Shown here: positions 1 to 64,000 of the stretch, one piece after another
Position numbering within the stretch: the stretch's first letter is position 1
Layout: every line of letters begins with the position of its first letter
Origin: Mucilaginibacter sp. L3T2-6
GTDB lineage: Bacteria; Bacteroidota; Bacteroidia; Sphingobacteriales; Sphingobacteriaceae
Direction of reading: 5' to 3'
Assembly (NCBI RefSeq): GCF_030519355.1
Contig: NZ_JAUMKC010000005.1
Location: 62,001-126,000, forward strand
Length of the DNA stretch: 64,000 nt
Notes under the pieces: generated by a model
What the model was told of the DNA's origin: nothing
Seen by the model: only the letters and a program-made list of their open reading frames with translations
Database searches by the model: none
Translations under genes and position numbers: made by a program

Positions 1-34
1 CTAAATTCTCGTATCTATTCCCTAATTTGCACCA

Positions 35-1183
35 ATGCAGTTTAAGCACATAGTAGGACAGGATGCAATAAAGCAACGCTTGATAACTTCGGTAAAAGAA
101 AACCGGGTTAGCCACGCGCAGCTGTTTTTGGGCCCCGGCGGCTCGGGAAGTCTGCCGCTGGCGGTGGCTTATGCGCAATATTTATCGTGCGAGAACAGGC
201 TGGAAGATGATTCCTGCGGCGAATGTGCGTCATGCCGCAAGTATCAAAAACTGATGCACCCCGATCTGCATTTTTCGTACCCGTTCTTTGCCAAACATAA
301 GGAAGACACCGCTATTACATTTATTGAGCAATGGCGCGAGGCCTTTACAACCAACCCCTATTTAAATCTGGATACCTGGCGCGATTACCTGGATGCCGAA
401 AATAAGCAGGCCAATATTAATATTGCAGAGTGCCACCAGATCATCAAGAAATTAAGCTTTAAGCCCTTTGAGTCTGCTTATAAAATATTAATTCTCTGGC
501 TCCCCGAATACCTGGACAAAGAAGGTAATGCACTGCTGAAAATTATTGAAGAACCCCAACCTAATACGCTGTTTATTTTGGTGGCTCAAAACCAGGACCA
601 AATACTGAACACCATCCTGAGCCGTACGCAGCTGATGAAAATTCCGCCACTTGAGATGGAGGAAATAAAGGCACACCTGGTTCAGCAGCATAACCAAACG
701 GAGGACTCCGCTGCCGAAATAGCGTATTTAAGCAACGGCAGCCTTACCGACGCCATCAGCATGCTGCAGCTGGACAACAGGGGCTATCATACACAATTTG
801 TACAATGGCTGCGGCTTTGCTTTGCCAACAAGGGGCTGGAAGTGATGAATTTTGCGGATCAGATTGCCAAAATGGGGCGTGAAAACCAAAAGAACTTTTT
901 AAGATACGGAATAAGCTTTTTACGGGAGTGCTGCCTGCTGCTGTCAGGCGCCGGCAGCCTGGTACACCTGCCGGCAGCAGAGCTGGATACTGCCGAAAAA
1001 ATGACCAAAGTGATGATTGTTGAGGAGGCGGAGGCCATTGTTGCAGAGCTGGAAAAAGCACACTATCACGTGGAAAGGAACGGTAACCCCAAAATATTAT
1101 TTTTAGATGTATCTTTACAGATTATAAAAATACTAAGTTTTAAAACGATCCGCCAGGAGCGGGCCCAATATATGCCAAATTAA
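35..1183 (+). CDS. holB: DNA polymerase III subunit delta-prime (clamp loader)
   Basis: Clamp-loader subunit that helps open and load the sliding clamp during DNA replication. An AAA+ fold is visible from the N-terminus: VGQD at residues 7-10, and a P-loop region at 33-40 (GPGGSGSL) that lacks the Lys-Thr/Ser of a working Walker A, as is common in delta-prime. A four-cysteine zinc module lies at C52, C61, C64 and C67, and the conserved segment EEPQPNTLF is near residue 172. The length (382 aa) fits the family. The next gene, ricT-like, starts two bases after the stop; holB followed by ricT is also known from Firmicutes, which supports both calls. ATG at 35 is the first in-frame start. Confidence 0.92.
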   Translation: MQFKHIVGQDAIKQRLITSVKENRVSHAQLFLGPGGSGSLPLAVAYAQYLSCENRLEDDSCGECASCRKYQKLMHPDLHFSYPFFAKHKEDTAITFIEQWREAFTTNPYLNLDTWRDYLDAENKQANINIAECHQIIKKLSFKPFESAYKILILWLPEYLDKEGNALLKIIEEPQPNTLFILVAQNQDQILNTILSRTQLMKIPPLEMEEIKAHLVQQHNQTEDSAAEIAYLSNGSLTDAISMLQLDNRGYHTQFVQWLRLCFANKGLEVMNFADQIAKMGRENQKNFLRYGISFLRECCLLLSGAGSLVHLPAAELDTAEKMTKVMIVEEAEAIVAELEKAHYHVERNGNPKILFLDVSLQIIKILSFKTIRQERAQYMPN

Positions 1184-1185
1184 TT

Positions 1186-2640
1186 ATGGGATGCGGAAGT
1201 TGTTCAACGGGGGGCGGATGTACGCCTGCCGGCTGCAAAAGTAATGGCTCTTGCCTTACCAATGGTTGCAGTAAATTAGATGTTTACGATTGGCTGTCGC
1301 ACATGGACATGCCGACAAATTATAAGCCCTTCGGTATAGTAGAAGTAAAATTTAAAGGTTCGCGTAAGGAGTTTTACCATAACCCGGATAACATCTACCT
1401 GGAAGCAGGCGAGCTGGTGGTGGTTGAAGCGGCTACCGGCGGTTACGATGTGGGGCATGTTTCCATAACCGGCGAACTGGTGCGGATGCAGATGGTAAAA
1501 CGCAGGGTAAGGGAAGAGGATGTGGCTAAAAAAATCTACCGCAAAGCTACCGTTGCTGATGTAGAGAAATGGAAGGCAGCCAAAGACCTTGAATGGGAAA
1601 CCATGCACAAATCGCGTACGCTGGCGCTGGAACTTAACCTTAGCATGAAACTGAGCGATGTTGACTACCAGGGCGATAAAACCAAAGCCACTTTTTATTA
1701 TACAGCCGAGGGTCGCGTGGATTTCCGCGAACTGATCAAGAAAATGGCTGAGGCTTTCCGTATCCGTATCGAGATGCGTCAGATCGGCATGCGCCAGGAA
1801 GCAAGCCGCCTGGGTGGCATTGGTTCATGCGGGCGCGAGCTTTGCTGCTCAACCTGGCTTACTGATTTCAAAACAGTATCTACAGCTGCGGCGCGTTACC
1901 AGAATCTTTCACTCAACACCCTGAAGCTGGCCGGCCAGTGCGGCAAGCTGAAATGCTGCCTTAATTACGAGCTGGATACTTATATGGATGCGCTTAAGCA
2001 CATCCCCGATAATGTAAATGTTTTAAAAACCCAGCGCGGTGATGCCCGCCTGCAGAAAACCGACATCTTTAAAAAAATGATGTGGTTCAGCTATCCGGGT
2101 GAAGAATCATGGATACCGCTGCCGATTGCACGTGTAAAAGAATTACAGCAAATGAACCGCGACGGCGTAATTCCGCCGGATCTGGGTGTTATCGTTGAAG
2201 CTGAAACCAAGCCGGTTAAAGTGCTCGATTATGAAAACGTGGTTGGGCAAGATAGTCTCACCCGCCTTGACGAGCGCCGCAACCAGAACAAAAAGAAAAA
2301 CAAGAACAAAAACCGTAACCAGCGCGATGGTCAGGGAGCCGGCAATAACGCGCCGCGCCCGGATGCACAACAGGCTGGCTCAAATCAAAATAAAGGGCAG
2401 CAACAACGGCAGCAGCAGGGCAACAGGCCCGACAGCAACCGTGGAGAGACGAACAGGCCCCAGGGTAACAAGCCTAATGATGGTAACCGGACTGATGGCA
2501 GCGCCAACAAGCCACAGGGCAACAAACCCGAGGGCGACGGGAACCAGCAAAACCGCCACAAAAAATTTCGCCCGAACAAAAACAAGAACCGCAACCCCGA
2601 CGGGAAAAGAGAGGGTGGCCAGCCAGGGAATAATGCATGA
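1186..2640 (+). CDS. ricT: PSP1-domain protein, RicT/YaaT-like
   Basis: Cytosolic PSP1-domain protein of 484 aa. In Bacillus the family member RicT (YaaT) belongs to an Fe-S complex that acts on RNA processing; the role in Bacteroidota is inferred only. The N-terminus is cysteine rich (C3, C6, C12, C17, C23, C28). The PSP1 core carries two conserved cysteine motifs, GRELCC near residue 215 and CGKLKCC near 252. From about residue 365 to the end the protein is low complexity, rich in Asn, Lys, Gln, Arg and Gly, and probably disordered and RNA-binding. The gene is tightly coupled to holB upstream, and its stop codon overlaps the start of gldH (ATGA), so the three genes form one operon. Confidence 0.88.
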   Translation: MGCGSCSTGGGCTPAGCKSNGSCLTNGCSKLDVYDWLSHMDMPTNYKPFGIVEVKFKGSRKEFYHNPDNIYLEAGELVVVEAATGGYDVGHVSITGELVRMQMVKRRVREEDVAKKIYRKATVADVEKWKAAKDLEWETMHKSRTLALELNLSMKLSDVDYQGDKTKATFYYTAEGRVDFRELIKKMAEAFRIRIEMRQIGMRQEASRLGGIGSCGRELCCSTWLTDFKTVSTAAARYQNLSLNTLKLAGQCGKLKCCLNYELDTYMDALKHIPDNVNVLKTQRGDARLQKTDIFKKMMWFSYPGEESWIPLPIARVKELQQMNRDGVIPPDLGVIVEAETKPVKVLDYENVVGQDSLTRLDERRNQNKKKNKNKNRNQRDGQGAGNNAPRPDAQQAGSNQNKGQQQRQQQGNRPDSNRGETNRPQGNKPNDGNRTDGSANKPQGNKPEGDGNQQNRHKKFRPNKNKNRNPDGKREGGQPGNNA

Positions 2641-3119
2641 AAAATAAGCTGATTTTATGCTGTTCGATATTGTTGGGTTGCATAGCCCTGCTGCCAGGAT
2701 GCACGGATAAAAATGCAATTATCGACCAAAATACTGAAATTCCAAATCATAACTGGACGTATAGCAACAGCGCAAAATTTTCATTTAAAATTGATGATGA
2801 AAAGCTGCCTTACAACCTGTATATGAATTTAAGGGTAACCGGCGACTATAAATACTCCAATATTTTCGTGCTGATATCACAGTCGGGCCCCGGCATAAAA
2901 AATGCGTCTAAGCGCTTCGAGCTGCGCCTTGCTGATAAAGAAGGCAAATGGCTTGGCAAAGGCTCAGGTAATCTGTACAGCTACCAGGAACCCTTCCTGG
3001 TGAATCACATGTTTCCGGCCAAGGGAACTTACACCTTTATTATAGAACAGAACATGAGAGACAACCCGTTACGAGAAGTAAGCGACATAGGCTTAAGGGT
3101 TGAGAAAGCTGGGCACTAA
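2637..3119 (+). CDS. gldH: gliding motility lipoprotein GldH
   Basis: Outer-membrane-associated lipoprotein needed for gliding and type IX secretion in gliding Bacteroidota. A lipoprotein signal peptide ends in LLPGC with the lipidated cysteine at residue 22. The body (NHNWTYSNSAKFSFKI, then YNLYMNLRVTGDYKYSN) matches the GldH family as I know it, and the 160-aa length is typical. The start ATG overlaps the ricT-like stop by four bases, so translation is probably coupled. gldH is also kept in non-gliding members of the phylum, so its presence does not prove motility. Confidence 0.88.
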   Translation: MKNKLILCCSILLGCIALLPGCTDKNAIIDQNTEIPNHNWTYSNSAKFSFKIDDEKLPYNLYMNLRVTGDYKYSNIFVLISQSGPGIKNASKRFELRLADKEGKWLGKGSGNLYSYQEPFLVNHMFPAKGTYTFIIEQNMRDNPLREVSDIGLRVEKAGH

Positions 3120-3314
3120 GTAACGGATGAAAGGGTTGTTCCTGGTTTTAAGTGGAAGAAATTTGATTTGGGCCAAAAAGCGTACGATTGTGGCAGCGAA
3201 CGGTTAGTTACGCGGCTAACTAAAAATCATACCCGATACGTTTAAAATAAATCCCATTTGGTTTAATTGGTTAGCCATGACAGGCGGCAACCGCGAGTTT
3301 AGCATCAAAAAAAG

Positions 3315-4031
3315 ATGCAGAAGAAAGACTTCCTCCTACTGGTAATCATCCTTTTTACCGGCAGGGTTTATGCTCAAACCATCCGGCCTGGGGATAATAC
3401 AATTGATTATAACGTTATCCGCCCCTCGCACCAGTTTTATAAAAACGTTACCTGGGATACATCAGGGAATATAAAATATGAGTTCATGATGGAAAACGTT
3501 ATAAAAATCGATTCTTCAAAACAGCGGATTACATTTTCGAGGTCCAGGCAGGTTCCCGTTGGTTTTATGTCCGCCGACACTTCGGTAACTGATTTTTCGT
3601 TTCGGCCTGTAAGTATGCATGAAGTACACATTCAGCAAAAAAGAACTTACGAGATGTCGTTTTCGGCTACGGCAGCTACTGTACGAAAGGAATTTAAAGG
3701 AGCGGTTACCAACAAGACTTATCCAATGAATGCGGGCTATTTCGAGGATAATATGATAGAATATATCTTCGGCTATCTAAAAATAAAAAGAGGAGTAACC
3801 TATACACTCAATAATTTTAATGAAGCCAGGGGCGGGAATGACCCTTATACCATCAAATACGTCTTCGACGACAGCCTGGACCTTCCGGGTTATCACCAGC
3901 TTAATTGTTCGGTACTCGCCTTTACGCACGGCGGAACCACGGGTTTGATCTGGATCGGTAAAAATACGCGTGAGATGATCAAGCAGCTTGGCCAGTTTAA
4001 GGGAGGAACTTATGTAGTAGTTAAATTATAA
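3315..4031 (+). CDS. hypothetical secreted protein, DUF3108-like
   Basis: 238-aa protein with a clear signal peptide (residues 1-20, ending VYA before Gln21), so probably periplasmic or surface exposed. The rest looks like an all-beta domain with alternating polar and hydrophobic strands and no catalytic motif that I recognise. The general shape resembles DUF3108-type secreted proteins, but this is a weak resemblance. It stands alone, with 195 bases upstream that hold no gene. Function unknown. Confidence 0.7.
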   Translation: MQKKDFLLLVIILFTGRVYAQTIRPGDNTIDYNVIRPSHQFYKNVTWDTSGNIKYEFMMENVIKIDSSKQRITFSRSRQVPVGFMSADTSVTDFSFRPVSMHEVHIQQKRTYEMSFSATAATVRKEFKGAVTNKTYPMNAGYFEDNMIEYIFGYLKIKRGVTYTLNNFNEARGGNDPYTIKYVFDDSLDLPGYHQLNCSVLAFTHGGTTGLIWIGKNTREMIKQLGQFKGGTYVVVKL

Positions 4032-4169
4032 CGTTTTCGCCTGGTAATATATGTGCATTACGCTCTGGCGGTTAACAATTCTATCAAAAAGCCGCTATTT
4101 ATGAAGCAATTAATAGCCGCTTACTACTTTGGCAAGATTTGTGCTAATACATGGAAAATTACAATTATC

Positions 4170-4658
4170 ATGAAAAAATTAGTTCAATCATTATTAGCCG
4201 TTACAGTAATAGCCATCGTATTAACCGCATGTTCTTCATCAAAAAATGCCGTTACAGGCGCCAGCAATGTATCCCGCGGTAAATTTACCGGTACGTGGAC
4301 CATTAGCAGCGTAAATTATGAGGGCATTGTACAGCAAGCCGTACAGAATGTGTTCGACCAGGCGCCACCACAAGACTTTGTGGGCAGCACCTGGAAACTT
4401 ACAAATAGCGGCAATGGCATATATACGCTGCCAAACGGTACGTCGCAAACCATATTCTGGTCGGTAAATAATACCGATGGCGGCGCTAACCAGTTATTCC
4501 AGTTTAAAAAGCTTTACCAGGGAGATAAAGCCCAAAAAGTTACGGAAGGTTATCAATTGGTTGTAGCCGCTAACGATGGCAGCTCAATGACACTAAAATC
4601 GCCGGTGGACCTGGGTGGTAAAACGGCATACGTGGTTTATACGTTCGCCAAGCAGTAA
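4170..4658 (+). CDS. small lipoprotein, lipocalin-like
   Basis: 162-aa lipoprotein. I place the start at ATG 4170, because from there the protein begins with a classic lipoprotein signal (MKKLVQSLL, lipobox LTAC with Cys21). An in-frame start at 4053 would add 39 residues that do not look like a signal. The mature part (GTWTISSVNY near residue 40, then STWKLTNSGNGIYTL) resembles the small beta-barrel lipoproteins of Bacteroidota with a lipocalin-like fold. No enzyme motif is visible. It converges on the lactonase gene, with a strong bidirectional terminator between them. Confidence 0.78.
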   Translation: MKKLVQSLLAVTVIAIVLTACSSSKNAVTGASNVSRGKFTGTWTISSVNYEGIVQQAVQNVFDQAPPQDFVGSTWKLTNSGNGIYTLPNGTSQTIFWSVNNTDGGANQLFQFKKLYQGDKAQKVTEGYQLVVAANDGSSMTLKSPVDLGGKTAYVVYTFAKQ

Positions 4659-4697
4659 AAAAGCTTAAAGCGAAAGGCTAAAGCACAACGTTTATAA

Positions 4698-4736
4698 CAG
4701 AAAGACCAAAGCTATCAGATAGCTTTGGTCTTTCTG
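4698..4736. terminator. bidirectional rho-independent terminator
   Basis: Perfect 18-bp stem (4698-4715 with 4719-4736) closed by a 3-base loop, between two convergent genes and close to the stop of each. The + side is followed by gttttagcttt, a modest T-rich stretch. Confidence 0.85.
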
Positions 4737-4751
4737 GTTTTAGCTTTAAGC

Positions 4752-5888
4752 TTATTCAGCTGATGTGAATTTTAAACAAACAGGGTTCCCAACCTCTATT
4801 GCACCTTGTACCGGAGAAAGCTTACCGGTAGCTTTGTTTATTTTATATATCAGCAAATTGTCGCTATCCTGGTTGGCAACCACCAGGAAATTTCCATTTG
4901 GCTCAATGGCAAAATCGCGCGGATTTTTGCCGAAAGTTGATATCTGGTCTACCTGGGTAAGTTCGCCGGTTTCTTCGTTTATGGCAAATGCGGTTATGTT
5001 GTTTGTCTCCAAACGGTTTGATGCGTATAGAAACTTCCCATCCGGCGAAATATGAACTGCTGCGCCGGCGGTTTGTCCTTTAAAGCCCGGCGCTAAAAAT
5101 GATATCTTTTGCTTTTCGGTAAGCTTACCATCGTCGTAGTCAAACACGTGAATGTTCGAGCCCATTTCTGTCAACAGGTATAAGTGCTTTTTATCGTTCG
5201 AAAAAACCATGTGGCGCGGACCATCGCCCGGCGTAATACTTACAAAAGGTGTTTTAGCGCCGGAAAGCGGGCTCTCCTTGCCGGGTTTGTAGCGATTTAC
5301 AAATATTTTGTCGTTGCCCAAATCGGTATAAAGCAGGTATTTTTCATCAGGCGACAAAAGGGCCATATGCGCGTGCGGGCCTTCCTGGCGTTCGGCGTTG
5401 GGGCCTTTGCCCTCGTGGCGGATAGTCTCCGTCCCATTCGCCAGCGAGCCGTCTTTGTTTATAGGCATCACCGCTACGTTACCGCTGCTGTAATTGGCAA
5501 CGAAAGCATTTTTCCGGTCTTTATCAACCGAGATGTAGCATGGATCGGCGCCAAGCGATGACTGTTTGTTAATAAATTCCAGTTTGCCCAGTCTGGCGTC
5601 AAACTTAAAGGCGCTCACTTCGCCCTGCTTGCCGTTCTCATTCACTGCGTAAACAAACTTATTATCGTCAGACACCGTAAGGTATGATGGATTGCTTACA
5701 TCATCGATTTCATTCAGATACTCCAGCCGCCCTTTTTCGGCATAAAAGCGGTACACATAAATACCCTTGCTTTTTCCCTTGGTATAGGTACCGATAAGGA
5801 GGTCATATGTTGTGGGCGGCCCTTTCTTTTTTTGTGCGTACATAAATACAGGGCAGAGCGTCAAAACTAATACCAGAAATTTTTTCAT
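4752..5888 (-). CDS. lactonase family beta-propeller protein (6-phosphogluconolactonase-like)
   Basis: 378-aa secreted seven-bladed beta-propeller of the Pgl lactonase family, expected to hydrolyse a sugar-acid lactone such as 6-phosphogluconolactone, although a signal peptide (residues 1-18, ending MYAQ) places it in the periplasm, where the substrate may be a non-phosphorylated lactone. Family features are the opening LLIGTYTKGKSKGIYVYRF, the motif GPHAHMALLSPD and the repeated blades with SNDKKHLYLLTE and SPDGKFLYASNR. ATG 5888 is preferred to the GTG one codon upstream. A PQQ-type sugar dehydrogenase elsewhere in the window (39765-40964) could supply such lactones; that link is inference. 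Confidence 0.85.
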   Translation of the reverse strand: MKKFLVLVLTLCPVFMYAQKKKGPPTTYDLLIGTYTKGKSKGIYVYRFYAEKGRLEYLNEIDDVSNPSYLTVSDDNKFVYAVNENGKQGEVSAFKFDARLGKLEFINKQSSLGADPCYISVDKDRKNAFVANYSSGNVAVMPINKDGSLANGTETIRHEGKGPNAERQEGPHAHMALLSPDEKYLLYTDLGNDKIFVNRYKPGKESPLSGAKTPFVSITPGDGPRHMVFSNDKKHLYLLTEMGSNIHVFDYDDGKLTEKQKISFLAPGFKGQTAGAAVHISPDGKFLYASNRLETNNITAFAINEETGELTQVDQISTFGKNPRDFAIEPNGNFLVVANQDSDNLLIYKINKATGKLSPVQGAIEVGNPVCLKFTSAE

Positions 5889-5971
5889 CACAGGATAATT
5901 TGGTTAACAAGATGCAAGGTAGTGATTGGAGGTGAAAGGTAAAAGGCAAAAACAATGCATTTCTACAATAA

Positions 5972-6008
5972 AAAAGGCGAAACATTATCAATGACAAACT
6001 TTCGCCTT
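5972..6008 (-). terminator. rho-independent terminator of the pseudouridine synthase gene
   Basis: Stem AAAGGCGAAA / TTTCGCCTTT (5972-5981 with 5999-6008), 17-base loop, followed on the minus strand by a run of T. It lies about 25 bases beyond the stop of the gene at 6031-7326. Confidence 0.8.
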
Positions 6009-6030
6009 TATGTTTATCCTTTCGTCTTCA

Positions 6031-7326
6031 CTACACCAAATGCTTCAGCTGGATCACTTCCTTTTCGTCAAGGTAACGCCAGCGGCCGCGGGGAAGATCT
6101 TTTTTGGTAAGATTGGCATAAACGGCACGATCGAGCTTTACCACTTCGTAGCCTAAATGCTCAAATATGCGGCGAACAATGCGGTTTTTGCCGCTATGGA
6201 TCTGGATGCCGACTTCCCTTTTTGAGCCGCCGGCCACGTAGGATACAGAATCCGGTTTTATTAAGCCGTCTTCCAGTTCGAGCCCGAAACTGATTTTATT
6301 TAAATCGCCCTGCGTGAGGCCTTTATTCAGCTCGACATGATATAATTTAACGATATTATTGCGCGGATGCGAGAGTTTGTCGGCCAGATCACCGTCGTTA
6401 GTCATCAATAACAGCCCGGTTGTATTCCTGTCAAGGCGGCCGACAGGGTAGATGCGTTCGCGGCTTGCTTTTTCAACCAGATGCATTACGGTGCGGCGTT
6501 CCTGCGGGTCTTCGGTAGTGGTAATATAGTCTTTAGGTTTATTCAATAGCACATAAACCATTTTTTCGCGCTTCAGCAATTCGCCATTATAGCGCACCTG
6601 GTCTTTCACCGGATCAACCTTATAGCCTAACTCACTGATCACTTCGCCGTTAACAGAAACTACCCCCGCGGTTATCAGTTCATCGGCTTTACGGCGGGAA
6701 CAAATTCCGGAGTTCGATATATAGCGATTCAGCCTGATGAGGCCGTCGTCTTTAGGTTCTGCTGTTTTCTTACGGCCGCGCATTGTTTTTGCAGGCGCTT
6801 CAAATTCCGGCGAAGCAAAGTCTGTTCGTGTGCGTTTTGGCCGGTCGGTGGAATATGGCTTATCGCTGAATGGCTTTTTAAAACCGCCGCGGGCTGCCGG
6901 TTTGTCGCCGAACTTTTTATCACCAAACTTTTTATCGCCAAAACCGCCCGATTTGCCACGTGATGAAAAAGGCTTTTTGTCTCCTTCGCCGGTGCGGCCG
7001 CTATAAGGCTTGCTTTTGACGAATGGCTTACCTTCCGGTTCTCCGGCAGTGCGGCCGGTGTATGGCTTGCTTTTAGGGGAAAATGTTTTTTTGTCGCCGG
7101 CGCCTTCCGTGAAACTGCTTTTGCCGCGCGAAAATGACTTTTTCTCGCCGGTAGTTTCGGTGTTATACTTTCTCGAAGGCCGTGCGTTGTTTGACGTATC
7201 GGAGTTGGGGGTTGATTTGCCTCTTGCCGGGCTTGCTTTTTTTGGCCTGTCACCGCCATTAGCGGGGCGGTTTGATGATATGTTCGACTTGCCGTCTCGG
7301 CCGTTACCCGGTCTGTTAAATGCCAT
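6031..7326 (-). CDS. rluB: 23S/16S rRNA pseudouridine synthase, RsuA/RluB family, with long disordered N-terminus
   Basis: Converts a uridine in rRNA to pseudouridine. The C-terminal part is a standard RsuA/RluB enzyme: an S4 RNA-binding domain from about residue 197 (LNRYISNSGICSRRKADEL) and a catalytic core with the aspartate motif GRLDRNTTGLLL near residue 297. The first ~190 residues are an added low-complexity region rich in Lys, Ser, Gly, Pro and Arg with iterated KPF/SGRT-type segments, likely disordered and RNA-binding; such heads are common on this enzyme in Bacteroidota. RluB rather than another RsuA relative is a best guess. A -7 box (TAACTTTG) sits 35 bases upstream, and a terminator follows the stop. 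Confidence 0.87.
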   Translation of the reverse strand: MAFNRPGNGRDGKSNISSNRPANGGDRPKKASPARGKSTPNSDTSNNARPSRKYNTETTGEKKSFSRGKSSFTEGAGDKKTFSPKSKPYTGRTAGEPEGKPFVKSKPYSGRTGEGDKKPFSSRGKSGGFGDKKFGDKKFGDKPAARGGFKKPFSDKPYSTDRPKRTRTDFASPEFEAPAKTMRGRKKTAEPKDDGLIRLNRYISNSGICSRRKADELITAGVVSVNGEVISELGYKVDPVKDQVRYNGELLKREKMVYVLLNKPKDYITTTEDPQERRTVMHLVEKASRERIYPVGRLDRNTTGLLLMTNDGDLADKLSHPRNNIVKLYHVELNKGLTQGDLNKISFGLELEDGLIKPDSVSYVAGGSKREVGIQIHSGKNRIVRRIFEHLGYEVVKLDRAVYANLTKKDLPRGRWRYLDEKEVIQLKHLV

Positions 7327-7361
7327 AGTTTTTTCGTTAGCGCTTTCGCAGCGTGAGGGGT

Positions 7362-7369
7362 CAAAGTTA
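7362..7369 (-). promoter_or_regulatory. candidate -7 box (TAACTTTG) for the pseudouridine synthase gene
   Basis: Minus-strand TAACTTTG matches the Bacteroidota -7 consensus TAnnTTTG. It would start transcription near 7355, about 30 bases before the ATG at 7326. No convincing -33 box was seen. Confidence 0.5.
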
Positions 7370-7476
7370 CGGTTTTTCGGGAGATTTTTGGATTTTTTTT
7401 AACACAAACAAAATCGCGCTTTAAGCGTTTTAAAGCAGGTTTTTAGACTGAAAACCGCGTTGTAAAAAACGTGCCG

Positions 7477-7484
7477 CAAAGGTA
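7477..7484 (-). promoter_or_regulatory. second candidate minus-strand -7 box (TACCTTTG)
   Basis: Minus-strand TACCTTTG, facing the plus-strand TACCTTTG at 7513-7520. With one extra base on each side the two form a perfect 9-bp inverted repeat (GCAAAGGTA / TACCTTTGC). It could be a distal promoter for the pseudouridine synthase gene. Confidence 0.4.
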
Positions 7485-7488
7485 AGTG

Positions 7489-7520
7489 TTTGATAATCTG
7501 ACTTATATAACGTACCTTTG
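7489..7520 (+). promoter_or_regulatory. Bacteroidota-type promoter of the lytic transglycosylase gene
   Basis: -33 TTTG at 7489-7492 and -7 TACCTTTG at 7513-7520, separated by 20 bases, close to the usual TTTG-N19-TAnnTTTG. Transcription would start near 7527. This rules out an in-frame alternative start at 7518 and supports ATG 7548. Confidence 0.7.
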
Positions 7521-7547
7521 CAGCACATTCTACCAAATGTATTGATT

Positions 7548-8375
7548 ATGGATAAAAAAGAAATGACGAAAAGACATCTGATTACGTGCTCCGTAATTGT
7601 GCTGCTGGTTATCATTTCCGTGTTCAATATTTGTGGTACAAAGGCCGTGCCAACCACCAGTATGAACAACCCGAAGGCTTCAGTGATCGCAAAGAAAGCT
7701 ACTGAATCTGCTCCCCGCATTACAACTTTTATTTACAAAAGTCCGGATGCCGACGAGGACTACAGTTTTGCAAATGAAGCCATGCCAACAAGGAACAAAA
7801 GTGTAACCCGCAAACTGATGCTGTCGATAAAAAAGCACAGTTTTAAATGCGTGCAATCCAACATTTTGCATAGTAAAGCAGACAAATGGTTTCCCATTAT
7901 CGAGCCTATTTTGAAAGCTTACGGCATCCCTGACGACTTTAAGTATATTCCTTTAGTGGAATCGGGGTTTTGTGAAAGCACCTCTCCAAAAGGCGCCAGG
8001 GGGATCTGGCAATTTATGCCCGGAACTGCCCGTACTTACGGGCTTAAAGTTGGACACGGGGTTGATGAAAGAATGAACCTCACCAAATCAACAGTTGCCG
8101 CATGTAAGTACATAAAGGAGCTTTATGGCTTGTTTAATAGCTGGACCCTTGCCGCTGCTGCTTACAACAATGGCGAGATCAAGCTGGAAAAGGCAATAAA
8201 CAGGCAAAACGAGGATAATTACTTCCGCATGCACCTCAACCGCGAAACAGGTGCATATGTTTACAACCTGATTGCCATGAAAGCCATCATTACCCAGCCG
8301 AAAAAATATGGCTATGATTATTACGCGGTTAAAGATTTGAGCGCCGGAAGCTTTGAGCTGCTGGCCGTTAACTAA
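7548..8375 (+). CDS. membrane-anchored or secreted lytic transglycosylase (SLT domain)
   Basis: Cleaves the glycan strands of peptidoglycan in the periplasm. An N-terminal hydrophobic segment (about residues 8-25) acts as a signal or anchor. The catalytic SLT domain starts near residue 110 and has the expected motifs: IPLVESGF with the catalytic Glu138, then GARGIWQFMPGTARTYGL and LAAAAYNNGE. The length (275 aa) is that of a single-domain MltD/Slt-like enzyme without LysM repeats. Start chosen at ATG 7548 because the promoter -7 box ends at 7520. A strong terminator follows at 8425-8460. Confidence 0.88.
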   Translation: MDKKEMTKRHLITCSVIVLLVIISVFNICGTKAVPTTSMNNPKASVIAKKATESAPRITTFIYKSPDADEDYSFANEAMPTRNKSVTRKLMLSIKKHSFKCVQSNILHSKADKWFPIIEPILKAYGIPDDFKYIPLVESGFCESTSPKGARGIWQFMPGTARTYGLKVGHGVDERMNLTKSTVAACKYIKELYGLFNSWTLAAAAYNNGEIKLEKAINRQNEDNYFRMHLNRETGAYVYNLIAMKAIITQPKKYGYDYYAVKDLSAGSFELLAVN

Positions 8376-8424
8376 TACGCGGAACATTATCCGCCAAATG
8401 TAAATTAATATTACGGAGCACTTT

Positions 8425-8460
8425 AAGGCCGGTTTCCCAGGGGGATGACCGGCCTTTTTT
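8425..8460 (+). terminator. rho-independent terminator of the transglycosylase gene
   Basis: Stem AAGGCCGGT / ACCGGCCTT (8425-8433 with 8448-8456) followed by a run of T. Confidence 0.85.
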
Positions 8461-8598
8461 GCGTATATTTGTGGTTTGTAGAATAGTTGATCGGGTTGAT
8501 TAAGAGCGGGGTTGATCAAGTTAAAAGAAGACCAGGCTAATGAACTCAATTTAACGCGACCGATTAATCAAGTTATGCAATATGCTAATTTTTTTAGC

Positions 8599-8606
8599 TA
8601 GTTTTG
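8599..8606 (+). promoter_or_regulatory. candidate -7 box (TAGTTTTG) of uvrA
   Basis: Matches TAnnTTTG; would start transcription near 8613, about 47 bases before the uvrA ATG. The -33 region is not convincing. Confidence 0.4.
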
Positions 8607-8659
8607 CGTGCCGTTAGTGCAGGATATCTCTTAATCGCTAGCTCACTAATTCACTAATT

Positions 8660-11506
8660 ATGACAAAACCACATGTCGACCTGGGGGAACAAAACGAAGT
8701 TGAAGTGTATGGCGCCCGGGTGCATAATTTAAAAAACATCGATGTATCATTTCCGCGTAATCAGCTGGTTGTTGTTACCGGGCTGAGCGGCAGCGGCAAG
8801 TCGTCGCTGGCTTTCGATACCATTTATGCTGAGGGGCAGCGCCGTTATATGGAGACATTTTCGGCATACTCGCGGCAATTTATGGGTGGCATGGAGCGCC
8901 CCGATGTAGATAAGGTGTCGGGCCTAAGCCCTGTTATCGCTATCGAGCAAAAAACTACCAGCAAAAACCCGCGATCTACCGTAGGCACTATTACCGAGAT
9001 ATATGATTTTATGCGCCTGCTCTTTGCCCGCACGGGCGAGGCTTACTCTTATGTAAGCGGCGAAAAGATGGAGCGCATGTCTGAAGATCAGATACTTAAA
9101 ACTATTCACGAGAAATTTGACGGCCAGCCGGTAAACATTCTTGCGCCGGTGGTTAAAGCCAGGAAAGGGCATTACCGCGAACTGTTTGAGCAGATACGCA
9201 AGCAGGGCTTCCTGAAAGTTTGGATTGACGGCGCCATTGCGGATGTTGAGCCTAAAATGCAGGTTGACCGTTATAAAATACACGATATAGATATTGTTGT
9301 AGATCGCTTGGTTGTTAGCGAGGCAGATAGTAAGCGTTTATATACTTCGGTGCAATCGGCGCTGAAGATCGCCAAAGGCATTATCAGGATAGCTGATAAG
9401 GATGGCAACGTTTATTACTACAGCAAGTACCTGATGGACCCGGTTTCGGGCATATCATATGATGAGCCGCAGCCCAATACGTTTTCGTTCAACTCGCCTT
9501 ACGGGGCTTGCGAAAAATGTACCGGCTTAGGTTATATTTTCGAGGTTGATGAGGCTTCTGTTATACCGAACCCCAAACTAAGTATTTTAAATGGCGGGCT
9601 GGCCCCGATAGGAGAATACCGCGAAACCTGGATATTCCAGGTATTGAAGGCGCTTGCCAAAAAGTACGAATTTTCGCTGTCGACGCCTATAGAAAAACTT
9701 TCGCGTGAGCACCTGGATATCATCCTGAATGGCGCCAGCGACATGATAACCGTGGCCGTTGAGTACAATAAATGGAATGTACAAAGTTACCAGGTAGCTT
9801 TCGACGGTGTTATCCGTATGCTGGAAGAACAGCAGGAACGCCGCGGCGAAGAAGGCATGGACGATATGGAGAACTATCGTGTGCTGCGTACCTGCCCGGT
9901 TTGCGGGGGTGCAAGATTGAAAAAAGAGTCGCTGCATTTTAAGGTTGACGGTAAAAACATATTTGAACTGGCTTGCATGGATATCCGCAATCTGCAGGAG
10001 TGGTTTGCCAACCTGGAAGACCGGCTGACCGAGCGTCAGAATGTTATCGCCAAAGAAATATTAAAAGAGATAAGGGCAAGAATAGTGTTTTTGCTGGATG
10101 TTGGTTTGAATTATTTAACACTTGACCGTACAGCCAAAACCCTTTCAGGCGGCGAGGCCCAGCGTATCAGGCTGGCTACCCAAATCGGCTCGCAGCTGAT
10201 GAATGTAATGTACATCCTGGATGAGCCCAGCATTGGCCTGCATCAGCGCGATAATGAGCGCCTGATAAATGCCCTTAAAGATTTGCGCGATTTGGGTAAC
10301 ACGGTATTGGTAGTTGAGCATGATAAGGACATGATCCTTCATGCCGACCACGTTATTGATATGGGCCCTGCCGCAGGCGTGCATGGCGGCGAGATTGTGG
10401 CCCAGGGAACGCCCGATGAATTGATGAAGGCGCATACGTTAACCACATCCTACATAAACGGCGAGCGCGAAATTGCTATCCCTAAGAAAAGAAGGGCCGG
10501 TAGCGGGAAGGTGCTGAAACTGAAAAAGGCAATAGGGCATAACCTGAAAAACGTGTCGGTGGATTTTCCGCTCGGTAAGCTTATTGGTATTACCGGCGTA
10601 TCAGGCAGCGGTAAATCGAGCCTGATCACAGAAACATTGTACCCCATTCTGAACCATCACTTTTTCAGGGCCAAGAAACACCCGCTGCCTTACGAAAAAA
10701 TTGAAGGCTTAGAGCATATAGATAAGGTGATTGAAATTGATCAGACGCCTATAGGCCGTACCCCGCGCTCGAACCCGGCAACTTATACCGGCGTATTCTC
10801 GGATATCCGTAACCTTTACGTGCAATTGCCGGAGGCCCGGATAAGGGGCTATAAGCCTGGCCGTTTCTCATTCAACGTAAAGGGAGGCCGCTGCGAGACC
10901 TGCCAGGGGGCCGGTCAGAAAGTTATCGAGATGAACTTTTTGCCGGATGTGCAAGTTCCATGTGAGGAGTGCGGCGGCAGGCGGTATAACCGCGAAACAC
11001 TCGAAGTGCGTTACCGTGGTAAATCCATCAGCGATGTTTTGGATATGAGCATTGAGGATGCCACGGCATTTTTTGAGCATATACCATCCATCTATCGCAA
11101 AGTAAAAACCCTGCTGGATGTTGGACTGGGCTATATTACGCTGGGGCAGTCATCAACTACCCTGTCTGGGGGGGAGGCGCAACGCGTTAAGCTGGCAACC
11201 GAATTATCAAAAAAAGATACCGGCAACACCTTTTATATTCTCGATGAGCCTACCACAGGCTTGCATTTCGAAGATATTAATGTGTTGCTTGGGGTATTGC
11301 AGCAATTGGTTGACAAAGGCAATACCGTATTGGTAATTGAGCATAACCTGGATGTTATAAAAGTAGCCGACCATGTAATAGACCTGGGTCCTGAAGGAGG
11401 CTCTGGTGGCGGTACCATTTTGTTTAGTGGCACACCCGAGGGTTTGTGTAAGGTTAAGGAAAGCTTTACGGGGCAGTTTTTGAAGAAGGAGATGGGGATA
11501 AAATAA
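8660..11506 (+). CDS. uvrA: excinuclease ABC subunit A
   Basis: DNA-damage-recognition ATPase of nucleotide excision repair, which loads UvrB on lesions. It has two ABC ATPase modules: Walker A GLSGSGKSSLAFD near residue 35 and GVSGSGKSSLITE near 645, each with an ABC signature (LSGGEAQRIRLA, LSGGEAQRVKLA) and Walker B (ILDEPSIGLH, ILDEPTTGLH). Zinc-binding cysteine pairs occur in both halves (CEKC and CPVCGG; CETCQG and CEECGG). The length (948 aa) is normal and nothing is missing. A Crp/Fnr gene starts seven bases after the stop, so read-through into it is likely. Confidence 0.97.
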   Translation: MTKPHVDLGEQNEVEVYGARVHNLKNIDVSFPRNQLVVVTGLSGSGKSSLAFDTIYAEGQRRYMETFSAYSRQFMGGMERPDVDKVSGLSPVIAIEQKTTSKNPRSTVGTITEIYDFMRLLFARTGEAYSYVSGEKMERMSEDQILKTIHEKFDGQPVNILAPVVKARKGHYRELFEQIRKQGFLKVWIDGAIADVEPKMQVDRYKIHDIDIVVDRLVVSEADSKRLYTSVQSALKIAKGIIRIADKDGNVYYYSKYLMDPVSGISYDEPQPNTFSFNSPYGACEKCTGLGYIFEVDEASVIPNPKLSILNGGLAPIGEYRETWIFQVLKALAKKYEFSLSTPIEKLSREHLDIILNGASDMITVAVEYNKWNVQSYQVAFDGVIRMLEEQQERRGEEGMDDMENYRVLRTCPVCGGARLKKESLHFKVDGKNIFELACMDIRNLQEWFANLEDRLTERQNVIAKEILKEIRARIVFLLDVGLNYLTLDRTAKTLSGGEAQRIRLATQIGSQLMNVMYILDEPSIGLHQRDNERLINALKDLRDLGNTVLVVEHDKDMILHADHVIDMGPAAGVHGGEIVAQGTPDELMKAHTLTTSYINGEREIAIPKKRRAGSGKVLKLKKAIGHNLKNVSVDFPLGKLIGITGVSGSGKSSLITETLYPILNHHFFRAKKHPLPYEKIEGLEHIDKVIEIDQTPIGRTPRSNPATYTGVFSDIRNLYVQLPEARIRGYKPGRFSFNVKGGRCETCQGAGQKVIEMNFLPDVQVPCEECGGRRYNRETLEVRYRGKSISDVLDMSIEDATAFFEHIPSIYRKVKTLLDVGLGYITLGQSSTTLSGGEAQRVKLATELSKKDTGNTFYILDEPTTGLHFEDINVLLGVLQQLVDKGNTVLVIEHNLDVIKVADHVIDLGPEGGSGGGTILFSGTPEGLCKVKESFTGQFLKKEMGIK

Positions 11507-11513
11507 GCCGCCT

Positions 11514-12080
11514 ATGTACGAGCAATTGAAGAAATATCTGCGGCACAACATCACTGTTGACGGCGATATCTTAAACGAAATTGTGCATAGCTTTAAGCCG
11601 GTCCATTTTAAAAAGAATTCCATTTTACTGTCCAACGGAGACGTATGCGACACCTTCTATTTTGTAAATAAAGGCTGTATGCGCACCTACTATCTTACTT
11701 TAAATGGCAGTGAAAAGACACGATACATTGCTTTGGAGGGTATGGTAATAACGGCGCTTAATAGTTTTATCGCCCAGACACCCTCGTTCGAGTTTATTGA
11801 TACCCTGGACGATGTTGAAGCACTTTGTATTAGCCGTACTGCATTTTACGGTCTTGCAAAGAGGTTTTCAGAATGGAGGAAATTCTATATCAGATTGCTT
11901 GAATTTGCCTACATCTATCAAAATAAAAAGATCGAAGAGCTGGTGACGCTATCAGCCGGCGAACGGTATGCATTATTAATGAGGGAACATCCGGACTATA
12001 TCAAACGGCTCCCGAATAAAATATTAGCTTCTTATCTCGATGTCACACAGGAAACATTGAGCCGGCTGAAATCGCGGTAG
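11514..12080 (+). CDS. Crp/Fnr family transcriptional regulator
   Basis: 188-aa regulator with an N-terminal cyclic-nucleotide-binding-like beta-roll (GDVCDTFYFVNKGCMRTYYL near residue 43) and a C-terminal winged-helix HTH (ILASYLDVTQETLSRLKSR, at the very end). The recognition helix carries E-T-L-S-R, matching the ExxSR pattern by which FNR-type proteins read TTGAT half-sites. It lacks the N-terminal cysteines of the oxygen sensor FNR, so the signal is unknown. A perfect TTGAT-N4-ATCAA palindrome begins six bases past its stop. Its short distance from uvrA suggests cotranscription. Confidence 0.85.
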   Translation: MYEQLKKYLRHNITVDGDILNEIVHSFKPVHFKKNSILLSNGDVCDTFYFVNKGCMRTYYLTLNGSEKTRYIALEGMVITALNSFIAQTPSFEFIDTLDDVEALCISRTAFYGLAKRFSEWRKFYIRLLEFAYIYQNKKIEELVTLSAGERYALLMREHPDYIKRLPNKILASYLDVTQETLSRLKSR

Positions 12081-12086
12081 CATTAT

Positions 12087-12100
12087 TTGATTTACATCAA
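12087..12100. promoter_or_regulatory. FNR-type operator, TTGAT-TTAC-ATCAA
   Basis: Perfect match to the FNR/Crp-family consensus TTGATnnnnATCAA, placed between the Crp/Fnr gene and the TPR-like gene, 53 bases before the ATG of the latter. The regulator next door has the ExxSR recognition helix expected for this site. Confidence 0.6.
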
Positions 12101-12152
12101 TGTTTTGCAAATTGCAGCTCCATAGTTTTACGGTCACCAACAAAATTCAAAG

Positions 12153-12812
12153 ATGCAATTCGACCCAAACAATAGCGTAGTAAAACTATGCGCGGAAGGC
12201 ATGCAAGCCGAGGCGGAAGGAAATATTGAGCACGCCCACGGCCTCTTTCAACAAGCCTGGGATATTGCTGAAAATGACTTTGAAGCCTTTACTGCCGCAC
12301 ACTACCTGGCACGCAATCAAAAAAATCCTGAAGATGTTTTAAAATGGAACCTTGAGGCGCTGGAAAGAGCAAAAAAACTACCCGACGATACAGTAAATGC
12401 CAGTTACCCGTCTCTGTACCTGAATGTAGGTAAATCATATGAACAGCTGAATGATTTAAGACAAGCCAACACATATTATCAATTTGCGGCCGACTCCGCC
12501 GGCTTTTTGCCCGCAGGCAGATATAGCGACATGATACGTTCGGGCATCGGCGAGGCTTTGAAACGCACCGGTACCGTTAAATTTGCCAATACAGTTTTGG
12601 ATGGTATGATCAACACGTGGTGCGAAAACAAAAACCTGAGAGCATTAGCCCTGGTGCTGCCCGCTTATGTTGGTAATTTAGGAACTGAAAATGATATTAA
12701 TAAGCTGATATCAGCCTTGAGTTATTTAAGTGCGACGCAATGGCTGGATGAGGGGGAACAAGTTCTGTTGGATGGGGTGGTGAGGGAGCTGGCAGCCCCA
12801 ACGCACGAATAG
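12153..12812 (+). CDS. TPR-like helical-repeat protein of unknown function
   Basis: 219-aa soluble protein made of helical hairpins. GNIEHAHGLFQQAWDIAENDFEAFTAAHYLAR (residues 24-55, described by its ends: GNIEHAHG and AHYLAR) and SYPSLYLNVGKSYEQLNDL (about residues 88-106) look like tetratricopeptide repeats. There is no signal peptide and no catalytic motif. Relatives in this phylum are sometimes labelled rRNA adenine methyltransferase, but no methyltransferase motif is present here. The FNR-type palindrome 53 bases upstream suggests control by the adjacent regulator. Function unknown. Confidence 0.7.
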   Translation: MQFDPNNSVVKLCAEGMQAEAEGNIEHAHGLFQQAWDIAENDFEAFTAAHYLARNQKNPEDVLKWNLEALERAKKLPDDTVNASYPSLYLNVGKSYEQLNDLRQANTYYQFAADSAGFLPAGRYSDMIRSGIGEALKRTGTVKFANTVLDGMINTWCENKNLRALALVLPAYVGNLGTENDINKLISALSYLSATQWLDEGEQVLLDGVVRELAAPTHE

Positions 12813-12896
12813 TGAGTTTTGACCAGGCCTAAAAGTTTCAAAAACTTCGTCTTGCACTGCGGCAAACAAAACCAAACAATCGTAACTTTAACCTAT

Positions 12897-14402
12897 ATGC
12901 TGCCATTGTTAACCTCACCCCAGATCCGTGAAGCGGATGCCTATACCATAGCTAATGAACCCATAAGCCCGGTTGATTTAATGGAGCGCGCCTCCAGGGC
13001 TTTTGTAAGCTGGTTTTGCAACCATTTCCCGGACAAAAAGAATGGGATAACGGTGTATTGCGGCACCGGCAACAATGGCGGCGATGGGCTGGCCATCGCC
13101 AGGATGCTAAATGAACACGCCTATAAAAGTATAAGCGTTGTTATAGCCCGGTTTTCAGACAGAGCGTCTGACGATTTTAATGCCAACCTTAAAAGATTAC
13201 AGCAAAGCAGTATCCCGGTAACAGAATTGAAGCCTGGCGAAAATCCTCCGGATGAAAATAGCCCGGTGATTATAGATGCATTGCTTGGCACAGGCTTAAA
13301 CAAACCGCTGGAAGGTGATTTTAAACGGCTGGCTAATTACATCAACAGCTTGCAAAGAACAGTTGTTGCGGTGGATGTGCCGACAGGCTTATTTTCAGAA
13401 GGAGAAATACCTGCGGATGCTGTCGCGGTAAAGGCGGACCTGGTAATTACCTTTCAACAACCTAAAATTAACTTCCTGCTGCCAGACTCCGCACGATATA
13501 TCGATTGCTGGGAAGCGGTTAATATCGGCATCGAAGAGAATTTTGTGCGATCGCTCAACTCACCTTACCAGGCCGTAGAGGACAAGGATGTGCGTAAAAT
13601 GCTAAAACCGCGGCATCGCTTTAGCAACAAAGGCACTTACGGGCACGCATTAATTGTAGCCGGACAGGAGGAAACCATGGGAGCTGCCTTATTGAGTGCA
13701 TCGGCCTGTGCATATTCGGGTTCAGGATTAACCACAGCGTGCATTCCAAAAAGCGGCCTCACAGCTCTTAATGCTTCCATGCCCGAATTGATGGCTATCC
13801 CACGAAACAGTGCGGAAGTGCCTGCAATTGAGTGGGATAAATTTAGCGCAATAGGTGTTGGCCCCGGCCTTGGGAAGGGCGAGGACGCTAAGGCCTTACT
13901 GGCAGATATTTTGACTAATTATGAACAGCCTGTTGTATTAGACGCTGATGCCCTCAACCTTTTATCGGCAAACAGGGAGTTCTGGCTTGAGCTGCCTGAA
14001 AACAGTATCCTTACGCCGCACATGAAAGAGTTCGACAGACTTTTCGGTGAGCATAAAAGCTGGTGGACGCGCGTGCAAACCGGAATTGAAAAAGCAAAAG
14101 AATATAAGGTGAATATCCTCCTGAAAAACGATTATACCATCATCATCAGCCCTGATGGAAAAGTTTATTTCAATACAACAAGCAACCCCGCTATGGCTTC
14201 GGGTGGAATGGGCGATGTGCTTACCGGCATCATAACATCATTGCTTGCTCAAAAGTATTCGCCGGAAGAAGCTTGTGTCATCGGCGCCTACATTCACGGA
14301 AAGGCCGGAGATGAACTGGCGCTGCCCGGCAGGCTTAATGTAGTGCTGCCTTCGCAGGTTGCGGCGCGGCTGCCGCTTACCATGGCCAAATTAATGACAT
14401 AA
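12897..14402 (+). CDS. nnr: bifunctional NAD(P)H-hydrate repair enzyme (epimerase/ADP-dependent dehydratase)
   Basis: Repairs hydrated NADH and NADPH. The N-terminal half is the NAD(P)HX epimerase (NnrE/YjeF_N; CGTGNNGGDGLAIARML near residue 60 and a conserved DALLGTGLNKPL). The C-terminal half is the ADP-dependent dehydratase (NnrD, ribokinase-like; GVGPGLGKGED, then NPAMASGGMGDVLTGII near residue 430). The 501-aa length is that of the fused form. I use ATG 12897, from which the protein starts MLPLLTSPQIREAD as in the family; an in-frame start at 12819 adds 26 unlikely residues. Confidence 0.92.
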   Translation: MLPLLTSPQIREADAYTIANEPISPVDLMERASRAFVSWFCNHFPDKKNGITVYCGTGNNGGDGLAIARMLNEHAYKSISVVIARFSDRASDDFNANLKRLQQSSIPVTELKPGENPPDENSPVIIDALLGTGLNKPLEGDFKRLANYINSLQRTVVAVDVPTGLFSEGEIPADAVAVKADLVITFQQPKINFLLPDSARYIDCWEAVNIGIEENFVRSLNSPYQAVEDKDVRKMLKPRHRFSNKGTYGHALIVAGQEETMGAALLSASACAYSGSGLTTACIPKSGLTALNASMPELMAIPRNSAEVPAIEWDKFSAIGVGPGLGKGEDAKALLADILTNYEQPVVLDADALNLLSANREFWLELPENSILTPHMKEFDRLFGEHKSWWTRVQTGIEKAKEYKVNILLKNDYTIIISPDGKVYFNTTSNPAMASGGMGDVLTGIITSLLAQKYSPEEACVIGAYIHGKAGDELALPGRLNVVLPSQVAARLPLTMAKLMT

Positions 14403-14404
14403 AA

Positions 14405-14435
14405 AAAGCGGTCGTAAGTATCGTACAACCGCTTT
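14405..14435 (-). terminator. hairpin with minus-strand T-run
   Basis: 12-bp stem with one mismatch (14405-14416 with 14424-14435). On the minus strand it is followed by seven T, making it a better terminator for leftward than for rightward transcription. It also lies directly after the nnr stop and may serve both directions. Confidence 0.6.
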
Positions 14436-14441
14436 CTACTA

Positions 14442-14501
14442 TTAACTGATCTTATAAAGAACAAAATACTCAATGGGGTGGTTGAACTTGTTCTCACTCA
14501 T
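14442..14501 (-). CDS. possible 19-aa small ORF ahead of a terminator
   Basis: Short minus-strand frame, MSENKFNHPIEYFVLYKIS, whose stop is seven bases upstream of the hairpin at 14405-14435. The composition looks protein-like and no other minus-strand gene explains a leftward terminator here. No promoter box of the TAnnTTTG type was found upstream. It may equally be the 3' end of a small RNA or chance. Confidence 0.25.
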   Translation of the reverse strand: MSENKFNHPIEYFVLYKIS

Positions 14502-14845
14502 CTTCGTCTCATTTTCGCTTTCAAGTTCATCTTATATTTATAAGACGTTTTCACTATTTATATAGTTACAAAAAAACGGGCAATTATTTTTTTTATTGCC
14601 GACGGCCTATAATGAGAATAGTAACAACTTGATTACAGTATTGTTTGAAGGCGATTCAGAAAAAACTGCAAACCAAAATCTTTAGCTGCAACCCGCACAC
14701 TAAATCTTCTGCTGCTATTTAACAGGCATTTTCCTCAACAGCTGCCTTAAAGAGTTATATAGCCAGGAACACAAAGCTTTTTATAAAAAATTTCACATCT
14801 TCAACAAAAATAGCGCTAACTTGTACTTCAATAAACACACCTGCT

Positions 14846-15490
14846 ATGGAAGACGAAAGAGCGCATATTTTGCCCGAAGCTGACTCCGGGACAAGCGAGA
14901 ATTCACGCCGCAATTTCTTAAAACAGAGTACGCTTTTAACCGCCATTGCGTTAACCCCCGCAACCGCCGTTAAAGCAGCAGAGGCGCATGTGGATGAGAA
15001 AATTGCCGGGGCATTTGAAAAAATGCCCGTAAAACTGGAGGTGAATGGTATTAATCATAGCCTGTCTGTTGAGCCACGCGCTACTTTACTGGATATTTTA
15101 CGCGAGCAATTAGACCTTACCGGTACCAAAAAGGGTTGCGACCACGGCCAGTGCGGTGCATGTACTGTGCACGTGGATGGCAGGCGCGTGAACAGCTGCT
15201 TAACGCTTGGCGTAATGGTTAACGGTAAAAAGATAACCACTATTGAAGGGCTTGCCAAAGGAGATGAACTGCACCCTATGCAGGAAGCATTTATTAAACA
15301 CGATGGCTTTCAGTGCGGGTATTGCACACCGGGCCAAATCATGTCGGCAGTGGCTTGTATCCGCGAAGGGCATGCGAATTCGGAAATGGAAATTCGTGAG
15401 TATATGAGCGGAAACATCTGCCGCTGCGGAGCTTATCCGAACATTGTGAATGCTATACAGGAGGTAAAGGAAGGAGGCTTTAAGGTATGA
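14846..15490 (+). CDS. 2Fe-2S subunit of a periplasmic molybdenum hydroxylase (PaoA/YagT-like)
   Basis: Small iron-sulfur subunit of a xanthine/aldehyde oxidoreductase-type molybdoenzyme; passes electrons from the molybdenum centre to FAD. A Tat signal (SRRNFLK near residue 20, then a hydrophobic stretch ending near AVKA) sends the folded complex to the periplasm. The mature part has both [2Fe-2S] motifs: CDHGQCGACTVHVDG with a fourth Cys, and CGYCTPGQ followed by CRC. It is the first gene of the operon and overlaps the FAD-subunit gene by four bases (ATGA). The architecture matches E. coli PaoA. Confidence 0.92.
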   Translation: MEDERAHILPEADSGTSENSRRNFLKQSTLLTAIALTPATAVKAAEAHVDEKIAGAFEKMPVKLEVNGINHSLSVEPRATLLDILREQLDLTGTKKGCDHGQCGACTVHVDGRRVNSCLTLGVMVNGKKITTIEGLAKGDELHPMQEAFIKHDGFQCGYCTPGQIMSAVACIREGHANSEMEIREYMSGNICRCGAYPNIVNAIQEVKEGGFKV

Positions 15491-16470
15491 AGCCATTTCA
15501 ATATACAAAAGCTGTAACCCAGCAAAGCGCTATAGAGGCCATTGCCAAACCGGGAGTAAAGATTATTGCGGGCGGCACCAATCTTGTCGACCTAATGAAA
15601 CGGGGAGTGACTGCGCCCGATAAACTGGTGGATATTAATAATCTGCCCCTAAAAAGTATCAGCCTTGATAAGGCGGGCCAGCTGCATATTGGGGCATTGG
15701 CCTTAAACAGCACGGTATCCGAAAGTCCGTTAGTGCTTGAACAGCAACCTTTACTGGCCATGGCGCTCAAAGCAGGGGCATCGCCGCAACTGCGCAATAT
15801 GGCTACCGTTGGTGGTAATATGATGCAGCGCACACGTTGCGCTTACTTTTACGACACCACGATGCCCTGCAATAAACGCCAGCCCGGAAGCGGGTGCGGT
15901 GCATTAGAAGGATATAACCGGATGCATGCCATTTTTGGCACAAGCAACAAATGCATTGCCGTTCATCCGAGCGATATGTGTGTGGCGTTGGCAGCGCTCG
16001 GGGCCGAGGTAACCGTCAGCAGCCGCAAAGGCTCACGGGTAATTCCTTTTACGGACTTCCATCGCTTGCCGGGTGATCACCCTGAAAAAGACAACACGCT
16101 GGCCGATGGCGAGCTGATAACCGGTGTTGTCATCAGCAATAACAAATTCGCCAAAAACAGCTATTATTTGAAGATACGCGACAGGCAATCGTATGCCTTT
16201 GCGCTGGTATCTGTAGCTGCCGCCCTGGAAATAAATAACGGAACAATTAAAGAGGCGCGTTTAGCTATGGGTGGCGTGGCGCATAAACCATGGCGTTTAT
16301 ATGATGCCGAGAAGGCCTTAGCAGGCAAACCTGCAAACGAAGAAAGCTTTAACCAGGCCGCTCAAATTGCGATGCAGGGCGCAAAGGGGTACCAATTTAA
16401 TTCGTTTAAGCTGAAGCTCGCGCCGGCAGCTATTACTGAGGCGTTGAAGCATGCGGCCGGTATAGCGTAA
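15487..16470 (+). CDS. FAD-binding subunit of the molybdenum hydroxylase (PaoB/YagS-like)
   Basis: 327-aa FAD subunit. FAD-binding motifs IAGGTNLVDLMKRGV (about residue 27) and ATVGGNMMQR (about 110) are intact. Between them and the next conserved block is a cysteine-containing insert (RCAYFY, PCNKRQPGSGCG, NKCIAVHPSD), which in PaoB-type subunits binds an extra [4Fe-4S] cluster. A C-terminal CODH flavoprotein domain follows. It has no signal peptide of its own, consistent with export in complex with the Tat-bearing small subunit. Translationally coupled to that subunit. Confidence 0.9.
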   Translation: MKPFQYTKAVTQQSAIEAIAKPGVKIIAGGTNLVDLMKRGVTAPDKLVDINNLPLKSISLDKAGQLHIGALALNSTVSESPLVLEQQPLLAMALKAGASPQLRNMATVGGNMMQRTRCAYFYDTTMPCNKRQPGSGCGALEGYNRMHAIFGTSNKCIAVHPSDMCVALAALGAEVTVSSRKGSRVIPFTDFHRLPGDHPEKDNTLADGELITGVVISNNKFAKNSYYLKIRDRQSYAFALVSVAAALEINNGTIKEARLAMGGVAHKPWRLYDAEKALAGKPANEESFNQAAQIAMQGAKGYQFNSFKLKLAPAAITEALKHAAGIA

Positions 16471-16507
16471 ATGATGCATGGCCCCAATTGATATAATGGA
16501 AGCAACC

Positions 16508-16660
16508 GGCCCTAGGGGCCAAATATTGGCAGAATAGAACAACGAAGCACTCACCGCCCGATAGATGCGGCGTTCATGCATAATATCATGTTGCGCACCG
16601 GCGCCCGGATATCGTTAATTGCGTTTTGCTAATACCAATATTGAGGCTCCTAACGGAGCC
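16508..16660. repeat. solo palindromic intergenic element (REP/MITE-like)
   Basis: Begins with hairpin GGCCC-TAG-GGGCC (16508-16520) followed by AAATATTGGCAGA, and ends with TACCAATATT followed by hairpin GGCTCC-TAAC-GGAGCC (16645-16660). The inner ends AATATTGG / CCAATATT are inverted. The same plan (hairpin, ATATTGG, body, CCAATAT, hairpin) is seen in the three copies at 41.8-42.6 kb. It sits between the FAD and first catalytic subunit genes. No ORF inside. Confidence 0.7.
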
Positions 16661-16690
16661 AAAAATGTACACTTAACGGAATGACATCAA

Positions 16691-18844
16691 ATGACAAATA
16701 ACCAATCAACCAAAGGCTTAAGCCGCATCGATGGCCGCCTGAAAGTTACCGGCGCTGCACGTTATTCCGCGGAATTTGCGCCAGCCGGGATGGTTTATGG
16801 CGTATTGGTGGGCAGCACCATTACTAAAGGGACAATCAAGTCGATCGACAGCAAGGCGGCTGAAAGGGCGCCGGGAGTTTTATCAGTGATTACTCATCAA
16901 AACTGCCCGAGAATCGCAGGATACCAGGTTGAGCCCGGAAAAAAAGAACCGGAAAAGGGCACTTACAAGCTTTTTTATAACAATAAGATTTTATTTAACG
17001 GGCAGCCTATCGCTATTGTAATTGCTGATACGTTCGAGCGGGCGCTGTATGCGGCATCATTGGTAAAGGCGCAATATAACGCAGCGGAACATAACACCCG
17101 TTTAATTGACCAGAAGCACGAGGCTTTTGCACCGGAAGGCGATGGTACCAGTAAGCGCGGGGAAGCCGACGCCTGGAAGACGGCGCCATTTAAACTGGAG
17201 CAGGAATACATTATTCCATCAGAAGTCCACAGCCCGATGGAACTGCATGCCATAATAGCCAAGTGGGATGCCGCGGACAGGCTGACGGTATGGACGAAAA
17301 CACAGGGCGTGCAGGACACCCGCGACGGCATTGCCAGTATATTTAAGCTGCCCAGGGAAAACATACAGGTGAACTCCAAATTTGTGGGTGGCGCTTTCGG
17401 CAGCGCATTACAGGTATGGCCCCATGAAGTGGCAGCGATCGTTGCAGCAAAATTGGTTAAGCGACCGGTAAAATTAGTGCTTGGCAGGGCCGACATGTTT
17501 ACATCGGTTGGCTATCGTCCGCATACCTGGCAAAAAATAGGTATTGGCGCTACAGCTGATGGTAAACTGGTTGGAATAACCCATGAAGCCATTGGACAAA
17601 CCTCTGCTTACGAAGATTTTAATGAAGGGCCGATTGGTGTTAGCCGCGCAACCTACGCGTGTGCAAACGTAAATACCCTTTATAAATTAAGCGCACTGGA
17701 TATTGGCTCGCCCACCTGGATGCGCGGTCCGGGCGAAGCAACGGGCGCATTTGCCCTGGAGTCGGCCCTGGATGAATTGTCTTACCAATTAAATATTGAT
17801 CCGGTTGAATTGCGTATCATCAACCATGCGGATACCGACCCGGAAAGCGGGAAGCCATTTTCGAGCAAATATTTAAAGGAGGCTTATAAATTAGGAGCAG
17901 ACGCTATCGGGTGGAGCGACCGGAAAACTAAACCGGGCGCGACCGCCCAGAACGGCTGGCTGGTTGGTTATGGCATGGGAGGCGGCATGTTCGGCGCTTA
18001 CCGCGATAAGGCGGCAGCCCGGGTGGTGATGAAGGACGACGGCACTTTGCTGATACAAACGGCGGTAAGCGATATAGGCCCGGGAACAGGTACGATGATT
18101 GTGACAATAGCATCAGAGGAGATGGGCCTGCCGGCGGAAAAGATTAAGTTTGACCTGGGCGATTCATCGCTTCCGCTGGCGCCAAGCCAGGGCGGCTCGG
18201 GCACCACGGCAACAGTAGGATCTGCAGTTTACCAGGCTTGTACCGACCTGAAGGAAAATTTTCAAAAACTGGCAGGTAATGGCGGCACCGACAAGCCTGA
18301 CTATGCTGCCATATTGAAACGCAATAACCTGCAAAAGCTGGAAGTTACCAGCACCACGAACGGTGGACCGGAACGCGATAAGTACGCCATGTACGCGTGG
18401 TCGGTCCATTTTGTGAAGGTTTTGGTACACCCGGCAACCGGTGTGGTTAAAATAGATAAAGCCGTATGCGTGGCGGATTGCGGCCATGTAGTTAGCCCTA
18501 AGACTGCGCGAAGCCAGCTAATAGGAGGCGCCATCGGCGGCATAGGCATGGCGTTGATGGAGGAAGTGGTAATAGACCACCGTTATGGCAGGCTGGTTAA
18601 CAATAACTTTGCTGACTACCATGTGCCGGTTAATGCGGACATCCCGCAAATAGAGGCCATTTTTGTGAACAAACCGGACCCTTATATCAACCCAATGGGT
18701 GCTAAAGGCATGGCCGAAATAGCCTTAATTGGTATGGCGCCGGCTGTTGCTAATGCTGTGTATAACGCTACAGGCAAGAGGGTTAGGGAATTACCGATTA
18801 CACCTGATAAGTTGTTAGGCAAAGATGGTGCGATGGAAAGTTGA
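16691..18844 (+). CDS. molybdopterin-binding catalytic subunit, copy 1 (PaoC/YagR-like)
   Basis: 717-aa catalytic subunit of the molybdenum hydroxylase family, expected to oxidise aldehydes or N-heterocycles. Family landmarks: SRIDGRLKVTGAARYSAEF at the N-terminus, GGAFGSALQVWPHE near residue 235, RGPGEATGAFALESALDEL near 345, and the C-terminal GAKGMAE with the catalytic glutamate. The residue just before that Glu is Ala where copy 2 has Gly (GAKGMGE, the commoner form). No signal peptide. The gene is 220 bases after the FAD subunit, separated by a palindromic repeat, and a close paralogue follows 22 bases after its stop. Confidence 0.9.
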   Translation: MTNNQSTKGLSRIDGRLKVTGAARYSAEFAPAGMVYGVLVGSTITKGTIKSIDSKAAERAPGVLSVITHQNCPRIAGYQVEPGKKEPEKGTYKLFYNNKILFNGQPIAIVIADTFERALYAASLVKAQYNAAEHNTRLIDQKHEAFAPEGDGTSKRGEADAWKTAPFKLEQEYIIPSEVHSPMELHAIIAKWDAADRLTVWTKTQGVQDTRDGIASIFKLPRENIQVNSKFVGGAFGSALQVWPHEVAAIVAAKLVKRPVKLVLGRADMFTSVGYRPHTWQKIGIGATADGKLVGITHEAIGQTSAYEDFNEGPIGVSRATYACANVNTLYKLSALDIGSPTWMRGPGEATGAFALESALDELSYQLNIDPVELRIINHADTDPESGKPFSSKYLKEAYKLGADAIGWSDRKTKPGATAQNGWLVGYGMGGGMFGAYRDKAAARVVMKDDGTLLIQTAVSDIGPGTGTMIVTIASEEMGLPAEKIKFDLGDSSLPLAPSQGGSGTTATVGSAVYQACTDLKENFQKLAGNGGTDKPDYAAILKRNNLQKLEVTSTTNGGPERDKYAMYAWSVHFVKVLVHPATGVVKIDKAVCVADCGHVVSPKTARSQLIGGAIGGIGMALMEEVVIDHRYGRLVNNNFADYHVPVNADIPQIEAIFVNKPDPYINPMGAKGMAEIALIGMAPAVANAVYNATGKRVRELPITPDKLLGKDGAMES

Positions 18845-18866
18845 ACTGTTGTAATGTTAGAATGTT

Positions 18867-21029
18867 ATGAAAGTTAAAGAGACGGCAATACCTGGAAACC
18901 ATAACTTAATGCCCGATGACAGGACAGGGAAGTCTGCCCTAAGCCGTGTTGACGGCAGACTAAAAGTTACCGGCAAAGCCAAATATTCTGCAGAATACAA
19001 TGTTAAAGATTTGGTATATGGAGTGATGGTTGGCAGTTCTGTCACCAAAGGAACCATTAAATCCATCGACACAAAAAAAGCAGAAAATGCGCCGGGTGTG
19101 CTTTCTGTGCTTACTTACCTTAACGCGCCTAAAATTCCGGGGTACCAGGCGGATAACCCTTCGCCAAAAGGCCCGCTCAAGATATTTTACAATAACCAGG
19201 TTTATTTTAATGGCCAGCCCATTGCGCTGGTAGTAGCCGATACGTTTGAGCGGGCGCTCTTTGCATCGACCCTGGTCACCGCGACTTACGATACCGAGGC
19301 CCACCAAACTAACCTGCTCACCAATCTCGACAAAGGGGTTTCTACCCGCCGGGAAGATAAAGACTTTGTTAAGGGGCAGGCAAACGCGTGGCAGTCGGCG
19401 CCGGTGAAGGTGGATGCAGAGTATATCATCCCGACAGAGGTGCACAACCCCATGGAGCTGCATGCTATAATTGCCCGGTGGGATGCGGGTGATAAGGTGA
19501 GCGTTTATACTAAAACCCAGGGCGTTAAATCTTCGCAAAGAAGCATTGCGCAGGCATTTAAGCTGCCACCAGATAACGTACAGGTTACCGCGCCATTTGT
19601 CGGCGGAGCATTTGGTTCGGCCTTACGGACCTGGCCTCATGAGATAGCTGCTGTACTGGCATCAAAGGTAGTGGGTAAACCTGTTAAGCTGGTGCTGAGC
19701 CGCGCTGATATGTTTACGTCAGTAGGCTATCGCCCGTTTACCTGGCAAAAGGTTAGTTTAGGTGCGGGCGCGGATGGTAAACTTACCGGCATTACGCATG
19801 AGGCTACCGGGCAATCATCCGTTTATGAAGATTTTACGGAAGGAGTGGTGAATATCAGTCAGCTGATGTATGCCTGTCCGAATATCAATACCCGGTACAG
19901 GCTCGTATCGCTCAATGTAAATACTCCGACGCCGATGCGCGGGCCGGGCGAGGCCACGGGCGCCTTTGCGCTGGAATCGGCGATGGATGAATTATCGTAT
20001 GCCTTAAACATCGACCCCATTGAGCTGCGCATGCGCAATTACGCCGAAACCGACCCATCAAACAACAAGCCTTATTCGAGCAAATTCCTGGCAGAGGCCT
20101 ACAAAATAGGGGCAGAGAAAATTGGCTGGACCGAACGCAGCCAAAAGCCGGGTACAATATTGCAAAATGGCTGGCACATAGGCTATGGAATGGCGGCAGG
20201 CATGTTTGGTGCACATCGCAGCTCATCAACCGTTACTGCAAAAATGCAGGCCGACGGAACGCTGGTTTTACAAACAGCAGTTACAGATATCGGGCCTGGT
20301 ACGGGAACTGCAATGGCCTCGGTAGCAACCGGGGTAATGGATATTCCCGCTGACAAAATTAAGATCGTGCTGGGCGACTCGTCACTGCCTCCTTCGCCTA
20401 CGCAGGGCGGCTCGCAGATTGCTGCCACAGTGGGTTCGGCCGTGCACGATGCCTGCACTGAACTTAAAGAGAAATTTAAATCGATGGCCGGTAATACCGA
20501 CCCGGCTGACTATATAAAGATACTAAAGCAGCAGGGGCTGGACCACCTGGAAGTTACCACCACTTCGAAAAGCGGACCGGAGCAGGGGAAATATTCCATG
20601 TATTCCTGGTCGGTTCATTTTATGCGTGTTTTGGTGCACCCGGCTACCGGGGTCGTTAAAATCGATAAGGCGATTTCTGTAGCTGATGCCGGACAAATAT
20701 TAAGCCCTAAAACCGCCCGCAGCCAGATGATCGGCGGTACTATTATGGGTATAGGCATGGCGCTGATGGAAGAAGCTGTTATAGACCACCGCTACGGCCG
20801 CCTGGTAAACAACAACTTTGCCGATTACCATGTGCCTGTACAAGCTGATATTCCCCAGGTGGAAGCCTACTTCGTTAATAAGGCCGATAATATACTAAAC
20901 CCCATCGGGGCCAAAGGCATGGGCGAGATTGCGACCATCGGCGTTGCGGCAGCTGTGGCTAATGCCGTTTATAATGCTACCGGAAAACGGGTGCGGGAAC
21001 TGCCAATTACGCCGGATAAGCTGTTGTGA
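18867..21029 (+). CDS. molybdopterin-binding catalytic subunit, copy 2 (PaoC/YagR-like)
   Basis: 720-aa tandem paralogue of the preceding gene. The same landmarks are present: SRVDGRLKVTGKAKYSAEY near residue 27, GGAFGSALRTWPHE, RGPGEATGAFALESAMDEL and GAKGMGE with the catalytic glutamate. The two proteins share long identical runs near the C-terminus (IDHRYGRLVNNNFADYHVPV is one), so they arose by duplication, but substrate-pocket segments differ (for example DIGSPTWMRGPG against NVNTPTPMRGPG). Only one small subunit and one FAD subunit are present, so the two copies probably compete for the same partners. No XdhC/PaoD-type maturation gene is seen nearby. Confidence 0.9.
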   Translation: MKVKETAIPGNHNLMPDDRTGKSALSRVDGRLKVTGKAKYSAEYNVKDLVYGVMVGSSVTKGTIKSIDTKKAENAPGVLSVLTYLNAPKIPGYQADNPSPKGPLKIFYNNQVYFNGQPIALVVADTFERALFASTLVTATYDTEAHQTNLLTNLDKGVSTRREDKDFVKGQANAWQSAPVKVDAEYIIPTEVHNPMELHAIIARWDAGDKVSVYTKTQGVKSSQRSIAQAFKLPPDNVQVTAPFVGGAFGSALRTWPHEIAAVLASKVVGKPVKLVLSRADMFTSVGYRPFTWQKVSLGAGADGKLTGITHEATGQSSVYEDFTEGVVNISQLMYACPNINTRYRLVSLNVNTPTPMRGPGEATGAFALESAMDELSYALNIDPIELRMRNYAETDPSNNKPYSSKFLAEAYKIGAEKIGWTERSQKPGTILQNGWHIGYGMAAGMFGAHRSSSTVTAKMQADGTLVLQTAVTDIGPGTGTAMASVATGVMDIPADKIKIVLGDSSLPPSPTQGGSQIAATVGSAVHDACTELKEKFKSMAGNTDPADYIKILKQQGLDHLEVTTTSKSGPEQGKYSMYSWSVHFMRVLVHPATGVVKIDKAISVADAGQILSPKTARSQMIGGTIMGIGMALMEEAVIDHRYGRLVNNNFADYHVPVQADIPQVEAYFVNKADNILNPIGAKGMGEIATIGVAAAVANAVYNATGKRVRELPITPDKLL

Positions 21030-21123
21030 ACAGGACTAAATTCCCAATATCCCAACTCCAGGAATAAGTATCGTTTTTAAGTATTATATCCGGCGGTATT
21101 GGGCTTACCGTAACTAGCAACTT

Positions 21124-22026
21124 TTACTTATCACTCAGCATTATCGGGTTATTTTTTCCGCCGATGATAATTACCTTGGTATTTGGTGACAATGCTATTT
21201 CCTTTTGCGCCTTGATGCTCTCGTACATCAATTGCTTGTCTGACAACCCGGTTGAAAGTATCTTCTGATAGTCGGCTATACCCTGGGCCTCTACGCGTTT
21301 GCGGTCGGCCTCCTGGCGCTCTTTCTGAAGCACGAACTGCATTTTTTGCGCATCCTGCTCAGCCTGTATCTTCGACTCAATGCTGGCGCGAACAGTAGCT
21401 GGCAAACTGATATTGCGCACTAAAACCTGTTGCACCAGCAGACCGTTTCGTGCAAAATTATCTATAATGGTTTTGTTGATCCTGGCCTGAAACTCGCCGC
21501 GCTTGGTTGAATATAAGTCGACCGCAACATAGTTCACGGCATTATCGCGGATGGCGGTACGGGTAATGGGGCGCACAATTTTATCCTCGTAGTTTGCGCC
21601 GATATTTTGCAGGATGAATGGCGCTTTAGCGGAATTTATTTTATATAGAACAGAAAGGTCGATGGTTACCTCAAGCCCGTCGGAAGAAAGCACCCGGATG
21701 GCATCGTCGCCCGGTTGCTGTCCTTCATTCTCTTTGGCGCTCATGGTATAATTTTCCGTTTGAACGCTAAAAGTTGTTACTTCTACAAAAGGGTTAATTA
21801 TGTGCAGGCCGCTTTCAAGCACACCATCCTGCACCTTGCCGAAAAGCACCTGTACGCCAACTTTACCAGGATCAATGATCTTTATGCTGGATACCAGTAT
21901 TCCTAAAAGGATAACCAAAACAGCTATTCTGTTAATTGTACCGGCAAAGCGGCTTCCCGGCTCGGGGGAACGTTTGAGTACTATGCCCACTATAAGGGCA
22001 ATAACTCCTAAAATTGCAATAAGCAT
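21124..22026 (-). CDS. SPFH/prohibitin-family membrane protein
   Basis: 300-aa band-7 protein. It has a hydrophobic N-terminus (two segments, about residues 2-17 and 30-48), then the SPFH domain (GKVGVQVLFGKVQDGVLESG near 55), then a coiled-coil helix rich in Gln, Glu and Lys (KIQAEQDAQKMQFVLQKERQ near 220) and a short tail. Such proteins form large ring or cage scaffolds in the inner membrane and modulate membrane proteases or microdomains. It is the last gene of a three-gene minus-strand unit with the small membrane protein and the rhodanese. Confidence 0.88.
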   Translation of the reverse strand: MLIAILGVIALIVGIVLKRSPEPGSRFAGTINRIAVLVILLGILVSSIKIIDPGKVGVQVLFGKVQDGVLESGLHIINPFVEVTTFSVQTENYTMSAKENEGQQPGDDAIRVLSSDGLEVTIDLSVLYKINSAKAPFILQNIGANYEDKIVRPITRTAIRDNAVNYVAVDLYSTKRGEFQARINKTIIDNFARNGLLVQQVLVRNISLPATVRASIESKIQAEQDAQKMQFVLQKERQEADRKRVEAQGIADYQKILSTGLSDKQLMYESIKAQKEIALSPNTKVIIIGGKNNPIMLSDK

Positions 22027-22036
22027 GGCGTTAGTG

Positions 22037-22228
22037 CTAAGGTTTTTTCTGAGCGTTTTTTACATCTTTTAAAAGCCTCACCTTTAGCACTACTAATATA
22101 ACAATAATTGCAGCGGCCGGGAGCAAATAAATATAATGCCCCTGGGCTATGCCGTAGTTATACCCGGCTATAATACAAAGGAATATGCCGATGGTGTACA
22201 GCACATTCAAAAACATTTTTAACGCCAT
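22037..22228 (-). CDS. small two-helix membrane protein
   Basis: 63 aa with two hydrophobic segments (about residues 5-23 and 31-47) and a basic tail. It lies 10 bases upstream of the prohibitin-like gene and directly after the rhodanese gene, in the same direction. This looks like a small conserved membrane protein of Bacteroidota, but I cannot name the family with certainty. Function unknown. Confidence 0.7.
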   Translation of the reverse strand: MALKMFLNVLYTIGIFLCIIAGYNYGIAQGHYIYLLPAAAIIVILVVLKVRLLKDVKNAQKKP

Positions 22229-22231
22229 GGC

Positions 22232-22546
22232 TTAATACACGTTGATGGTTGGGTCAATCTGGTCGGCCCAGGCTAAAATGCCGCCCTGCAGGTTATACAA
22301 GTTGGTATATCCCTTCTGTTCAAGCTGCATAATGGCCGCGGCACTGCGTTTACCGCTGCGGCACATTACCACTACCGGCTTATCCTTTGAGATCTTTTCT
22401 GCTTCAATTAAAATCCCCCCCAACGGAATCGACAGCCCGCCAAGGTTGCTCATTTCATACTCGAAATCCTCGCGCACATCAATCAGCTGAAAATCCTCGC
22501 CGCTGTCTTTTTTATCTTTTAATTCCTGTACTGTAATTTCTTTCAT
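22232..22546 (-). CDS. single-domain rhodanese-like protein
   Basis: 104-aa rhodanese domain. The active-site loop VVMCRSGKRSA contains the catalytic cysteine (about residue 60) that carries a persulfide. The N-terminal motif LIDVREDFEYEM is typical. GlpE-like cytosolic sulfurtransferase; no signal peptide. First gene of a unit with the small membrane protein and the prohibitin-like protein, behind a TACCTTTG box. Confidence 0.9.
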   Translation of the reverse strand: MKEITVQELKDKKDSGEDFQLIDVREDFEYEMSNLGGLSIPLGGILIEAEKISKDKPVVVMCRSGKRSAAAIMQLEQKGYTNLYNLQGGILAWADQIDPTINVY

Positions 22547-22568
22547 GTCTTTACGATGTAATAAATGT

Positions 22569-22576
22569 CAAAGGTA
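22569..22576 (-). promoter_or_regulatory. candidate -7 box (TACCTTTG) of the rhodanese operon
   Basis: Minus-strand TACCTTTG, 22 bases upstream of the rhodanese ATG; transcription would start near 22562. No good -33 box. Confidence 0.5.
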
Positions 22577-22665
22577 GCTGTTATCATTCAAATATTTAAG
22601 TCTGTTGTTTGTAACATTCAATCCCTTATGGCGTTTCATATTAAATTGTATTTAAGATAATACTA

Positions 22666-23784
22666 ATGAAGAAGGTTACGCGCTTTTTCTGGTTCTGTTC
22701 CGGAGCACATATAGGCACTTTAAAGAAATATCCCCTCGAGCATAATAAATACGTTGGAATTGGCGCTACTATATTTTTTACGGCATTGTTTGCCTCCTTA
22801 TCCGGCGGGTACGCTATGTACTTTGTTTTTGCAGGAAACCACGCCGCCTGGGTTTTCGCTATTTTATTCGGTTTGTTATGGGGAACAGCTATTTTTAATT
22901 TAGACAGGTATATTGTATCCAGCATTGATAAAACCGGGACAACCAATCAGCAGATCTTACAGGCGTCGCCCCGTATCCTGCTGGCGATAATGATAGGTAT
23001 TGTAATATCCCGTCCCCTGGAATTGAAAATATTCGATAAGGAAATTCGCCAGAAGCTAAAGACCGCCTACCTTAAAGGCCAGCATCGCCGGATTGATACC
23101 CTGACAAAAACATACAACGACAAGTATGCCATGGAGCTGCGTAAGAGCGCTGAGCTAAAGCGTGAAAAAGACTCACTCGAAAACGACATTAATAACTCGC
23201 GCGTGCAGCTTAACCAGGAAGTTTTCGGCGAGAAAAACGACCAGACCTCGGGCATTGTGGGTTATGGCACTTATGCCAAACAAAAGCAGCAGGTGTTACA
23301 GGAAAAAGAAGACCGCCTGAAAACCGTAATGGAAGACCAGGGAAAAATGGAAGACTACCTTAGCCGGCGGAAAGATTTTGAGGGCGTAACCAATACCCGC
23401 CTGTTTACCGAACATCAATTGGACAGCCTTTCGAACGTTGCGGGTTTCAGCGACCGCAACTGGGCCCTGGGGCAGCTGTCGTACAACGAAAACGGCACGC
23501 GTGATTTAGACACCTTCCTGGCCGAATCGTTTATTAGCTGGCTGTTTATTTTGTTCGAGTGTTTGCCGGTGTTTGTTAAGCTGATGTCGCCACGGGGTGC
23601 GTATGATATTGCTGTAGCCAAAATTGGCGAAGCGGACATTCACTACGCTGAGCGGGATAAAGAACGGCACATAAGGGTGACAGACGAAGTTTATGACCAC
23701 CGCCTGGAGCGCGATATAGATAAAGAGAAAAAGATTATTTCAGCACAGTCTGATTATGATTTTGAGCGGCACCGGTACGATTGA
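22666..23784 (+). CDS. DUF4407 domain membrane protein
   Basis: 372 aa. It opens with the DUF4407 signature (TRFFWFCSGAHIGTLKKYP). Transmembrane helices lie near residues 38-55, 62-82, 103-120 and 283-300, and a long charged coiled-coil region (about 130-230) separates the third and fourth. The C-terminal 60 residues are also charged and helical. No catalytic motif. The topology suggests a membrane anchor with a large periplasmic or cytoplasmic coiled-coil arm. Function of the family is unknown to me. Confidence 0.85.
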   Translation: MKKVTRFFWFCSGAHIGTLKKYPLEHNKYVGIGATIFFTALFASLSGGYAMYFVFAGNHAAWVFAILFGLLWGTAIFNLDRYIVSSIDKTGTTNQQILQASPRILLAIMIGIVISRPLELKIFDKEIRQKLKTAYLKGQHRRIDTLTKTYNDKYAMELRKSAELKREKDSLENDINNSRVQLNQEVFGEKNDQTSGIVGYGTYAKQKQQVLQEKEDRLKTVMEDQGKMEDYLSRRKDFEGVTNTRLFTEHQLDSLSNVAGFSDRNWALGQLSYNENGTRDLDTFLAESFISWLFILFECLPVFVKLMSPRGAYDIAVAKIGEADIHYAERDKERHIRVTDEVYDHRLERDIDKEKKIISAQSDYDFERHRYD

Positions 23785-23847
23785 TGGCGGAGCTGCGATA
23801 TCAGCCATATTTTTTTATATTTATATTTTTTAACAAACGACAATCCG

Positions 23848-24069
23848 ATGGAAACCGCTGGAAAGTTAACGAATGTGCAATTGGAATTATTGAAATTGTT
23901 TCAATACGATTTGCCCGATACGCAATTAGCGGAAATCAAGAATATATTGGTTCGTTATTTCGCCAAGAGTGCAGCTGACGAAATGGATAAGCTATGGGCA
24001 GAGAACGGTTGGACCAATGAAACAATGGAAGCCTGGGCCAATGAACATTTAAGAAAAAGTAACCAATGA
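23848..24069 (+). CDS. putative antitoxin partner of the PIN toxin
   Basis: 73-aa small acidic protein; its stop overlaps the start of the PIN-domain gene by four bases (ATGA), the classic arrangement of toxin-antitoxin pairs. It has no ribbon-helix-helix or AbrB motif that I can see. The C-terminal half (DEMDKLWAENGWTNETMEAW) looks helical and may wrap the toxin. The antitoxin role is inferred from position and size. Confidence 0.65.
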   Translation: METAGKLTNVQLELLKLFQYDLPDTQLAEIKNILVRYFAKSAADEMDKLWAENGWTNETMEAWANEHLRKSNQ

Positions 24070-24482
24070 TTGTAGTGTTGGACACGAATGTCCTGCTAAT
24101 TTCAATTGCCCCAAAATCGGTATTCAGACCAATTATCGATTCCCTGATAAATGGCAGATTTAACCTTGTCCTAACGAACGACATTTTATCTGAATATACT
24201 GAAATATTAGAGCGAAAAGCCAATGCCATAGTGGCAAACAACATTGCAGAAATGCTCCTTAGCCTTGACAATTTGAACAAGGTTGAGGTATATTTTGAAT
24301 GGAAGCTTATAGAAAATGATCCCGACGATAATAAATATGTCGACGATGCAATTGCAGGCAGCGCCGACTTTATTGTTAGTAACGACCAGCATTTCAATGT
24401 TTTGAAGAACGTCGACTTCCCAAAAGTAAATGTCGTCAGTATTCATGAATTCATGGGGCTCATCTCCGGGAAATTAATTTAA
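24066..24482 (+). CDS. PIN-domain ribonuclease toxin
   Basis: 138-aa PIN-domain protein of the type annotated as putative toxin component. Acidic metal-binding residues are in place: Asp6 (VVLDTNVLL), Glu43 (LSEYTEIL), Asp93 in DDNKYVDDAIA, and Asp107 (IVSNDQHF). PIN toxins are metal-dependent RNases. Coupled to the upstream 73-aa ORF. The gene appears intact, so the pair could be active. Confidence 0.85.
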   Translation: MIVVLDTNVLLISIAPKSVFRPIIDSLINGRFNLVLTNDILSEYTEILERKANAIVANNIAEMLLSLDNLNKVEVYFEWKLIENDPDDNKYVDDAIAGSADFIVSNDQHFNVLKNVDFPKVNVVSIHEFMGLISGKLI

Positions 24483-24502
24483 CTTGGCGGGATATTTTTA
24501 AG

Positions 24503-26698
24503 ATGAAAAAACTAAAAACTATCCGGCATTTTCTTTTTGTGCTTGCAGGCGCCTTGCTTGCGCAGTACACCTATGCGCAACAAAAGCAAGTTGAGTTAAC
24601 AAATGGCATGGTTATCAGCCATTCAGTCACTATAAAAAAGCAGGTTTACCATTTTAACGGGACTGATTCTTTATCCGCAGCCCATGTAACCATAAAGGGT
24701 AATAATATCACGATTGATTTCAATGGCGCTGTAATTCAGGGAAGTAGTAATATTGAAAATCAGGATACATTTAAAGGTATCGGTATAATCATTAAGGGCG
24801 GTGAAAATATTACCATAAAGAATTTAATAGTAAAAGGTTATAAAGTTGGCCTGATGGCCCGCGGTGTAAATAATCTGCACATCGATAACAGCGATTTCAG
24901 CTTTAATTACCGTCAGCATCTGAACAGCACCCGCGATCGGGAAGATCTGGCCGACTGGCAAAGCTATCATCACAACGAAAATGGTGAATGGCTGCGCTAC
25001 GGCGCCGGCGTTTATATGCAAAATTGCAACCATTTTGATGTAAGGCATACTACCATTACCAACGGCCAGTGCGGACTGATGCTTACCAATTGTAATGACG
25101 GCATCGTAACAGAGAACAACTTTTCGTTTAACTCCGGATTGGGATTAGGCATGTACCGCAGCAGCAGGAACGTTGTTTTATATAACAACCTCGACTGGAA
25201 TGTACGTGGTTACAGCGATGGCGTTTATTACAGGGGACAGGATTCGGCCGGGATTCTTGTTTTTGAACAGTGTAATGATAACCAGTTTCTGCGTAATTCG
25301 GTAACGCACTCAGGAGATGGCTTTTTCCTTTGGGCCGGGCAATCAACCATGGATACAGGCAAGGGCGGCTGCAACGGCAATATACTTTATGGAAACGATT
25401 TTTCTTATGCTCCCACAAATGGCGTAGAGCTGACGTTTAGCCGGAACAGGATATTAAACAACATCATACACGACTGCTGGCATGGCGTATGGGGTGGCTT
25501 TAGTTATAATTCTGCCATCGCTAATAATGATTTTGCAGGCAATATATCTGCCATCGCTATTGAACACGGAATGAAAGATACTATCGCCCAAAATAAATTT
25601 GAGGGCGATAAAGTGGCGATTGAGCTATGGTCGAACCCGAAAATGGCAAAAACTTATGGTTATGTTCAGAAAAGAGATACCCGGAGCGTGGATTACCTGG
25701 TAAGCGATAACACTTTTACCAATGTCAAAAAAACACTTAACATCAAGCATACCGACAGTATTACCATTGTAAACAATAAGTTATTGCAAAGCAGTATGCC
25801 TGAAAAGCTTGATTCAACCGTTACACATGTTACGTTTAGTAAAAATGACGAACACGCGGAACCGGGTCATAAAGATTACAGCTATGGAATTCCGGGTATG
25901 GTGCCAGCAACACCTAAAGCACTGCCAAAAGGCTTTCCGCGCGGCCGCAAATACATCATGATGAATGAATGGGGGCCATATAATTTCAGCTACCCAATAG
26001 CCTGGTGGCAAAAAACCGAGAACAGCGGCAAAATGCATTTTGACATGATGGGGCCTTCCGGGCAATGGAAAATTTTGAAAACAAAAGGCGTGTCGCAGCC
26101 TTCGGCTACTTCGGGCAAATTCCCGGGGGAGCTTACTTTGCAAAGGGACAATTCATCACTAACTGATATCGACATAGAATTTCAATATACGGGCAGCGCA
26201 GTAACTTCGCCATTTGGTGTAAAATACAACGCGGGGCAGCCATATATATTTCATTACCGCGAGTTTGCCATTCCTTACAACTGGCAGATGAAATGGTTTA
26301 CATTTGACGATAGCAACGACCCTGTAAAGCATGCGGCAGAATTTAAAAAGCTAATTTCGGGTACCCCTGTTAAAACCACCGAAGGGAAAGAGCTGCATAA
26401 CGTTTTCGGAAAGAACTTCGGTAAGAACATTGCCCGCCAAAAAATAGCGACGGTTTCTACAACTGATATAGATGTTCCTGAAGCTACTTATAAAATCGGC
26501 ATCAGCGCTTCAGAACTGGTGAAGCTGTATGTAGATGACAAACTGCTTATTGAGAACTGGGACCCAGCCAAATTAAAAAACGACGAAGACAACCATAAGG
26601 ATGGCATCATTCATTTAAAAGGAAAGCATACTATCCGAATTGAACAGGCGCAGTACGGCGATTATGGAATGCTGAATCTGGTGGTGAAGAAGCTGTGA
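24503..26698 (+). CDS. secreted right-handed beta-helix protein
   Basis: 731 aa with a signal peptide (1-25, ending YTYAQ). From about residue 60 to 430 it shows successive parallel beta-helix coils of the NosD/pectate-lyase type, with many N-N and G-V-x-L turns (NCNDGIVTENNFSFNSGLGL, NRILNNIIHDCWHGVWGG). The C-terminal part, from about residue 480, contains beta domains, ending in a segment that resembles PA14-like carbohydrate-binding modules (KLYVDDKLLIENWDP). Probably binds or processes a polysaccharide; the substrate is unknown. It stands alone, without a SusCD pair. Confidence 0.8.
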   Translation: MKKLKTIRHFLFVLAGALLAQYTYAQQKQVELTNGMVISHSVTIKKQVYHFNGTDSLSAAHVTIKGNNITIDFNGAVIQGSSNIENQDTFKGIGIIIKGGENITIKNLIVKGYKVGLMARGVNNLHIDNSDFSFNYRQHLNSTRDREDLADWQSYHHNENGEWLRYGAGVYMQNCNHFDVRHTTITNGQCGLMLTNCNDGIVTENNFSFNSGLGLGMYRSSRNVVLYNNLDWNVRGYSDGVYYRGQDSAGILVFEQCNDNQFLRNSVTHSGDGFFLWAGQSTMDTGKGGCNGNILYGNDFSYAPTNGVELTFSRNRILNNIIHDCWHGVWGGFSYNSAIANNDFAGNISAIAIEHGMKDTIAQNKFEGDKVAIELWSNPKMAKTYGYVQKRDTRSVDYLVSDNTFTNVKKTLNIKHTDSITIVNNKLLQSSMPEKLDSTVTHVTFSKNDEHAEPGHKDYSYGIPGMVPATPKALPKGFPRGRKYIMMNEWGPYNFSYPIAWWQKTENSGKMHFDMMGPSGQWKILKTKGVSQPSATSGKFPGELTLQRDNSSLTDIDIEFQYTGSAVTSPFGVKYNAGQPYIFHYREFAIPYNWQMKWFTFDDSNDPVKHAAEFKKLISGTPVKTTEGKELHNVFGKNFGKNIARQKIATVSTTDIDVPEATYKIGISASELVKLYVDDKLLIENWDPAKLKNDEDNHKDGIIHLKGKHTIRIEQAQYGDYGMLNLVVKKL

Positions 26699-26702
26699 GA
26701 TT

Positions 26703-27034
26703 GCTAAAATTGAAACGAAAGAAGCTATACTTGTGTTGCTATGCAGTTTATCTTCTAATGATATCCAGATTGTTAAGGATTACTTTTCCGGTCAGCCGGT
26801 ATTAAAGGCGTATCTTTCTGGTTCATATTCCCGGGATGAGGCTGACACCAACAGCGATATTGATATTTTGGTTGACCTTGATTACTAAACGCATATAGGC
26901 CTCAGCTTTGTTACTATGCAATCTGAACTCCAGCAGCGTCTTCAAAAGAAAATTGATTTAGTATCGTCAAGGCGCGTTTCTAAATATATTAAGCCTTTAT
27001 AGACAAAGACAAGGTGCTGATATATGAAAGGTAA
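26703..27034 (+). pseudogene. decayed MntA-type nucleotidyltransferase
   Basis: Reading one frame gives an almost complete small nucleotidyltransferase: IVKDYFSGQPVLKAYLSGSY, then DTNSDIDILVDLDY with the GS and DxD catalytic motif, a TAA stop at 26886-26888, then in the same frame HIGLSFVTMQ and KIDLVSSRRVSKYIKP. A one-base shift near 26995 is then needed to read DKDKVLIYER to the stop at 27032-27034. There is no usable ATG upstream. Intact relatives are antitoxins paired with HEPN (HepT) toxins; no HepT remnant is recognisable downstream. Confidence 0.75.
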
Positions 27035-27112
27035 AATTGGCCGCAACAACCTGACAAACGGGCGTATTGCATATACTCTCGCCAACAAAAAGGTGATTGA
27101 ATAATACTTAAG

Positions 27113-27132
27113 GGCGTATGCGATACGCCCCT
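27113..27132. repeat. GGGCGTAT hairpin repeat
   Basis: Palindrome GGGCGTAT-GCG-ATACGCCC, followed by a cluster of gacttcgg-type short repeats. It resembles common intergenic palindromes. No T-run, so it is not an obvious terminator. The rest of 27035-27250 shows no gene. Confidence 0.5.
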
Positions 27133-27250
27133 ACAATTACAGACCGACGACTTCGGACTTTTCGGTCTTTCCTGTCTTTGCTAACTTCCCGCCAACTTAT
27201 TACACAACAATTCCCATATAAATAGTAATTTCAACTTTTTAACTGACTTC

Positions 27251-29122
27251 ATGAAAAAACTATTACTCTCAGCGGCGGCCGGGCTCATGGCAACCGCAGC
27301 AATTGCACAATCACCAACCAGGCCCATATTTTATTCTATATCATTCGCCAATGCAGCCCATCACGAAGCGGAAATTGTGATGTTTGTGCCACAGGTGCCG
27401 GATGGAAATTTCAAAGTCCGCATGAGCCGCTCATCGGCAGGGCGTTATGCCACGCATGAATTCGGTAAAAATGTTTACAATGTAAAGGCTACCGATGCCA
27501 AAGGGAAAGAACTGCCATTGAAGCAAATAGAGGGCGATGTGTATGAGGTTGGCTCTCATCCCGAAACAGTAAAAATAAGCTACACGCTGTTTGCTAACCA
27601 TACCGATGGCACCTACGCCAGCGTTGACCCGAGCCATGCGCACTTAAACATGCCGGCCGCATTTATGTGGATCCCCGGCCTTGAAAACAGGCCCATACAG
27701 TTTGAATTTAACGACCTGGATAAATACGGCTGGCGTGTGGCCACCCAGCTTAAGCATGAGAGCGGCAAAATTTACAGTGCGCCCAATATGCAATACATGA
27801 TGGACAGCCCGACCGAGCTTTCCGCTTATAAGGAAAAAAGCTGGGATGTAGTAAACACCGATGGAAAAACCGAAAAGATAAACCTGACCATACACTCTGA
27901 CGATAACCAGGGCGTAATAGATAATTTCGCTGCCATGCTGCAAAAGCTGGTGTTGGAAGAAAAGGCGGTTTTCGGCGAGCTGCCAACTTATGATTATGGT
28001 GAATACACTTTCCTTGACGATGTTTATCCAACCGTGTCGGGCGATGGTATGGAGCACCGCAACTCCACCTGCATTGTGCAGCCTGCGCCAAAAGTTGAAG
28101 GTTATGAAAATGATTTATTGGGAACCTTTGCACATGAATATTTTCATAGCTGGAATGTGAAGCGGATCCGCCCTAAATCACTGGAGCCGTTTAACTTTGA
28201 ACATGCCGATATGAGCAGCGAGCTGTGGTTTGCAGAGGGCTTTACCCAATACTATGGCGAACTGCTGCTGGTGCGCTCAGGTTTTATTAAGCCTGATGAT
28301 TATACAGGTACTATAGCAGGCCTGGTAAATTCAGTGCTGAATAAGCCTGCATCAAAACACTATACCGCTCCGCAAATGAGCCGTTATTCGGTTTTTGCCG
28401 ATGCTGGTGTCTCTATCGACCCAAACAATAACAATAACATTTTCACCAGCTATTATTTTTATGGCGACGCGATAGCCCTGGCGCTTGACTTGCGCCTGCG
28501 CAGCGACTTTAACCTTACGCTTGACGATTACATGCGTACCGTTTGGCTTAATCGCGGCAAGGTAATGAAACCCTACACCATCCCGGATTTGCAGGCTGAT
28601 CTTGCCCAGGTAACCAAAAATCCAAAATTCGCAGCAGAGTTTTTCAGCAAATACATCAATGGTTTAGAAAAGAATGATTACGAAGCACTCCTGGCCAAGG
28701 CTGGATTTGTGTTGCGTAAAGCCGCTCCCGGCAAAGCCTGGGCAGGGCCGCTTTCCGTTGCGCAAAACCGCGGGCGCTCGGGTGTGGCAAGAACGACTGG
28801 ATCGGCAGGACTGCCAATACAAGCGAGCACTGTACAGGGCACGCCCATTTACAAGGCCGGGCTGGATGCAGGCGACGTGATTATAAAAGCTGATGGCAAA
28901 GAGGTGACGGACGCCAAATCGTTTACAGACATTGTGGCTGCAAAAAATATAGGTGATAAAATTGTGGTTAACTACCGCAATCGTACAGGCGACCATGAAA
29001 CCACGATAGTACTGGAAGAAAACCCTGCGCTTGAGGTTGTCCCCGCCGAAAAAGCCGGAAAGACTTTAACTAAAGAACAGGAAGCATTCCGTAACAATTG
29101 GCTGTCAAGCAAAGTCAAATAA
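27251..29122 (+). CDS. M61 family metallopeptidase with PDZ domain
   Basis: 623-aa secreted zinc aminopeptidase of the M61 (glycyl aminopeptidase-like) family. Signal peptide 1-19 (ATAAIAQ). Zinc motif HEYFH with His295, Glu296 and His299, followed by SWNVKRIRP and the downstream LWFAEGFTQYYGEL glutamate. A PDZ domain lies near residues 500-590 (YKAGLDAGDVIIKADGKEV). The next gene, an M28 peptidase, starts seven bases after the stop, so the pair forms a periplasmic peptide-degrading operon. Confidence 0.92.
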   Translation: MKKLLLSAAAGLMATAAIAQSPTRPIFYSISFANAAHHEAEIVMFVPQVPDGNFKVRMSRSSAGRYATHEFGKNVYNVKATDAKGKELPLKQIEGDVYEVGSHPETVKISYTLFANHTDGTYASVDPSHAHLNMPAAFMWIPGLENRPIQFEFNDLDKYGWRVATQLKHESGKIYSAPNMQYMMDSPTELSAYKEKSWDVVNTDGKTEKINLTIHSDDNQGVIDNFAAMLQKLVLEEKAVFGELPTYDYGEYTFLDDVYPTVSGDGMEHRNSTCIVQPAPKVEGYENDLLGTFAHEYFHSWNVKRIRPKSLEPFNFEHADMSSELWFAEGFTQYYGELLLVRSGFIKPDDYTGTIAGLVNSVLNKPASKHYTAPQMSRYSVFADAGVSIDPNNNNNIFTSYYFYGDAIALALDLRLRSDFNLTLDDYMRTVWLNRGKVMKPYTIPDLQADLAQVTKNPKFAAEFFSKYINGLEKNDYEALLAKAGFVLRKAAPGKAWAGPLSVAQNRGRSGVARTTGSAGLPIQASTVQGTPIYKAGLDAGDVIIKADGKEVTDAKSFTDIVAAKNIGDKIVVNYRNRTGDHETTIVLEENPALEVVPAEKAGKTLTKEQEAFRNNWLSSKVK

Positions 29123-29129
29123 AACGATT

Positions 29130-30428
29130 ATGAAAAAAAGTATAATAGCAGCGGCCTTAATGGCCATAACATCGTACAGCTTTGGCCAGGATGTAAACAA
29201 ATTGATTAAACAGGACCAGGTGGAAAAGGTTATTAAAACCTTGTCGGCCGACGACATGCAGGGCAGGGCAACCTTTACGCCCGGTATCGAAAAAGCCGCC
29301 AAATATATCGAAAGCCAATATAAGGAAGCCGGCCTGGTTCCGCTGAAAGGAAATAAAGATTTTCGTCAGAACTTTACCATGATGCGCAACACCTCCCTAA
29401 AGGCGCTGGCGAGTATAAACGGCAAGGTAATATCACAGGATAGCGTATTAGCCATGTCGAACGCAGCATCGTTTAACTGGAGCAACAACAGCGATGTACA
29501 GGTAGTAAAGCTTGACGCCGGAAAAAACTTCCGTACCGAGTATATGAGCTACATCAAGAACGGCAAAAAAATGCTGATACTGGTAGACCCGCAGTTTACC
29601 AACATGTTTAAGGCCATTAAAGGCCGTGTTGCGCACGGCATGACGAGCTTTAAAAAAGCGGAGGAACAGGAGTTGGTTTTTGTATTAGGTCATTTTGACG
29701 ACGTTAAATCATTCGAGGTAAGCTATACGGGTAAATCGGAAGAACTACCCTTGTTTAATATTGCCGGCATGATCCCGGGCAAATCAAAACCGGATGAATA
29801 TGTTGTTTTCTCGGGTCATTATGACCACCTGGGTATCATTAAACCTGTAAAAGGCGATAGCATAGCTAACGGCGCGGACGATGACGCATCCGGAACAACG
29901 GCAGTAATAACGCTTGCCAAATACTACAAAAAGCTGAACAACAATGCCCGTACGTTAATATTTGTAGCTTTCACGGCCGAGGAAATCGGTGAATTTGGCT
30001 CACAATATTTTGCAACTACTGTCGATCCTGATAAAGTGGTAGCTATGTTTAATATCGAAATGATTGGCAAGGCATCGAAATTCGGCGAGAATTCCGCATT
30101 TATCACCGGCTTTGAGCGGTCAGATTTTGGTACCATCCTGCAAAAGAACCTTGAGGGAACGGCGTTTAAATTCTATCCCGATCCGTACCCTCAGCAAAAC
30201 CTGTTTTACCGAAGCGATAACGCATCGCTCGCAGCTGTTGGCGTACCGGCGCATACCATATCGACAGATCAAATCGATATAGATAAATTGTACCATACAG
30301 TAGGTGACGAATTTAGCTCACTCGACGTTGCGAATATCACTTCAACAATCCGGGCAATTGCGTTAAGCTCGAGAACGATAGTTTCGGGCCAGGACACACC
30401 TAAACGGGTGCCTAAGCTGGAGCGATAG
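29130..30428 (+). CDS. M28 family zinc peptidase
   Basis: 432 aa with a signal peptide (1-19, ending YSFGQ). M28 co-catalytic metal ligands are visible: His in FSGHYDHLG (near 230), Asp in NGADDDASGT, the Glu pair in FTAEEIGEFGSQ, and a late His in PAHTISTDQ. Removes N-terminal residues from peptides in the periplasm. Last gene of the M61-M28 operon; a terminator with stem 30444-30454/30483-30493 follows. Confidence 0.9.
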   Translation: MKKSIIAAALMAITSYSFGQDVNKLIKQDQVEKVIKTLSADDMQGRATFTPGIEKAAKYIESQYKEAGLVPLKGNKDFRQNFTMMRNTSLKALASINGKVISQDSVLAMSNAASFNWSNNSDVQVVKLDAGKNFRTEYMSYIKNGKKMLILVDPQFTNMFKAIKGRVAHGMTSFKKAEEQELVFVLGHFDDVKSFEVSYTGKSEELPLFNIAGMIPGKSKPDEYVVFSGHYDHLGIIKPVKGDSIANGADDDASGTTAVITLAKYYKKLNNNARTLIFVAFTAEEIGEFGSQYFATTVDPDKVVAMFNIEMIGKASKFGENSAFITGFERSDFGTILQKNLEGTAFKFYPDPYPQQNLFYRSDNASLAAVGVPAHTISTDQIDIDKLYHTVGDEFSSLDVANITSTIRAIALSSRTIVSGQDTPKRVPKLER

Positions 30429-30443
30429 CTCTCGGTTTTGAAA

Positions 30444-30500
30444 AAGATGAACAAGCTCTCCGCGTGGTTTCCGTGCCGGGGTTTGTTCATCTTGTTTTTT
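30444..30500 (+). terminator. rho-independent terminator after the M28 peptidase
   Basis: Stem AAGATGAACAA / TTGTTCATCTT (30444-30454 with 30483-30493), a long loop with its own GC pairs, then a run of T. Its position argues against an in-frame kinase start at 30438. Confidence 0.75.
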
Positions 30501-30573
30501 GACTTTTGCTCTCTCCATTATTTTAAACAACCTTTTCCGTCATTCGGGAAGGCGGGCACTAACGCCCGGCCCA

Positions 30574-30590
30574 TTAACAATTTAATAACC
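30574..30590 (+). promoter_or_regulatory. weak Pho-box-like direct repeat upstream of the kinase
   Basis: TTAACA at 30574-30579 and, 11 bases later, ATAACC (4 of 6 matches). It resembles the better pair at 31679-31695. Low confidence. Confidence 0.25.
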
Positions 30591-30623
30591 TTATCCTCCG
30601 CGCACATATCGTATCTTTACTAT

Positions 30624-31682
30624 ATGAAATTACGCGTACTCGTTTTTTTTAATGCTTCCGCAGTAGCCGTTACGCTGTCGGTAGTAAATTATTATTTCCA
30701 GCATAGCTGGTATAATGTTGCCCTTACTTTTATTATCACGCTTGTTACCAGTTTCCTGGTCTTCTATTACATGATAGAAAAGTATGTCTATTCAAAAATT
30801 AAGCTGATTTATAAACTCATACACAACCTGAAGCTGGGTCGCGACTTGCGCGATGCCCTGGGCGAACATGTAAGTGCCGACCCTATAAACGATGTGGAAC
30901 ATGAGGTAAAAGAATGGGCCAAGGAAAAAAAGAGCGAAATAGACGAGTTGCGCAAACAGGAAAAATTTCGCCGGGATTTTTTATCTAATATTTCGCATGA
31001 ATTTAAAACACCGCTCTTTGCCATACAGGGCTATATTGAAGCCTTGCAGGATGATGATTTTGAAGATAAGGACATGGCCAGGCAATTCCTTTTAAAAGCT
31101 TCAAAAAATGTAGACAGGCTAAGCTACCTGATCAAGGACCTTGACGAAATATCAAAACTCGAATCGGGCGAAATACCTATCAATTTAACCCGCTTTAAAA
31201 TAAATGATCTGATAAAAGAAGTTTTTGAGACATTTGAATTAAAGGCCCGTCAGCAAAATATAAAGCTGATATTTAAACATGACGAACCCATACTGGTAAA
31301 TGCCGACCGCGAAAAAATACGCCAGGTATTGGTAAATCTTATCGAAAACTCCATAAAATATGGTAAAGAGGAGGGCAGCACCTCCGTGAGCCTTTTTGAA
31401 TTGCATGACCAGGTGCTGGTTGAGGTTACTGATGACGGTATTGGTATAGAAGAAAAGTTTCTGCCCAGGCTGTTTGAGCGCTTTTTCCGTACCGACACCA
31501 GCCGTTCCAGGCAAATTGGCGGTTCGGGGCTTGGTCTGGCCATAGTAAAACATATTATTGAAGCGCATGAGCAAACCATTAATGTACGTAGTACCGAAGG
31601 AATCGGCTCAACTTTTGGCTTTACCTTGCAATTATCCAAACAGAGTTTACATTTGCCTAACATACCAGTCCTCAAAAATTAA
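30624..31682 (+). CDS. sensor histidine kinase, PhoR-like
   Basis: 352-aa membrane kinase. Two N-terminal transmembrane helices (about residues 4-22 and 31-52), a coiled linker, then the HisKA domain with FLSNISHEFKTPLFAIQGY (phospho-acceptor His near residue 126) and HATPase motifs N (VLVNLIENSIKYG), G1 (VTDDGIGIEE) and G2 (GGSGLGLAIV). I start at ATG 30624; the earlier in-frame start lies within the upstream terminator. No response regulator is adjacent, but a PhoU-like protein and a Pit transporter follow, so a phosphate-sensing role (PhoR) is likely though inferred. Confidence 0.85.
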   Translation: MKLRVLVFFNASAVAVTLSVVNYYFQHSWYNVALTFIITLVTSFLVFYYMIEKYVYSKIKLIYKLIHNLKLGRDLRDALGEHVSADPINDVEHEVKEWAKEKKSEIDELRKQEKFRRDFLSNISHEFKTPLFAIQGYIEALQDDDFEDKDMARQFLLKASKNVDRLSYLIKDLDEISKLESGEIPINLTRFKINDLIKEVFETFELKARQQNIKLIFKHDEPILVNADREKIRQVLVNLIENSIKYGKEEGSTSVSLFELHDQVLVEVTDDGIGIEEKFLPRLFERFFRTDTSRSRQIGGSGLGLAIVKHIIEAHEQTINVRSTEGIGSTFGFTLQLSKQSLHLPNIPVLKN

Positions 31683-31695
31683 CATTAACTTAACA
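31679..31695 (+). promoter_or_regulatory. candidate Pho box: TTAACA repeated with an 11-bp period
   Basis: TTAACATTAACTTAACA: two TTAACA hexamers at 31679-31684 and 31690-31695. The 11-bp spacing is that of PhoP/PhoB-type direct repeats (TTAACA is the Bacillus PhoP half-site). It overlaps the kinase stop codon and lies just upstream of the -7 box and start of the PhoU-like gene. A reversed copy, TTAATGTTAA, is at 31719-31728. Confidence 0.5.
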
Positions 31696-31704
31696 TTGCA
31701 AGAT

Positions 31705-31712
31705 TACCTTTG
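31705..31712 (+). promoter_or_regulatory. -7 box (TACCTTTG) of the PhoU-like/Pit operon
   Basis: Matches TAnnTTTG. Transcription would start near 31719, 15 bases before ATG 31734. There is no good -33 box at the expected place; the Pho-box-like repeats lie there instead, as expected for an activator-dependent promoter. Confidence 0.55.
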
Positions 31713-31733
31713 CGTAAACTTAATGTTAAGCAA

Positions 31734-32384
31734 ATGTCATTAAACAGTATTTTTCAGTACTTCGTTCCCAAAGACAAAAAAATTTTTTCGCCATTATTTG
31801 AGCAGGCTGCCAGCAACGTGGTAGCAATGGCTACATTTTTGGTTGAGGCTGTAAACTCAAATAATCCGCAAACACGCGAAGAGCTGTTTAAGCAGATTGA
31901 CAAGCTTGAGAATAAAGGCGATGAAATAACGCACCAGGTTCACCTTGAGCTTGGCAAGAATTTTATTACGCCGTTTGACCGCGAAGACATTCATGCGCTA
32001 TCGTCAGCGATTGATGACGTTGCCGATTATATACAGGGCGCGGCCAACCGCATGAGCCTGTACCGGATTGAAGATTACAACGAACACATCCGTAAACTTT
32101 CGGAACTTACGTTACAAGCCAGTATGGACCTTGAAAAAGCCGTACGTGAACTTAAAGACCTGAAAAACGTGCGCAACATTGCCGACTCCTGCATCCGCAT
32201 CAACAGCGTTGAAAACCAGGCCGATTATGTATTTGACCGGGCTGTGGCCGACTTGTTTTTGTATGAAAAAGATGCTATCCGCCTGATCAAATACAAGGAA
32301 ATATTATCCGCATTAGAAACTGCAACCGATATGTGCGAAGATGCGGCCGATGTAATGGAGTCAATTTTAGTTAAACACGCATAA
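31734..32384 (+). CDS. DUF47 / PhoU-like protein
   Basis: 216-aa all-helical DUF47 protein, related to PhoU and usually encoded with Pit-type phosphate transporters, whose activity it is thought to modulate. Typical motifs: LENKGDEITHQVHLEL and the metal-binding-like TPFDREDIHALSSAIDDVAD. The start at ATG 31734 follows the -7 box at a sensible distance; a TTG at 31710 lies within that box. The pit gene begins five bases after the stop. Confidence 0.9.
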   Translation: MSLNSIFQYFVPKDKKIFSPLFEQAASNVVAMATFLVEAVNSNNPQTREELFKQIDKLENKGDEITHQVHLELGKNFITPFDREDIHALSSAIDDVADYIQGAANRMSLYRIEDYNEHIRKLSELTLQASMDLEKAVRELKDLKNVRNIADSCIRINSVENQADYVFDRAVADLFLYEKDAIRLIKYKEILSALETATDMCEDAADVMESILVKHA

Positions 32385-32388
32385 GCTG

Positions 32389-33402
32389 ATGGTAACTCCT
32401 ATTCTTGTTGTAATAGTTGTGCTTGCCCTGGCTTTCGACTATACTAACGGCTTTCATGATGCCGCCAATTCTATTGCCACCATTGTATCAACAAAGGTAT
32501 TAACCCCCTTCCAGGCTGTTTTGTGGGCAGCATTTTTTAACTTCCTGGTTTTCTTTTTTGTTAAGGAACACAAGGTTGCCGCCACGGTATCCAAAATTGT
32601 TCATGAGCAGTTTATAACACTTAATGTAATTCTTGCGGGGTTAATATCGGCTATTTCATGGAACCTCATTACATGGTGGTTCGGCATACCTTCCAGTTCT
32701 TCACATACTTTAATAGGCGGTTTTGCGGGCGCAGGTATAGCCAATGCCCTGTATATGGGTTCAAGCGCTATGAGTGCTGTAAATAACAGTTATGTATTTA
32801 CCATATTGGCTTACATTGTGCTGGCGCCGGTTATTGGCCTGGTTGTGGCCTATATCGTTACTATAATTATTCTGCACATTTGTAAAAATGCCCGGCCTGC
32901 TGTAGCAGAGCGATGGTTCAAGCGGCTGCAGCTGGTATCATCTGCGGCGCTTAGCTTTGCACATGGCGGTAATGATGCCCAAAAAGTAATGGGTATTTTA
33001 TATGTGTCGATGGTGGCGTCGCATATTGTTGCACCCGGCGGCGCTATGCCGGATTGGATCCCGCTGGCCTGTTATTCCGCAATAGCGCTTGGTACAATGT
33101 CGGGCGGGTGGCGTATCGTAAAAACTATGGGATCGAAAATCACCAAGATCACCCCATTGGAAGGCGTTAGCGCCGAGACCGCCGGCGCCATCACGCTGTT
33201 TTTCACCGAAAGGTTCGGCATACCCGTTTCAACCACGCACACTATTACCGGTTCGATTATAGGTGTAGGACTGACCAAACGTTTATCTGCCGTACGCTGG
33301 GGATTAACCGTTAATATCATTTGGGCATGGGTAATTACCATCCCTGTGTCTGCCCTTATTGCTGCCGGCGTATTTTCACTGCTGAGGATATTTTTGAAAT
33401 AG
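32389..33402 (+). CDS. pit: inorganic phosphate transporter, Pit family
   Basis: 337-aa integral membrane permease importing metal-phosphate coupled to protons. Both Pit signature repeats are present: FDYTNGFHDAANSIATIVST near residue 12 and FAHGGNDAQKVMGILY near 187, each followed by a GIPxSxTHT-type motif (GIPSSSSHTLIGG, GIPVSTTHTITGS). About ten hydrophobic segments. Cotranscribed with the DUF47 gene. Confidence 0.94.
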   Translation: MVTPILVVIVVLALAFDYTNGFHDAANSIATIVSTKVLTPFQAVLWAAFFNFLVFFFVKEHKVAATVSKIVHEQFITLNVILAGLISAISWNLITWWFGIPSSSSHTLIGGFAGAGIANALYMGSSAMSAVNNSYVFTILAYIVLAPVIGLVVAYIVTIIILHICKNARPAVAERWFKRLQLVSSAALSFAHGGNDAQKVMGILYVSMVASHIVAPGGAMPDWIPLACYSAIALGTMSGGWRIVKTMGSKITKITPLEGVSAETAGAITLFFTERFGIPVSTTHTITGSIIGVGLTKRLSAVRWGLTVNIIWAWVITIPVSALIAAGVFSLLRIFLK

Positions 33403-33607
33403 ATACGAGGAGTTAAACCGGAGATTTAAGACTAATCGATCAGGGAAATTTCTCGCTGGAAAGTCCGGCGCCTTCGGTTCAACTTCACGTAAAAATCTCA
33501 ATACTCAGACCGGCATTTCATTTCTATTATTTATTTTGGCGGCGATAAAACTTATTGCTTAGCTGTACCTTATAGATAATAAGAACCATATTCCGAAAAC
33601 TGCCATC

Positions 33608-34339
33608 ATGAAAAAAACGCTGCTAGCCGTCCCTTTATTTACATTATTTATTCTTTTATCAAGCTGCGATCAGCTCAACAAAGTTGCACAAACTGCCGGT
33701 GCACAATTAGGAAACCCTTCAACCCTAGAAATCGCCAACGGCCTTAAGGAGGCCTTACAGCAGGGTACGTCAAAGAGCGCCAATCAGTTATCTGCGGTAG
33801 ATGGTTTTTTCGCGAATGCGGCTGTTAAAATTCTGTTCCCACCAGAGGCCCGGAAAGCCGAGAGCACATTGCGCAGCATAGGACTGGGGAAACTCTGTGA
33901 CGATGTTATTCTGTCGCTTAACCGCGCAGCCGAAGACGCTGCCAAACAGGCCAAGCCGATATTTATCAACTCGATAAAGCAAATGACGCTTACCGATGCG
34001 ACAAATATTTTGTTCGGCGCCCAGGATGCCGCCACACAGTATTTTAAACGTACCACTACTGTACAGCTAACGGCGTCATTTAAGCCGGTGATCCAGAACA
34101 GCCTTAACAAGGTCGGCGCGACCAAATATTATGGCGATGCAGCCAATGCCTATAATAAGGTTCCGTTTGTTACCAAAATAAACCCCGACATCAGCGCCTA
34201 TGTAACTCAAAAAGCCATAGACGGTTTGTTTTTAGAAATTGCAAAAGAAGAGCTGAATATCCGTAAAAATATCAGCGCCCGTACTTCGCCGCTACTGCAA
34301 AAAGTGTTTGGGTATGCGGATAGGAATAAAAACAACTGA
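33608..34339 (+). CDS. DUF4197 lipoprotein
   Basis: 243 aa with a lipoprotein signal (lipobox LSSC, Cys near residue 20). The mature part matches DUF4197: GLKEALQQGTSKSANQLS near 47, KILFPPEARKAES and a helical C-terminus. Exported to the periplasm or outer membrane; function of the family unknown. It stands alone, 205 bases after pit, with no recognisable promoter or terminator in the gap. Confidence 0.88.
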   Translation: MKKTLLAVPLFTLFILLSSCDQLNKVAQTAGAQLGNPSTLEIANGLKEALQQGTSKSANQLSAVDGFFANAAVKILFPPEARKAESTLRSIGLGKLCDDVILSLNRAAEDAAKQAKPIFINSIKQMTLTDATNILFGAQDAATQYFKRTTTVQLTASFKPVIQNSLNKVGATKYYGDAANAYNKVPFVTKINPDISAYVTQKAIDGLFLEIAKEELNIRKNISARTSPLLQKVFGYADRNKNN

Positions 34340-34367
34340 CACCAGTTTTTATAAGCCTTATTCTTCC

Positions 34368-35387
34368 TTAATTAACCATATTGATTGTACTGTAAACATC
34401 AACCCGCTCCTGCATGGGCATATCGCGGCTGTATTTCCTGCGGTAATCCTGGGGGGTTAGGCCGGTTATCTTTTTAAATACCTCGCGGAAAGTTTTGATA
34501 TCGTTGTAGCCGGCATCATACATCAAAATATTGATATTCTGCGCACCCTTTTCAAGCGCCTTTTTTGCCGCTTCTATTTTTACACGCTGCAGGTATTCAA
34601 ATGGCGTATTTTGAGTGGCTTTTTTAAAGCGGCGTATAAAGTTGCGCTTACTCATGTTGCTGTGCCCGGCAATATCATCTATGTTAAGCTGCTGATGGTG
34701 GTTTTGCTCGATGTATTGCTGCGCTTTTAATATGTCCTCATCGCTATGCGAATGCTGACCCATAAAAACAGAAAAATGCGACTGGCTGGTACGGTCCATG
34801 TCCAGGCTAAACATTTTGCTGGCCCAAACACCCACATCCCTGCCGCAAAACTTATCGATAAGGTATAATACCAGGTTAAGCGACGAAAAGGCCCCGCCGC
34901 TGGTATAAATACCCCGGTCGTCTGTTATCACCATATCCGAAAGGAAATTAACGTCGGGATAACGGCTTACTATGTCGTCCCGGTCGAACCAGTGTGACGT
35001 ACAGGAACGGCCGGCAAGCAGGCCTCCCTCGGCAAGAAAATAGCTGCCGGAGCAAAGACTGGCTACCTCTGAGCCGGTTTTATTTTTGCTGCTAACCCAT
35101 TCAATCAGGTTTTTATGCTTTTCCAATGAAAGGGTGCGGTCGCCGTAAAATGCCGGAACTATAATAAGCCCGGGCTTTTCAAGCTTATCTATAGGGCAAT
35201 AGCTAACATACGGCTCGGGGTTACGCAAAAAACGATTTTCCGGCTCCTGCCCAACCAGCATTATTTTAAATGGCAGCGGTTTGCCTTTTTCGTGAAAAAA
35301 CCGGTTGGTATGTATCAGCATATCCATGGCACCGGAAACCGTTGACAACACGGCATCTTCGTGTATTAAAATCGCAACGTCTTTCAT
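34368..35387 (-). CDS. GlxA family transcriptional regulator (DJ-1/PfpI-like plus AraC HTH)
   Basis: 339-aa AraC-type regulator. The N-terminal ~190 residues form a DJ-1/PfpI-like domain (LCSGSYFLAEGGLLAGRSCT with the nucleophile-elbow cysteine). The C-terminal ~100 residues form the double HTH of the AraC family (DDIAGHSNMSKRNFIRRFKK, then NTPFEYLQRVKIEAAKKAL and YDAGYNDIKTFREVFKKITG). The start is placed at ATG 35387 (MKDVAILIHEDAVL); longer in-frame readings add 71 residues unlike the family and run into the neighbouring gene. Confidence 0.88.
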   Translation of the reverse strand: MKDVAILIHEDAVLSTVSGAMDMLIHTNRFFHEKGKPLPFKIMLVGQEPENRFLRNPEPYVSYCPIDKLEKPGLIIVPAFYGDRTLSLEKHKNLIEWVSSKNKTGSEVASLCSGSYFLAEGGLLAGRSCTSHWFDRDDIVSRYPDVNFLSDMVITDDRGIYTSGGAFSSLNLVLYLIDKFCGRDVGVWASKMFSLDMDRTSQSHFSVFMGQHSHSDEDILKAQQYIEQNHHQQLNIDDIAGHSNMSKRNFIRRFKKATQNTPFEYLQRVKIEAAKKALEKGAQNINILMYDAGYNDIKTFREVFKKITGLTPQDYRRKYSRDMPMQERVDVYSTINMVN

Positions 35388-35566
35388 GGTTTTATAATTG
35401 TGTAATTCAAAGATAATGGCTTTTGGCACATCTGCAACCGAAGGGGGCCGGTTTACACAAAGATAACATGATTCGGGAGCAAAGCAACACCGATAGATAA
35501 GCGGACCATACCTATCGATGCTTGCTTTGCTAAATTCGTAATACCAATAGGCTTTAAAGCTTGATA

Positions 35567-36496
35567 TTAGCTCAATGCATTCTTTGCATATTCGCGGCAT
35601 TTTATAACTTCTTTTACCGCGTCAGAACCATCCGGAATTTTATACTCCAGCTCTATAGTTGCCGGGAACTTGTATTTGTTAGCCTTCATTAAAGCCAGCA
35701 CTTCCTTAATTGGCGTATCGCCTTCGCCCCACGGCGCGTTGGGGCCATTGTTAAACTTGCGGTCTTTAATATGCAGACTCACAATACGGCCTGCGTTTTT
35801 CTTTATGAAATCAATCGGGCTGCTGCTTGTGCCGGCAACGTAGTGGCCAATATCAAGGTTGATAGCATTATATTTTGACTGACTTAAGGCTGTGTCCCAA
35901 AGCGTTGGGGTGGCCTGCGTGTGGGCATGATAACCTACGTACATTTTGTGTTCGGCCGCCTTGTTGCCCAGGCGTTGAGTTTGTTCGTGGTCTTCAGGCA
36001 GCTCAACGGTAACATGCGTACAGCCTAAAGCCTTGCCCGCGTTAAAAGCATAATCAATCTCGGCATCTGTATTTTTCTTATTCAGCGCATTTGGCTTCCA
36101 GGCGTAAATCTTAACCCCGGCGTCGTTGTACATTTTTCGAAGTTCCTTAAACTTATCCATCGGTACGCTGGCACGCCATTCCGCCATTTTTGTCTGCCAG
36201 TCGGTATTGGGCGCATATTTTGGCGCACCGGCAAAAGCTTCGGCAGCTTCGCCCATCAATTCAATAGCGTTGATATTACAATCTTTACAATATTGCAGCA
36301 GCTGCTCGGCGCTGCCCGGCATACTGCGGAACGAATAAGTGATCACGCCTATCTGTACGCCATTGATCATGGAATTTGGTTTGTCATCAGACAAAATTGA
36401 TGCGGCAAACGACGCTCTTGAAGCCAGCGCAATGCCCGCTGCGGCAAACAGACCGGTACCGATAAAGCGCCGCCTGGATAAATTTTCTGTTTTCAT
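35567..36496 (-). CDS. secreted sugar phosphate isomerase/epimerase-like TIM-barrel protein
   Basis: 309-aa protein of the xylose-isomerase-like TIM barrel superfamily. A Tat-type signal (SRRRFIGTG near residue 7, cleavage near SFAA) exports it. Metal-ligand candidates are ATIELEYK near the C-terminus, INLDIGHY near 200 and the HIKD motif (SLHIKDRKFNNGP). Exported family members are common near GMC oxidoreductase and DUF1080 genes of 3-keto-sugar metabolism, both of which occur at the end of this window, but the true substrate is not known. ATG 36496 is preferred to a TTG two codons upstream. Confidence 0.83.
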   Translation of the reverse strand: MKTENLSRRRFIGTGLFAAAGIALASRASFAASILSDDKPNSMINGVQIGVITYSFRSMPGSAEQLLQYCKDCNINAIELMGEAAEAFAGAPKYAPNTDWQTKMAEWRASVPMDKFKELRKMYNDAGVKIYAWKPNALNKKNTDAEIDYAFNAGKALGCTHVTVELPEDHEQTQRLGNKAAEHKMYVGYHAHTQATPTLWDTALSQSKYNAINLDIGHYVAGTSSSPIDFIKKNAGRIVSLHIKDRKFNNGPNAPWGEGDTPIKEVLALMKANKYKFPATIELEYKIPDGSDAVKEVIKCREYAKNALS

Positions 36497-36625
36497 AAAC
36501 AATATCAGGTTAGGGAATAATTGGTTGGTTAATTTTGATTATAACCAAAGCTAACATTTTATCCCGTTGCGGGCAAGGCGGGCTTGGTAACGTTTTTATG
36601 GGAAACTGTCAAATACCAGGCATCG

Positions 36626-37996
36626 CTATGCATCTGACTTTTGAAAAAACCCAATTGTGACTGTTGTTCCCGATCCTTGGGCAGATTTTATGTCGACAGT
36701 GCCGCCAAACAGTTGTATAATCTTTTGGGTTACATACAGGCCGATGCCATTTCCCGCAAAGTTTCGGGCATTATAGCTGCGGTAGAAAGACCTGGTCACT
36801 TTCTCCATATCCTCCGGTGGTATCCCGATGCCTGAATCAATGATCCGGATGCGGATGATCTGCTCATCCGCATAAAAGTTGCAGGTAACGGGCTTGTTGT
36901 CCGAAAATTTAAATGCATTGCTGATGAGGTTATTGAGCGCGATGAACATTAGCTGCCGGTTGGCATATATAGTCAAAAGGCCTTCGTCAGCAGGCAGATG
37001 CTCTATATTTATTTTTAGCTGGCCTTCGCCGGGCCTGGTCACCCAGTGTTCATCTACTTCCCATAATAGTTCATCAATACGCACAGGTGCTAGTTCAGCC
37101 GTGCTGAAGTCCATATCTACCTGGGCAAGTTCCATCAAGCCTGTTATGGTATCGCGCAGGCGTTCTGATTGTTCCAATACCAGTTGCAGCGTGCGCTCAT
37201 GCTGTTCTGCTTCGCGCTTTTTACTAAGGGCCAGCTCTACTTCACCTATGATGCTGGTAACAGGTGTCCGAAGCTCGTGCGAGGCGTTGGTAACATAAGT
37301 CTTTTGCAGTTCAAACGCATTTTCCAGGTGGGCAAGCAGTCGGTTAAAATTTTGTGCCAATTCGCTTATTTCATCGCGTCCGTTTCCTTCATTTATCCGC
37401 TTATTCAGGTTATTGGCATTAATCAGCTTCATTTGCTGTACCACGTTACTTATCGGCGAAAGCGCTTTTGTGGCCAGCACGCGGCCTACAAAATACAAAA
37501 TACTGCCTACCGCGAAAAACACCACCAGCATGGCTTTCAGCATACCGTCCAGCCGCCTCATACCGTCCCTGTCTACGGCAGATACCAGGATAACAAAATT
37601 CCCCTGGTTATCTTTGTAATAGATCCCCACAATTTGACGCTTATTCTCGCTGTACTGCAGGAAATGACGCTTCCGGACGGCCTCTATAGTGCGTGGCCCC
37701 CAGTATTTTTTTTCGTCGGGAATAAACGCGGCGGTATTACGGCTGTCGTAAAAACGGATCACCTCGCCGGGCAGATTTTTGATATAGCGGTTACGGACCT
37801 TGCTTAATGAGTCGGCGGTAATTTCATCCGCCTTCAGATAAAGCTGTGCGGCTACGTTGGCACGATCGTTAAGATGGGTGAAAAAATCGTTGCGCACCAA
37901 TGAATAAACAGACAGGTAGGTAGACACCAGCACAACCAGCAGTACACCCGACCCGAGCAGTGTAAAATACAGCGAAAGCCTGTCCTTTATCTTCAC
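36626..37996 (-). CDS. HAMP-domain sensor histidine kinase
   Basis: 456 aa. Transmembrane helices near residues 13-33 and 150-172 frame a periplasmic sensor domain. A HAMP domain follows (LATKALSPISNVVQQMKLIN), then HisKA with VTNASHELRTPVTSIIGEVE (His near residue 240) and HATPase motifs (ALNNLISNAFKFS, IDSGIGIPP, GNGIGLYVTQKI). GTG start. The cognate OmpR-type regulator is encoded just upstream on the same strand, 261 bases away across a palindromic repeat. Confidence 0.9.
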   Translation of the reverse strand: MKIKDRLSLYFTLLGSGVLLVVLVSTYLSVYSLVRNDFFTHLNDRANVAAQLYLKADEITADSLSKVRNRYIKNLPGEVIRFYDSRNTAAFIPDEKKYWGPRTIEAVRKRHFLQYSENKRQIVGIYYKDNQGNFVILVSAVDRDGMRRLDGMLKAMLVVFFAVGSILYFVGRVLATKALSPISNVVQQMKLINANNLNKRINEGNGRDEISELAQNFNRLLAHLENAFELQKTYVTNASHELRTPVTSIIGEVELALSKKREAEQHERTLQLVLEQSERLRDTITGLMELAQVDMDFSTAELAPVRIDELLWEVDEHWVTRPGEGQLKINIEHLPADEGLLTIYANRQLMFIALNNLISNAFKFSDNKPVTCNFYADEQIIRIRIIDSGIGIPPEDMEKVTRSFYRSYNARNFAGNGIGLYVTQKIIQLFGGTVDIKSAQGSGTTVTIGFFQKSDA

Positions 37997-38100
37997 CTAA
38001 ATATGTTGTTTTATTTTGCTTTGCTTTTTATTTATTAATGTGCATATCATATAGTAGGATGGGCATATAACTGCGGTTCTCTTCCAACAAACTTCTTCGG

Positions 38101-38187
38101 CTGCCTCACCCTGCCCTCTACAAAGGAGAGGGTTCTAAACATTTGTGCAGCTCAAGTCCTCTCCTTTGGGGAGGATTAGGTGAAGCC
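38101..38187. repeat. imperfect inverted intergenic repeat between response regulator and kinase
   Basis: TCACCCTGCCCTCTACAAAG at 38106-38125 is mirrored by CTCTCCTTTGGGGAGG and TTAGGTGAAG ending near 38186. The arms would pair with several mismatches. This is a common style of intergenic repeat in this phylum. The rest of the 261-bp gap shows no gene. Confidence 0.55.
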
Positions 38188-38257
38188 GGTACAAAGCTCA
38201 GCAGTTTCTGCCCTTATATCGAACGCACGTTACTAACAATTTAACTTACGGGGCTAT

Positions 38258-38932
38258 TCACTCCGTCTTAAAAATATAGCCCTTCCCGATAACCGTATGA
38301 ATGTATTTGGCATCAAAGCCTTTTTCAATTTTATTGCGAAGATAATTAACGTACACATCCACCACGTTGGTGCCGGTATCAAAATCGATGCCCCACACCT
38401 TTTCGGCGATAGTCTGGCGGGAGAGGATCTTGTTGGGGTTTCGCATCAAAAGTTCCAGCAGTGCAAATTCCTTGGTAGTTAAGTTAATGCGCTGGCCGGA
38501 ACGTTCTGCGGTGCCGCTATGCGTGTCGAGCGTAATATCGGCAACTACAATATGGCTATCCGGCTCAATAGACTTTCGGCGTAATAATGCCTCAATGCGG
38601 GCCTGTAGTTCACGGTAGTGAAAAGGCTTCACCAGATAATCGTCGGCGCCGGCATTCAGGCCGTTTACCTTATCGTCAATATTGCTTTGCGCCGTTAGCA
38701 TCAGGATGGCGATCTGCTTGTCCTTTTGGCGGATATGCCTGCAAACCTCAATCCCGCTGAGGTTGGGAAGCATCAGATCTAAAATTATGAGATCATAGGG
38801 TTTTGCAGGGAACATCTTCACTGCCTCAGCCCCATCGCGCGCAAGGTCTACCGCATAATTATTTTCAGCAAGCGCCTTTTGTATGAACGAGGCAACGCGC
38901 TCATCATCTTCAACTAAAAAAATCTGGGCCAT
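38258..38932 (-). CDS. OmpR/PhoB family response regulator
   Basis: 224 aa. Receiver domain with acidic pair EDDE (near residue 8), phospho-acceptor Asp in LIILDLMLPNLSG (near 53) and Lys in DDYLVKPFHYRE (near 104). The C-terminal winged helix carries LTTKEFALLELLMRNPNKIL and the recognition segment TNVVDVYVNYLRNKIEKG. Start at ATG 38932 (MAQIFLVEDDERV); a longer reading adds 29 non-family residues. Pairs with the kinase at 36626-37996. Confidence 0.92.
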   Translation of the reverse strand: MAQIFLVEDDERVASFIQKALAENNYAVDLARDGAEAVKMFPAKPYDLIILDLMLPNLSGIEVCRHIRQKDKQIAILMLTAQSNIDDKVNGLNAGADDYLVKPFHYRELQARIEALLRRKSIEPDSHIVVADITLDTHSGTAERSGQRINLTTKEFALLELLMRNPNKILSRQTIAEKVWGIDFDTGTNVVDVYVNYLRNKIEKGFDAKYIHTVIGKGYIFKTE

Positions 38933-39184
38933 TGTTAAAATTAAGCAAATATAACGGGTTTTACAGGGCTTAATTATCACGAAAAACGGAAACCCGGGCA
39001 AAAGTACCAAATGGCGCAATGGCGGTTCAACCGGGCATAATTACCCTTCTTTCATGTCGCCGGTTTTATTGCATGCCGGTATTCAACCGGCAGCCCGGGC
39101 GGCGCCGTATAATTTCTGCACCGTTCCAAACGTTTGTCTTAAAGGATTTTTATAACATTTTATAGCTTGCCTTGTTCGGTAATA

Positions 39185-39682
39185 ATGGAGAAATTTGCAG
39201 CGATGACGGACCTGAATGAATATGAATGCGAAATGCTCGACGCCATGCTCGAAGCTTTCGGTATCCCCGACAGCCTTACCCGCGACCAACTGCTGGAGCT
39301 TTTCGATAACGACGAGGCTGCGGCATTTGCCATGGTACAGGCGCTGATCCGAGAAGACCTGGTAGCAGCAACAGGCCGGCAGAATGATTACGAGCTGCCC
39401 GAGAAGCTTGTTCTAAAACCCAAGGGCGAAAAATTTTTGAAGGATGGCGGTTTTACCGCCCGGTTTCACCGCGAACAGCAGCGCCCGTTGGAAGTAGGCG
39501 GCACCCTCGCCAAGCTGCAGCAGCAAAATATGCGGCTGCAAAACGAAAAACTGGCCAACCAGACCGAACTCAGCGCACTTAAAAAGCGCATGGCTGCCCG
39601 GCAGGCCCGGTTATATTTTATGTGGGTGCTGGTGTTGGTTGCCCTGGTGGTGGGCTATATGCTCGGGCATATGAGGAAGTAA
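39185..39682 (+). CDS. hypothetical protein with coiled coil and C-terminal membrane anchor
   Basis: 165 aa, acidic N-terminal half, then a charged coiled coil (about residues 105-140; LAKLQQQNMRLQNEKLANQT) and a single hydrophobic helix at the end (LYFMWVLVLVALVVGYML). Likely a tail-anchored inner-membrane protein. I recognise no family. ATG 39185 is used; ATG 39203 is also possible. Confidence 0.65.
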   Translation: MEKFAAMTDLNEYECEMLDAMLEAFGIPDSLTRDQLLELFDNDEAAAFAMVQALIREDLVAATGRQNDYELPEKLVLKPKGEKFLKDGGFTARFHREQQRPLEVGGTLAKLQQQNMRLQNEKLANQTELSALKKRMAARQARLYFMWVLVLVALVVGYMLGHMRK

Positions 39683-39764
39683 AATAGTCTGAAGCCGATA
39701 GTCTTGAGTCAAATCTTTTTTTACTATCGACTCCGGACTTCCGACTCCAGACTTACCCCCGAGT

Positions 39765-40964
39765 CTACTGCTTCGCAATCCTATACAATTTCCCGCCATC
39801 CGTACCTGCATAAATCGCACCGTCTTTCCCGGTGGCTATGCAGCGCCAGCGTTCGTTCTTATCGGCAAGCAGGCGTTCTTCGCCTACCACCTTGTTGTTT
39901 TTAATTACCAGGCGGGTAATAAACTGGCTGCTCAATCCGCCCAAGAACAGGTTGTTTTTCCATTCGGCTATGTTGCCGGTGTAGAACATCATGCAGCCGG
40001 GCGAGATCACCGGGTCCCAATAGTAAACCGGTTGTATGGTGCCCGCTTTTTGCTGTATGCCGTCGTAAACTTTTTCACCGCTGTACTCAATGCCGTAGGT
40101 AACCACGGGCCAGCCATAGTTGCCCCCGGGTTTGATCAGGTTGATCTCATCCCCGCCCCGCGGACCAAACTCGCACTCCCACAAACCGCCGTCAACAGGG
40201 TTAAAGGCAAACCCGTCCGGGTTACGGAAACCGTAGGCATATATCTCAGGTTTCGCATTGGCCTTGCCGATAAACGGATTACCCGCCACCGGTTTACCCT
40301 CTTTGGTAATGTGGATGATCTTGCCGGTGGTGGCGCTCAGATCCTGCGCCTTTACGCGCATCTCGTTGGCCATGCGGTCGCCGCTGGTTACAAAAAGGTT
40401 GCCTTTCTTGTCGAACAACAAGCGCGAACCAAACTGCCCGCTGCCCTTAAAGCGCGGGGTAGCTTCCCATATCACCTTCACATTTTCCAGTTTGGTTTCG
40501 TCGGCCGACAGCTTGCCCTTGGCCACAGCAAGCGTTGCCCCGTCGCCAGGCTGGGCGTAGGTCCAGTAGATCATGCGGTTGGTGGCGAAATCCGGGTCGA
40601 TGTTCACATCCAGTAACCCGCCCTGGCCGGCAAACTGTACCGCGGGGAACCCGGTGATGTTTTTAACGATCTTGCCGTCGGTGGTCAGTATCTGCATCGT
40701 GCCGGGTTTACTGCTGATGAGCAGGCGGCCGTCGGGCAGTACGTGGATGCCCCACGGACCGTTCAGCGATGAGTTGATAACGGTAGCGGTGTACCGTGTT
40801 TTGGTTTTAACGCTGCCAATGCGCGTTTGCCCCGCAAATGCCGGTTTGTAATTGGTGTTGGCCGCTTTGGTTTCAACGGGCGCGCCGGTTTGCGCCACGG
40901 CCGTTGCCGTAACCGATAAAGCCAGCGCACCCAGCATCAGGGGCTTATAAAGTTTTGAAAGCAT
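39765..40964 (-). CDS. PQQ-dependent sugar dehydrogenase / sorbosone dehydrogenase-like
   Basis: 399-aa secreted six-bladed beta-propeller of the soluble glucose/sorbosone dehydrogenase family. Signal peptide ends near AVAQ (residue 25). Hallmarks: PWGIHVLPDGRLLISSKPG, GGLLDVNIDPDF, LFVTSGDR, YAYGFRNPDGFAF and WECEFGPRGGDEINLIKPGGNYGWP. Oxidises aldoses to lactones using PQQ in the periplasm. No PQQ synthesis genes are seen in the window. Start placed at ATG 40964 so that the protein begins with a normal signal peptide. Confidence 0.88.
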   Translation of the reverse strand: MLSKLYKPLMLGALALSVTATAVAQTGAPVETKAANTNYKPAFAGQTRIGSVKTKTRYTATVINSSLNGPWGIHVLPDGRLLISSKPGTMQILTTDGKIVKNITGFPAVQFAGQGGLLDVNIDPDFATNRMIYWTYAQPGDGATLAVAKGKLSADETKLENVKVIWEATPRFKGSGQFGSRLLFDKKGNLFVTSGDRMANEMRVKAQDLSATTGKIIHITKEGKPVAGNPFIGKANAKPEIYAYGFRNPDGFAFNPVDGGLWECEFGPRGGDEINLIKPGGNYGWPVVTYGIEYSGEKVYDGIQQKAGTIQPVYYWDPVISPGCMMFYTGNIAEWKNNLFLGGLSSQFITRLVIKNNKVVGEERLLADKNERWRCIATGKDGAIYAGTDGGKLYRIAKQ

Positions 40965-41084
40965 AGTATTGATTTTTAGATTGATGTAATTACAATACAA
41001 GTTTAAGAGTTATATGTTTAATTGCAGCAAGATTTTTACCCTTAGAAACAAGGATGTTACGTTGGGGGGCCACGCTTAAGAACT

Positions 41085-41590
41085 CTAAGTGATAAAAAAT
41101 ACCGAACATCGAATTTTAAACATCGAATAATGAAGGAAAAGCACTTCGGCGTTGGATATTCGAAATTCATTATTCGATATTATTTCCCTTAATTTAAGAC
41201 AATGGTCGTTAGATAAGCTTTTAAGTGATAAAAAATACCGAACATTGAATTTTGAATACAGAATAATGAAGGAAAAGCACTTCGGCGTTGGATATTCGAA
41301 ATTCATTATTCGATATTATTTCCCTTAACTTAAGACAATGGTCATTAGTTAAGCTTTTGAGTGATAAAAAATACCGAACATCGAATTTTGAATACCGAAT
41401 AATGAAGGAAAAGCGCTTCGGTGTTGGATATTCGAATTCATTATTCGATATTATTTCCCTGAACTTAAGACAATGGTCATTAGATAAGCTTTTAAGTGAT
41501 AAAAAATACCGAACATCGAATTTTGAAGAAAAAAACACTTCGGTGTTGGATATTCGAAATTCATTATTCGATATTATTTCCCTTAGTCCC
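41085..41590. repeat. 136-bp tandem repeat, about 3.7 copies
   Basis: The word GTGATAAAAAATACC recurs at 41089, 41225, 41361 and 41496, giving a period of 135-136 bases. Each unit reads from AGTGATAAAAAATACCGAAC through GCACTTCGGCGTTGG and TTCATTATTCGATATTATTT to CAATGGTC; the last unit is cut short. Units contain inverted words (GAATAATGAA and TTCATTATTC). The period is not a multiple of three, and the open frames crossing it are by-products. Confidence 0.9.
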
Positions 41591-41611
41591 CCCAACCGGG
41601 AAACATCACCT

Positions 41612-41811
41612 CTTTCCGCTAACTGTAGTTCAGCCTCTTTACCGCTTGCGGGAGAGAGGGTTGCCGGGCGAAGCAATGGCGGGATGAGTCCCTTTCCGTA
41701 AACTGCAACTCACCCTCTTTACCGCGTGCGGGAGAGAGGCGCCGGGCGAAGCCATGGCGGGGTGAGTCCCTTTCCGCAAACTGTAGCTCACCCTCTGGCA
41801 ACGTTATAAGT
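41612..41811. repeat. ~80-bp repeat A, two full copies and a partial one
   Basis: Unit: TTTCCGCAAACTG, then CTCACCCTCTTTACCGC, TTGCGGGAGAGAGGG, TCGCCGGGCGAAG and GATGGCGGGGTGAGTC. Adjacent copies run from about 41612, 41691 and (partial) 41770. The same unit flanks and interleaves with the 300-bp array that follows. Confidence 0.8.
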
Positions 41812-42735
41812 TAAGCCAAGAATGCGCCGTAGGTGCAAAATATTGGTAGAAATAATAAAGGGTAAGGCAGCGTGCCGTAGGTACGCAACCTGGGCCGCTG
41901 CTGACATCTATGCGCAGTGTATCGTACCTATGGCACGAAATGGAGAGCGGCATTTTCTACCAATATTTGACCCCGATGGGGTCTTACTTCTTACCTTAAT
42001 GACATTGCGCCTGCAGAAGAGAGGGTCGCCGGGCGAAGCATTTGCGGGATGAGTTTCTTTCCGCAAACTGCAGCTCACCCTCTTTACCGCTTGCGGGCAA
42101 CGTTATTAAGTTAAGCCAAGGATGCGCCGTAGGTGCAAAATATTGGTAGAAATAAAAAAGGGTAAGGAAGGGTGCCGTAGGTACGCAACCATGCCCGCTG
42201 ATACCTATGCGCGGTGTTTCGTACCTATGGCACGAAATGGAGAGCGGCGGCATTTTCTACCAATATTTGACCCCGATGGGGTCTTACTGCTTACCTTAAT
42301 GACATTGCGCCTGCGGAAGAGAGGATCGCCGGGCGAAGCGATGGCGGGGTGAGTCCCGTTCCGCAAACTGCAGCTCAGCCTCTTTACCGCTTGCGGGTAA
42401 CGTTATTAAGTTAAGCCAAAAATGCGCCGTAGGTGCAAAATATTGGTAGAAATAATAAAGGGTAAGGCAGCGTGCCGTAGGTACGCAACCTGGGCCGCTG
42501 CTGACACCTATGCGCGGTGTTTCGTACCTATGGCACGACATGGAGAGCGGCATTTTCTACCAATATTTGACCCCGATGGGGTTTTACTTCTTACCTTAAT
42601 GACATTGCGCCTGCGGAAGAGAGGATCGCCGGGCGAAGCGATGGCGGGGTGAGTCTCTTTCCGCAAACTGCAGCTCACCCTCTTTTCCGCTTGCGGGAGA
42701 GAGGGTCGCCGGGCGAAGCGATGGCGGGGTGAGTC
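41812..42735. repeat. 300-bp composite tandem repeat, three copies, with nested palindromic element B
   Basis: ATGCGCCGTAGGTGC recurs at 41822, 42122 and 42422, a period of exactly 300. Each period contains element B: hairpin GCGCCGTAGGTGC, AAATATTGGTAGAAA, body, its exact complement TTTCTACCAATATTT, and hairpin GACCCC-GAT-GGGGTC. An inner pair (GTGCCGTAGGTACG / CGTACCTATGGCAC) gives a second nested palindrome. Repeat A is interrupted by B in each unit at TTGCGG/TGCGGA. Three near-identical 76-codon frames (41822, 42122, 42422) are by-products of the repeat. Confidence 0.88.
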
Positions 42736-42879
42736 CGGCGGCGACAGGCAGCAAGCTATGTTCCGCCAGCGTTCCGTTTCCGCACACACGAACACGCCCG
42801 AAAAAGATGGAACATATTGATTATCAAAACAATACAATTTACGCCACTCGCAATACACTGATAGTCAATGAGTTCCTTC

Positions 42880-42913
42880 GGGGTTTACATACCGGGTTTA
42901 CAGTGTAAACCCC
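42880..42913. promoter_or_regulatory. inverted repeat GGGGTTTACA / TGTAAACCCC
   Basis: Perfect 10-bp arms (42880-42889 and 42904-42913) with a 14-base centre, 138 bases upstream of the HTH gene at 43051. It may be an operator or a hairpin. The remaining stretch 42736-43050 holds no gene that I can see. Confidence 0.4.
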
Positions 42914-43050
42914 TCTAACATTAATAATTCATTACTAATCAATGCGTTATATCATAAAGGGCTTTACACCTGTCAACCCCGCTGTAATTATTTTCCGGGC
43001 AACTTGCTGATTTCAATATATTTCTTTGTTTTTACATAAAAATACAGAAA

Positions 43051-43584
43051 ATGAAGTCAAACGCAGACGTTAACACGGACGATTACCTCGCCAGCATGAA
43101 AAAGATCAACGCGGTTTGGGCACTGCCGCGCATCACTAAAAAAAACCTGGAAGGCCTCACCCAAATGGAAACCGACTACCTGTACGAGCAGGTCGACTAC
43201 ACGTATCACAGCCTGGAGGGCCGGGAACGCAAACTGTTTATCCGCAAGATCCAGCCGCTGCTTACCGGTAAGTCCAACAAGGAAGCCTGGGAACACAACC
43301 ATTCGCAGATCACCGGCGCCATCGAAAAGCTGACCGGCCAAACCGGCGTTATGCCATCCCACGGCGCGCTGGCCCGCGAAACCGGCCTGAGCCGCCAAAC
43401 CATTGTAAGGCACGTAAAAGCTGGCCATAGCCCCGACTCCTGCGCCGGGAAGGACCCGTTTAAAAAGAATGTGCGGGAGTTAATTTCGAGAATTTACGCA
43501 TCCGCCCTTGAAGGCAACATAGAAGCCGCCCGCCTTTATCTCCAGGTTACCGGGGCAATGCCCGTTGCCCCGGCAGCGGTATGA
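43051..43584 (+). CDS. HTH-containing protein of unknown function
   Basis: 177-aa soluble basic protein. A helix-turn-helix is visible near residues 110-130 (GALARETGLSRQTIVRHVKA), similar to the DNA-binding part of phage terminase small subunits and some recombination proteins. The C-terminal part (NIEAARLYLQVTGAMP) also recalls terminase small-subunit-like proteins. The same frame continues open after the TGA at 43582-43584 for 27 more codons and ends in KKRGRPVAE before TAA at 43666, so the gene may be shortened by a recent stop. It lies between the two repeat arrays. Function unknown. Confidence 0.65.
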   Translation: MKSNADVNTDDYLASMKKINAVWALPRITKKNLEGLTQMETDYLYEQVDYTYHSLEGRERKLFIRKIQPLLTGKSNKEAWEHNHSQITGAIEKLTGQTGVMPSHGALARETGLSRQTIVRHVKAGHSPDSCAGKDPFKKNVRELISRIYASALEGNIEAARLYLQVTGAMPVAPAAV

Positions 43585-43781
43585 ACGGGAGAGCAACTAC
43601 AGGAAGATAAAATTTCCTTGGTTATCCAGGGAGGTCTTAAGAAGCGCGGCCGGCCAGTAGCGGAATAAATTTGAAGATGAGTTTTTGGGGGGGATTTGCG
43701 GACAGGTAAATGCTGGTTTCAGTTTATTGCAGTATGGCTTTAGATCAGGCGGGATAATGAGTTCCTATGTGTGTCTGTAGA

Positions 43782-44132
43782 TTAGTTACGCTTCCTTATT
43801 TTATTTAACAGTAGTCTGCCATCAAGCGAAAAGTCCTTTATTTCGAACCCTTCATCAAATGAATTTCCACAATTTCTGCACTCATAACTGGTTCTTTTCT
43901 TCAACAAGGCACAGAGCAAATAGTAAATACTTACCGGCGCACAAATAATGCCCAGGACAATATACAGCAGAGCTCCTAAATTTGCGGGTGCATCAAGCTC
44001 ATCGATGATCGTAAAGGCCAAGTAGGCGAAACCCACTGAAGCCATGCAGACGCCCATCTTAATAAAGTATTTAGCCTTGCTGAATTTCCTAATATTATAA
44101 CTTTCGCATTTAGGGCAAATTGCACGTAGCAT
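43782..44132 (-). CDS. small membrane protein with split zinc ribbon
   Basis: 116 aa. CPKC near residue 7 and CRNC near residue 86 probably form one zinc ribbon. Between them lie two hydrophobic helices (about residues 25-45 and 52-75), so the zinc site is cytosolic at both ends. Function unknown. It sits alone between the HTH gene and the second repeat array. Confidence 0.7.
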   Translation of the reverse strand: MLRAICPKCESYNIRKFSKAKYFIKMGVCMASVGFAYLAFTIIDELDAPANLGALLYIVLGIICAPVSIYYLLCALLKKRTSYECRNCGNSFDEGFEIKDFSLDGRLLLNKIRKRN

Positions 44133-44205
44133 CTGGCTGGTTTTTTTTCTAAACTACCGAACTTTCATTTAAAAACAAATGCTGCTCTAAGTTTAACGCA
44201 GTACC

Positions 44206-44229
44206 AACACCTAAAATATTTTAGGTGTT
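44206..44229. promoter_or_regulatory. 24-bp perfect palindrome
   Basis: AACACCTAAAAT followed at once by its exact complement, 74 bases upstream of the zinc-ribbon membrane gene (minus strand). May be an operator or the edge of the repeat array. Confidence 0.35.
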
Positions 44230-44269
44230 TGCTTGAGCAAATAAAAATTTTTTGTCCCCGCAATTTTTT

Positions 44270-45545
44270 GTCCCCGCAGGTTCTCTCCGTGAGGAACCTG
44301 CGTTCCGTATTGCTAAAGTGAAACAATATTTCCGGGGCACTGTGAGACAGCGCAGTCCACAGATTAATGCGCCCCCTTGATGCTGTATCTATCGCAGGTT
44401 CCATTTCAAGAGAACCTGCGGTAACGGACAAAACTCTTTCATCTTATCCCGAACTCACGTTAAATTACTTTTTTGTCATTGCGAGGAACGAAGCAATCTC
44501 GTCGCCATCCTATGCGTCCGCCCGCAACTATGCACACTATGGTCTATCGTCCATGACTATGGCCTCTGCTACAATATTTCCGGGGCAGCGTGAGCCAGCG
44601 CAGCCCCACAGATTAATGGTCACCGAAAACTGTATCTATCGCAGGTTCCTTTTCAAGAGAACCTGCGGTAACAGACAAAACTCTTTCATCTTATCCCGAA
44701 CTCACGTTAAATTACTTTTTTGTCATTGCGAGGAACGAAGCAATCCCGTCGCCATCCTATGCGTCAGCCCGCAACTATGCACACCATGGTCTATCGTCCA
44801 TGGATTATGGACTCTGCTACAATATTATCTATCGCAGGTTCCTTTTCAAGAGAACTTGCGGTAACAGACAAATATGGCTCAGGCAATCTCCCTGCTTTAC
44901 TCCACCTTATATCTCAATACGCGCCTCTCCGGGTTTCCATCTGAATCAATCCCCCCAGCTGGCGCACGCGTGCCGCGTGTGCTTTGTGCAAGTGCTAATG
45001 ATAGTTTATCGGCTTAAACCTGCTTACCCCCGCAGGTTCTCTCCGTGAGGAACCTGCGTTCCATATTGATAAATTGAAACAATATTTCCGGGGTCACCGT
45101 GAGCCAGCGCAGTCCACAGATTAACAGTCCCCTGAAAGCTGTATCTATCGCAGCTCCCTTTTCAAAAGAACCTGCGGTAACGGACAACAATCAGCATCAA
45201 CGGCAAATCGTGAATAATACATTTTTGTCATTGCGAGGAACGAAGCAATCCCGTCGCCATGCTATGCGTCCGCCCGCAACTATGCACACTATGTTCTATC
45301 GTCCATGGATTATGGGCTCTGCTACAATATTTCCGGGTAGTGGGAAACAGCGCAGTCCACAGATTATCTATCGCAGCTGCCTTTTTAAGAGAACCTGCGG
45401 TAACGGACAACAATCAGCATCAACGGCAAATCGTGAAAATACTTTTTTGTCATTGCGAGGAACGAAGCAATCCCGTCGCCATCCTATGCGTCCGCCCGCA
45501 ACTATGCACGCTATGGTCTATCGTCCATGGACTATGGACCTTACT
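44270..45545. repeat. ~250-bp degenerate composite repeat array, about four copies
   Basis: Three words recur in order: AATATTTCCGGGG with CAGCGCAGTCCACAGATTA (near 44325, 44572, 45083, 45325); a hairpin word with TATCGCAGGTTCC...GAACCTGCGGTAAC (near 44390, 44636, 44829, 45143, 45368); and TTTGTCATTGCGAGGAACGA (near 44472, 44719, 45225, 45446), followed by CGCCCGCAACTATGCAC and CTATCGTCCATG. GCAGGTTCTCTCCGTGAGGA occurs at 44276 and 45032. One copy (44824-45080) is rearranged. The long frames in this stretch (for example 44367-44864, 45099-45734) are translations of the repeats. Confidence 0.85.
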
Positions 45546-45559
45546 GACTTTACCGACTC

Positions 45560-46264
45560 TTACTTCACCAGCGTCCCGATATGCTCACCATTGGCAATCT
45601 TCATAAAGTTGCCCGGCTTGTTCATATCGAATACGATGATAGGCAGGTTGTTTTCCTGGCAGAGGGTGATAGCCGTCATGTCCATCACGTTCAGGCCTTT
45701 GTCATACACTTCCTGGAAGGTAATTTCATCGTAACGGGTGGCGGATGGGTCCTTTTCCGGGTCGGCGGTGTAAATACCGTCAACGCGGGTGCCTTTCAGC
45801 ACTACGTCGGCTTTTATTTCGATGGCGCGCAGGGATGCGGCGGTGTCGGTAGTAAAGTAGGGATTACCGGTGCCGGCGCCGAAGATCACAATGTGGCCTA
45901 CCTCTAAATGATGCATGGCGCGGCGGCGGATGTACGGCTCGCAGATCTGCTCCATCTTGATGGCGCTTTGCAGGCGGGTTTCCACACCGATGCTTTCGAG
46001 GGCGTTTTGCAGGGCCATGCAGTTAATTACAGTGGCCAGCATGCCCATGTAGTCGGCCTGGGCGCGTTCCATGCCCGATTTTTCGGCGCTTAGTCCGCGA
46101 AAGATGTTGCCGCCGCCAACTACAACGGCAATTTCCATGCCCGTGTCTTTAACTGCTTTAATATCCTTTGCGTACTGTAAAACCTGGTTATTGTCGATGC
46201 CGTAAGTTTTGTCGCCCATCAGCGACTCGCCGCTAAGCTTTAGAAGAACTCTCTTGTATGCCAT
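45560..46264 (-). CDS. pyrH: UMP kinase
   Basis: Phosphorylates UMP to UDP in pyrimidine nucleotide synthesis. 234 aa of the hexameric bacterial type: [15 protein letters not shown] at the N-terminus, [25 protein letters not shown], the nucleotide-binding [19 protein letters not shown] and the late [15 protein letters not shown]. Intact. The gene ends just beside the repeat array; its promoter box is TACATTTG at 46286-46293. Confidence 0.96.
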
Positions 46265-46285
46265 TCAGAGGTAGTTAAAATTGGA

Positions 46286-46293
46286 CAAATGTA
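46286..46293 (-). promoter_or_regulatory. -7 box (TACATTTG) of pyrH
   Basis: Minus-strand TACATTTG matches TAnnTTTG, 22 bases before the pyrH ATG. No -33 box seen. Confidence 0.5.
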
Positions 46294-46470
46294 GGAAAAA
46301 AAGTGGAGAGAGAAATTAAATCGAAAATCATGAAGTTGAAAAGATCCTGATACTCATTCCATCTCAAACGTGCGAAAAATATTTAAAAGCTATATCCACA
46401 CGGTACAGGTTCGCCTGCGATCCAATACCTGGATCATTCTGCTGTACTTTCAATTGCATGTTTAAACATC

Positions 46471-46488
46471 TATTTTATTCCTAAAATA
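46471..46488. promoter_or_regulatory. inverted repeat TATTTTA-TTCC-TAAAATA
   Basis: Perfect 7-bp arms in the -33 region of the promoter whose -7 box is at 46498-46505. Operator-like in position; the regulator is unknown. Confidence 0.35.
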
Positions 46489-46497
46489 AATATTCCG

Positions 46498-46505
46498 TAT
46501 TTTTG
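46498..46505 (+). promoter_or_regulatory. -7 box (TATTTTTG) of the epimerase-like/ABC-F unit
   Basis: Matches TAnnTTTG. Transcription would start near 46512, before ATG 46524; this disfavours the TTG start at 46503. Confidence 0.5.
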
Positions 46506-46523
46506 CAAAAATTTGGGCGCCAA

Positions 46524-47180
46524 ATGTTTAACAGGGCCATTATAGCGGGTGCAAGCGGCTTAACCGGCAGCGAATTGCTTGATATTTTGCTGAATAGCGG
46601 GCAATATAATGAGGTATTGGTTTTAGTGCGGAAGAAATTGCCGGCAGATCACCCGAAACTGCGTCAGCTGGTAGTAAATTTTGATAAGCCGGAAAGCTTT
46701 TCGGAAGCTATAACCGGCCACGCGCTTTTTTGTTGTTTGGGCACAACCAGGAAGAAAACCCCTGATCTGAGCGTTTATCGCAAGATAGACCACGATTACC
46801 CATTGCAATTAGCGCAATTGTGTAAACAAAACGGTGTGGAGCAGTATCACCTGGTATCGGCCCTGGGAGCAAATAAAGACGCTTCTAACTTTTACCTGAA
46901 AATGAAAGGCGAAACCGAGCGCGATATCGCCGGTACTGGTTTGCCTGCGCTTTGCATTTACCAGCCGTCGTTTCTTACCGGAAAGCGTGCCGAAAACCGG
47001 CCTGTGGAACGCTTTTTGGAACCGGTAATGAAGGTAATAGATGTGCTGCTGATTGGCGGCCTTAAAAAATACAGGAGCATTGCTGCCAGAACGGTCGCGC
47101 AGGCCATGTATAATCAATCATTAAAAAACTTAAGCGGGGTACATATTTACCCCTCGGATATTATAAAGGAACTAGCGTGA
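46524..47180 (+). CDS. NAD(P)H-binding protein, HTATIP2/epimerase-like
   Basis: 218-aa short-chain Rossmann protein. The dinucleotide-binding loop AIIAGASGLTGSELLD is at the N-terminus. FCCLGTTRKKTPDLS near residue 72 and a YHLVSALGANKDASNFYLKM stretch near 110 match the HTATIP2-like group of atypical SDR proteins; the YxxxK-like residues are in FYLKMKGE. Substrate unknown. Its stop overlaps the GTG start of the ABC-F gene by four bases. Confidence 0.82.
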   Translation: MFNRAIIAGASGLTGSELLDILLNSGQYNEVLVLVRKKLPADHPKLRQLVVNFDKPESFSEAITGHALFCCLGTTRKKTPDLSVYRKIDHDYPLQLAQLCKQNGVEQYHLVSALGANKDASNFYLKMKGETERDIAGTGLPALCIYQPSFLTGKRAENRPVERFLEPVMKVIDVLLIGGLKKYRSIAARTVAQAMYNQSLKNLSGVHIYPSDIIKELA

Positions 47181-49042
47181 GCAATTTTATTTCAGCGGAA
47201 AATCTTGGCCATTCGTTTCACGACAAATGGCTGTTCAGGAATGTGTCGATAGGGATTAACCGCGGTCGGCGGGTGGCATTGGTGGGCATTAACGGCGCAG
47301 GTAAATCTACCTTGCTTAAACTGCTGGCCGGTACATTACAACCTACGGAAGGCAAGGTAGCCCGCATGCGCGACCTGAATGCCGGTTACCTGGAACAAGA
47401 CCCGTGGTTTAAAGACGCTGTTACCATAAGCGATTACATTTTTCATGCCGATGACGTGCAGCAGCAGTTGATCCGTCAATACGAGGAGTTACTGGAGAAC
47501 GACCCGGAGAATTCCAAAGCCATTGAAAAGGTGATGGAAGAAATGAGTAATGTTGACGCATGGGAATATGAGTACAAAATTAAAACCATTCTCGGACGGC
47601 TGGATATCCACCACCTCAACCAAAGAATAAGTACGCTTTCCGGCGGTCAGAAAAAAAGGCTGGCGCTGGCTAAACTGCTCATTGAAGACCCGGAGTTGTA
47701 TATTTTGGATGAGCCCACCAACCACCTGGATATTGACACCATTGAATGGCTGGAAAAGCTGCTCACCGAGGGTAATAAAACTATCCTGATGGTTACGCAC
47801 GACAGGTATTTCCTGGATAATGTGTGTAACGAGATATTGGAGATTGACAAGGGAAAGATTATCCCCTATGCAGGCAACTACGGTTATTACCTGGAAAAGA
47901 AGGCCGAACGGGAAAGCGCTGATGAAGCCGCCTTCCAGAAAAACAGCAATTTGCTGCGCAAAGAACTGGAGTGGATGCGCAGGCAGCCGCAGGCCCGTGG
48001 TACAAAGTCTAAAGCCAGGATTGACGCCTATTACGAGCTGGAAGAAAAAACCAAAAATGGCGGGCCTAAGCAAAAGGTTGAGCTGAGCGTAAAAACCGCA
48101 CGGCAGGGCAACAAGATAATGGAGATGAATCATCTTTATAAGTCTTTCCGCGGGCAAACGTTTATCAGGGACTTCAGCTATGTGTTTAAAAAAGGCGACC
48201 GCATTGGCCTTGCCGGCAAGAATGGCAGCGGCAAATCTACGCTGCTTAACCTGATCACCGGTAATTTAGAGCCTGACAGCGGCAAAATAGATAAAGGCGA
48301 AACAACGGTTATCGGTTACTTCCACCAGGCGGGGATCACATTCAAAGAAGATGAGCGCGTAATAGATGTTGTAACAAACGTTGCTGAATTTATTACGATG
48401 GCTGATGGTAAGCTGATTTCAGCATCCCAATTGCTCACCTTATTTCTTTTCCCTCCCGCCAAACAGTATGGGCTTGTTTCAAAGCTAAGTGGTGGTGAAA
48501 AAAAGCGGCTTCAGTTGATGAGTATTCTCATCAAAAACCCCAACTTTTTAATACTGGACGAGCCCACTAATGATTTGGATATAGATACCCTGAACGTACT
48601 GGAAGAATTCTTAACGAATTACCCCGGTGTACTGATGATCGTATCTCACGACAGGTATTTATTAGATAAGCTAACCGACCAACTTTTCATTATGGAGGAA
48701 GGCGGCAATGTTAAGATATATAACGGCAATTATTCATCGTACAGGCTGGAACTGGAAGAAGAAAAGCAGCAAAGTAAACGTAAGCCGGTAGCAGAGCCAG
48801 TTCCGGCGCCTGAAGTAAAAAAGAACAGGCTGAGCTTTAAAGAACAAAAGGAACTTGATACGCTGGAACGCGAAATAACAGATCTAGAGAAACAAATATC
48901 AGCTAATAACGAGGCGCTCAATACTACAGGAATAGACACAGAACGCCTGAATAAAATACTGGAGCAGAACAGTCATTTAAGCAGTAGTTTGGAAGAAAAG
49001 ACCTTCCGCTGGATGGAATTAACCGAGTTAAAAGAGGCCTAA
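47177..49042 (+). CDS. ABC-F family ATPase (Uup-like)
   Basis: 621-aa soluble protein with two ABC ATPase domains and no membrane segments; ABC-F proteins bind ribosomes and ease stalled translation. Walker A GINGAGKSTLLKLLAG (near residue 36) and GKNGSGKSTLLNLITG (near 348); signatures LSGGQKKRLALAKLL and LSGGEKKRLQLMSIL; Walker B LDEPTNHLDIDT and LDEPTNDLDIDT. The last ~90 residues form a charged coiled coil (LDTLEREITDLEKQIS), as in Uup. GTG start, coupled to the upstream gene. Confidence 0.92.
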   Translation: MSNFISAENLGHSFHDKWLFRNVSIGINRGRRVALVGINGAGKSTLLKLLAGTLQPTEGKVARMRDLNAGYLEQDPWFKDAVTISDYIFHADDVQQQLIRQYEELLENDPENSKAIEKVMEEMSNVDAWEYEYKIKTILGRLDIHHLNQRISTLSGGQKKRLALAKLLIEDPELYILDEPTNHLDIDTIEWLEKLLTEGNKTILMVTHDRYFLDNVCNEILEIDKGKIIPYAGNYGYYLEKKAERESADEAAFQKNSNLLRKELEWMRRQPQARGTKSKARIDAYYELEEKTKNGGPKQKVELSVKTARQGNKIMEMNHLYKSFRGQTFIRDFSYVFKKGDRIGLAGKNGSGKSTLLNLITGNLEPDSGKIDKGETTVIGYFHQAGITFKEDERVIDVVTNVAEFITMADGKLISASQLLTLFLFPPAKQYGLVSKLSGGEKKRLQLMSILIKNPNFLILDEPTNDLDIDTLNVLEEFLTNYPGVLMIVSHDRYLLDKLTDQLFIMEEGGNVKIYNGNYSSYRLELEEEKQQSKRKPVAEPVPAPEVKKNRLSFKEQKELDTLEREITDLEKQISANNEALNTTGIDTERLNKILEQNSHLSSSLEEKTFRWMELTELKEA

Positions 49043-49303
49043 ATGAAGTTTCCGGATGTATTGGCTTCTATCGGCGTAATTATTTTACTGATAGCTTTTC
49101 TGTTGAATCTTTATAGAAAACTGTCAGCAAAAGATAAAATATATGCCTTGATGAACTTTATTGGAGCAGGCATTTGTTGCTATTCTTCGTATTTAATAAA
49201 ATTCTACCCGTTTGTAGTGCTTGAAGCGGCTTGGGGTTTGGTGGCGCTATTATCATTATTCAATGTTCCACGTGGAACAACAGGTAATGATGAATTAAAA
49301 TAA
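49043..49303 (+). CDS. small membrane protein, CBU_0592-like
   Basis: 86 aa with three hydrophobic helices (about residues 7-23, 34-50 and 56-72). The pattern YALMNFIGAGICCYSSYLI fits the CBU_0592 family of small membrane proteins of unknown function. It begins directly after the ABC-F stop. Its 3' end contains the first of two parS-like 16-mers (49264-49279), which encodes part of FNVPRGTT. Confidence 0.8.
   Translation: MKFPDVLASIGVIILLIAFLLNLYRKLSAKDKIYALMNFIGAGICCYSSYLIKFYPFVVLEAAWGLVALLSLFNVPRGTTGNDELK
49264..49279. promoter_or_regulatory. parS-like site 1, TGTTCCACGTGGAACA
   Basis: 16-bp perfect palindrome that differs from the general ParB site TGTTTCACGTGAAACA at two symmetric positions. 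Lies in the end of the small membrane protein gene, 57 bases before mnmG. Confidence 0.7.
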
Positions 49304-49311
49304 TATATTAA

Positions 49312-49327
49312 TGTTCCACGTGGAACG
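49312..49327. promoter_or_regulatory. parS-like site 2, TGTTCCACGTGGAACG
   Basis: Same 16-mer with one end base changed, 48 bases from site 1 and ending eight bases before the mnmG ATG. Confidence 0.7.
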
Positions 49328-49335
49328 TAAGTAAA

Positions 49336-51198
49336 ATGTTTAAGAAATATAATGTTATAGTGGTAGGCGCCGGACATGCTGGTTGCGAAGCAGCGGCAGC
49401 GGCGGCCAATCTGGGTTCTTCTGTTTTATTGATAACCATGAATATGGGTGTTATAGCACAGATGAGTTGCAACCCGGCAATGGGCGGAGTAGCCAAGGGT
49501 CAAATAGTGCGTGAGATTGATGCGATGGGCGGCTACTCTGGTATCATTACCGATAAAACCTCGATACAATTCCGTATGCTTAACCGCTCTAAAGGCCCTG
49601 CCATGTGGAGCCCGAGAGCGCAAAGCGACCGTATGCGCTTTGCCGAAGAATGGCGTTTAGCGCTTGAAAGAATCCCAAATGTTGATTTCTGGCAGGATAC
49701 CGTAACATCGCTCCTGGTAAAAAACAATACCATTAAAGGGGTAAAAACTTCTTTGGGTATCGAAATTGAAGCCGATGCCGTTGTCCTAACCAATGGTACT
49801 TTCCTGAATGGATTGATACATATCGGTGAAAAACGTTTTGGCGGCGGCCGAACAGCAGAGAAAGCTGCGACAGGCTTAACGGAGCAACTGGTAGGATTAG
49901 GGTTTGAATTCGGCAGAATGAAGACCGGTACTCCTCCCCGGATTGATGGCCGAAGCTTAAATTACAGCTTAATGGAAGAGCAATGGGGCGACGAAGAACG
50001 CGGTCGTTTCTCCTTTACAGACGTTCCATTAGCTACCGACCAACGTTGCTGCTGGATAACATACACTAATAAAAACGTCCATGAAACCCTAAAGGAGGGT
50101 TTTGAAAAGTCACCCATGTTTACCGGGCGGATAAAAGGCCTTGGCCCCCGTTACTGTCCGTCTATAGAAGATAAAATAAACCGTTTTGCAGAGCGCGACC
50201 GTCACCAGATATTTGTTGAACCCGAAGGCTGGAACACGGTAGAAATTTATGTCAACGGTTTCTCTACCTCTTTACCGGAAGACATACAATACAAAGCCTT
50301 AATACAAATCCCCGGCTTTGAGAATGCAAAGATGTTCCGCCCCGGATATGCAATAGAATATGATTACTTCCCCCCTACTCAACTAGGCCTGACACTGGAA
50401 ACTAAACTGATCAGCAACCTATATTTTGCAGGGCAGATAAACGGCACGACCGGTTATGAAGAAGCGGCTTCGCAGGGTTTTATTGCGGGGATTAATGCAC
50501 ATCAAAAGATTAACGATAAGCATGAACTGATCATGAAGCGCTCTGAATCCTATATCGGTGTGTTGATTGACGACCTGGTAACCAAAGGTACCGAAGAACC
50601 ATACCGCATGTTTACCTCCCGTGCCGAACACCGCCTGCTTTTGCGCCAGGATAATGCCGACATACGGCTAAGCCCTATTGCTCATGAATTAGGATTGATC
50701 AGCGATGAACGATTAGAAAAAGTAAAAGACAAGATCAAAAACTCTGATAATATTGTAGCTTACACCAAATCAAAATCTATCGAACCGGCGACGGTAAACA
50801 GTTTACTGGAAGAGTTGGAGACAAGTCCGCTCAACCAGAACACAAAACTGTTTAACCTGGTTAGTCGTCCGCAGGTTGGTCTGAAAGATTTAAGAAAGGC
50901 CGACAAAAACCTGGATGAACTTCTTTCTGTATACGACAAGGAAACTATTGAGCAGGCTGAAATAAAAATTAAGTACGAAAGTTATTTCGAGAAAGAGATG
51001 GAGATCATCGACAAGATGAAAAAAATGGAGGACAAAGAAATTAACCCGGAATTTAATTACAACCAACTAAATTCCCTCTCTAAAGAAGCGCGTGAAAAAC
51101 TGATGAAGATCAAACCGCGGACTCTGGGACAGGCATCAAGGATTTCGGGTGTTACACCATCAGATATATCTGTTTTAATGGTTCATATCACAAAATAA
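49336..51198 (+). CDS. mnmG: tRNA uridine-5-carboxymethylaminomethyl modification enzyme, FAD subunit
   Basis: With MnmE, makes the cmnm5 or nm5 modification at U34 of several tRNAs. 620 aa with FAD-binding [14 protein letters not shown] near residue 10, [20 protein letters not shown] near 48, [10 protein letters not shown], and [12 protein letters not shown] near 198; the C-terminal helical domain ends in [20 protein letters not shown]. mnmG (gidA) often lies near the origin of replication, which fits the two parS-like sites just upstream. Confidence 0.97.
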
Positions 51199-51315
51199 TG
51201 ATTTAACTAATTGATATTTAATTATTTATAAAAATTTTGTTTTAAATCAATTATTTCAGATTTTTAATATTGCGGTTCATTAAAATATAAACGTCGCTTA
51301 TAGCGTTTAAAAACG

Positions 51316-52968
51316 ATGTTAAATAGAAAAGGTACTTTTTCCGGGTTTGTTTTTACCATTTTTTGCCTCATTTTGCTCAATTTTGGCTGTGCTAACCGCC
51401 AGTTGCCTCAGGGAGGCCCTCGCGATCATGACCCGCCTAAACTTTTGAAGGCAACCCCGGAAAACATGACCCGCTTTTTTAAAGACAAAGTGATCAGGCT
51501 TGATTTTGACGAGTACTTTAAATTGAATAACCCCTACTCCGAAATCAGCATGAGCCCCACCCCGGCCAAATTGCCGGAGTACAAAGTGAAAGATAAGAGC
51601 ATCGTTGTTACTCTAAAAGATACGCTCGAAAAAAATACAACCTACGTTATCAATTTTGGTAAGGCCATCGCCGACGTGAATGAGTCGAACGTTTTAAAAA
51701 ACTTTACATACGTTTTTTCAACAGGCGCACACATCGACTCGCTTAGTGTTTCCGGAACAGTCATCAATACCTCAACTCAGAAAAAAGAAAAAGATGCCAC
51801 GGTTATGCTTTTCACTTTAAAGCAGGACTCCGCCTTATTCGGAAAAAAGAAACCAACAATTTTTGCAACAACAGACAGCGCCGGAAACTTTAGTCTGAAT
51901 AATCTTCACCCTGATGACTACAGGATCTATGCCCTTAAGGAAACCAGTCCGGACAAGATTTATAACAAAGATGATGAGTTGATAGCATTTACAACTAAGC
52001 CTATCCACCTGGAAAAAGATACAGCCAATATCCAGCTTAATTTATTTAAGCAAACACCGGCAAAATTCAGGTTTGTTGAGCAGCGTTTTGATTCTGACGG
52101 AAAGATGTTCTTCACATTCAATCGCCGCCTGGATAACCCATCGATGAAAATTATTTATCCGCCGGATTTTGATAAAAATAAAATAGTAGATTTTGCACCA
52201 ACGCATGACACTGCTACGGTATATACAAAAACAATGGACTTTGATTCTCTCCGCTTCGTGTTGTATGACAATGGCAAAGTAGTGGATTCTGTATCCAAGA
52301 AAAAACAACGGAAGGAAACCTTTGCCAACGGAAGAACCTTTATTCTTAATTACAATATAACTGCAGACAGTAAATTAAAACCAGGTACCGACTTATTAAT
52401 AAAAGGATTATACCCCATCGCCTCTTTCGACAACACTTTGTTTACTTTGAAGGAAGACTCGGCCGAAGTAAGCAATTTTACCATCCAGCAGGACACTGCA
52501 GCCAGTAAGAAAAACCTGGTATTTAAATACCGCTGGAAACAAAACAGGAACTATGCATTAACGATAGAAAATAATGCGATAACAGATATTTATGGCGATA
52601 AAAATAAAAAGGTGATCAAAAAATTCACGATAGACAAGCAGGAAAATTATAGTTTGTTAACGCTCGCCATGACAGTTCCGGATACTGGTAAATCTTATAT
52701 TGTTGAATTATTGAACGAACAAAAGCAATTGTTACGCAGTGACGTTATCACTAAAAATACATCGCTGGTTTATAAAGATTACATAACCGGAAAATATACC
52801 GTTCGTGTAATATATGACGCAAATAAAAACGGCAAATGGGATAGCGGTAACGTAAAGCAAAAAACGCAGCCCGAAAATATTTGGGTTGATGACACACCCA
52901 TAACATTACGCCCAAACTGGGAGCAAGTGACGCCGGTAACTATACCAAAAGAACCGTCGAACCCCTGA
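51316..52968 (+). CDS. Ig-like (Big_5/SbsA-type) lipoprotein
   Basis: 550-aa exported lipoprotein. Signal segment with lipobox LNFGC (Cys near residue 25), then RQLPQGGPRDHDPPKLL, which is a typical start of this family in Bacteroidota. The first domain is a Big_5/SbsA Ig-like fold (NMTRFFKDKVIRLDFDEYF, with TYVINFGKAIADVNE). A later segment (GNFSLNNLHPDDYRIYALKE) resembles a carboxypeptidase-regulatory-like domain. Surface or periplasmic; function unknown. Confidence 0.83.
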   Translation: MLNRKGTFSGFVFTIFCLILLNFGCANRQLPQGGPRDHDPPKLLKATPENMTRFFKDKVIRLDFDEYFKLNNPYSEISMSPTPAKLPEYKVKDKSIVVTLKDTLEKNTTYVINFGKAIADVNESNVLKNFTYVFSTGAHIDSLSVSGTVINTSTQKKEKDATVMLFTLKQDSALFGKKKPTIFATTDSAGNFSLNNLHPDDYRIYALKETSPDKIYNKDDELIAFTTKPIHLEKDTANIQLNLFKQTPAKFRFVEQRFDSDGKMFFTFNRRLDNPSMKIIYPPDFDKNKIVDFAPTHDTATVYTKTMDFDSLRFVLYDNGKVVDSVSKKKQRKETFANGRTFILNYNITADSKLKPGTDLLIKGLYPIASFDNTLFTLKEDSAEVSNFTIQQDTAASKKNLVFKYRWKQNRNYALTIENNAITDIYGDKNKKVIKKFTIDKQENYSLLTLAMTVPDTGKSYIVELLNEQKQLLRSDVITKNTSLVYKDYITGKYTVRVIYDANKNGKWDSGNVKQKTQPENIWVDDTPITLRPNWEQVTPVTIPKEPSNP

Positions 52969-53015
52969 TTACTGGAAATGATTATATTGGTAATAGTGCG
53001 CAGAAATATCACGCA

Positions 53016-53528
53016 CTATTCCTTAAACCAACCGGAATACATTATATACCGGCCAGGCAAATTTGTAAGCATTTCGCGTTGCTCCGGTGTAACCGGTTTG
53101 ATCTTTTTTGCGGGAATACCAGCATACAGATACCCGGACTCGCAAACCGTTTTTTCGAGCACGATTGCCCCTGCCGCAATAATTACAAACTCCTCAACAA
53201 TGGCATGGTCCATTACAATAGCGCCCATACCTACTAATACATTATCTTTTAATGTACAGCCATGCACCAGTGCATTATGGCCGATAGAAACATTATTGCC
53301 AATATTGGTAGGCGCGTACATGTAGGTACAATGTATACAGGCCCCGTCCTGTATGTTAGTGTTGTTGCCAATCCTGATATAGTGCACATCTCCCCTAATT
53401 ACGGCATTGAACCACACGGAACAGTTATCCCCCATTTCTACATCGCCAACAATGGTGGCATTGGGTGCTATAAAACAGTTATCACCAAATGATGGACTGA
53501 TATTTTTAACGGGAAGAATAACTGGCAT
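53016..53528 (-). CDS. gamma-carbonic anhydrase family protein
   Basis: 170-aa left-handed beta-helix trimer-forming protein. Hexapeptide repeats run through the protein (NATIVGDVEMGDNCSVWFNA, then NVSIGHNALVHGCTLKDNVL). Candidate zinc histidines are in GACIHC and in the SIGHNALVHG pair. It belongs to the YrdA/CaiE-like branch, in which enzyme activity is not always present. ATG 53528 is used in place of a TTG three codons upstream. Confidence 0.9.
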   Translation of the reverse strand: MPVILPVKNISPSFGDNCFIAPNATIVGDVEMGDNCSVWFNAVIRGDVHYIRIGNNTNIQDGACIHCTYMYAPTNIGNNVSIGHNALVHGCTLKDNVLVGMGAIVMDHAIVEEFVIIAAGAIVLEKTVCESGYLYAGIPAKKIKPVTPEQREMLTNLPGRYIMYSGWFKE

Positions 53529-53606
53529 ATATTTCAATTAGTGAATTATTGATTTTTACAAAAAGGGTAACAAATTTTAATTATGTTTGATTCCTCATTA
53601 CATCAG

Positions 53607-53679
53607 CGGAAATAGCTCAGTCGGTAGAGCATCAGTTTCCCAAACTGAAGGCCGCGGGTTCGAATCCCGTTTTCCGCTC
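53607..53679 (+). tRNA. tRNA-Gly (anticodon CCC)
   Basis: Cloverleaf: acceptor GCGGAAA / TTTCCGC (53607-53613 with 53672-53678), D-arm GCTC/GAGC, anticodon stem TCAGT/ACTGA around loop TTCCCAA (53638-53644) with CCC at 53640-53642, T-arm GCGGG-TTCGAAT-CCCGT, discriminator T as usual for glycine tRNAs. CCA is not encoded. The next gene converges on it, ending four bases away. Confidence 0.95.
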
Positions 53680-53682
53680 TTT

Positions 53683-54186
53683 TTAAAGCTTTGCTATTTC
53701 AAACTTTAATTTTTTAACTGAATACTTTTCATAGCTGTATATCGACACTTTTACATTATCGGCTATCCATTCAATATAGTTTGAGGTATCTGTAATTTCC
53801 TTATTAACAGGTACTTTTAAATATTCGTCCAGGTGTTTCTTTATTAATTTAAGATGTTCTTCAGCCGCATCATTTCCTTCTATATTAAATTCAATACTCC
53901 TCAATAATTTTCCGTCACTATCCGGATTATTATACCAGAATACAGTAGTTAGCGGCAGTTTTAAGCCCTTTAGAATAGAACGCTCACCCCAATTATAAAC
54001 GGCACGGTCGGCGAATAACCTTTCTGACACCCTGACCCTTTTCTTTATTTCGCCGACTGGTTCCTTCCATTTAATAAATTCCTGCTCATCTTCAAATAAA
54101 ATACCCTTATTTATTAATTTAACGATATCAACGTTAAAATCGATATCCTCTTTTTTCTTCTTTTTTAATATATCTAAAAAACCCAT
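53683..54186 (-). CDS. hypothetical protein
   Basis: 167 aa, no signal peptide or membrane segment; a lysine-rich N-terminus (LDILKKKKKED) and an alpha/beta body with TTVFWYNNPDSDGKLLRSIE. I recognise no family or motif. It ends three bases from the tRNA-Gly gene on the opposite strand. Confidence 0.6.
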   Translation of the reverse strand: MGFLDILKKKKKEDIDFNVDIVKLINKGILFEDEQEFIKWKEPVGEIKKRVRVSERLFADRAVYNWGERSILKGLKLPLTTVFWYNNPDSDGKLLRSIEFNIEGNDAAEEHLKLIKKHLDEYLKVPVNKEITDTSNYIEWIADNVKVSIYSYEKYSVKKLKFEIAKL

Positions 54187-54282
54187 TAGTTATTAACAGA
54201 CTTGATTGCAGTACCTATCATCCTGACGTTTTCACCATCTAAACGTTACAGCCTCTGTAAAAGATATCCGGTAATGCCTGGT

Positions 54283-55875
54283 TTAAAAAACCGTATCGTG
54301 CAGAGGCTGAGCATGCTTAGCATAATCAGTCGTGTAATGCAAACCCCTGCTTTCCTTCCGCATCATGGCAGACTTTACAACAATATAAGAAACCTGTATC
54401 AAATTTCTCAGTTCACAAAGTTTAACAGACAGTTTAGTCTTTTTATAAAAATCCTCAGTTTCTTCGTACAATAAACCCAAACGTCGCATAGCGCGTTCCA
54501 GCCTGAAATCAGATCGCACAATCCCCACATAGTCATTCATCAGTTTCTGCATTTCGCGGATATTATGAGTAACCAGGATGTCCTCATTGGATAGCTGCAC
54601 GCCTTTTTCATCCCAGTCCGGTATATTTTCGGGGATAGTATTGTTTTTAAAACCTTTAACAGCATCTTCATAAATGCGATGCGCAAACACCAAAGCTTCT
54701 AATAACGAATTGGAAGCCAAACGATTAGCGCCATGTAATCCTGTTGATGAACATTCGCCGCAGGCATACAATCTTAATAATGACGACCTGCCCACATGAT
54801 CAACCATTATGCCGCCGCACATGTAATGGCAGGCAGGCGCAACAGGGATCATATCTTTCGTCATATCGATACCAATTTCCAGGCACTTAGCATAAATGTT
54901 AGGAAAATGGGCCAACAGATCCTTTTTACTTCTATGGCGAATATCCAGGTAAACAAAATCCTCACCCGATTTCTTTATTTCGGCATCTATAGCCCTTGCT
55001 ACGATATCCCTGGGTGCTAACGATTTACGCTCATCATATTCCTGCATAAACTCTTCGCCATTTGTTCTTTTTAATATACCGCCAAAACCGCGAACCGCTT
55101 CAGAAATTAAAAAAGACGGATAATCTCCGGGGTTATATAAAGCTGTGGGATGGAATTGGATAAACTCCATATTACGCACTTTTCCTTTAGCCCGGTAAAC
55201 CATCGCAATACCGTCGCCGGTAGCAATGGTAGGGTTAGTAGTTATCGAATAAATATGACCTGCCCCGCCTGAAGCCATTACCGTAACTTTTGAAAGGATC
55301 TTTTCAACGTTCTTTGTTTCGTTGTTAAAAGCGTAAATTCCATAACACGTAATATCTGTAGTCGACTTATCCACAAATACGCCTAAATGGTGTTGAGTGA
55401 TCAGATCGACAGCAAAATAATGGGTTAAAATTTCGATGTTAGGATTGTTGTGTATCTGCTCAAGCAACGATCTTTCTATTTCATAGCCCGTTATATCCTT
55501 ATAATGCAATACACGAAACTCAGAATGGCCGCCCTCTTTAGCAAGGTCGTAAATGCCTTCCTTGGTTTTATCAAAATTGGTTCCGTACTCTATAATCTCG
55601 TTAATCCGCTCCGGTCCTTCGGTTACTACTGCCTCCACAACCTGTTCATCGCAGAGCCCATCACCCGCAATTAAAGTGTCCTCAATGTGTTTTTCGAAAG
55701 AGTCCTCCTTTTTATCCACAACCACCGCCACACCACCCTGCGCATACTTAGTGTTCGACTCATCTTCGTTGCTCTTTGTAACTATCAGTACTTTACCATG
55801 TTTGGCAGCCTTAAGGGCAAAACTCAATCCGGCAATGCCTGATCCTACTACCAGGAAATCAACAGTCTTGGTCAT
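54283..55875 (-). CDS. nadB: L-aspartate oxidase
   Basis: FAD enzyme that oxidises L-aspartate to iminoaspartate, the first step of de novo NAD synthesis; product passes to NadA. 530 aa with VVGSGIAGLSFALKAA at the N-terminus, TKYAQGGVAVV near residue 42, MEFIQFHPTALY near 235, and YMCGGIMVDHVGRSSL with GANRLASNSLLEALVFA near 370-395, all typical of NadB. The C-terminal helical domain is complete. Divergent from nadA across an AT-rich spacer. Confidence 0.95.
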   Translation of the reverse strand: MTKTVDFLVVGSGIAGLSFALKAAKHGKVLIVTKSNEDESNTKYAQGGVAVVVDKKEDSFEKHIEDTLIAGDGLCDEQVVEAVVTEGPERINEIIEYGTNFDKTKEGIYDLAKEGGHSEFRVLHYKDITGYEIERSLLEQIHNNPNIEILTHYFAVDLITQHHLGVFVDKSTTDITCYGIYAFNNETKNVEKILSKVTVMASGGAGHIYSITTNPTIATGDGIAMVYRAKGKVRNMEFIQFHPTALYNPGDYPSFLISEAVRGFGGILKRTNGEEFMQEYDERKSLAPRDIVARAIDAEIKKSGEDFVYLDIRHRSKKDLLAHFPNIYAKCLEIGIDMTKDMIPVAPACHYMCGGIMVDHVGRSSLLRLYACGECSSTGLHGANRLASNSLLEALVFAHRIYEDAVKGFKNNTIPENIPDWDEKGVQLSNEDILVTHNIREMQKLMNDYVGIVRSDFRLERAMRRLGLLYEETEDFYKKTKLSVKLCELRNLIQVSYIVVKSAMMRKESRGLHYTTDYAKHAQPLHDTVF

Positions 55876-56284
55876 TTTATATATCTGCTATGTGTAAAAT
55901 TTGTTTTGCTGTTAATAAGCCGGGTAAAAGGTGTTAATTTTGTGTATGCAAAAAACTAATAAATAGTTGAGCCGTTGATAACCCCTGTTTTTAGCTCATT
56001 TTACAACAAATTTTACCCGAGTTTTAAGACAGCTTGAGGCCAAAGCTAACATTTTACCAGCCAATAAAGTATTAACAAATAACTTTTGAAACTAAAATTA
56101 CCATATTACATAAATCTAAAAATCAATAATATAGAATTTAAAAACGGCGTATTTTATGTTAATAAATTATTAAAAAAAATATTTTAAGCTGTTTTAAAAA
56201 CGAGTTTTACACATAACTAACACCCTAATAACAATCCTTTTTTATATTAATTTTAAAATAGTTGTTATTAATTGAATTGTTGAA
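55876..56284. promoter_or_regulatory. AT-rich nadB-nadA divergent spacer with iterated GTAAAA half-sites
   Basis: 409 bases without a gene. GTAAAA or its complement TTTTAC occurs at 55894, 55924, 55999, 56011, 56052 and 56205. TATGTGTAAAA (55889-55899) is exactly inverted as TTTTACACATA (56205-56215), and GTAAAATTTG (55894-55903) as CAAATTTTAC (56007-56016). Likely operators controlling both nad genes; two exact DnaA-box words (TTATCCACA at 55367 and 55712) in the adjacent nadB coding region also allow an origin-related reading. Confidence 0.45.
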
Positions 56285-57277
56285 ATGAATACCTTCGAAG
56301 AAATAAATGTGAAAGGTTTTGTTGACGAATACATCGACCCAACATTGGACCTTTTTAGCGAAATTGAAAAATTAAAAAAGGAAAAAAATGCTGTTATCCT
56401 TGCCCATTACTACCAGGACGCAGATATTCAGGATATTGCTGACTATATTGGCGACAGTTTGGGCTTATCGCAGCAAGCCGCAAAAACGGATGCAGATATT
56501 ATCGTTTTTGCCGGGGTTCATTTTATGGCCGAAACAGCAAAAATTCTTTCGCCAAACAAAAAGGTCCTTTTACCCGACTTGAAGGCCGGCTGCTCATTAG
56601 CCGATAGCTGCCCGCCGCATTTGTTTAAAAAATTTAAGGAACAATACCCCGATCACCTGGTGATAACTTACGTTAACTGCACTGCCGAGCTGAAAGCCAT
56701 GAGCGATATTGTTTGCACCAGCAGCAATGCCGTGGGAATTGTGGAAAGCCTGCCTAAAGACCAGAAGATAATCTTCGGTCCGGATAAAAATCTGGGTGCT
56801 TACGTGGCGAAAAAAACCGGCAGGGATTTAGTTTTGTGGAACGGCGCCTGTATGGTGCATGAGATATTTTCGAGAGAAAAGATCACTAAGCTAAAAGAGC
56901 GTTATCCAAATGCTAAATTGCTGGCACACCCTGAATGCGAGGAGGTTATTTTACAGCTTGCGGATTACGTAGGCTCTACAACAGGTATATTAAATTATGC
57001 TACCAAATCGCCGGTTAAGGAATTTATCGTTGCTACTGAATCAGGTATTTTGCACCAGATGCAAAGGGAAAATCCGGATAAAACGTTTATACCGGCGCCG
57101 CCAAATAACAATTGCGCCTGCAACGATTGCCCGCATATGAAACGCAATACGCTGGAAAAGCTTTATTTGTGTTTAAAAAATGGATATCCTGAAATTACAG
57201 TTCCGCAGGATATTATTGAAAAAGCAGTGAAACCTATTGAAAGGATGCTGGAAATATCGAAGCAGTTGGGTTTGTAG
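56285..57277 (+). CDS. nadA: quinolinate synthase (NadA)
   Basis: Condenses iminoaspartate with dihydroxyacetone phosphate to quinolinate, second step of de novo NAD synthesis, using a [4Fe-4S] cluster. 330 aa; motifs [20 protein letters not shown] near residue 38, [15 protein letters not shown] near 78 and [15 protein letters not shown] near 95. Three cluster cysteines are in [15 protein letters not shown] and the C-terminal CACNDCPHM group. NadC is not encoded in the window. Confidence 0.96.
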
Positions 57278-57371
57278 GCGGTTGAATAGTAGTTTCTGAT
57301 ATACGGAACTTCAAAAGATCTCCAGAATTTAACCTTGTTATTGACGAGTTTTTTATTAAAAAAAGTAATTT

Positions 57372-58493
57372 ATGATAACTGCCCTCCGCAACCTTCAGCT
57401 CATCACTGATGGCAAAATAACTTCCGGCAAAGTAGTGTTAATCAATGGCGATAAAATAACTGCAATAGCGGATGAATCTTCTATACCGGATGATGTAGAA
57501 AAGATAGATCTTAACGGAGCCTGCGTTGCACCAGGACTTATCGATCTGCAGATATATGGAAGTGGCGGAAAGCTGTTTGCAGGTAAGCCGGAACCCGAAG
57601 CATTGGAGCGGATGGAGAATGATTTGCTGGCCCAGGGAACCACTGGTTTCTTTGCGACTATAGGCACCAACACACCCGCTATATTTGAACAGGGAATTGC
57701 TGCCGCCAAAGAATACCGAAAGCATGCAAAGGGCAATTATCTGGGTATGCATTTTGAAGGCCCCTACCTTAACCCGGCCAAACGCGGCGCACACCCTGCT
57801 GCACTGATTAAAAAGGGCACGTTGGAAGAAGTTAAAAGATGGATTGAAGCAGCCGAAGGCGAAATAAAAATGATGACTATCGCCCCGGAATTGCAGGATC
57901 AGGAGGTTATAGATTACCTGCATCAAAATGGAATTATCCTCTCATCGGGCCATAGCAATGCAAGTTATTCAGAGGGTAAATCATTTCTGAATAAGCCTGT
58001 ACCGGCTGTAACGCACCTGTTTAACGCGATGCCGCAGATGCACCACCGGGATCCGGGTTATATTCCGGCGATTTTTGAAGAGCGCCCTTATACCAGCATT
58101 GTAGCCGACGGTATTCACGTGGATTTTGCGATGGTAAGGCTGGCCAAGCGGGAATTGGGTGATAAACTGTATTTGATAACCGATGCAGTAACTTCAGCAT
58201 CTGAAGGAACCTACCAACACCAATTTACCGGCGACAGGTATGTAATGCCCGATGGTACTTTGTCTGGTTCCTGTCTCACTATGCTGAAAGCCGTACAGAA
58301 TTGCGTAGCGTATGCTGGCATTCCCCTGGCCGAAGCCATTAACATGGCGTCACTCTATCCTGCTCAACTGGCAAAAATGCCGCATAAGGGCCGTATTGCA
58401 GCCGGTTGCGATGCAGATATGATTATTTTTAACGCTAAATATGAGGTACAGGGTACAGTGTTTAAAGGTAGCTTTCTAAAAACACAGGTATGA
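57372..58493 (+). CDS. nagA: N-acetylglucosamine-6-phosphate deacetylase
   Basis: Removes acetate from GlcNAc-6-phosphate in amino-sugar recycling. 373 aa amidohydrolase: LIDLQIYGSGGKLF near residue 56 (DxQ in place of the usual DxH), GMHFEGPYLNPAKRGAH near 126, SGHSNA near 193, THLFNAMPQMHHRDPG near 215, VADGIHVDFAMV near 245 and the catalytic Asp in LITDAVTSASEG. Length normal. No nagB or transporter is adjacent. Confidence 0.94.
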   Translation: MITALRNLQLITDGKITSGKVVLINGDKITAIADESSIPDDVEKIDLNGACVAPGLIDLQIYGSGGKLFAGKPEPEALERMENDLLAQGTTGFFATIGTNTPAIFEQGIAAAKEYRKHAKGNYLGMHFEGPYLNPAKRGAHPAALIKKGTLEEVKRWIEAAEGEIKMMTIAPELQDQEVIDYLHQNGIILSSGHSNASYSEGKSFLNKPVPAVTHLFNAMPQMHHRDPGYIPAIFEERPYTSIVADGIHVDFAMVRLAKRELGDKLYLITDAVTSASEGTYQHQFTGDRYVMPDGTLSGSCLTMLKAVQNCVAYAGIPLAEAINMASLYPAQLAKMPHKGRIAAGCDADMIIFNAKYEVQGTVFKGSFLKTQV

Positions 58494-58640
58494 ATAAAAA
58501 CCGTTACCTTTTTTGAATAATGGCGCTCATTAAGGATATTTAGATTTAACTTATAGTTGCGCCTGCACTTTGTTTTATGAAAGGTGCAACGCCGAAATCA
58601 ACAAAAATAACCAGGGAAATCATTACAATAAGCTAAAAAT

Positions 58641-59738
58641 ATGAAACTTGCTCAAATAACTGCCTATCTCGAAAGCCTGGCCCCGCTGGCTTACCAGGAA
58701 GATTATGATAATGCAGGGCTTATTGTAGGCCATCCGGATATGGATGTCAGCCAGGCGCTCATATCGCTGGATTGTACGGAGGCTGTGGTTGATGAGGCTA
58801 TTGCTACGCGCTGCCAGGTTATTATTTCGCATCATCCTATCGTTTTTCGGGGATTAAAAAAATTTAACGGCAAAACGTATGTGGAACGGGTGGTGGAAAA
58901 AGCCATCAGGCATAACATAGCCATATATGCCATTCATACCAACCTGGATAATATCATGACCGGTGTTAATCAAAAAATTTGCGACACACTGGGTTTAAAA
59001 AATTGCCGGGTGCTGGCGCCGAAACATAATTTACTGAAAAAGCTGGTAACCTTTGTGCCGCAAAGCCATGCAGAAGCAGTGCGGGTTGCCTTGTTTGCTG
59101 CAGGCGCTGGCCATATCGGTAACTATAGCGAAACCAGCTTTAACAGCGACGGTACAGGAACCTTCAAAGGTAACGAGCACACCAATCCGTATGTTGGCGA
59201 GCCGGGCAAGCGCCATTCAGAAAGCGAGGTGAGGGTTGAAACCATTTACCCGGCAATCCTGGAAAGTAAGGTTTTAATGGCCCTTGTGCTCGCCCATCCT
59301 TATGAAGAGGTAGCTTATGATATGTATAACCTTACCAATCCTAACCAGCAGGTAGGCGCCGGGATGATTGGTGAGCTGGAGAATGGTATGTCAGAAGAAT
59401 CATTTCTTTATCATATTAAAGAAAAAATGCACTGCCATGTCATCCGGCATACTGCGCACACCGGAAAACACGTTAAAAAGGTAGCGGTTTGCGGCGGCGC
59501 TGGCGGGTTCCTGCTGAAGCAGGCGATAGCTGCCGGAGCCGACGTTTTTATAACAGCGGACTATAAATATCATGAGTTTTTTGATGCCGACGGAAAGCTG
59601 ATGATTGCAGACATCGGACACTTTGAAAGCGAGCAATTTACGCAACAATTATTGTATGAAATTATTACAAAAAAATTTAGTAACTTTGCCGTCCGTTTAA
59701 CAGAAGTAAATACAAACCCTGTCAAATATTTTATTTAA
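58641..59738 (+). CDS. NIF3-like dinuclear metal centre protein (GTP cyclohydrolase I type 2 family)
   Basis: 365 aa, hexameric NIF3/YbgI family with a central inserted PII-like domain (about residues 130-230), the long form. Metal ligands are visible in IISHHPIVFRGLKKFNG (near 62), AIYAIHTNLDNI (near 94) and the late DIGHFESEQF. Biochemical role uncertain despite the GTP cyclohydrolase label. Its TAA stop overlaps the ATG of the next gene by one base, so the pair is coupled, an arrangement common in this phylum. Confidence 0.9.
   Translation: MKLAQITAYLESLAPLAYQEDYDNAGLIVGHPDMDVSQALISLDCTEAVVDEAIATRCQVIISHHPIVFRGLKKFNGKTYVERVVEKAIRHNIAIYAIHTNLDNIMTGVNQKICDTLGLKNCRVLAPKHNLLKKLVTFVPQSHAEAVRVALFAAGAGHIGNYSETSFNSDGTGTFKGNEHTNPYVGEPGKRHSESEVRVETIYPAILESKVLMALVLAHPYEEVAYDMYNLTNPNQQVGAGMIGELENGMSEESFLYHIKEKMHCHVIRHTAHTGKHVKKVAVCGGAGGFLLKQAIAAGADVFITADYKYHEFFDADGKLMIADIGHFESEQFTQQLLYEIITKKFSNFAVRLTEVNTNPVKYFI
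59681..59688 (+). promoter_or_regulatory. candidate internal -7 box (TAACTTTG)
   Basis: Matches TAnnTTTG inside the 3' end of the NIF3 gene, 49 bases before the ATG of the zinc-ribbon gene. It could give that gene its own promoter. No -33 box at the right distance. Confidence 0.35.
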
Positions 59739-60481
59739 TGGAACAAACAGTAGAACAAAAGCTGAAAGCTTTATACGAACTACAGACTATCCACACCAAA
59801 ATTGACAAAATTCGCCAGGTACGTGGTGAACTGCCTATGGAGGTTGCCGACCTTGAGGATGATGTTGCCGGTCTGGAAACCCGTATTCAGAAAATCAAAG
59901 CCGAGCTGGATGATTTGGAAGACGATATCGTTACCCGCAAAAACATCATCAAAGAAGCGCAGGCCAACATAAAAAAATATGAAGCCCAGCTTAACGAAGT
60001 TAAGAACAACCGCGAGTATGATGCAATTTCGAAAGAAATTGAAATACAGGGTCTGGATATACAGGTAAGCGAAAAGAAAATTCGTGAGTTCGGTTTCGAG
60101 ATCACTTCCAAAACCGCTATCTACGAAAAGGCCCTTGCTGATCTTGAAGCCCGCAAGAGTGACCTTGATGCTAAAAAAGAAGAGTTAGGCACCATTACCG
60201 CCGAAACTCAAAAAGACGAAAACGAGCTTACTGCACTTGCTGAAAAAGCAGTATCAAATATCGAGGAGCGCTTATTAACTGCATACAACCGGCTGCGAAA
60301 AAATGCTAAAAACGGCCTGGCAGTAGTAACCATTCAGCGCGACTCATGCTCTGGATGTTTTAACCAGATCCCTCCTCAGCGTCAGTCTGATATTCGCCAG
60401 CGCAAAAAGATCATCGTTTGCGAGCATTGCGGCCGTATCCTGGTTGACGAGCAAATGGCTTTGGAAGCAGAAACAGTATAA
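59738..60481 (+). CDS. coiled-coil zinc-ribbon protein (CT398/HP0958-like)
   Basis: 247 aa. A long antiparallel coiled coil (about residues 10-170; LEDDVAGLETRIQKIKAELD, KNNREYDAISKEIEIQGLDI) is followed by a C4 zinc ribbon (CSGCFNQIPPQ with the second pair CEHCGRIL). Relatives bind RNA, sigma factors or secretion components; the function here is unknown. Coupled to the NIF3-like gene and closed by a terminator. Confidence 0.88.
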   Translation: MEQTVEQKLKALYELQTIHTKIDKIRQVRGELPMEVADLEDDVAGLETRIQKIKAELDDLEDDIVTRKNIIKEAQANIKKYEAQLNEVKNNREYDAISKEIEIQGLDIQVSEKKIREFGFEITSKTAIYEKALADLEARKSDLDAKKEELGTITAETQKDENELTALAEKAVSNIEERLLTAYNRLRKNAKNGLAVVTIQRDSCSGCFNQIPPQRQSDIRQRKKIIVCEHCGRILVDEQMALEAETV

Positions 60482-60515
60482 AAGCCCCCAGCCCCTAAAG
60501 GGCAGATAGAAATAC

Positions 60516-60545
60516 AAAAAGGCGCTCAATTGGGCGCCTTTTGCT
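60516..60545 (+). terminator. rho-independent terminator of the NIF3/zinc-ribbon operon
   Basis: Stem AAAGGCGC / GCGCCTTT around TCAATTGG, ending in T-rich sequence, about 35 bases after the stop. Confidence 0.75.
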
Positions 60546-60556
60546 TTAAAAATATG

Positions 60557-60800
60557 TCATGCTGAATTTATTTCAGCACCCCAAATGCTAAGTGCACATC
60601 ATGCATTCATTCCAATAAGCAAGGGGGGTTACCTTTATACTGGCTACCTGTCTGTTGGGTGCCGAAATAAATTCGGCATGACGAGGGGGCTAACCCCCAT
60701 AAGCCAAATGTATGCCATGTATTCATTCCAGTAAGCAGCATATGGGTTAACTTTATGCGGGCTACCTGTCTGTTGGGTGCCGAAATAAATTCGGCATGAC
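60557..60800. repeat. 118-bp tandem repeat with inverted CATGCTGAA / GCATGAC words
   Basis: CTACCTGTCTGTTGGGTGCC followed by GAAATAAATTCGGCATGAC occurs twice, at 60644 and 60762, period 118. The start word GTCATGCTGAATTTATTTCA (60556) is an approximate complement of TGCCGAAATAAATTCGGCATGAC seen at its ends, so the outer parts pair. No gene lies in the stretch 60482-60807. Confidence 0.75.
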
Positions 60801-60807
60801 TCAAGAT

Positions 60808-61233
60808 TTAATCCTTCTTTATAAAAATACCATTCTCATCAAAAATCAAATCGCCACCTTTTATTTCGGCTTCGTACATGGTTTTACCGGCGGCATCGGT
60901 GATTTTCCCTGCCTCGCGTATTTTGGCACCTTTGTAATGCTCTTTAATATAAGCAGCAACGTTTTTAGGCAAAGCTGATATTGAAATTGCTTTTACAATC
61001 TCAACAAAAGTACCGTCCGGCTTAAACAATGCAGAATTATCTTCGCCTGATTTTCCTCCCCAGTTGGCTTCATAATTTCCTTTTTCCTTTTCCCAGCTTA
61101 CTTTAGTCGCTTCAGGGTACTTTTTGACCAGGGCGTCTTTTACAACTGCCGGTACATCTTTCTGTTTTAAATCCTGCGCCTGTAAACCACCAGCCATTAA
61201 AGCAATCGCAGCCGTCATTACTATCTTTTTCAT
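60808..61233 (-). CDS. PepSY-like secreted protein
   Basis: 141 aa with a signal peptide (1-19, ending LQAQ). Two halves resemble the PepSY-like domain common in Bacteroidota (VVKDALVKKYPEATKVSWEK, then ALPKNVAAYIKEHYKGAKIR). Each half has the helix-strand pattern of that fold. Periplasmic; probably a small protein-binding or inhibitor-like module. Function unknown. Confidence 0.82.
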   Translation of the reverse strand: MKKIVMTAAIALMAGGLQAQDLKQKDVPAVVKDALVKKYPEATKVSWEKEKGNYEANWGGKSGEDNSALFKPDGTFVEIVKAISISALPKNVAAYIKEHYKGAKIREAGKITDAAGKTMYEAEIKGGDLIFDENGIFIKKD

Positions 61234-61420
61234 ATAAATTGATTTTGTTTAATCAATTATAGCAATCCATTCTGTGCAAATATTGTGAAGATGCTGGGTT
61301 AAAGTTGTAGATGTGTAAAGGATATAATAGTTGTAAAAAGAGAAAAAAAGGAGGACCGTACAAGCCCTCCTAATAAATACTCCGGAATCCTAAAATCCAA
61401 TAAATACTACAAATCCTAAT

Positions 61421-62071
61421 TTAATCCCACTTATTCCCCCATGGGTCTTTAATATTGTATTGCTTCAGCACGTCGGCAGGCACGCCATCCCACTTGCCGG
61501 GAGCATTACCCATATAGCCCAGGTCTTGAATACCAATTTTGCTGGTATAAAAGCCTGAGGCCGTTAAGTCGCGCATCCGGTTAAAGAATGATACGCCCTG
61601 CTCCATGCCCGGTTTCGCTTTTTTAGGATAGGCAATTTCCGTCACCATTTCAATCTGTTGTGAGCTGCTGGCATCCACAAAAGTATGACCATAGCGCTGC
61701 AGGCATTGCACATCCAGCCAGCGGAGGCCCCCGCGCATAGGTGTTTGATGCTCGGGCATATCTTTTACAATAAACTCGATAAAATCAGGCACCTTAGCGT
61801 CAGATGCACCGCCGGAGCGGTCGTCTTTAGGGATAATGATATCGCCTAAAACGGTAATGGTAGCCATTTCGTGGTCGGTAAAAAACTTTTCGGCATTTAG
61901 CTTTTTATCCCGCTCTATTTCGAACGGTTGCCGGCCGGCTTCGTCAGCTGTCGGTGCTGCGCCTTTGTTGTCTTCGGCAAGCTTATTGTCTTTTGGCTTG
62001 CAGGCTTCCAGCAGCACACCTGCCGAGAGGGTGCCTATGCCTAAAGCCTTTAGTGAGTCGCGTCTGTTCAT
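61421..62071 (-). CDS. gluconate 2-dehydrogenase subunit 3 family protein
   Basis: 216 aa. Small subunit that accompanies GMC-type periplasmic sugar dehydrogenases. Starts with MNRRDSLKALGIGT, a twin-arginine-like signal ending near LLEAC, where the cysteine could be lipidated. The body has FTDHEMATITVLGDIIIPKD near residue 65 and the conserved LRWLDVQCLQRYG. The large GMC subunit is encoded 14 bases upstream on the same strand, so the two form one enzyme. Confidence 0.9.
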   Translation of the reverse strand: MNRRDSLKALGIGTLSAGVLLEACKPKDNKLAEDNKGAAPTADEAGRQPFEIERDKKLNAEKFFTDHEMATITVLGDIIIPKDDRSGGASDAKVPDFIEFIVKDMPEHQTPMRGGLRWLDVQCLQRYGHTFVDASSSQQIEMVTEIAYPKKAKPGMEQGVSFFNRMRDLTASGFYTSKIGIQDLGYMGNAPGKWDGVPADVLKQYNIKDPWGNKWD

Positions 62072-62085
62072 GTTATATAAATGAA

Positions 62086-63828
62086 TTAAACGTTGGTTTT
62101 CTTACGTTGAGATAAAATATATTCTGCAGTACGCATGCTAAGCGCCAAAATGGTCCAGGTAGCGTTCTTATCGCCCTGCTGTACAAAGGGAGCAGCATCA
62201 ACCACAAACAGGTTTTTACAATCATGCGCCTGGCAGTACTTGTTCAGCGCCGATTTTTTAGGGTCGTCGCCCATACGTACGGTACCTACTTCGTGAATGA
62301 TCATGCCAGGTGCTTCCAAACCATAATTGGTTTCCTTACCCGCCGGCGGACCATAAATTGCGCCACCCATGTTGTGCATAATCTCCTGGAAGGTATCCTG
62401 CATGTGCTTGGCCTGGTTTATCTCGTAGTCGCTCCATTTGTAGTGGAAACGCAATACCGGGATACCCCATTTATCAACCACGTTCGGGTCAATCTCGCAA
62501 TAGTTATCGTACCGTGCAATGGCAGTACCGCGACCGGCCATACCGAAGCCTGTTCCGTAAAAACGGCGGTAGTCATCTTTCAAACTGGCGCCAAAGCCGC
62601 CGGCTTCTTTCATCTTACCATCGCGGCCGGGTACTACGCCGTTCATGTTTTGTATACCGCCGCTAAAGCCGTAACCCGGCATGTGCAGGCCGCCGCCAAA
62701 CTCGATATGGTAACCGCGCGGGAAGTTCAGTTTTTTGTTATCATATACCCACGGGCCATAAATGTGCACGCTGCCTACACCGTCTTCGTTATAGCGCTTG
62801 CGGTCCATCAGTTCCGGAATCCATCCGCCAGCACTCGAGCCGGTAGAGTCATGTATATAATGGCCAACAACGCCACTGCTATTGGCAAGTCCGTTAGGAT
62901 GCTGTGCAGATTTTGAATTGAGCAGCAAGCGTGCAGATTCCCCCGCGCTGGCGCCTAATATCACAATATTTGCTTTTACCTGGTATTCCTGCATATCGTC
63001 TTTACTAACATACGATACGCCGGTAGCAAGCCCGTTGTTATCAGTCAGTACCTCGCGCACCATGGCGTTTGGTATCAGCTTAAGATTACCTGTTTTAATG
63101 GCCGGGATAACCAAACATGAGGAAGAAGAGAAATCGCCGTACACTTTACAGCTGCGCCCGCATTGGCCGCAAAAGAAACATGCACCGCGGTCTTTGTTGC
63201 CCGGCAAAGCTTCGGTAAGTACCGAGCCACGGCCCGCAATTACTTTTACACCTGCTTTTGCCGCGCCCTTCTTAATATAAAGCTCGTTCAAGCGTGGTTT
63301 TGGCGGCGGAAGAAAAATACCATCCGGTTCATTTGGTAAACCTTCCACAGTACCGTAAACGCCGATCATCCGGTCAACTTTATCGTAAAACGGTTTTACG
63401 TCTTCATAGCTTATCGGCCAGTCATCAGTAAGGCCGTCAATATGATGCCCTTTAAAATCATCGGGCCCCATGCGTAACGAAATGCGGCCCCAGTGATTGG
63501 TCCGGCCGCCCATCATGCGCGAGCGAAACCAATGAAATTCGGTGTTGTCTTTGGTGGTATAGGGCTCGCCGTCAATTTCCCAGCCGCCATAGGCAGCGTC
63601 AAAATCGCCGAAATAGCGGGTCGTGCCTGCGCCCCTGCGTGGAGATTCATACGGCCATTTTAGCTGCATCGAATCTTTTGCCGGGTCGAAGTAAGGCCCC
63701 GCCTCCAGCATTAAAACTTTTAACCCGGCATGGGCCAGCACATATCCTGCCATGCCTCCTCCTGCGCCCGAGCCTACAACAATGGCATCGTACACGGTAG
63801 ATGATTTTTTTATTTGTATATCGTCCAT
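62086..63828 (-). CDS. GMC family oxidoreductase, large subunit of a sugar 3-dehydrogenase-like enzyme
   Basis: 580 aa flavoprotein. FAD-binding VVGSGAGGGMAGYVLAHAGL at the N-terminus, RSRMMGGRTNHWGRISLRMG near residue 105, and the C-terminal GMC block with HEVGTVRMGDDPKKSAL and LFVVDAAPFVQQGDKNATWT (active-site His in HEVGT). An unusual cysteine cluster, CFFCGQCGRSC near residue 218, could bind an Fe-S cluster, as in FAD-dependent glucose or glucoside dehydrogenases. With the small subunit and the DUF1080 gene next door it likely oxidises glycosides at C3. Confidence 0.9.
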   Translation of the reverse strand: MDDIQIKKSSTVYDAIVVGSGAGGGMAGYVLAHAGLKVLMLEAGPYFDPAKDSMQLKWPYESPRRGAGTTRYFGDFDAAYGGWEIDGEPYTTKDNTEFHWFRSRMMGGRTNHWGRISLRMGPDDFKGHHIDGLTDDWPISYEDVKPFYDKVDRMIGVYGTVEGLPNEPDGIFLPPPKPRLNELYIKKGAAKAGVKVIAGRGSVLTEALPGNKDRGACFFCGQCGRSCKVYGDFSSSSCLVIPAIKTGNLKLIPNAMVREVLTDNNGLATGVSYVSKDDMQEYQVKANIVILGASAGESARLLLNSKSAQHPNGLANSSGVVGHYIHDSTGSSAGGWIPELMDRKRYNEDGVGSVHIYGPWVYDNKKLNFPRGYHIEFGGGLHMPGYGFSGGIQNMNGVVPGRDGKMKEAGGFGASLKDDYRRFYGTGFGMAGRGTAIARYDNYCEIDPNVVDKWGIPVLRFHYKWSDYEINQAKHMQDTFQEIMHNMGGAIYGPPAGKETNYGLEAPGMIIHEVGTVRMGDDPKKSALNKYCQAHDCKNLFVVDAAPFVQQGDKNATWTILALSMRTAEYILSQRKKTNV

Positions 63829-63917
63829 ATCTGGTTAGTCATTGGCCATTAGCCATTGGATTATTGGGTTAGCGTATTTTTACTAATGACCAATGACCAA
63901 TGACTAATGACAATCAA
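63829..63917. repeat. short inverted and direct repeats of CATTGG / CCAATG
   Basis: TAGTCATTGGCCATTAGCCA near 63836 is mirrored by GACCAATGACCAATGACTAA near 63888. Intergenic; no gene. Confidence 0.6.
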
Positions 63918-64000
63918 TTAAAGTTCTTTAATAGTAATATCTTTAAAGCAAACTACAGCCCCGTGGTCTTGCAGTGCGATGTGGCCTTTTGGATAGGCAG
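63918..64000 (-). CDS. 3' end of a DUF1080 (3-keto-disaccharide hydrolase-like) gene, partial
   Basis: Only the last 27 codons are in the window; the gene continues past 64000. The frame ends YPKGHIALQDHG, VVCFKDITIKEL, stop at 63918-63920. The pattern GxIxLQDHGxxVxFxxIxIKEL is the typical C-terminus of DUF1080 proteins. These cleave 3-keto-glycosides, the products expected from the adjacent GMC enzyme. Confidence 0.8.
   Translation of the reverse strand, partial: AYPKGHIALQDHGAVVCFKDITIKEL

Follow-up and report, generated by a model that had tools for sequence, protein, structure and literature searches.

A PaoABC-like operon of Mucilaginibacter sp. L3T2-6 with one Fe-S/FAD core and two old, maintained catalytic subunit genes

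The DNA analysed here (the window) is a 64,000 nt stretch of the Mucilaginibacter sp. L3T2-6 genome (contig NZ_JAUMKC010000005.1, positions 62,001 to 126,000). It carries an operon in which a single Fe-S subunit gene and a single FAD subunit gene are followed by two genes for catalytic subunits, Mo1 and Mo2. The genes and the features within them, in window coordinates, are:

14846..15490, + strand: Fe-S subunit, PaoA-like (214 aa, two [2Fe-2S] domains)
14903..14923, + strand: Tat (twin-arginine) motif SRRNFLK of the Fe-S subunit, read from sequence
15487..16470, + strand: FAD subunit, PaoB-like (327 aa)
15838..15954, + strand: cysteine pattern of the FAD subunit, putative extra [4Fe-4S] site
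16691..18844, + strand: catalytic subunit Mo1, PaoC-like (717 aa; Mo1 clade)
17717..17719, + strand: Mo1 Trp343, preceding MRGPGEATG
18716..18718, + strand: Mo1 Glu676, aligned to PaoC E692
18867..21029, + strand: catalytic subunit Mo2, PaoC-like (720 aa; Mo2 clade)
19932..19934, + strand: Mo2 Pro356, preceding MRGPGEATG
20925..20927, + strand: Mo2 Glu687, aligned to PaoC E692

Both catalytic genes are intact open reading frames, and PF01315, PF02738 and PF20256 (the hammerhead and two MoCo-binding domains) score above cut-off in each, placing Mo1 and Mo2 among the Mo subunits of the xanthine oxidase family. The gene content described in an earlier note on this DNA, one PaoA-like and one PaoB-like subunit followed by two full-length PaoC-like genes, was confirmed. 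The best NCBIfam model for both proteins is PaoC (Mo1 613.6 bits, Mo2 604.7 bits), but these scores are about half of the equivalog cut-off of 1180 bits, and the Fe-S subunit also stays below the PaoA equivalog cut-off (255.7 against 322 bits). Only 22 bp separate Mo1 from Mo2, which suggests co-transcription. Scans for promoters and terminators returned sites no more numerous than in shuffled sequences.

The motif [ST]RRx[FLIV][LIVMFA] was found in 55 of 70 homologous Fe-S ORFs, and the remaining 15 carry RRxFLK behind another residue. Neither Mo1 nor Mo2 has an RR motif near its start, and no signal peptide was seen in either by motif search and reading of the starts. By these two means, the Tat signal is confined to the Fe-S subunit, as in PaoABC-type enzymes. 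The cysteine pattern of the FAD subunit is present in 71 of 72 FAD ORFs, the exception being a fragment of 195 aa from the end of a contig; by analogy with PaoB and 4-HBCR, the pattern presumably forms an extra [4Fe-4S] site.

The genome is 99.99% complete. Whole-genome searches located Fer2_2 and FAD_binding_5 at one place each and MoCoBD_1 at two, all within this operon, and found neither a second Fe-S/FAD core nor a further catalytic gene of this family elsewhere, so that one core is available to Mo1 and Mo2. The domain XdhC_C also occurs at one place, marking a single XdhC-type maturation factor outside the operon. Its gene adjoins a MocA-like gene (182.4 bits against a cut-off of 350, and 139 against 186.45, both below), with moaA, moeA, moaC, mobA-like and moeB-like genes also around it.

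Mo1 and Mo2 are identical at 456 of 701 aligned positions (65%), and 81% are similar. Long identical blocks had been taken as a sign of duplication, but they correspond to conserved protein motifs: synonymous sites are saturated (pS 0.79) and synonymous differences are high in every 60-column window, ruling out recent duplication or gene conversion. Purifying selection acts on both copies (within-clade dN/dS 0.02–0.10). The two form separate clades in trees, and Mo2 falls outside all Mo1-clade sequences in both the quick and the careful reconstruction; an alternative uniting tandem-lineage Mo1 with Mo2 was not rejected (p-AU 0.162). Set against single-copy Mo1, tandem-lineage Mo1 and Mo2 have 4 of 425 well-conserved columns in common, none of them fixed across all sequences. 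In the tree of the Fe-S and FAD subunits, the fork that holds the tandem species is partly open; they fall into two groups there, and two changes are needed, which is compatible with one origin followed by losses as well as with two acquisitions. The Mo1/Mo2 pair is old and maintained.

The catalytic landmarks noted earlier are present in both copies. A glutamate occupies the PaoC E692 position in 104 of 106 aligned sequences (the other two have gaps), corresponding to E676 of Mo1 and E687 of Mo2, and the cofactor-loop glycines are likewise retained. A difference near the RGPGEATG loop had also been reported, and this proved to be clade-wide: the residue ahead of MRGPGEATG is Trp in all 42 Mo1-clade sequences and Pro in all 24 of the Mo2 clade. 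It need not govern substrate choice, since single-copy relatives vary at this position (14 Trp, 15 Pro). Fixed differences between the paralogues also occur just after the catalytic Glu (Leu679 of Mo1 against Thr690 of Mo2, and Met682 against Val693), and only seven columns separate the two clades at an 85% threshold. The Glu of RGPGE is altered in Mo1 alone, in part of the tandem lineage (11/23 sequences, against 1/83 in other groups). The Ala/Gly difference before the catalytic Glu, proposed earlier as copy-specific, did not hold up as a paralogue-specific determinant: this residue is Gly in 20 of 23 tandem-lineage Mo1 sequences (Ala in 2, one gap) and in 23 of 24 Mo2 sequences (one gap), while of the 19 single-copy orthologues 13 have Ala and 6 have Gly.

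Mo1 and Mo2 occur together in 22 of 149 congeneric genomes. In 21 of these, two of which are listed as one contig each (G117 and G187), the genes are neighbours on a single contig, which rules out an assembly artefact; in the remaining one (G180) they are split between two contig ends. A third paralogue lies inside the operon in 6 of the 22. Among 73 matching genomes, 20 carry a Mo1-type gene without Mo2 and two carry Mo2 without Mo1; across species, Mo2 is dispensable. Orphan PaoC-like genes, with no Fe-S or FAD neighbours, were seen in five congeners (L137–L141).

In 21 of the 22 pair-carrying genomes, the number by which catalytic genes exceed Fe-S genes across the genome agrees with the extra copies (G161, with two of each, is the exception). 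Such a surplus is not a mark of the tandem alone, as MoCoBD_1 places outnumber Fer2_2 places in 14 of the 127 remaining genomes. It was traced to orphans in G002, G122, G157 and G160 and to IorAB-like pairs in G008, G057 and G171, while the stretch read in each of G003, G011 and G113 contained a single IorB-like gene; the other four genomes with the surplus are G051, G132, G148 and G154.

Outside the genus, all 55 fetched loci, drawn from the best 78 of one scan and not a random sample, have a single catalytic gene. The order Fe-S, FAD, Mo is kept in 54 of them, and in one (L224) neither an Fe-S nor a FAD gene lies nearby. The scans within the family and beyond it scored just the top two candidates of each genome and therefore cannot count third copies. 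Two genomes of another genus in the same family (G213 and G229) gave two matches each, on different contigs. Among the genomes examined, doubled catalytic genes on a shared core are restricted to Mucilaginibacter. This does not extend to doubling in any form: a genome of the same class and another family (G777, locus L295) also has two PaoC-like genes close together, but each comes with a separate Fe-S gene and FAD gene, the whole set being doubled.

Among known systems, E. coli PaoABC (YagTSR; PDB 5g5g, 5g5h) has the same gene order, a Tat motif likewise on the Fe-S subunit alone, and the catalytic Glu, and the predicted model of Mo1, the only copy modelled, superimposes on 5g5g_C with a TM score of 0.91. 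The E. coli pao operon has one catalytic gene and an adjacent paoD, whereas the window operon has two catalytic genes per core, and PaoC R440 is replaced by Phe in both Mo1 and Mo2. The aldehyde oxidase of Methylobacillus sp. KY4400 (PDB 5y6q; TM 0.89 to the Mo1 model) is the best or second distinct relative of Mo1 and Mo2 among solved chains, and is listed with one large subunit. Pedobacter, Chitinophagaceae and others have pao-like operons that share the gene order but contain one catalytic gene. Three IorAB-like loci of other Mucilaginibacter genomes (L277, L278 and L281) also have two catalytic genes around one Fe-S gene, but their domain order differs and no FAD domain was seen among the scanned neighbours; in L277 both catalytic proteins, 43% identical to each other, carry an RR motif.

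Sharing of the core by Mo1 and Mo2 is strongly implied by gene content. The operon probably encodes a PaoABC-type periplasmic molybdenum hydroxylase with exchangeable catalytic subunits, giving alternative heterotrimers on one exported core. The Fe-S subunit, with its Tat signal, and the FAD subunit would together make up the core responsible for electron transfer and export. Either Mo1 or Mo2 would receive its molybdenum cofactor from the single XdhC/MocA system, join the core in the cytoplasm and be carried through Tat along with it, much as E. coli PaoA escorts PaoB and PaoC in export (PMC4273604). The outcome would be two heterotrimers whose pockets for aldehydes or N-heterocycles differ somewhat. 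We infer assembly of both copies with one core, carried export, the cofactor form and the difference in substrates. Counting against this reading are the few columns that separate the clades, the occurrence of either copy alone in other genomes, the missing surplus in G161 and the Trp/Pro variation among single-copy relatives. The modular arrangement suggested in the earlier note, one core serving alternative subunits, thus stands as the best reading of a gene content conserved as a pair in 22 of 149 genomes, without the Ala/Gly residue as a clue to substrates.

The two copies might instead be redundant isozymes, acting on the same substrates with the same core and kept for dosage or for different conditions. 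The 65% identity, the few fixed differences, the common catalytic landmarks and the 22 bp gap suggesting co-transcription are all compatible with this, but we consider it rather unlikely given the long separate maintenance (with saturated synonymous sites), the fixed differences close to the active site (Trp/Pro, Leu/Thr and Met/Val), and the change of the RGPGE Glu in Mo1 alone.

It appears very unlikely that Mo1, Mo2 and the core make up a single larger assembly, in which one of the two copies might have a mainly structural role. Their genes are adjacent in 21 genomes, and most family members of known structure dimerise via the Mo subunit, but the closest solved enzyme, PaoABC, is a non-dimerising heterotrimer (both PMC3958847). 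Catalytic Glu and cofactor-loop glycines are kept in both copies, and there are genomes with a Mo1-type gene but no Mo2 (20) and with Mo2 but no Mo1 (2). Least probable is that the core serves a single copy, the other being core-independent or in the process of loss: the orphan PaoC-like genes of five congeners make use without an adjacent core conceivable, but Mo1 and Mo2 are both intact, lie in one operon, are under purifying selection, and show no export motif of their own.

The reading with exchangeable subunits may be widened, tentatively, to a hub-and-spoke arrangement, in which one Tat-exported Fe-S/FAD core would serve up to three operon-encoded catalytic subunits, plus orphans in some species; the subunits would compete, and their exchange would set the periplasmic oxidation repertoire. 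The enzymes of this family that have been characterised are not known to combine more than one catalytic subunit with a core. If several catalytic subunits share one core in a conserved natural system, one could test which interface residues permit exchange, whether Tat quality control selects among competing partners, and by what route molybdenum hydroxylases gain substrates without a doubled electron chain. Such a system may also offer a scaffold for engineered aldehyde oxidases.

The arrangement proposed in the earlier note, two PaoC-like genes following one Fe-S and one FAD gene, is borne out by the layout of region 14846–21029. The genes form one operon on the + strand, in the order Fe-S, FAD, Mo1, Mo2:

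14846–15490, + strand: Fe-S subunit; best NCBIfam model PaoA, below the equivalog cut-off
15487–16470, + strand: FAD subunit; 4-bp overlap with the Fe-S gene
16691–18844, + strand: Mo1 catalytic subunit; best NCBIfam model PaoC, below the equivalog cut-off
18867–21029, + strand: Mo2 catalytic subunit; best NCBIfam model PaoC, below the equivalog cut-off

Mo1 and Mo2 are 65% identical (701 columns); among solved structures, E. coli PaoC and the aldehyde oxidase of Methylobacillus come closest to them. The predicted structure of Mo1 has a mean pLDDT of 88.3 and a TM of 0.91 to 5g5g_C. The 220-bp gap before Mo1 (window 16471–16690) contains a hairpin segment with further copies across the genome, some close to contig ends. 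Long, strongly folding gaps were also seen in three other tandem operons (L066, 292 nt, −126.7 kcal/mol; L068, 401 nt, −156.1 kcal/mol; L080, 256 nt, −114.7 kcal/mol; raw energies).

Across the window genome (5.7 Mb, 42 contigs, listed completeness 99.99%), Fer2_2 and FAD_binding_5 each occur at one place and MoCoBD_1 at two, all within this operon. A single conventional set of partners is therefore possible for Mo1 and Mo2, and the claim that a single Fe-S and a single FAD subunit stand against both catalytic genes is upheld by these genome-wide domain searches. XdhC_C also occurs at one place, on a different contig from the operon, in a gene adjoining a MocA-like gene (score below the model cut-off) and near moaA, moeA-like, moaC, mobA-like, moeB-like and FdhD-family genes.

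A search of 149 genomes of the genus with Mo1 (E ≤ 1e-200) gave 73 matching genomes; the layout was read in regions from all 73 (the window itself for G000, the window genome), and paralogues were assigned by tree. Mo1 and Mo2 occur together in 22 of the 149, of which 15 have a listed completeness of 90% or more and a contamination of 5% or less. In six of these 22 (G015, G059, G152, G162, G172 and G179), a third PaoC-like paralogue, 51–54% identical to the window copies, separates Mo1 from the FAD gene (loci L073, L074, L075, L079, L080 and L087). Among the 73, a Mo1-type gene is found without Mo2 in 20 and Mo2 without Mo1 in two (G014, G160); the remaining 29 comprise 28 with other single-copy relatives and one (G157) with only an orphan, that is, a PaoC-like gene without adjoining Fe-S or FAD genes. 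Every multi-copy operon whose upstream end is present on the contig has one Fe-S and one FAD gene. The number of MoCoBD_1 places minus Fer2_2 places equals the number of extra catalytic genes in 21/22 tandem genomes, being +2 in all six triples and in G164 (tandem plus orphan); the exception is G161, with two places of each. G048 has its ordinary operon and, in addition, a second, distantly related Fe-S, FAD, Mo operon (L142:4209-8167; Mo 42% identical to Mo2).

A MoCoBD_1 surplus is also present in 14 of the 127 other genomes, where its source, when traced, is orphans or IorAB-like pairs. Orphans lacking Fe-S or FAD genes in the stretch read were seen at L137, L138, L139, L140 and L141, and also at L123 and L224. 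Four orphan-bearing genomes (G002, G122, G160 and G164) have a full operon elsewhere, whose core the orphans may borrow. Three of six loci examined (L277:4703-10138, L278:6069-12262, L281:6923-12358) hold IorAB-like systems in which a pair of catalytic genes goes with a single Fe-S gene; within the genus they are another, distantly related, example of catalytic subunits in surplus.

Outside the genus, a single catalytic gene was found in all 55 loci fetched from the 78 best of one scan (L221–L276 minus L274, which is M. arboris). The phylum search gave G777, with two catalytic genes a short distance apart, each with its own Fe-S and FAD gene. This tandem of two full Fe-S, FAD, Mo sets (L295:4563-12335), as against one core in the window operon, makes G777 a useful contrast, because there the whole set is doubled.

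A quick tree of 107 rows recovered clades of Mo1 (42 rows, SH-aLRT 97), Mo2 (24, 99), the third copy (6, 99) and orphans (5, 100). In a careful tree of 64 rows, rooted on E. coli PaoC, each of these groups lies on one side of a branch (support 92/82, 100/99, 100/100 and 100/100, respectively). Between Mo1 and Mo2, synonymous change has reached saturation (pS 0.79), and dN/dS in pairs with dS < 1 is 0.04–0.08 (six Mo1 pairs) and 0.02–0.10 (seven Mo2 pairs). As to the order of the Mo1/Mo2 split and the single-copy Mo1 lineages, a tree uniting tandem-lineage Mo1 with Mo2 was not rejected (p-AU 0.162).

Seven columns tell the Mo1 clade from the Mo2 clade at 85% within-clade conservation. The difference noted near the RGPGEATG loop holds as one of these, Trp343 (Mo1)/Pro356 (Mo2), two residues ahead of the Arg in MRGPGEATG; two more of the seven, Leu679/Thr690 and Met682/Val693, lie +3 and +6 residues from the catalytic Glu. 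The Ala/Gly difference before that Glu does not separate the paralogues, as the position varies within the Mo1 clade. The RGPGE Glu (Mo1 residue 349, window 17735–17737) gives way to Pro, Tyr or Asp in 11 of the 23 Mo1 rows from the tandem lineage, among them those of all six triple genomes, against 1/83 rows without Glu in the other groups; the window Mo1 retains it.

Among the titles and abstracts listed in a literature search that covered few subscription journals, none describes a core with several catalytic subunits in this enzyme family. E. coli PaoABC is described as a heterotrimer that does not dimerise via the Mo domain, with an MCD cofactor and a preference for aromatic aldehydes (PMC3958847). 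PaoB and PaoC are described as lacking signals and being exported by Tat-bearing PaoA, whose own export fails without PaoB or PaoC (PMC4273604). The operon is real and conserved, and its reading as a shared-core operon is well supported. Judged by their homologues, both Mo1 and Mo2 would depend on the one Fe-S/FAD pair to be exported and to transfer electrons, and the simplest model would be two alternative heterotrimers, Mo1 or Mo2 on one core, whose assembly, export and substrates we infer. Mo1 and Mo2 could, hypothetically, act on different substrates.
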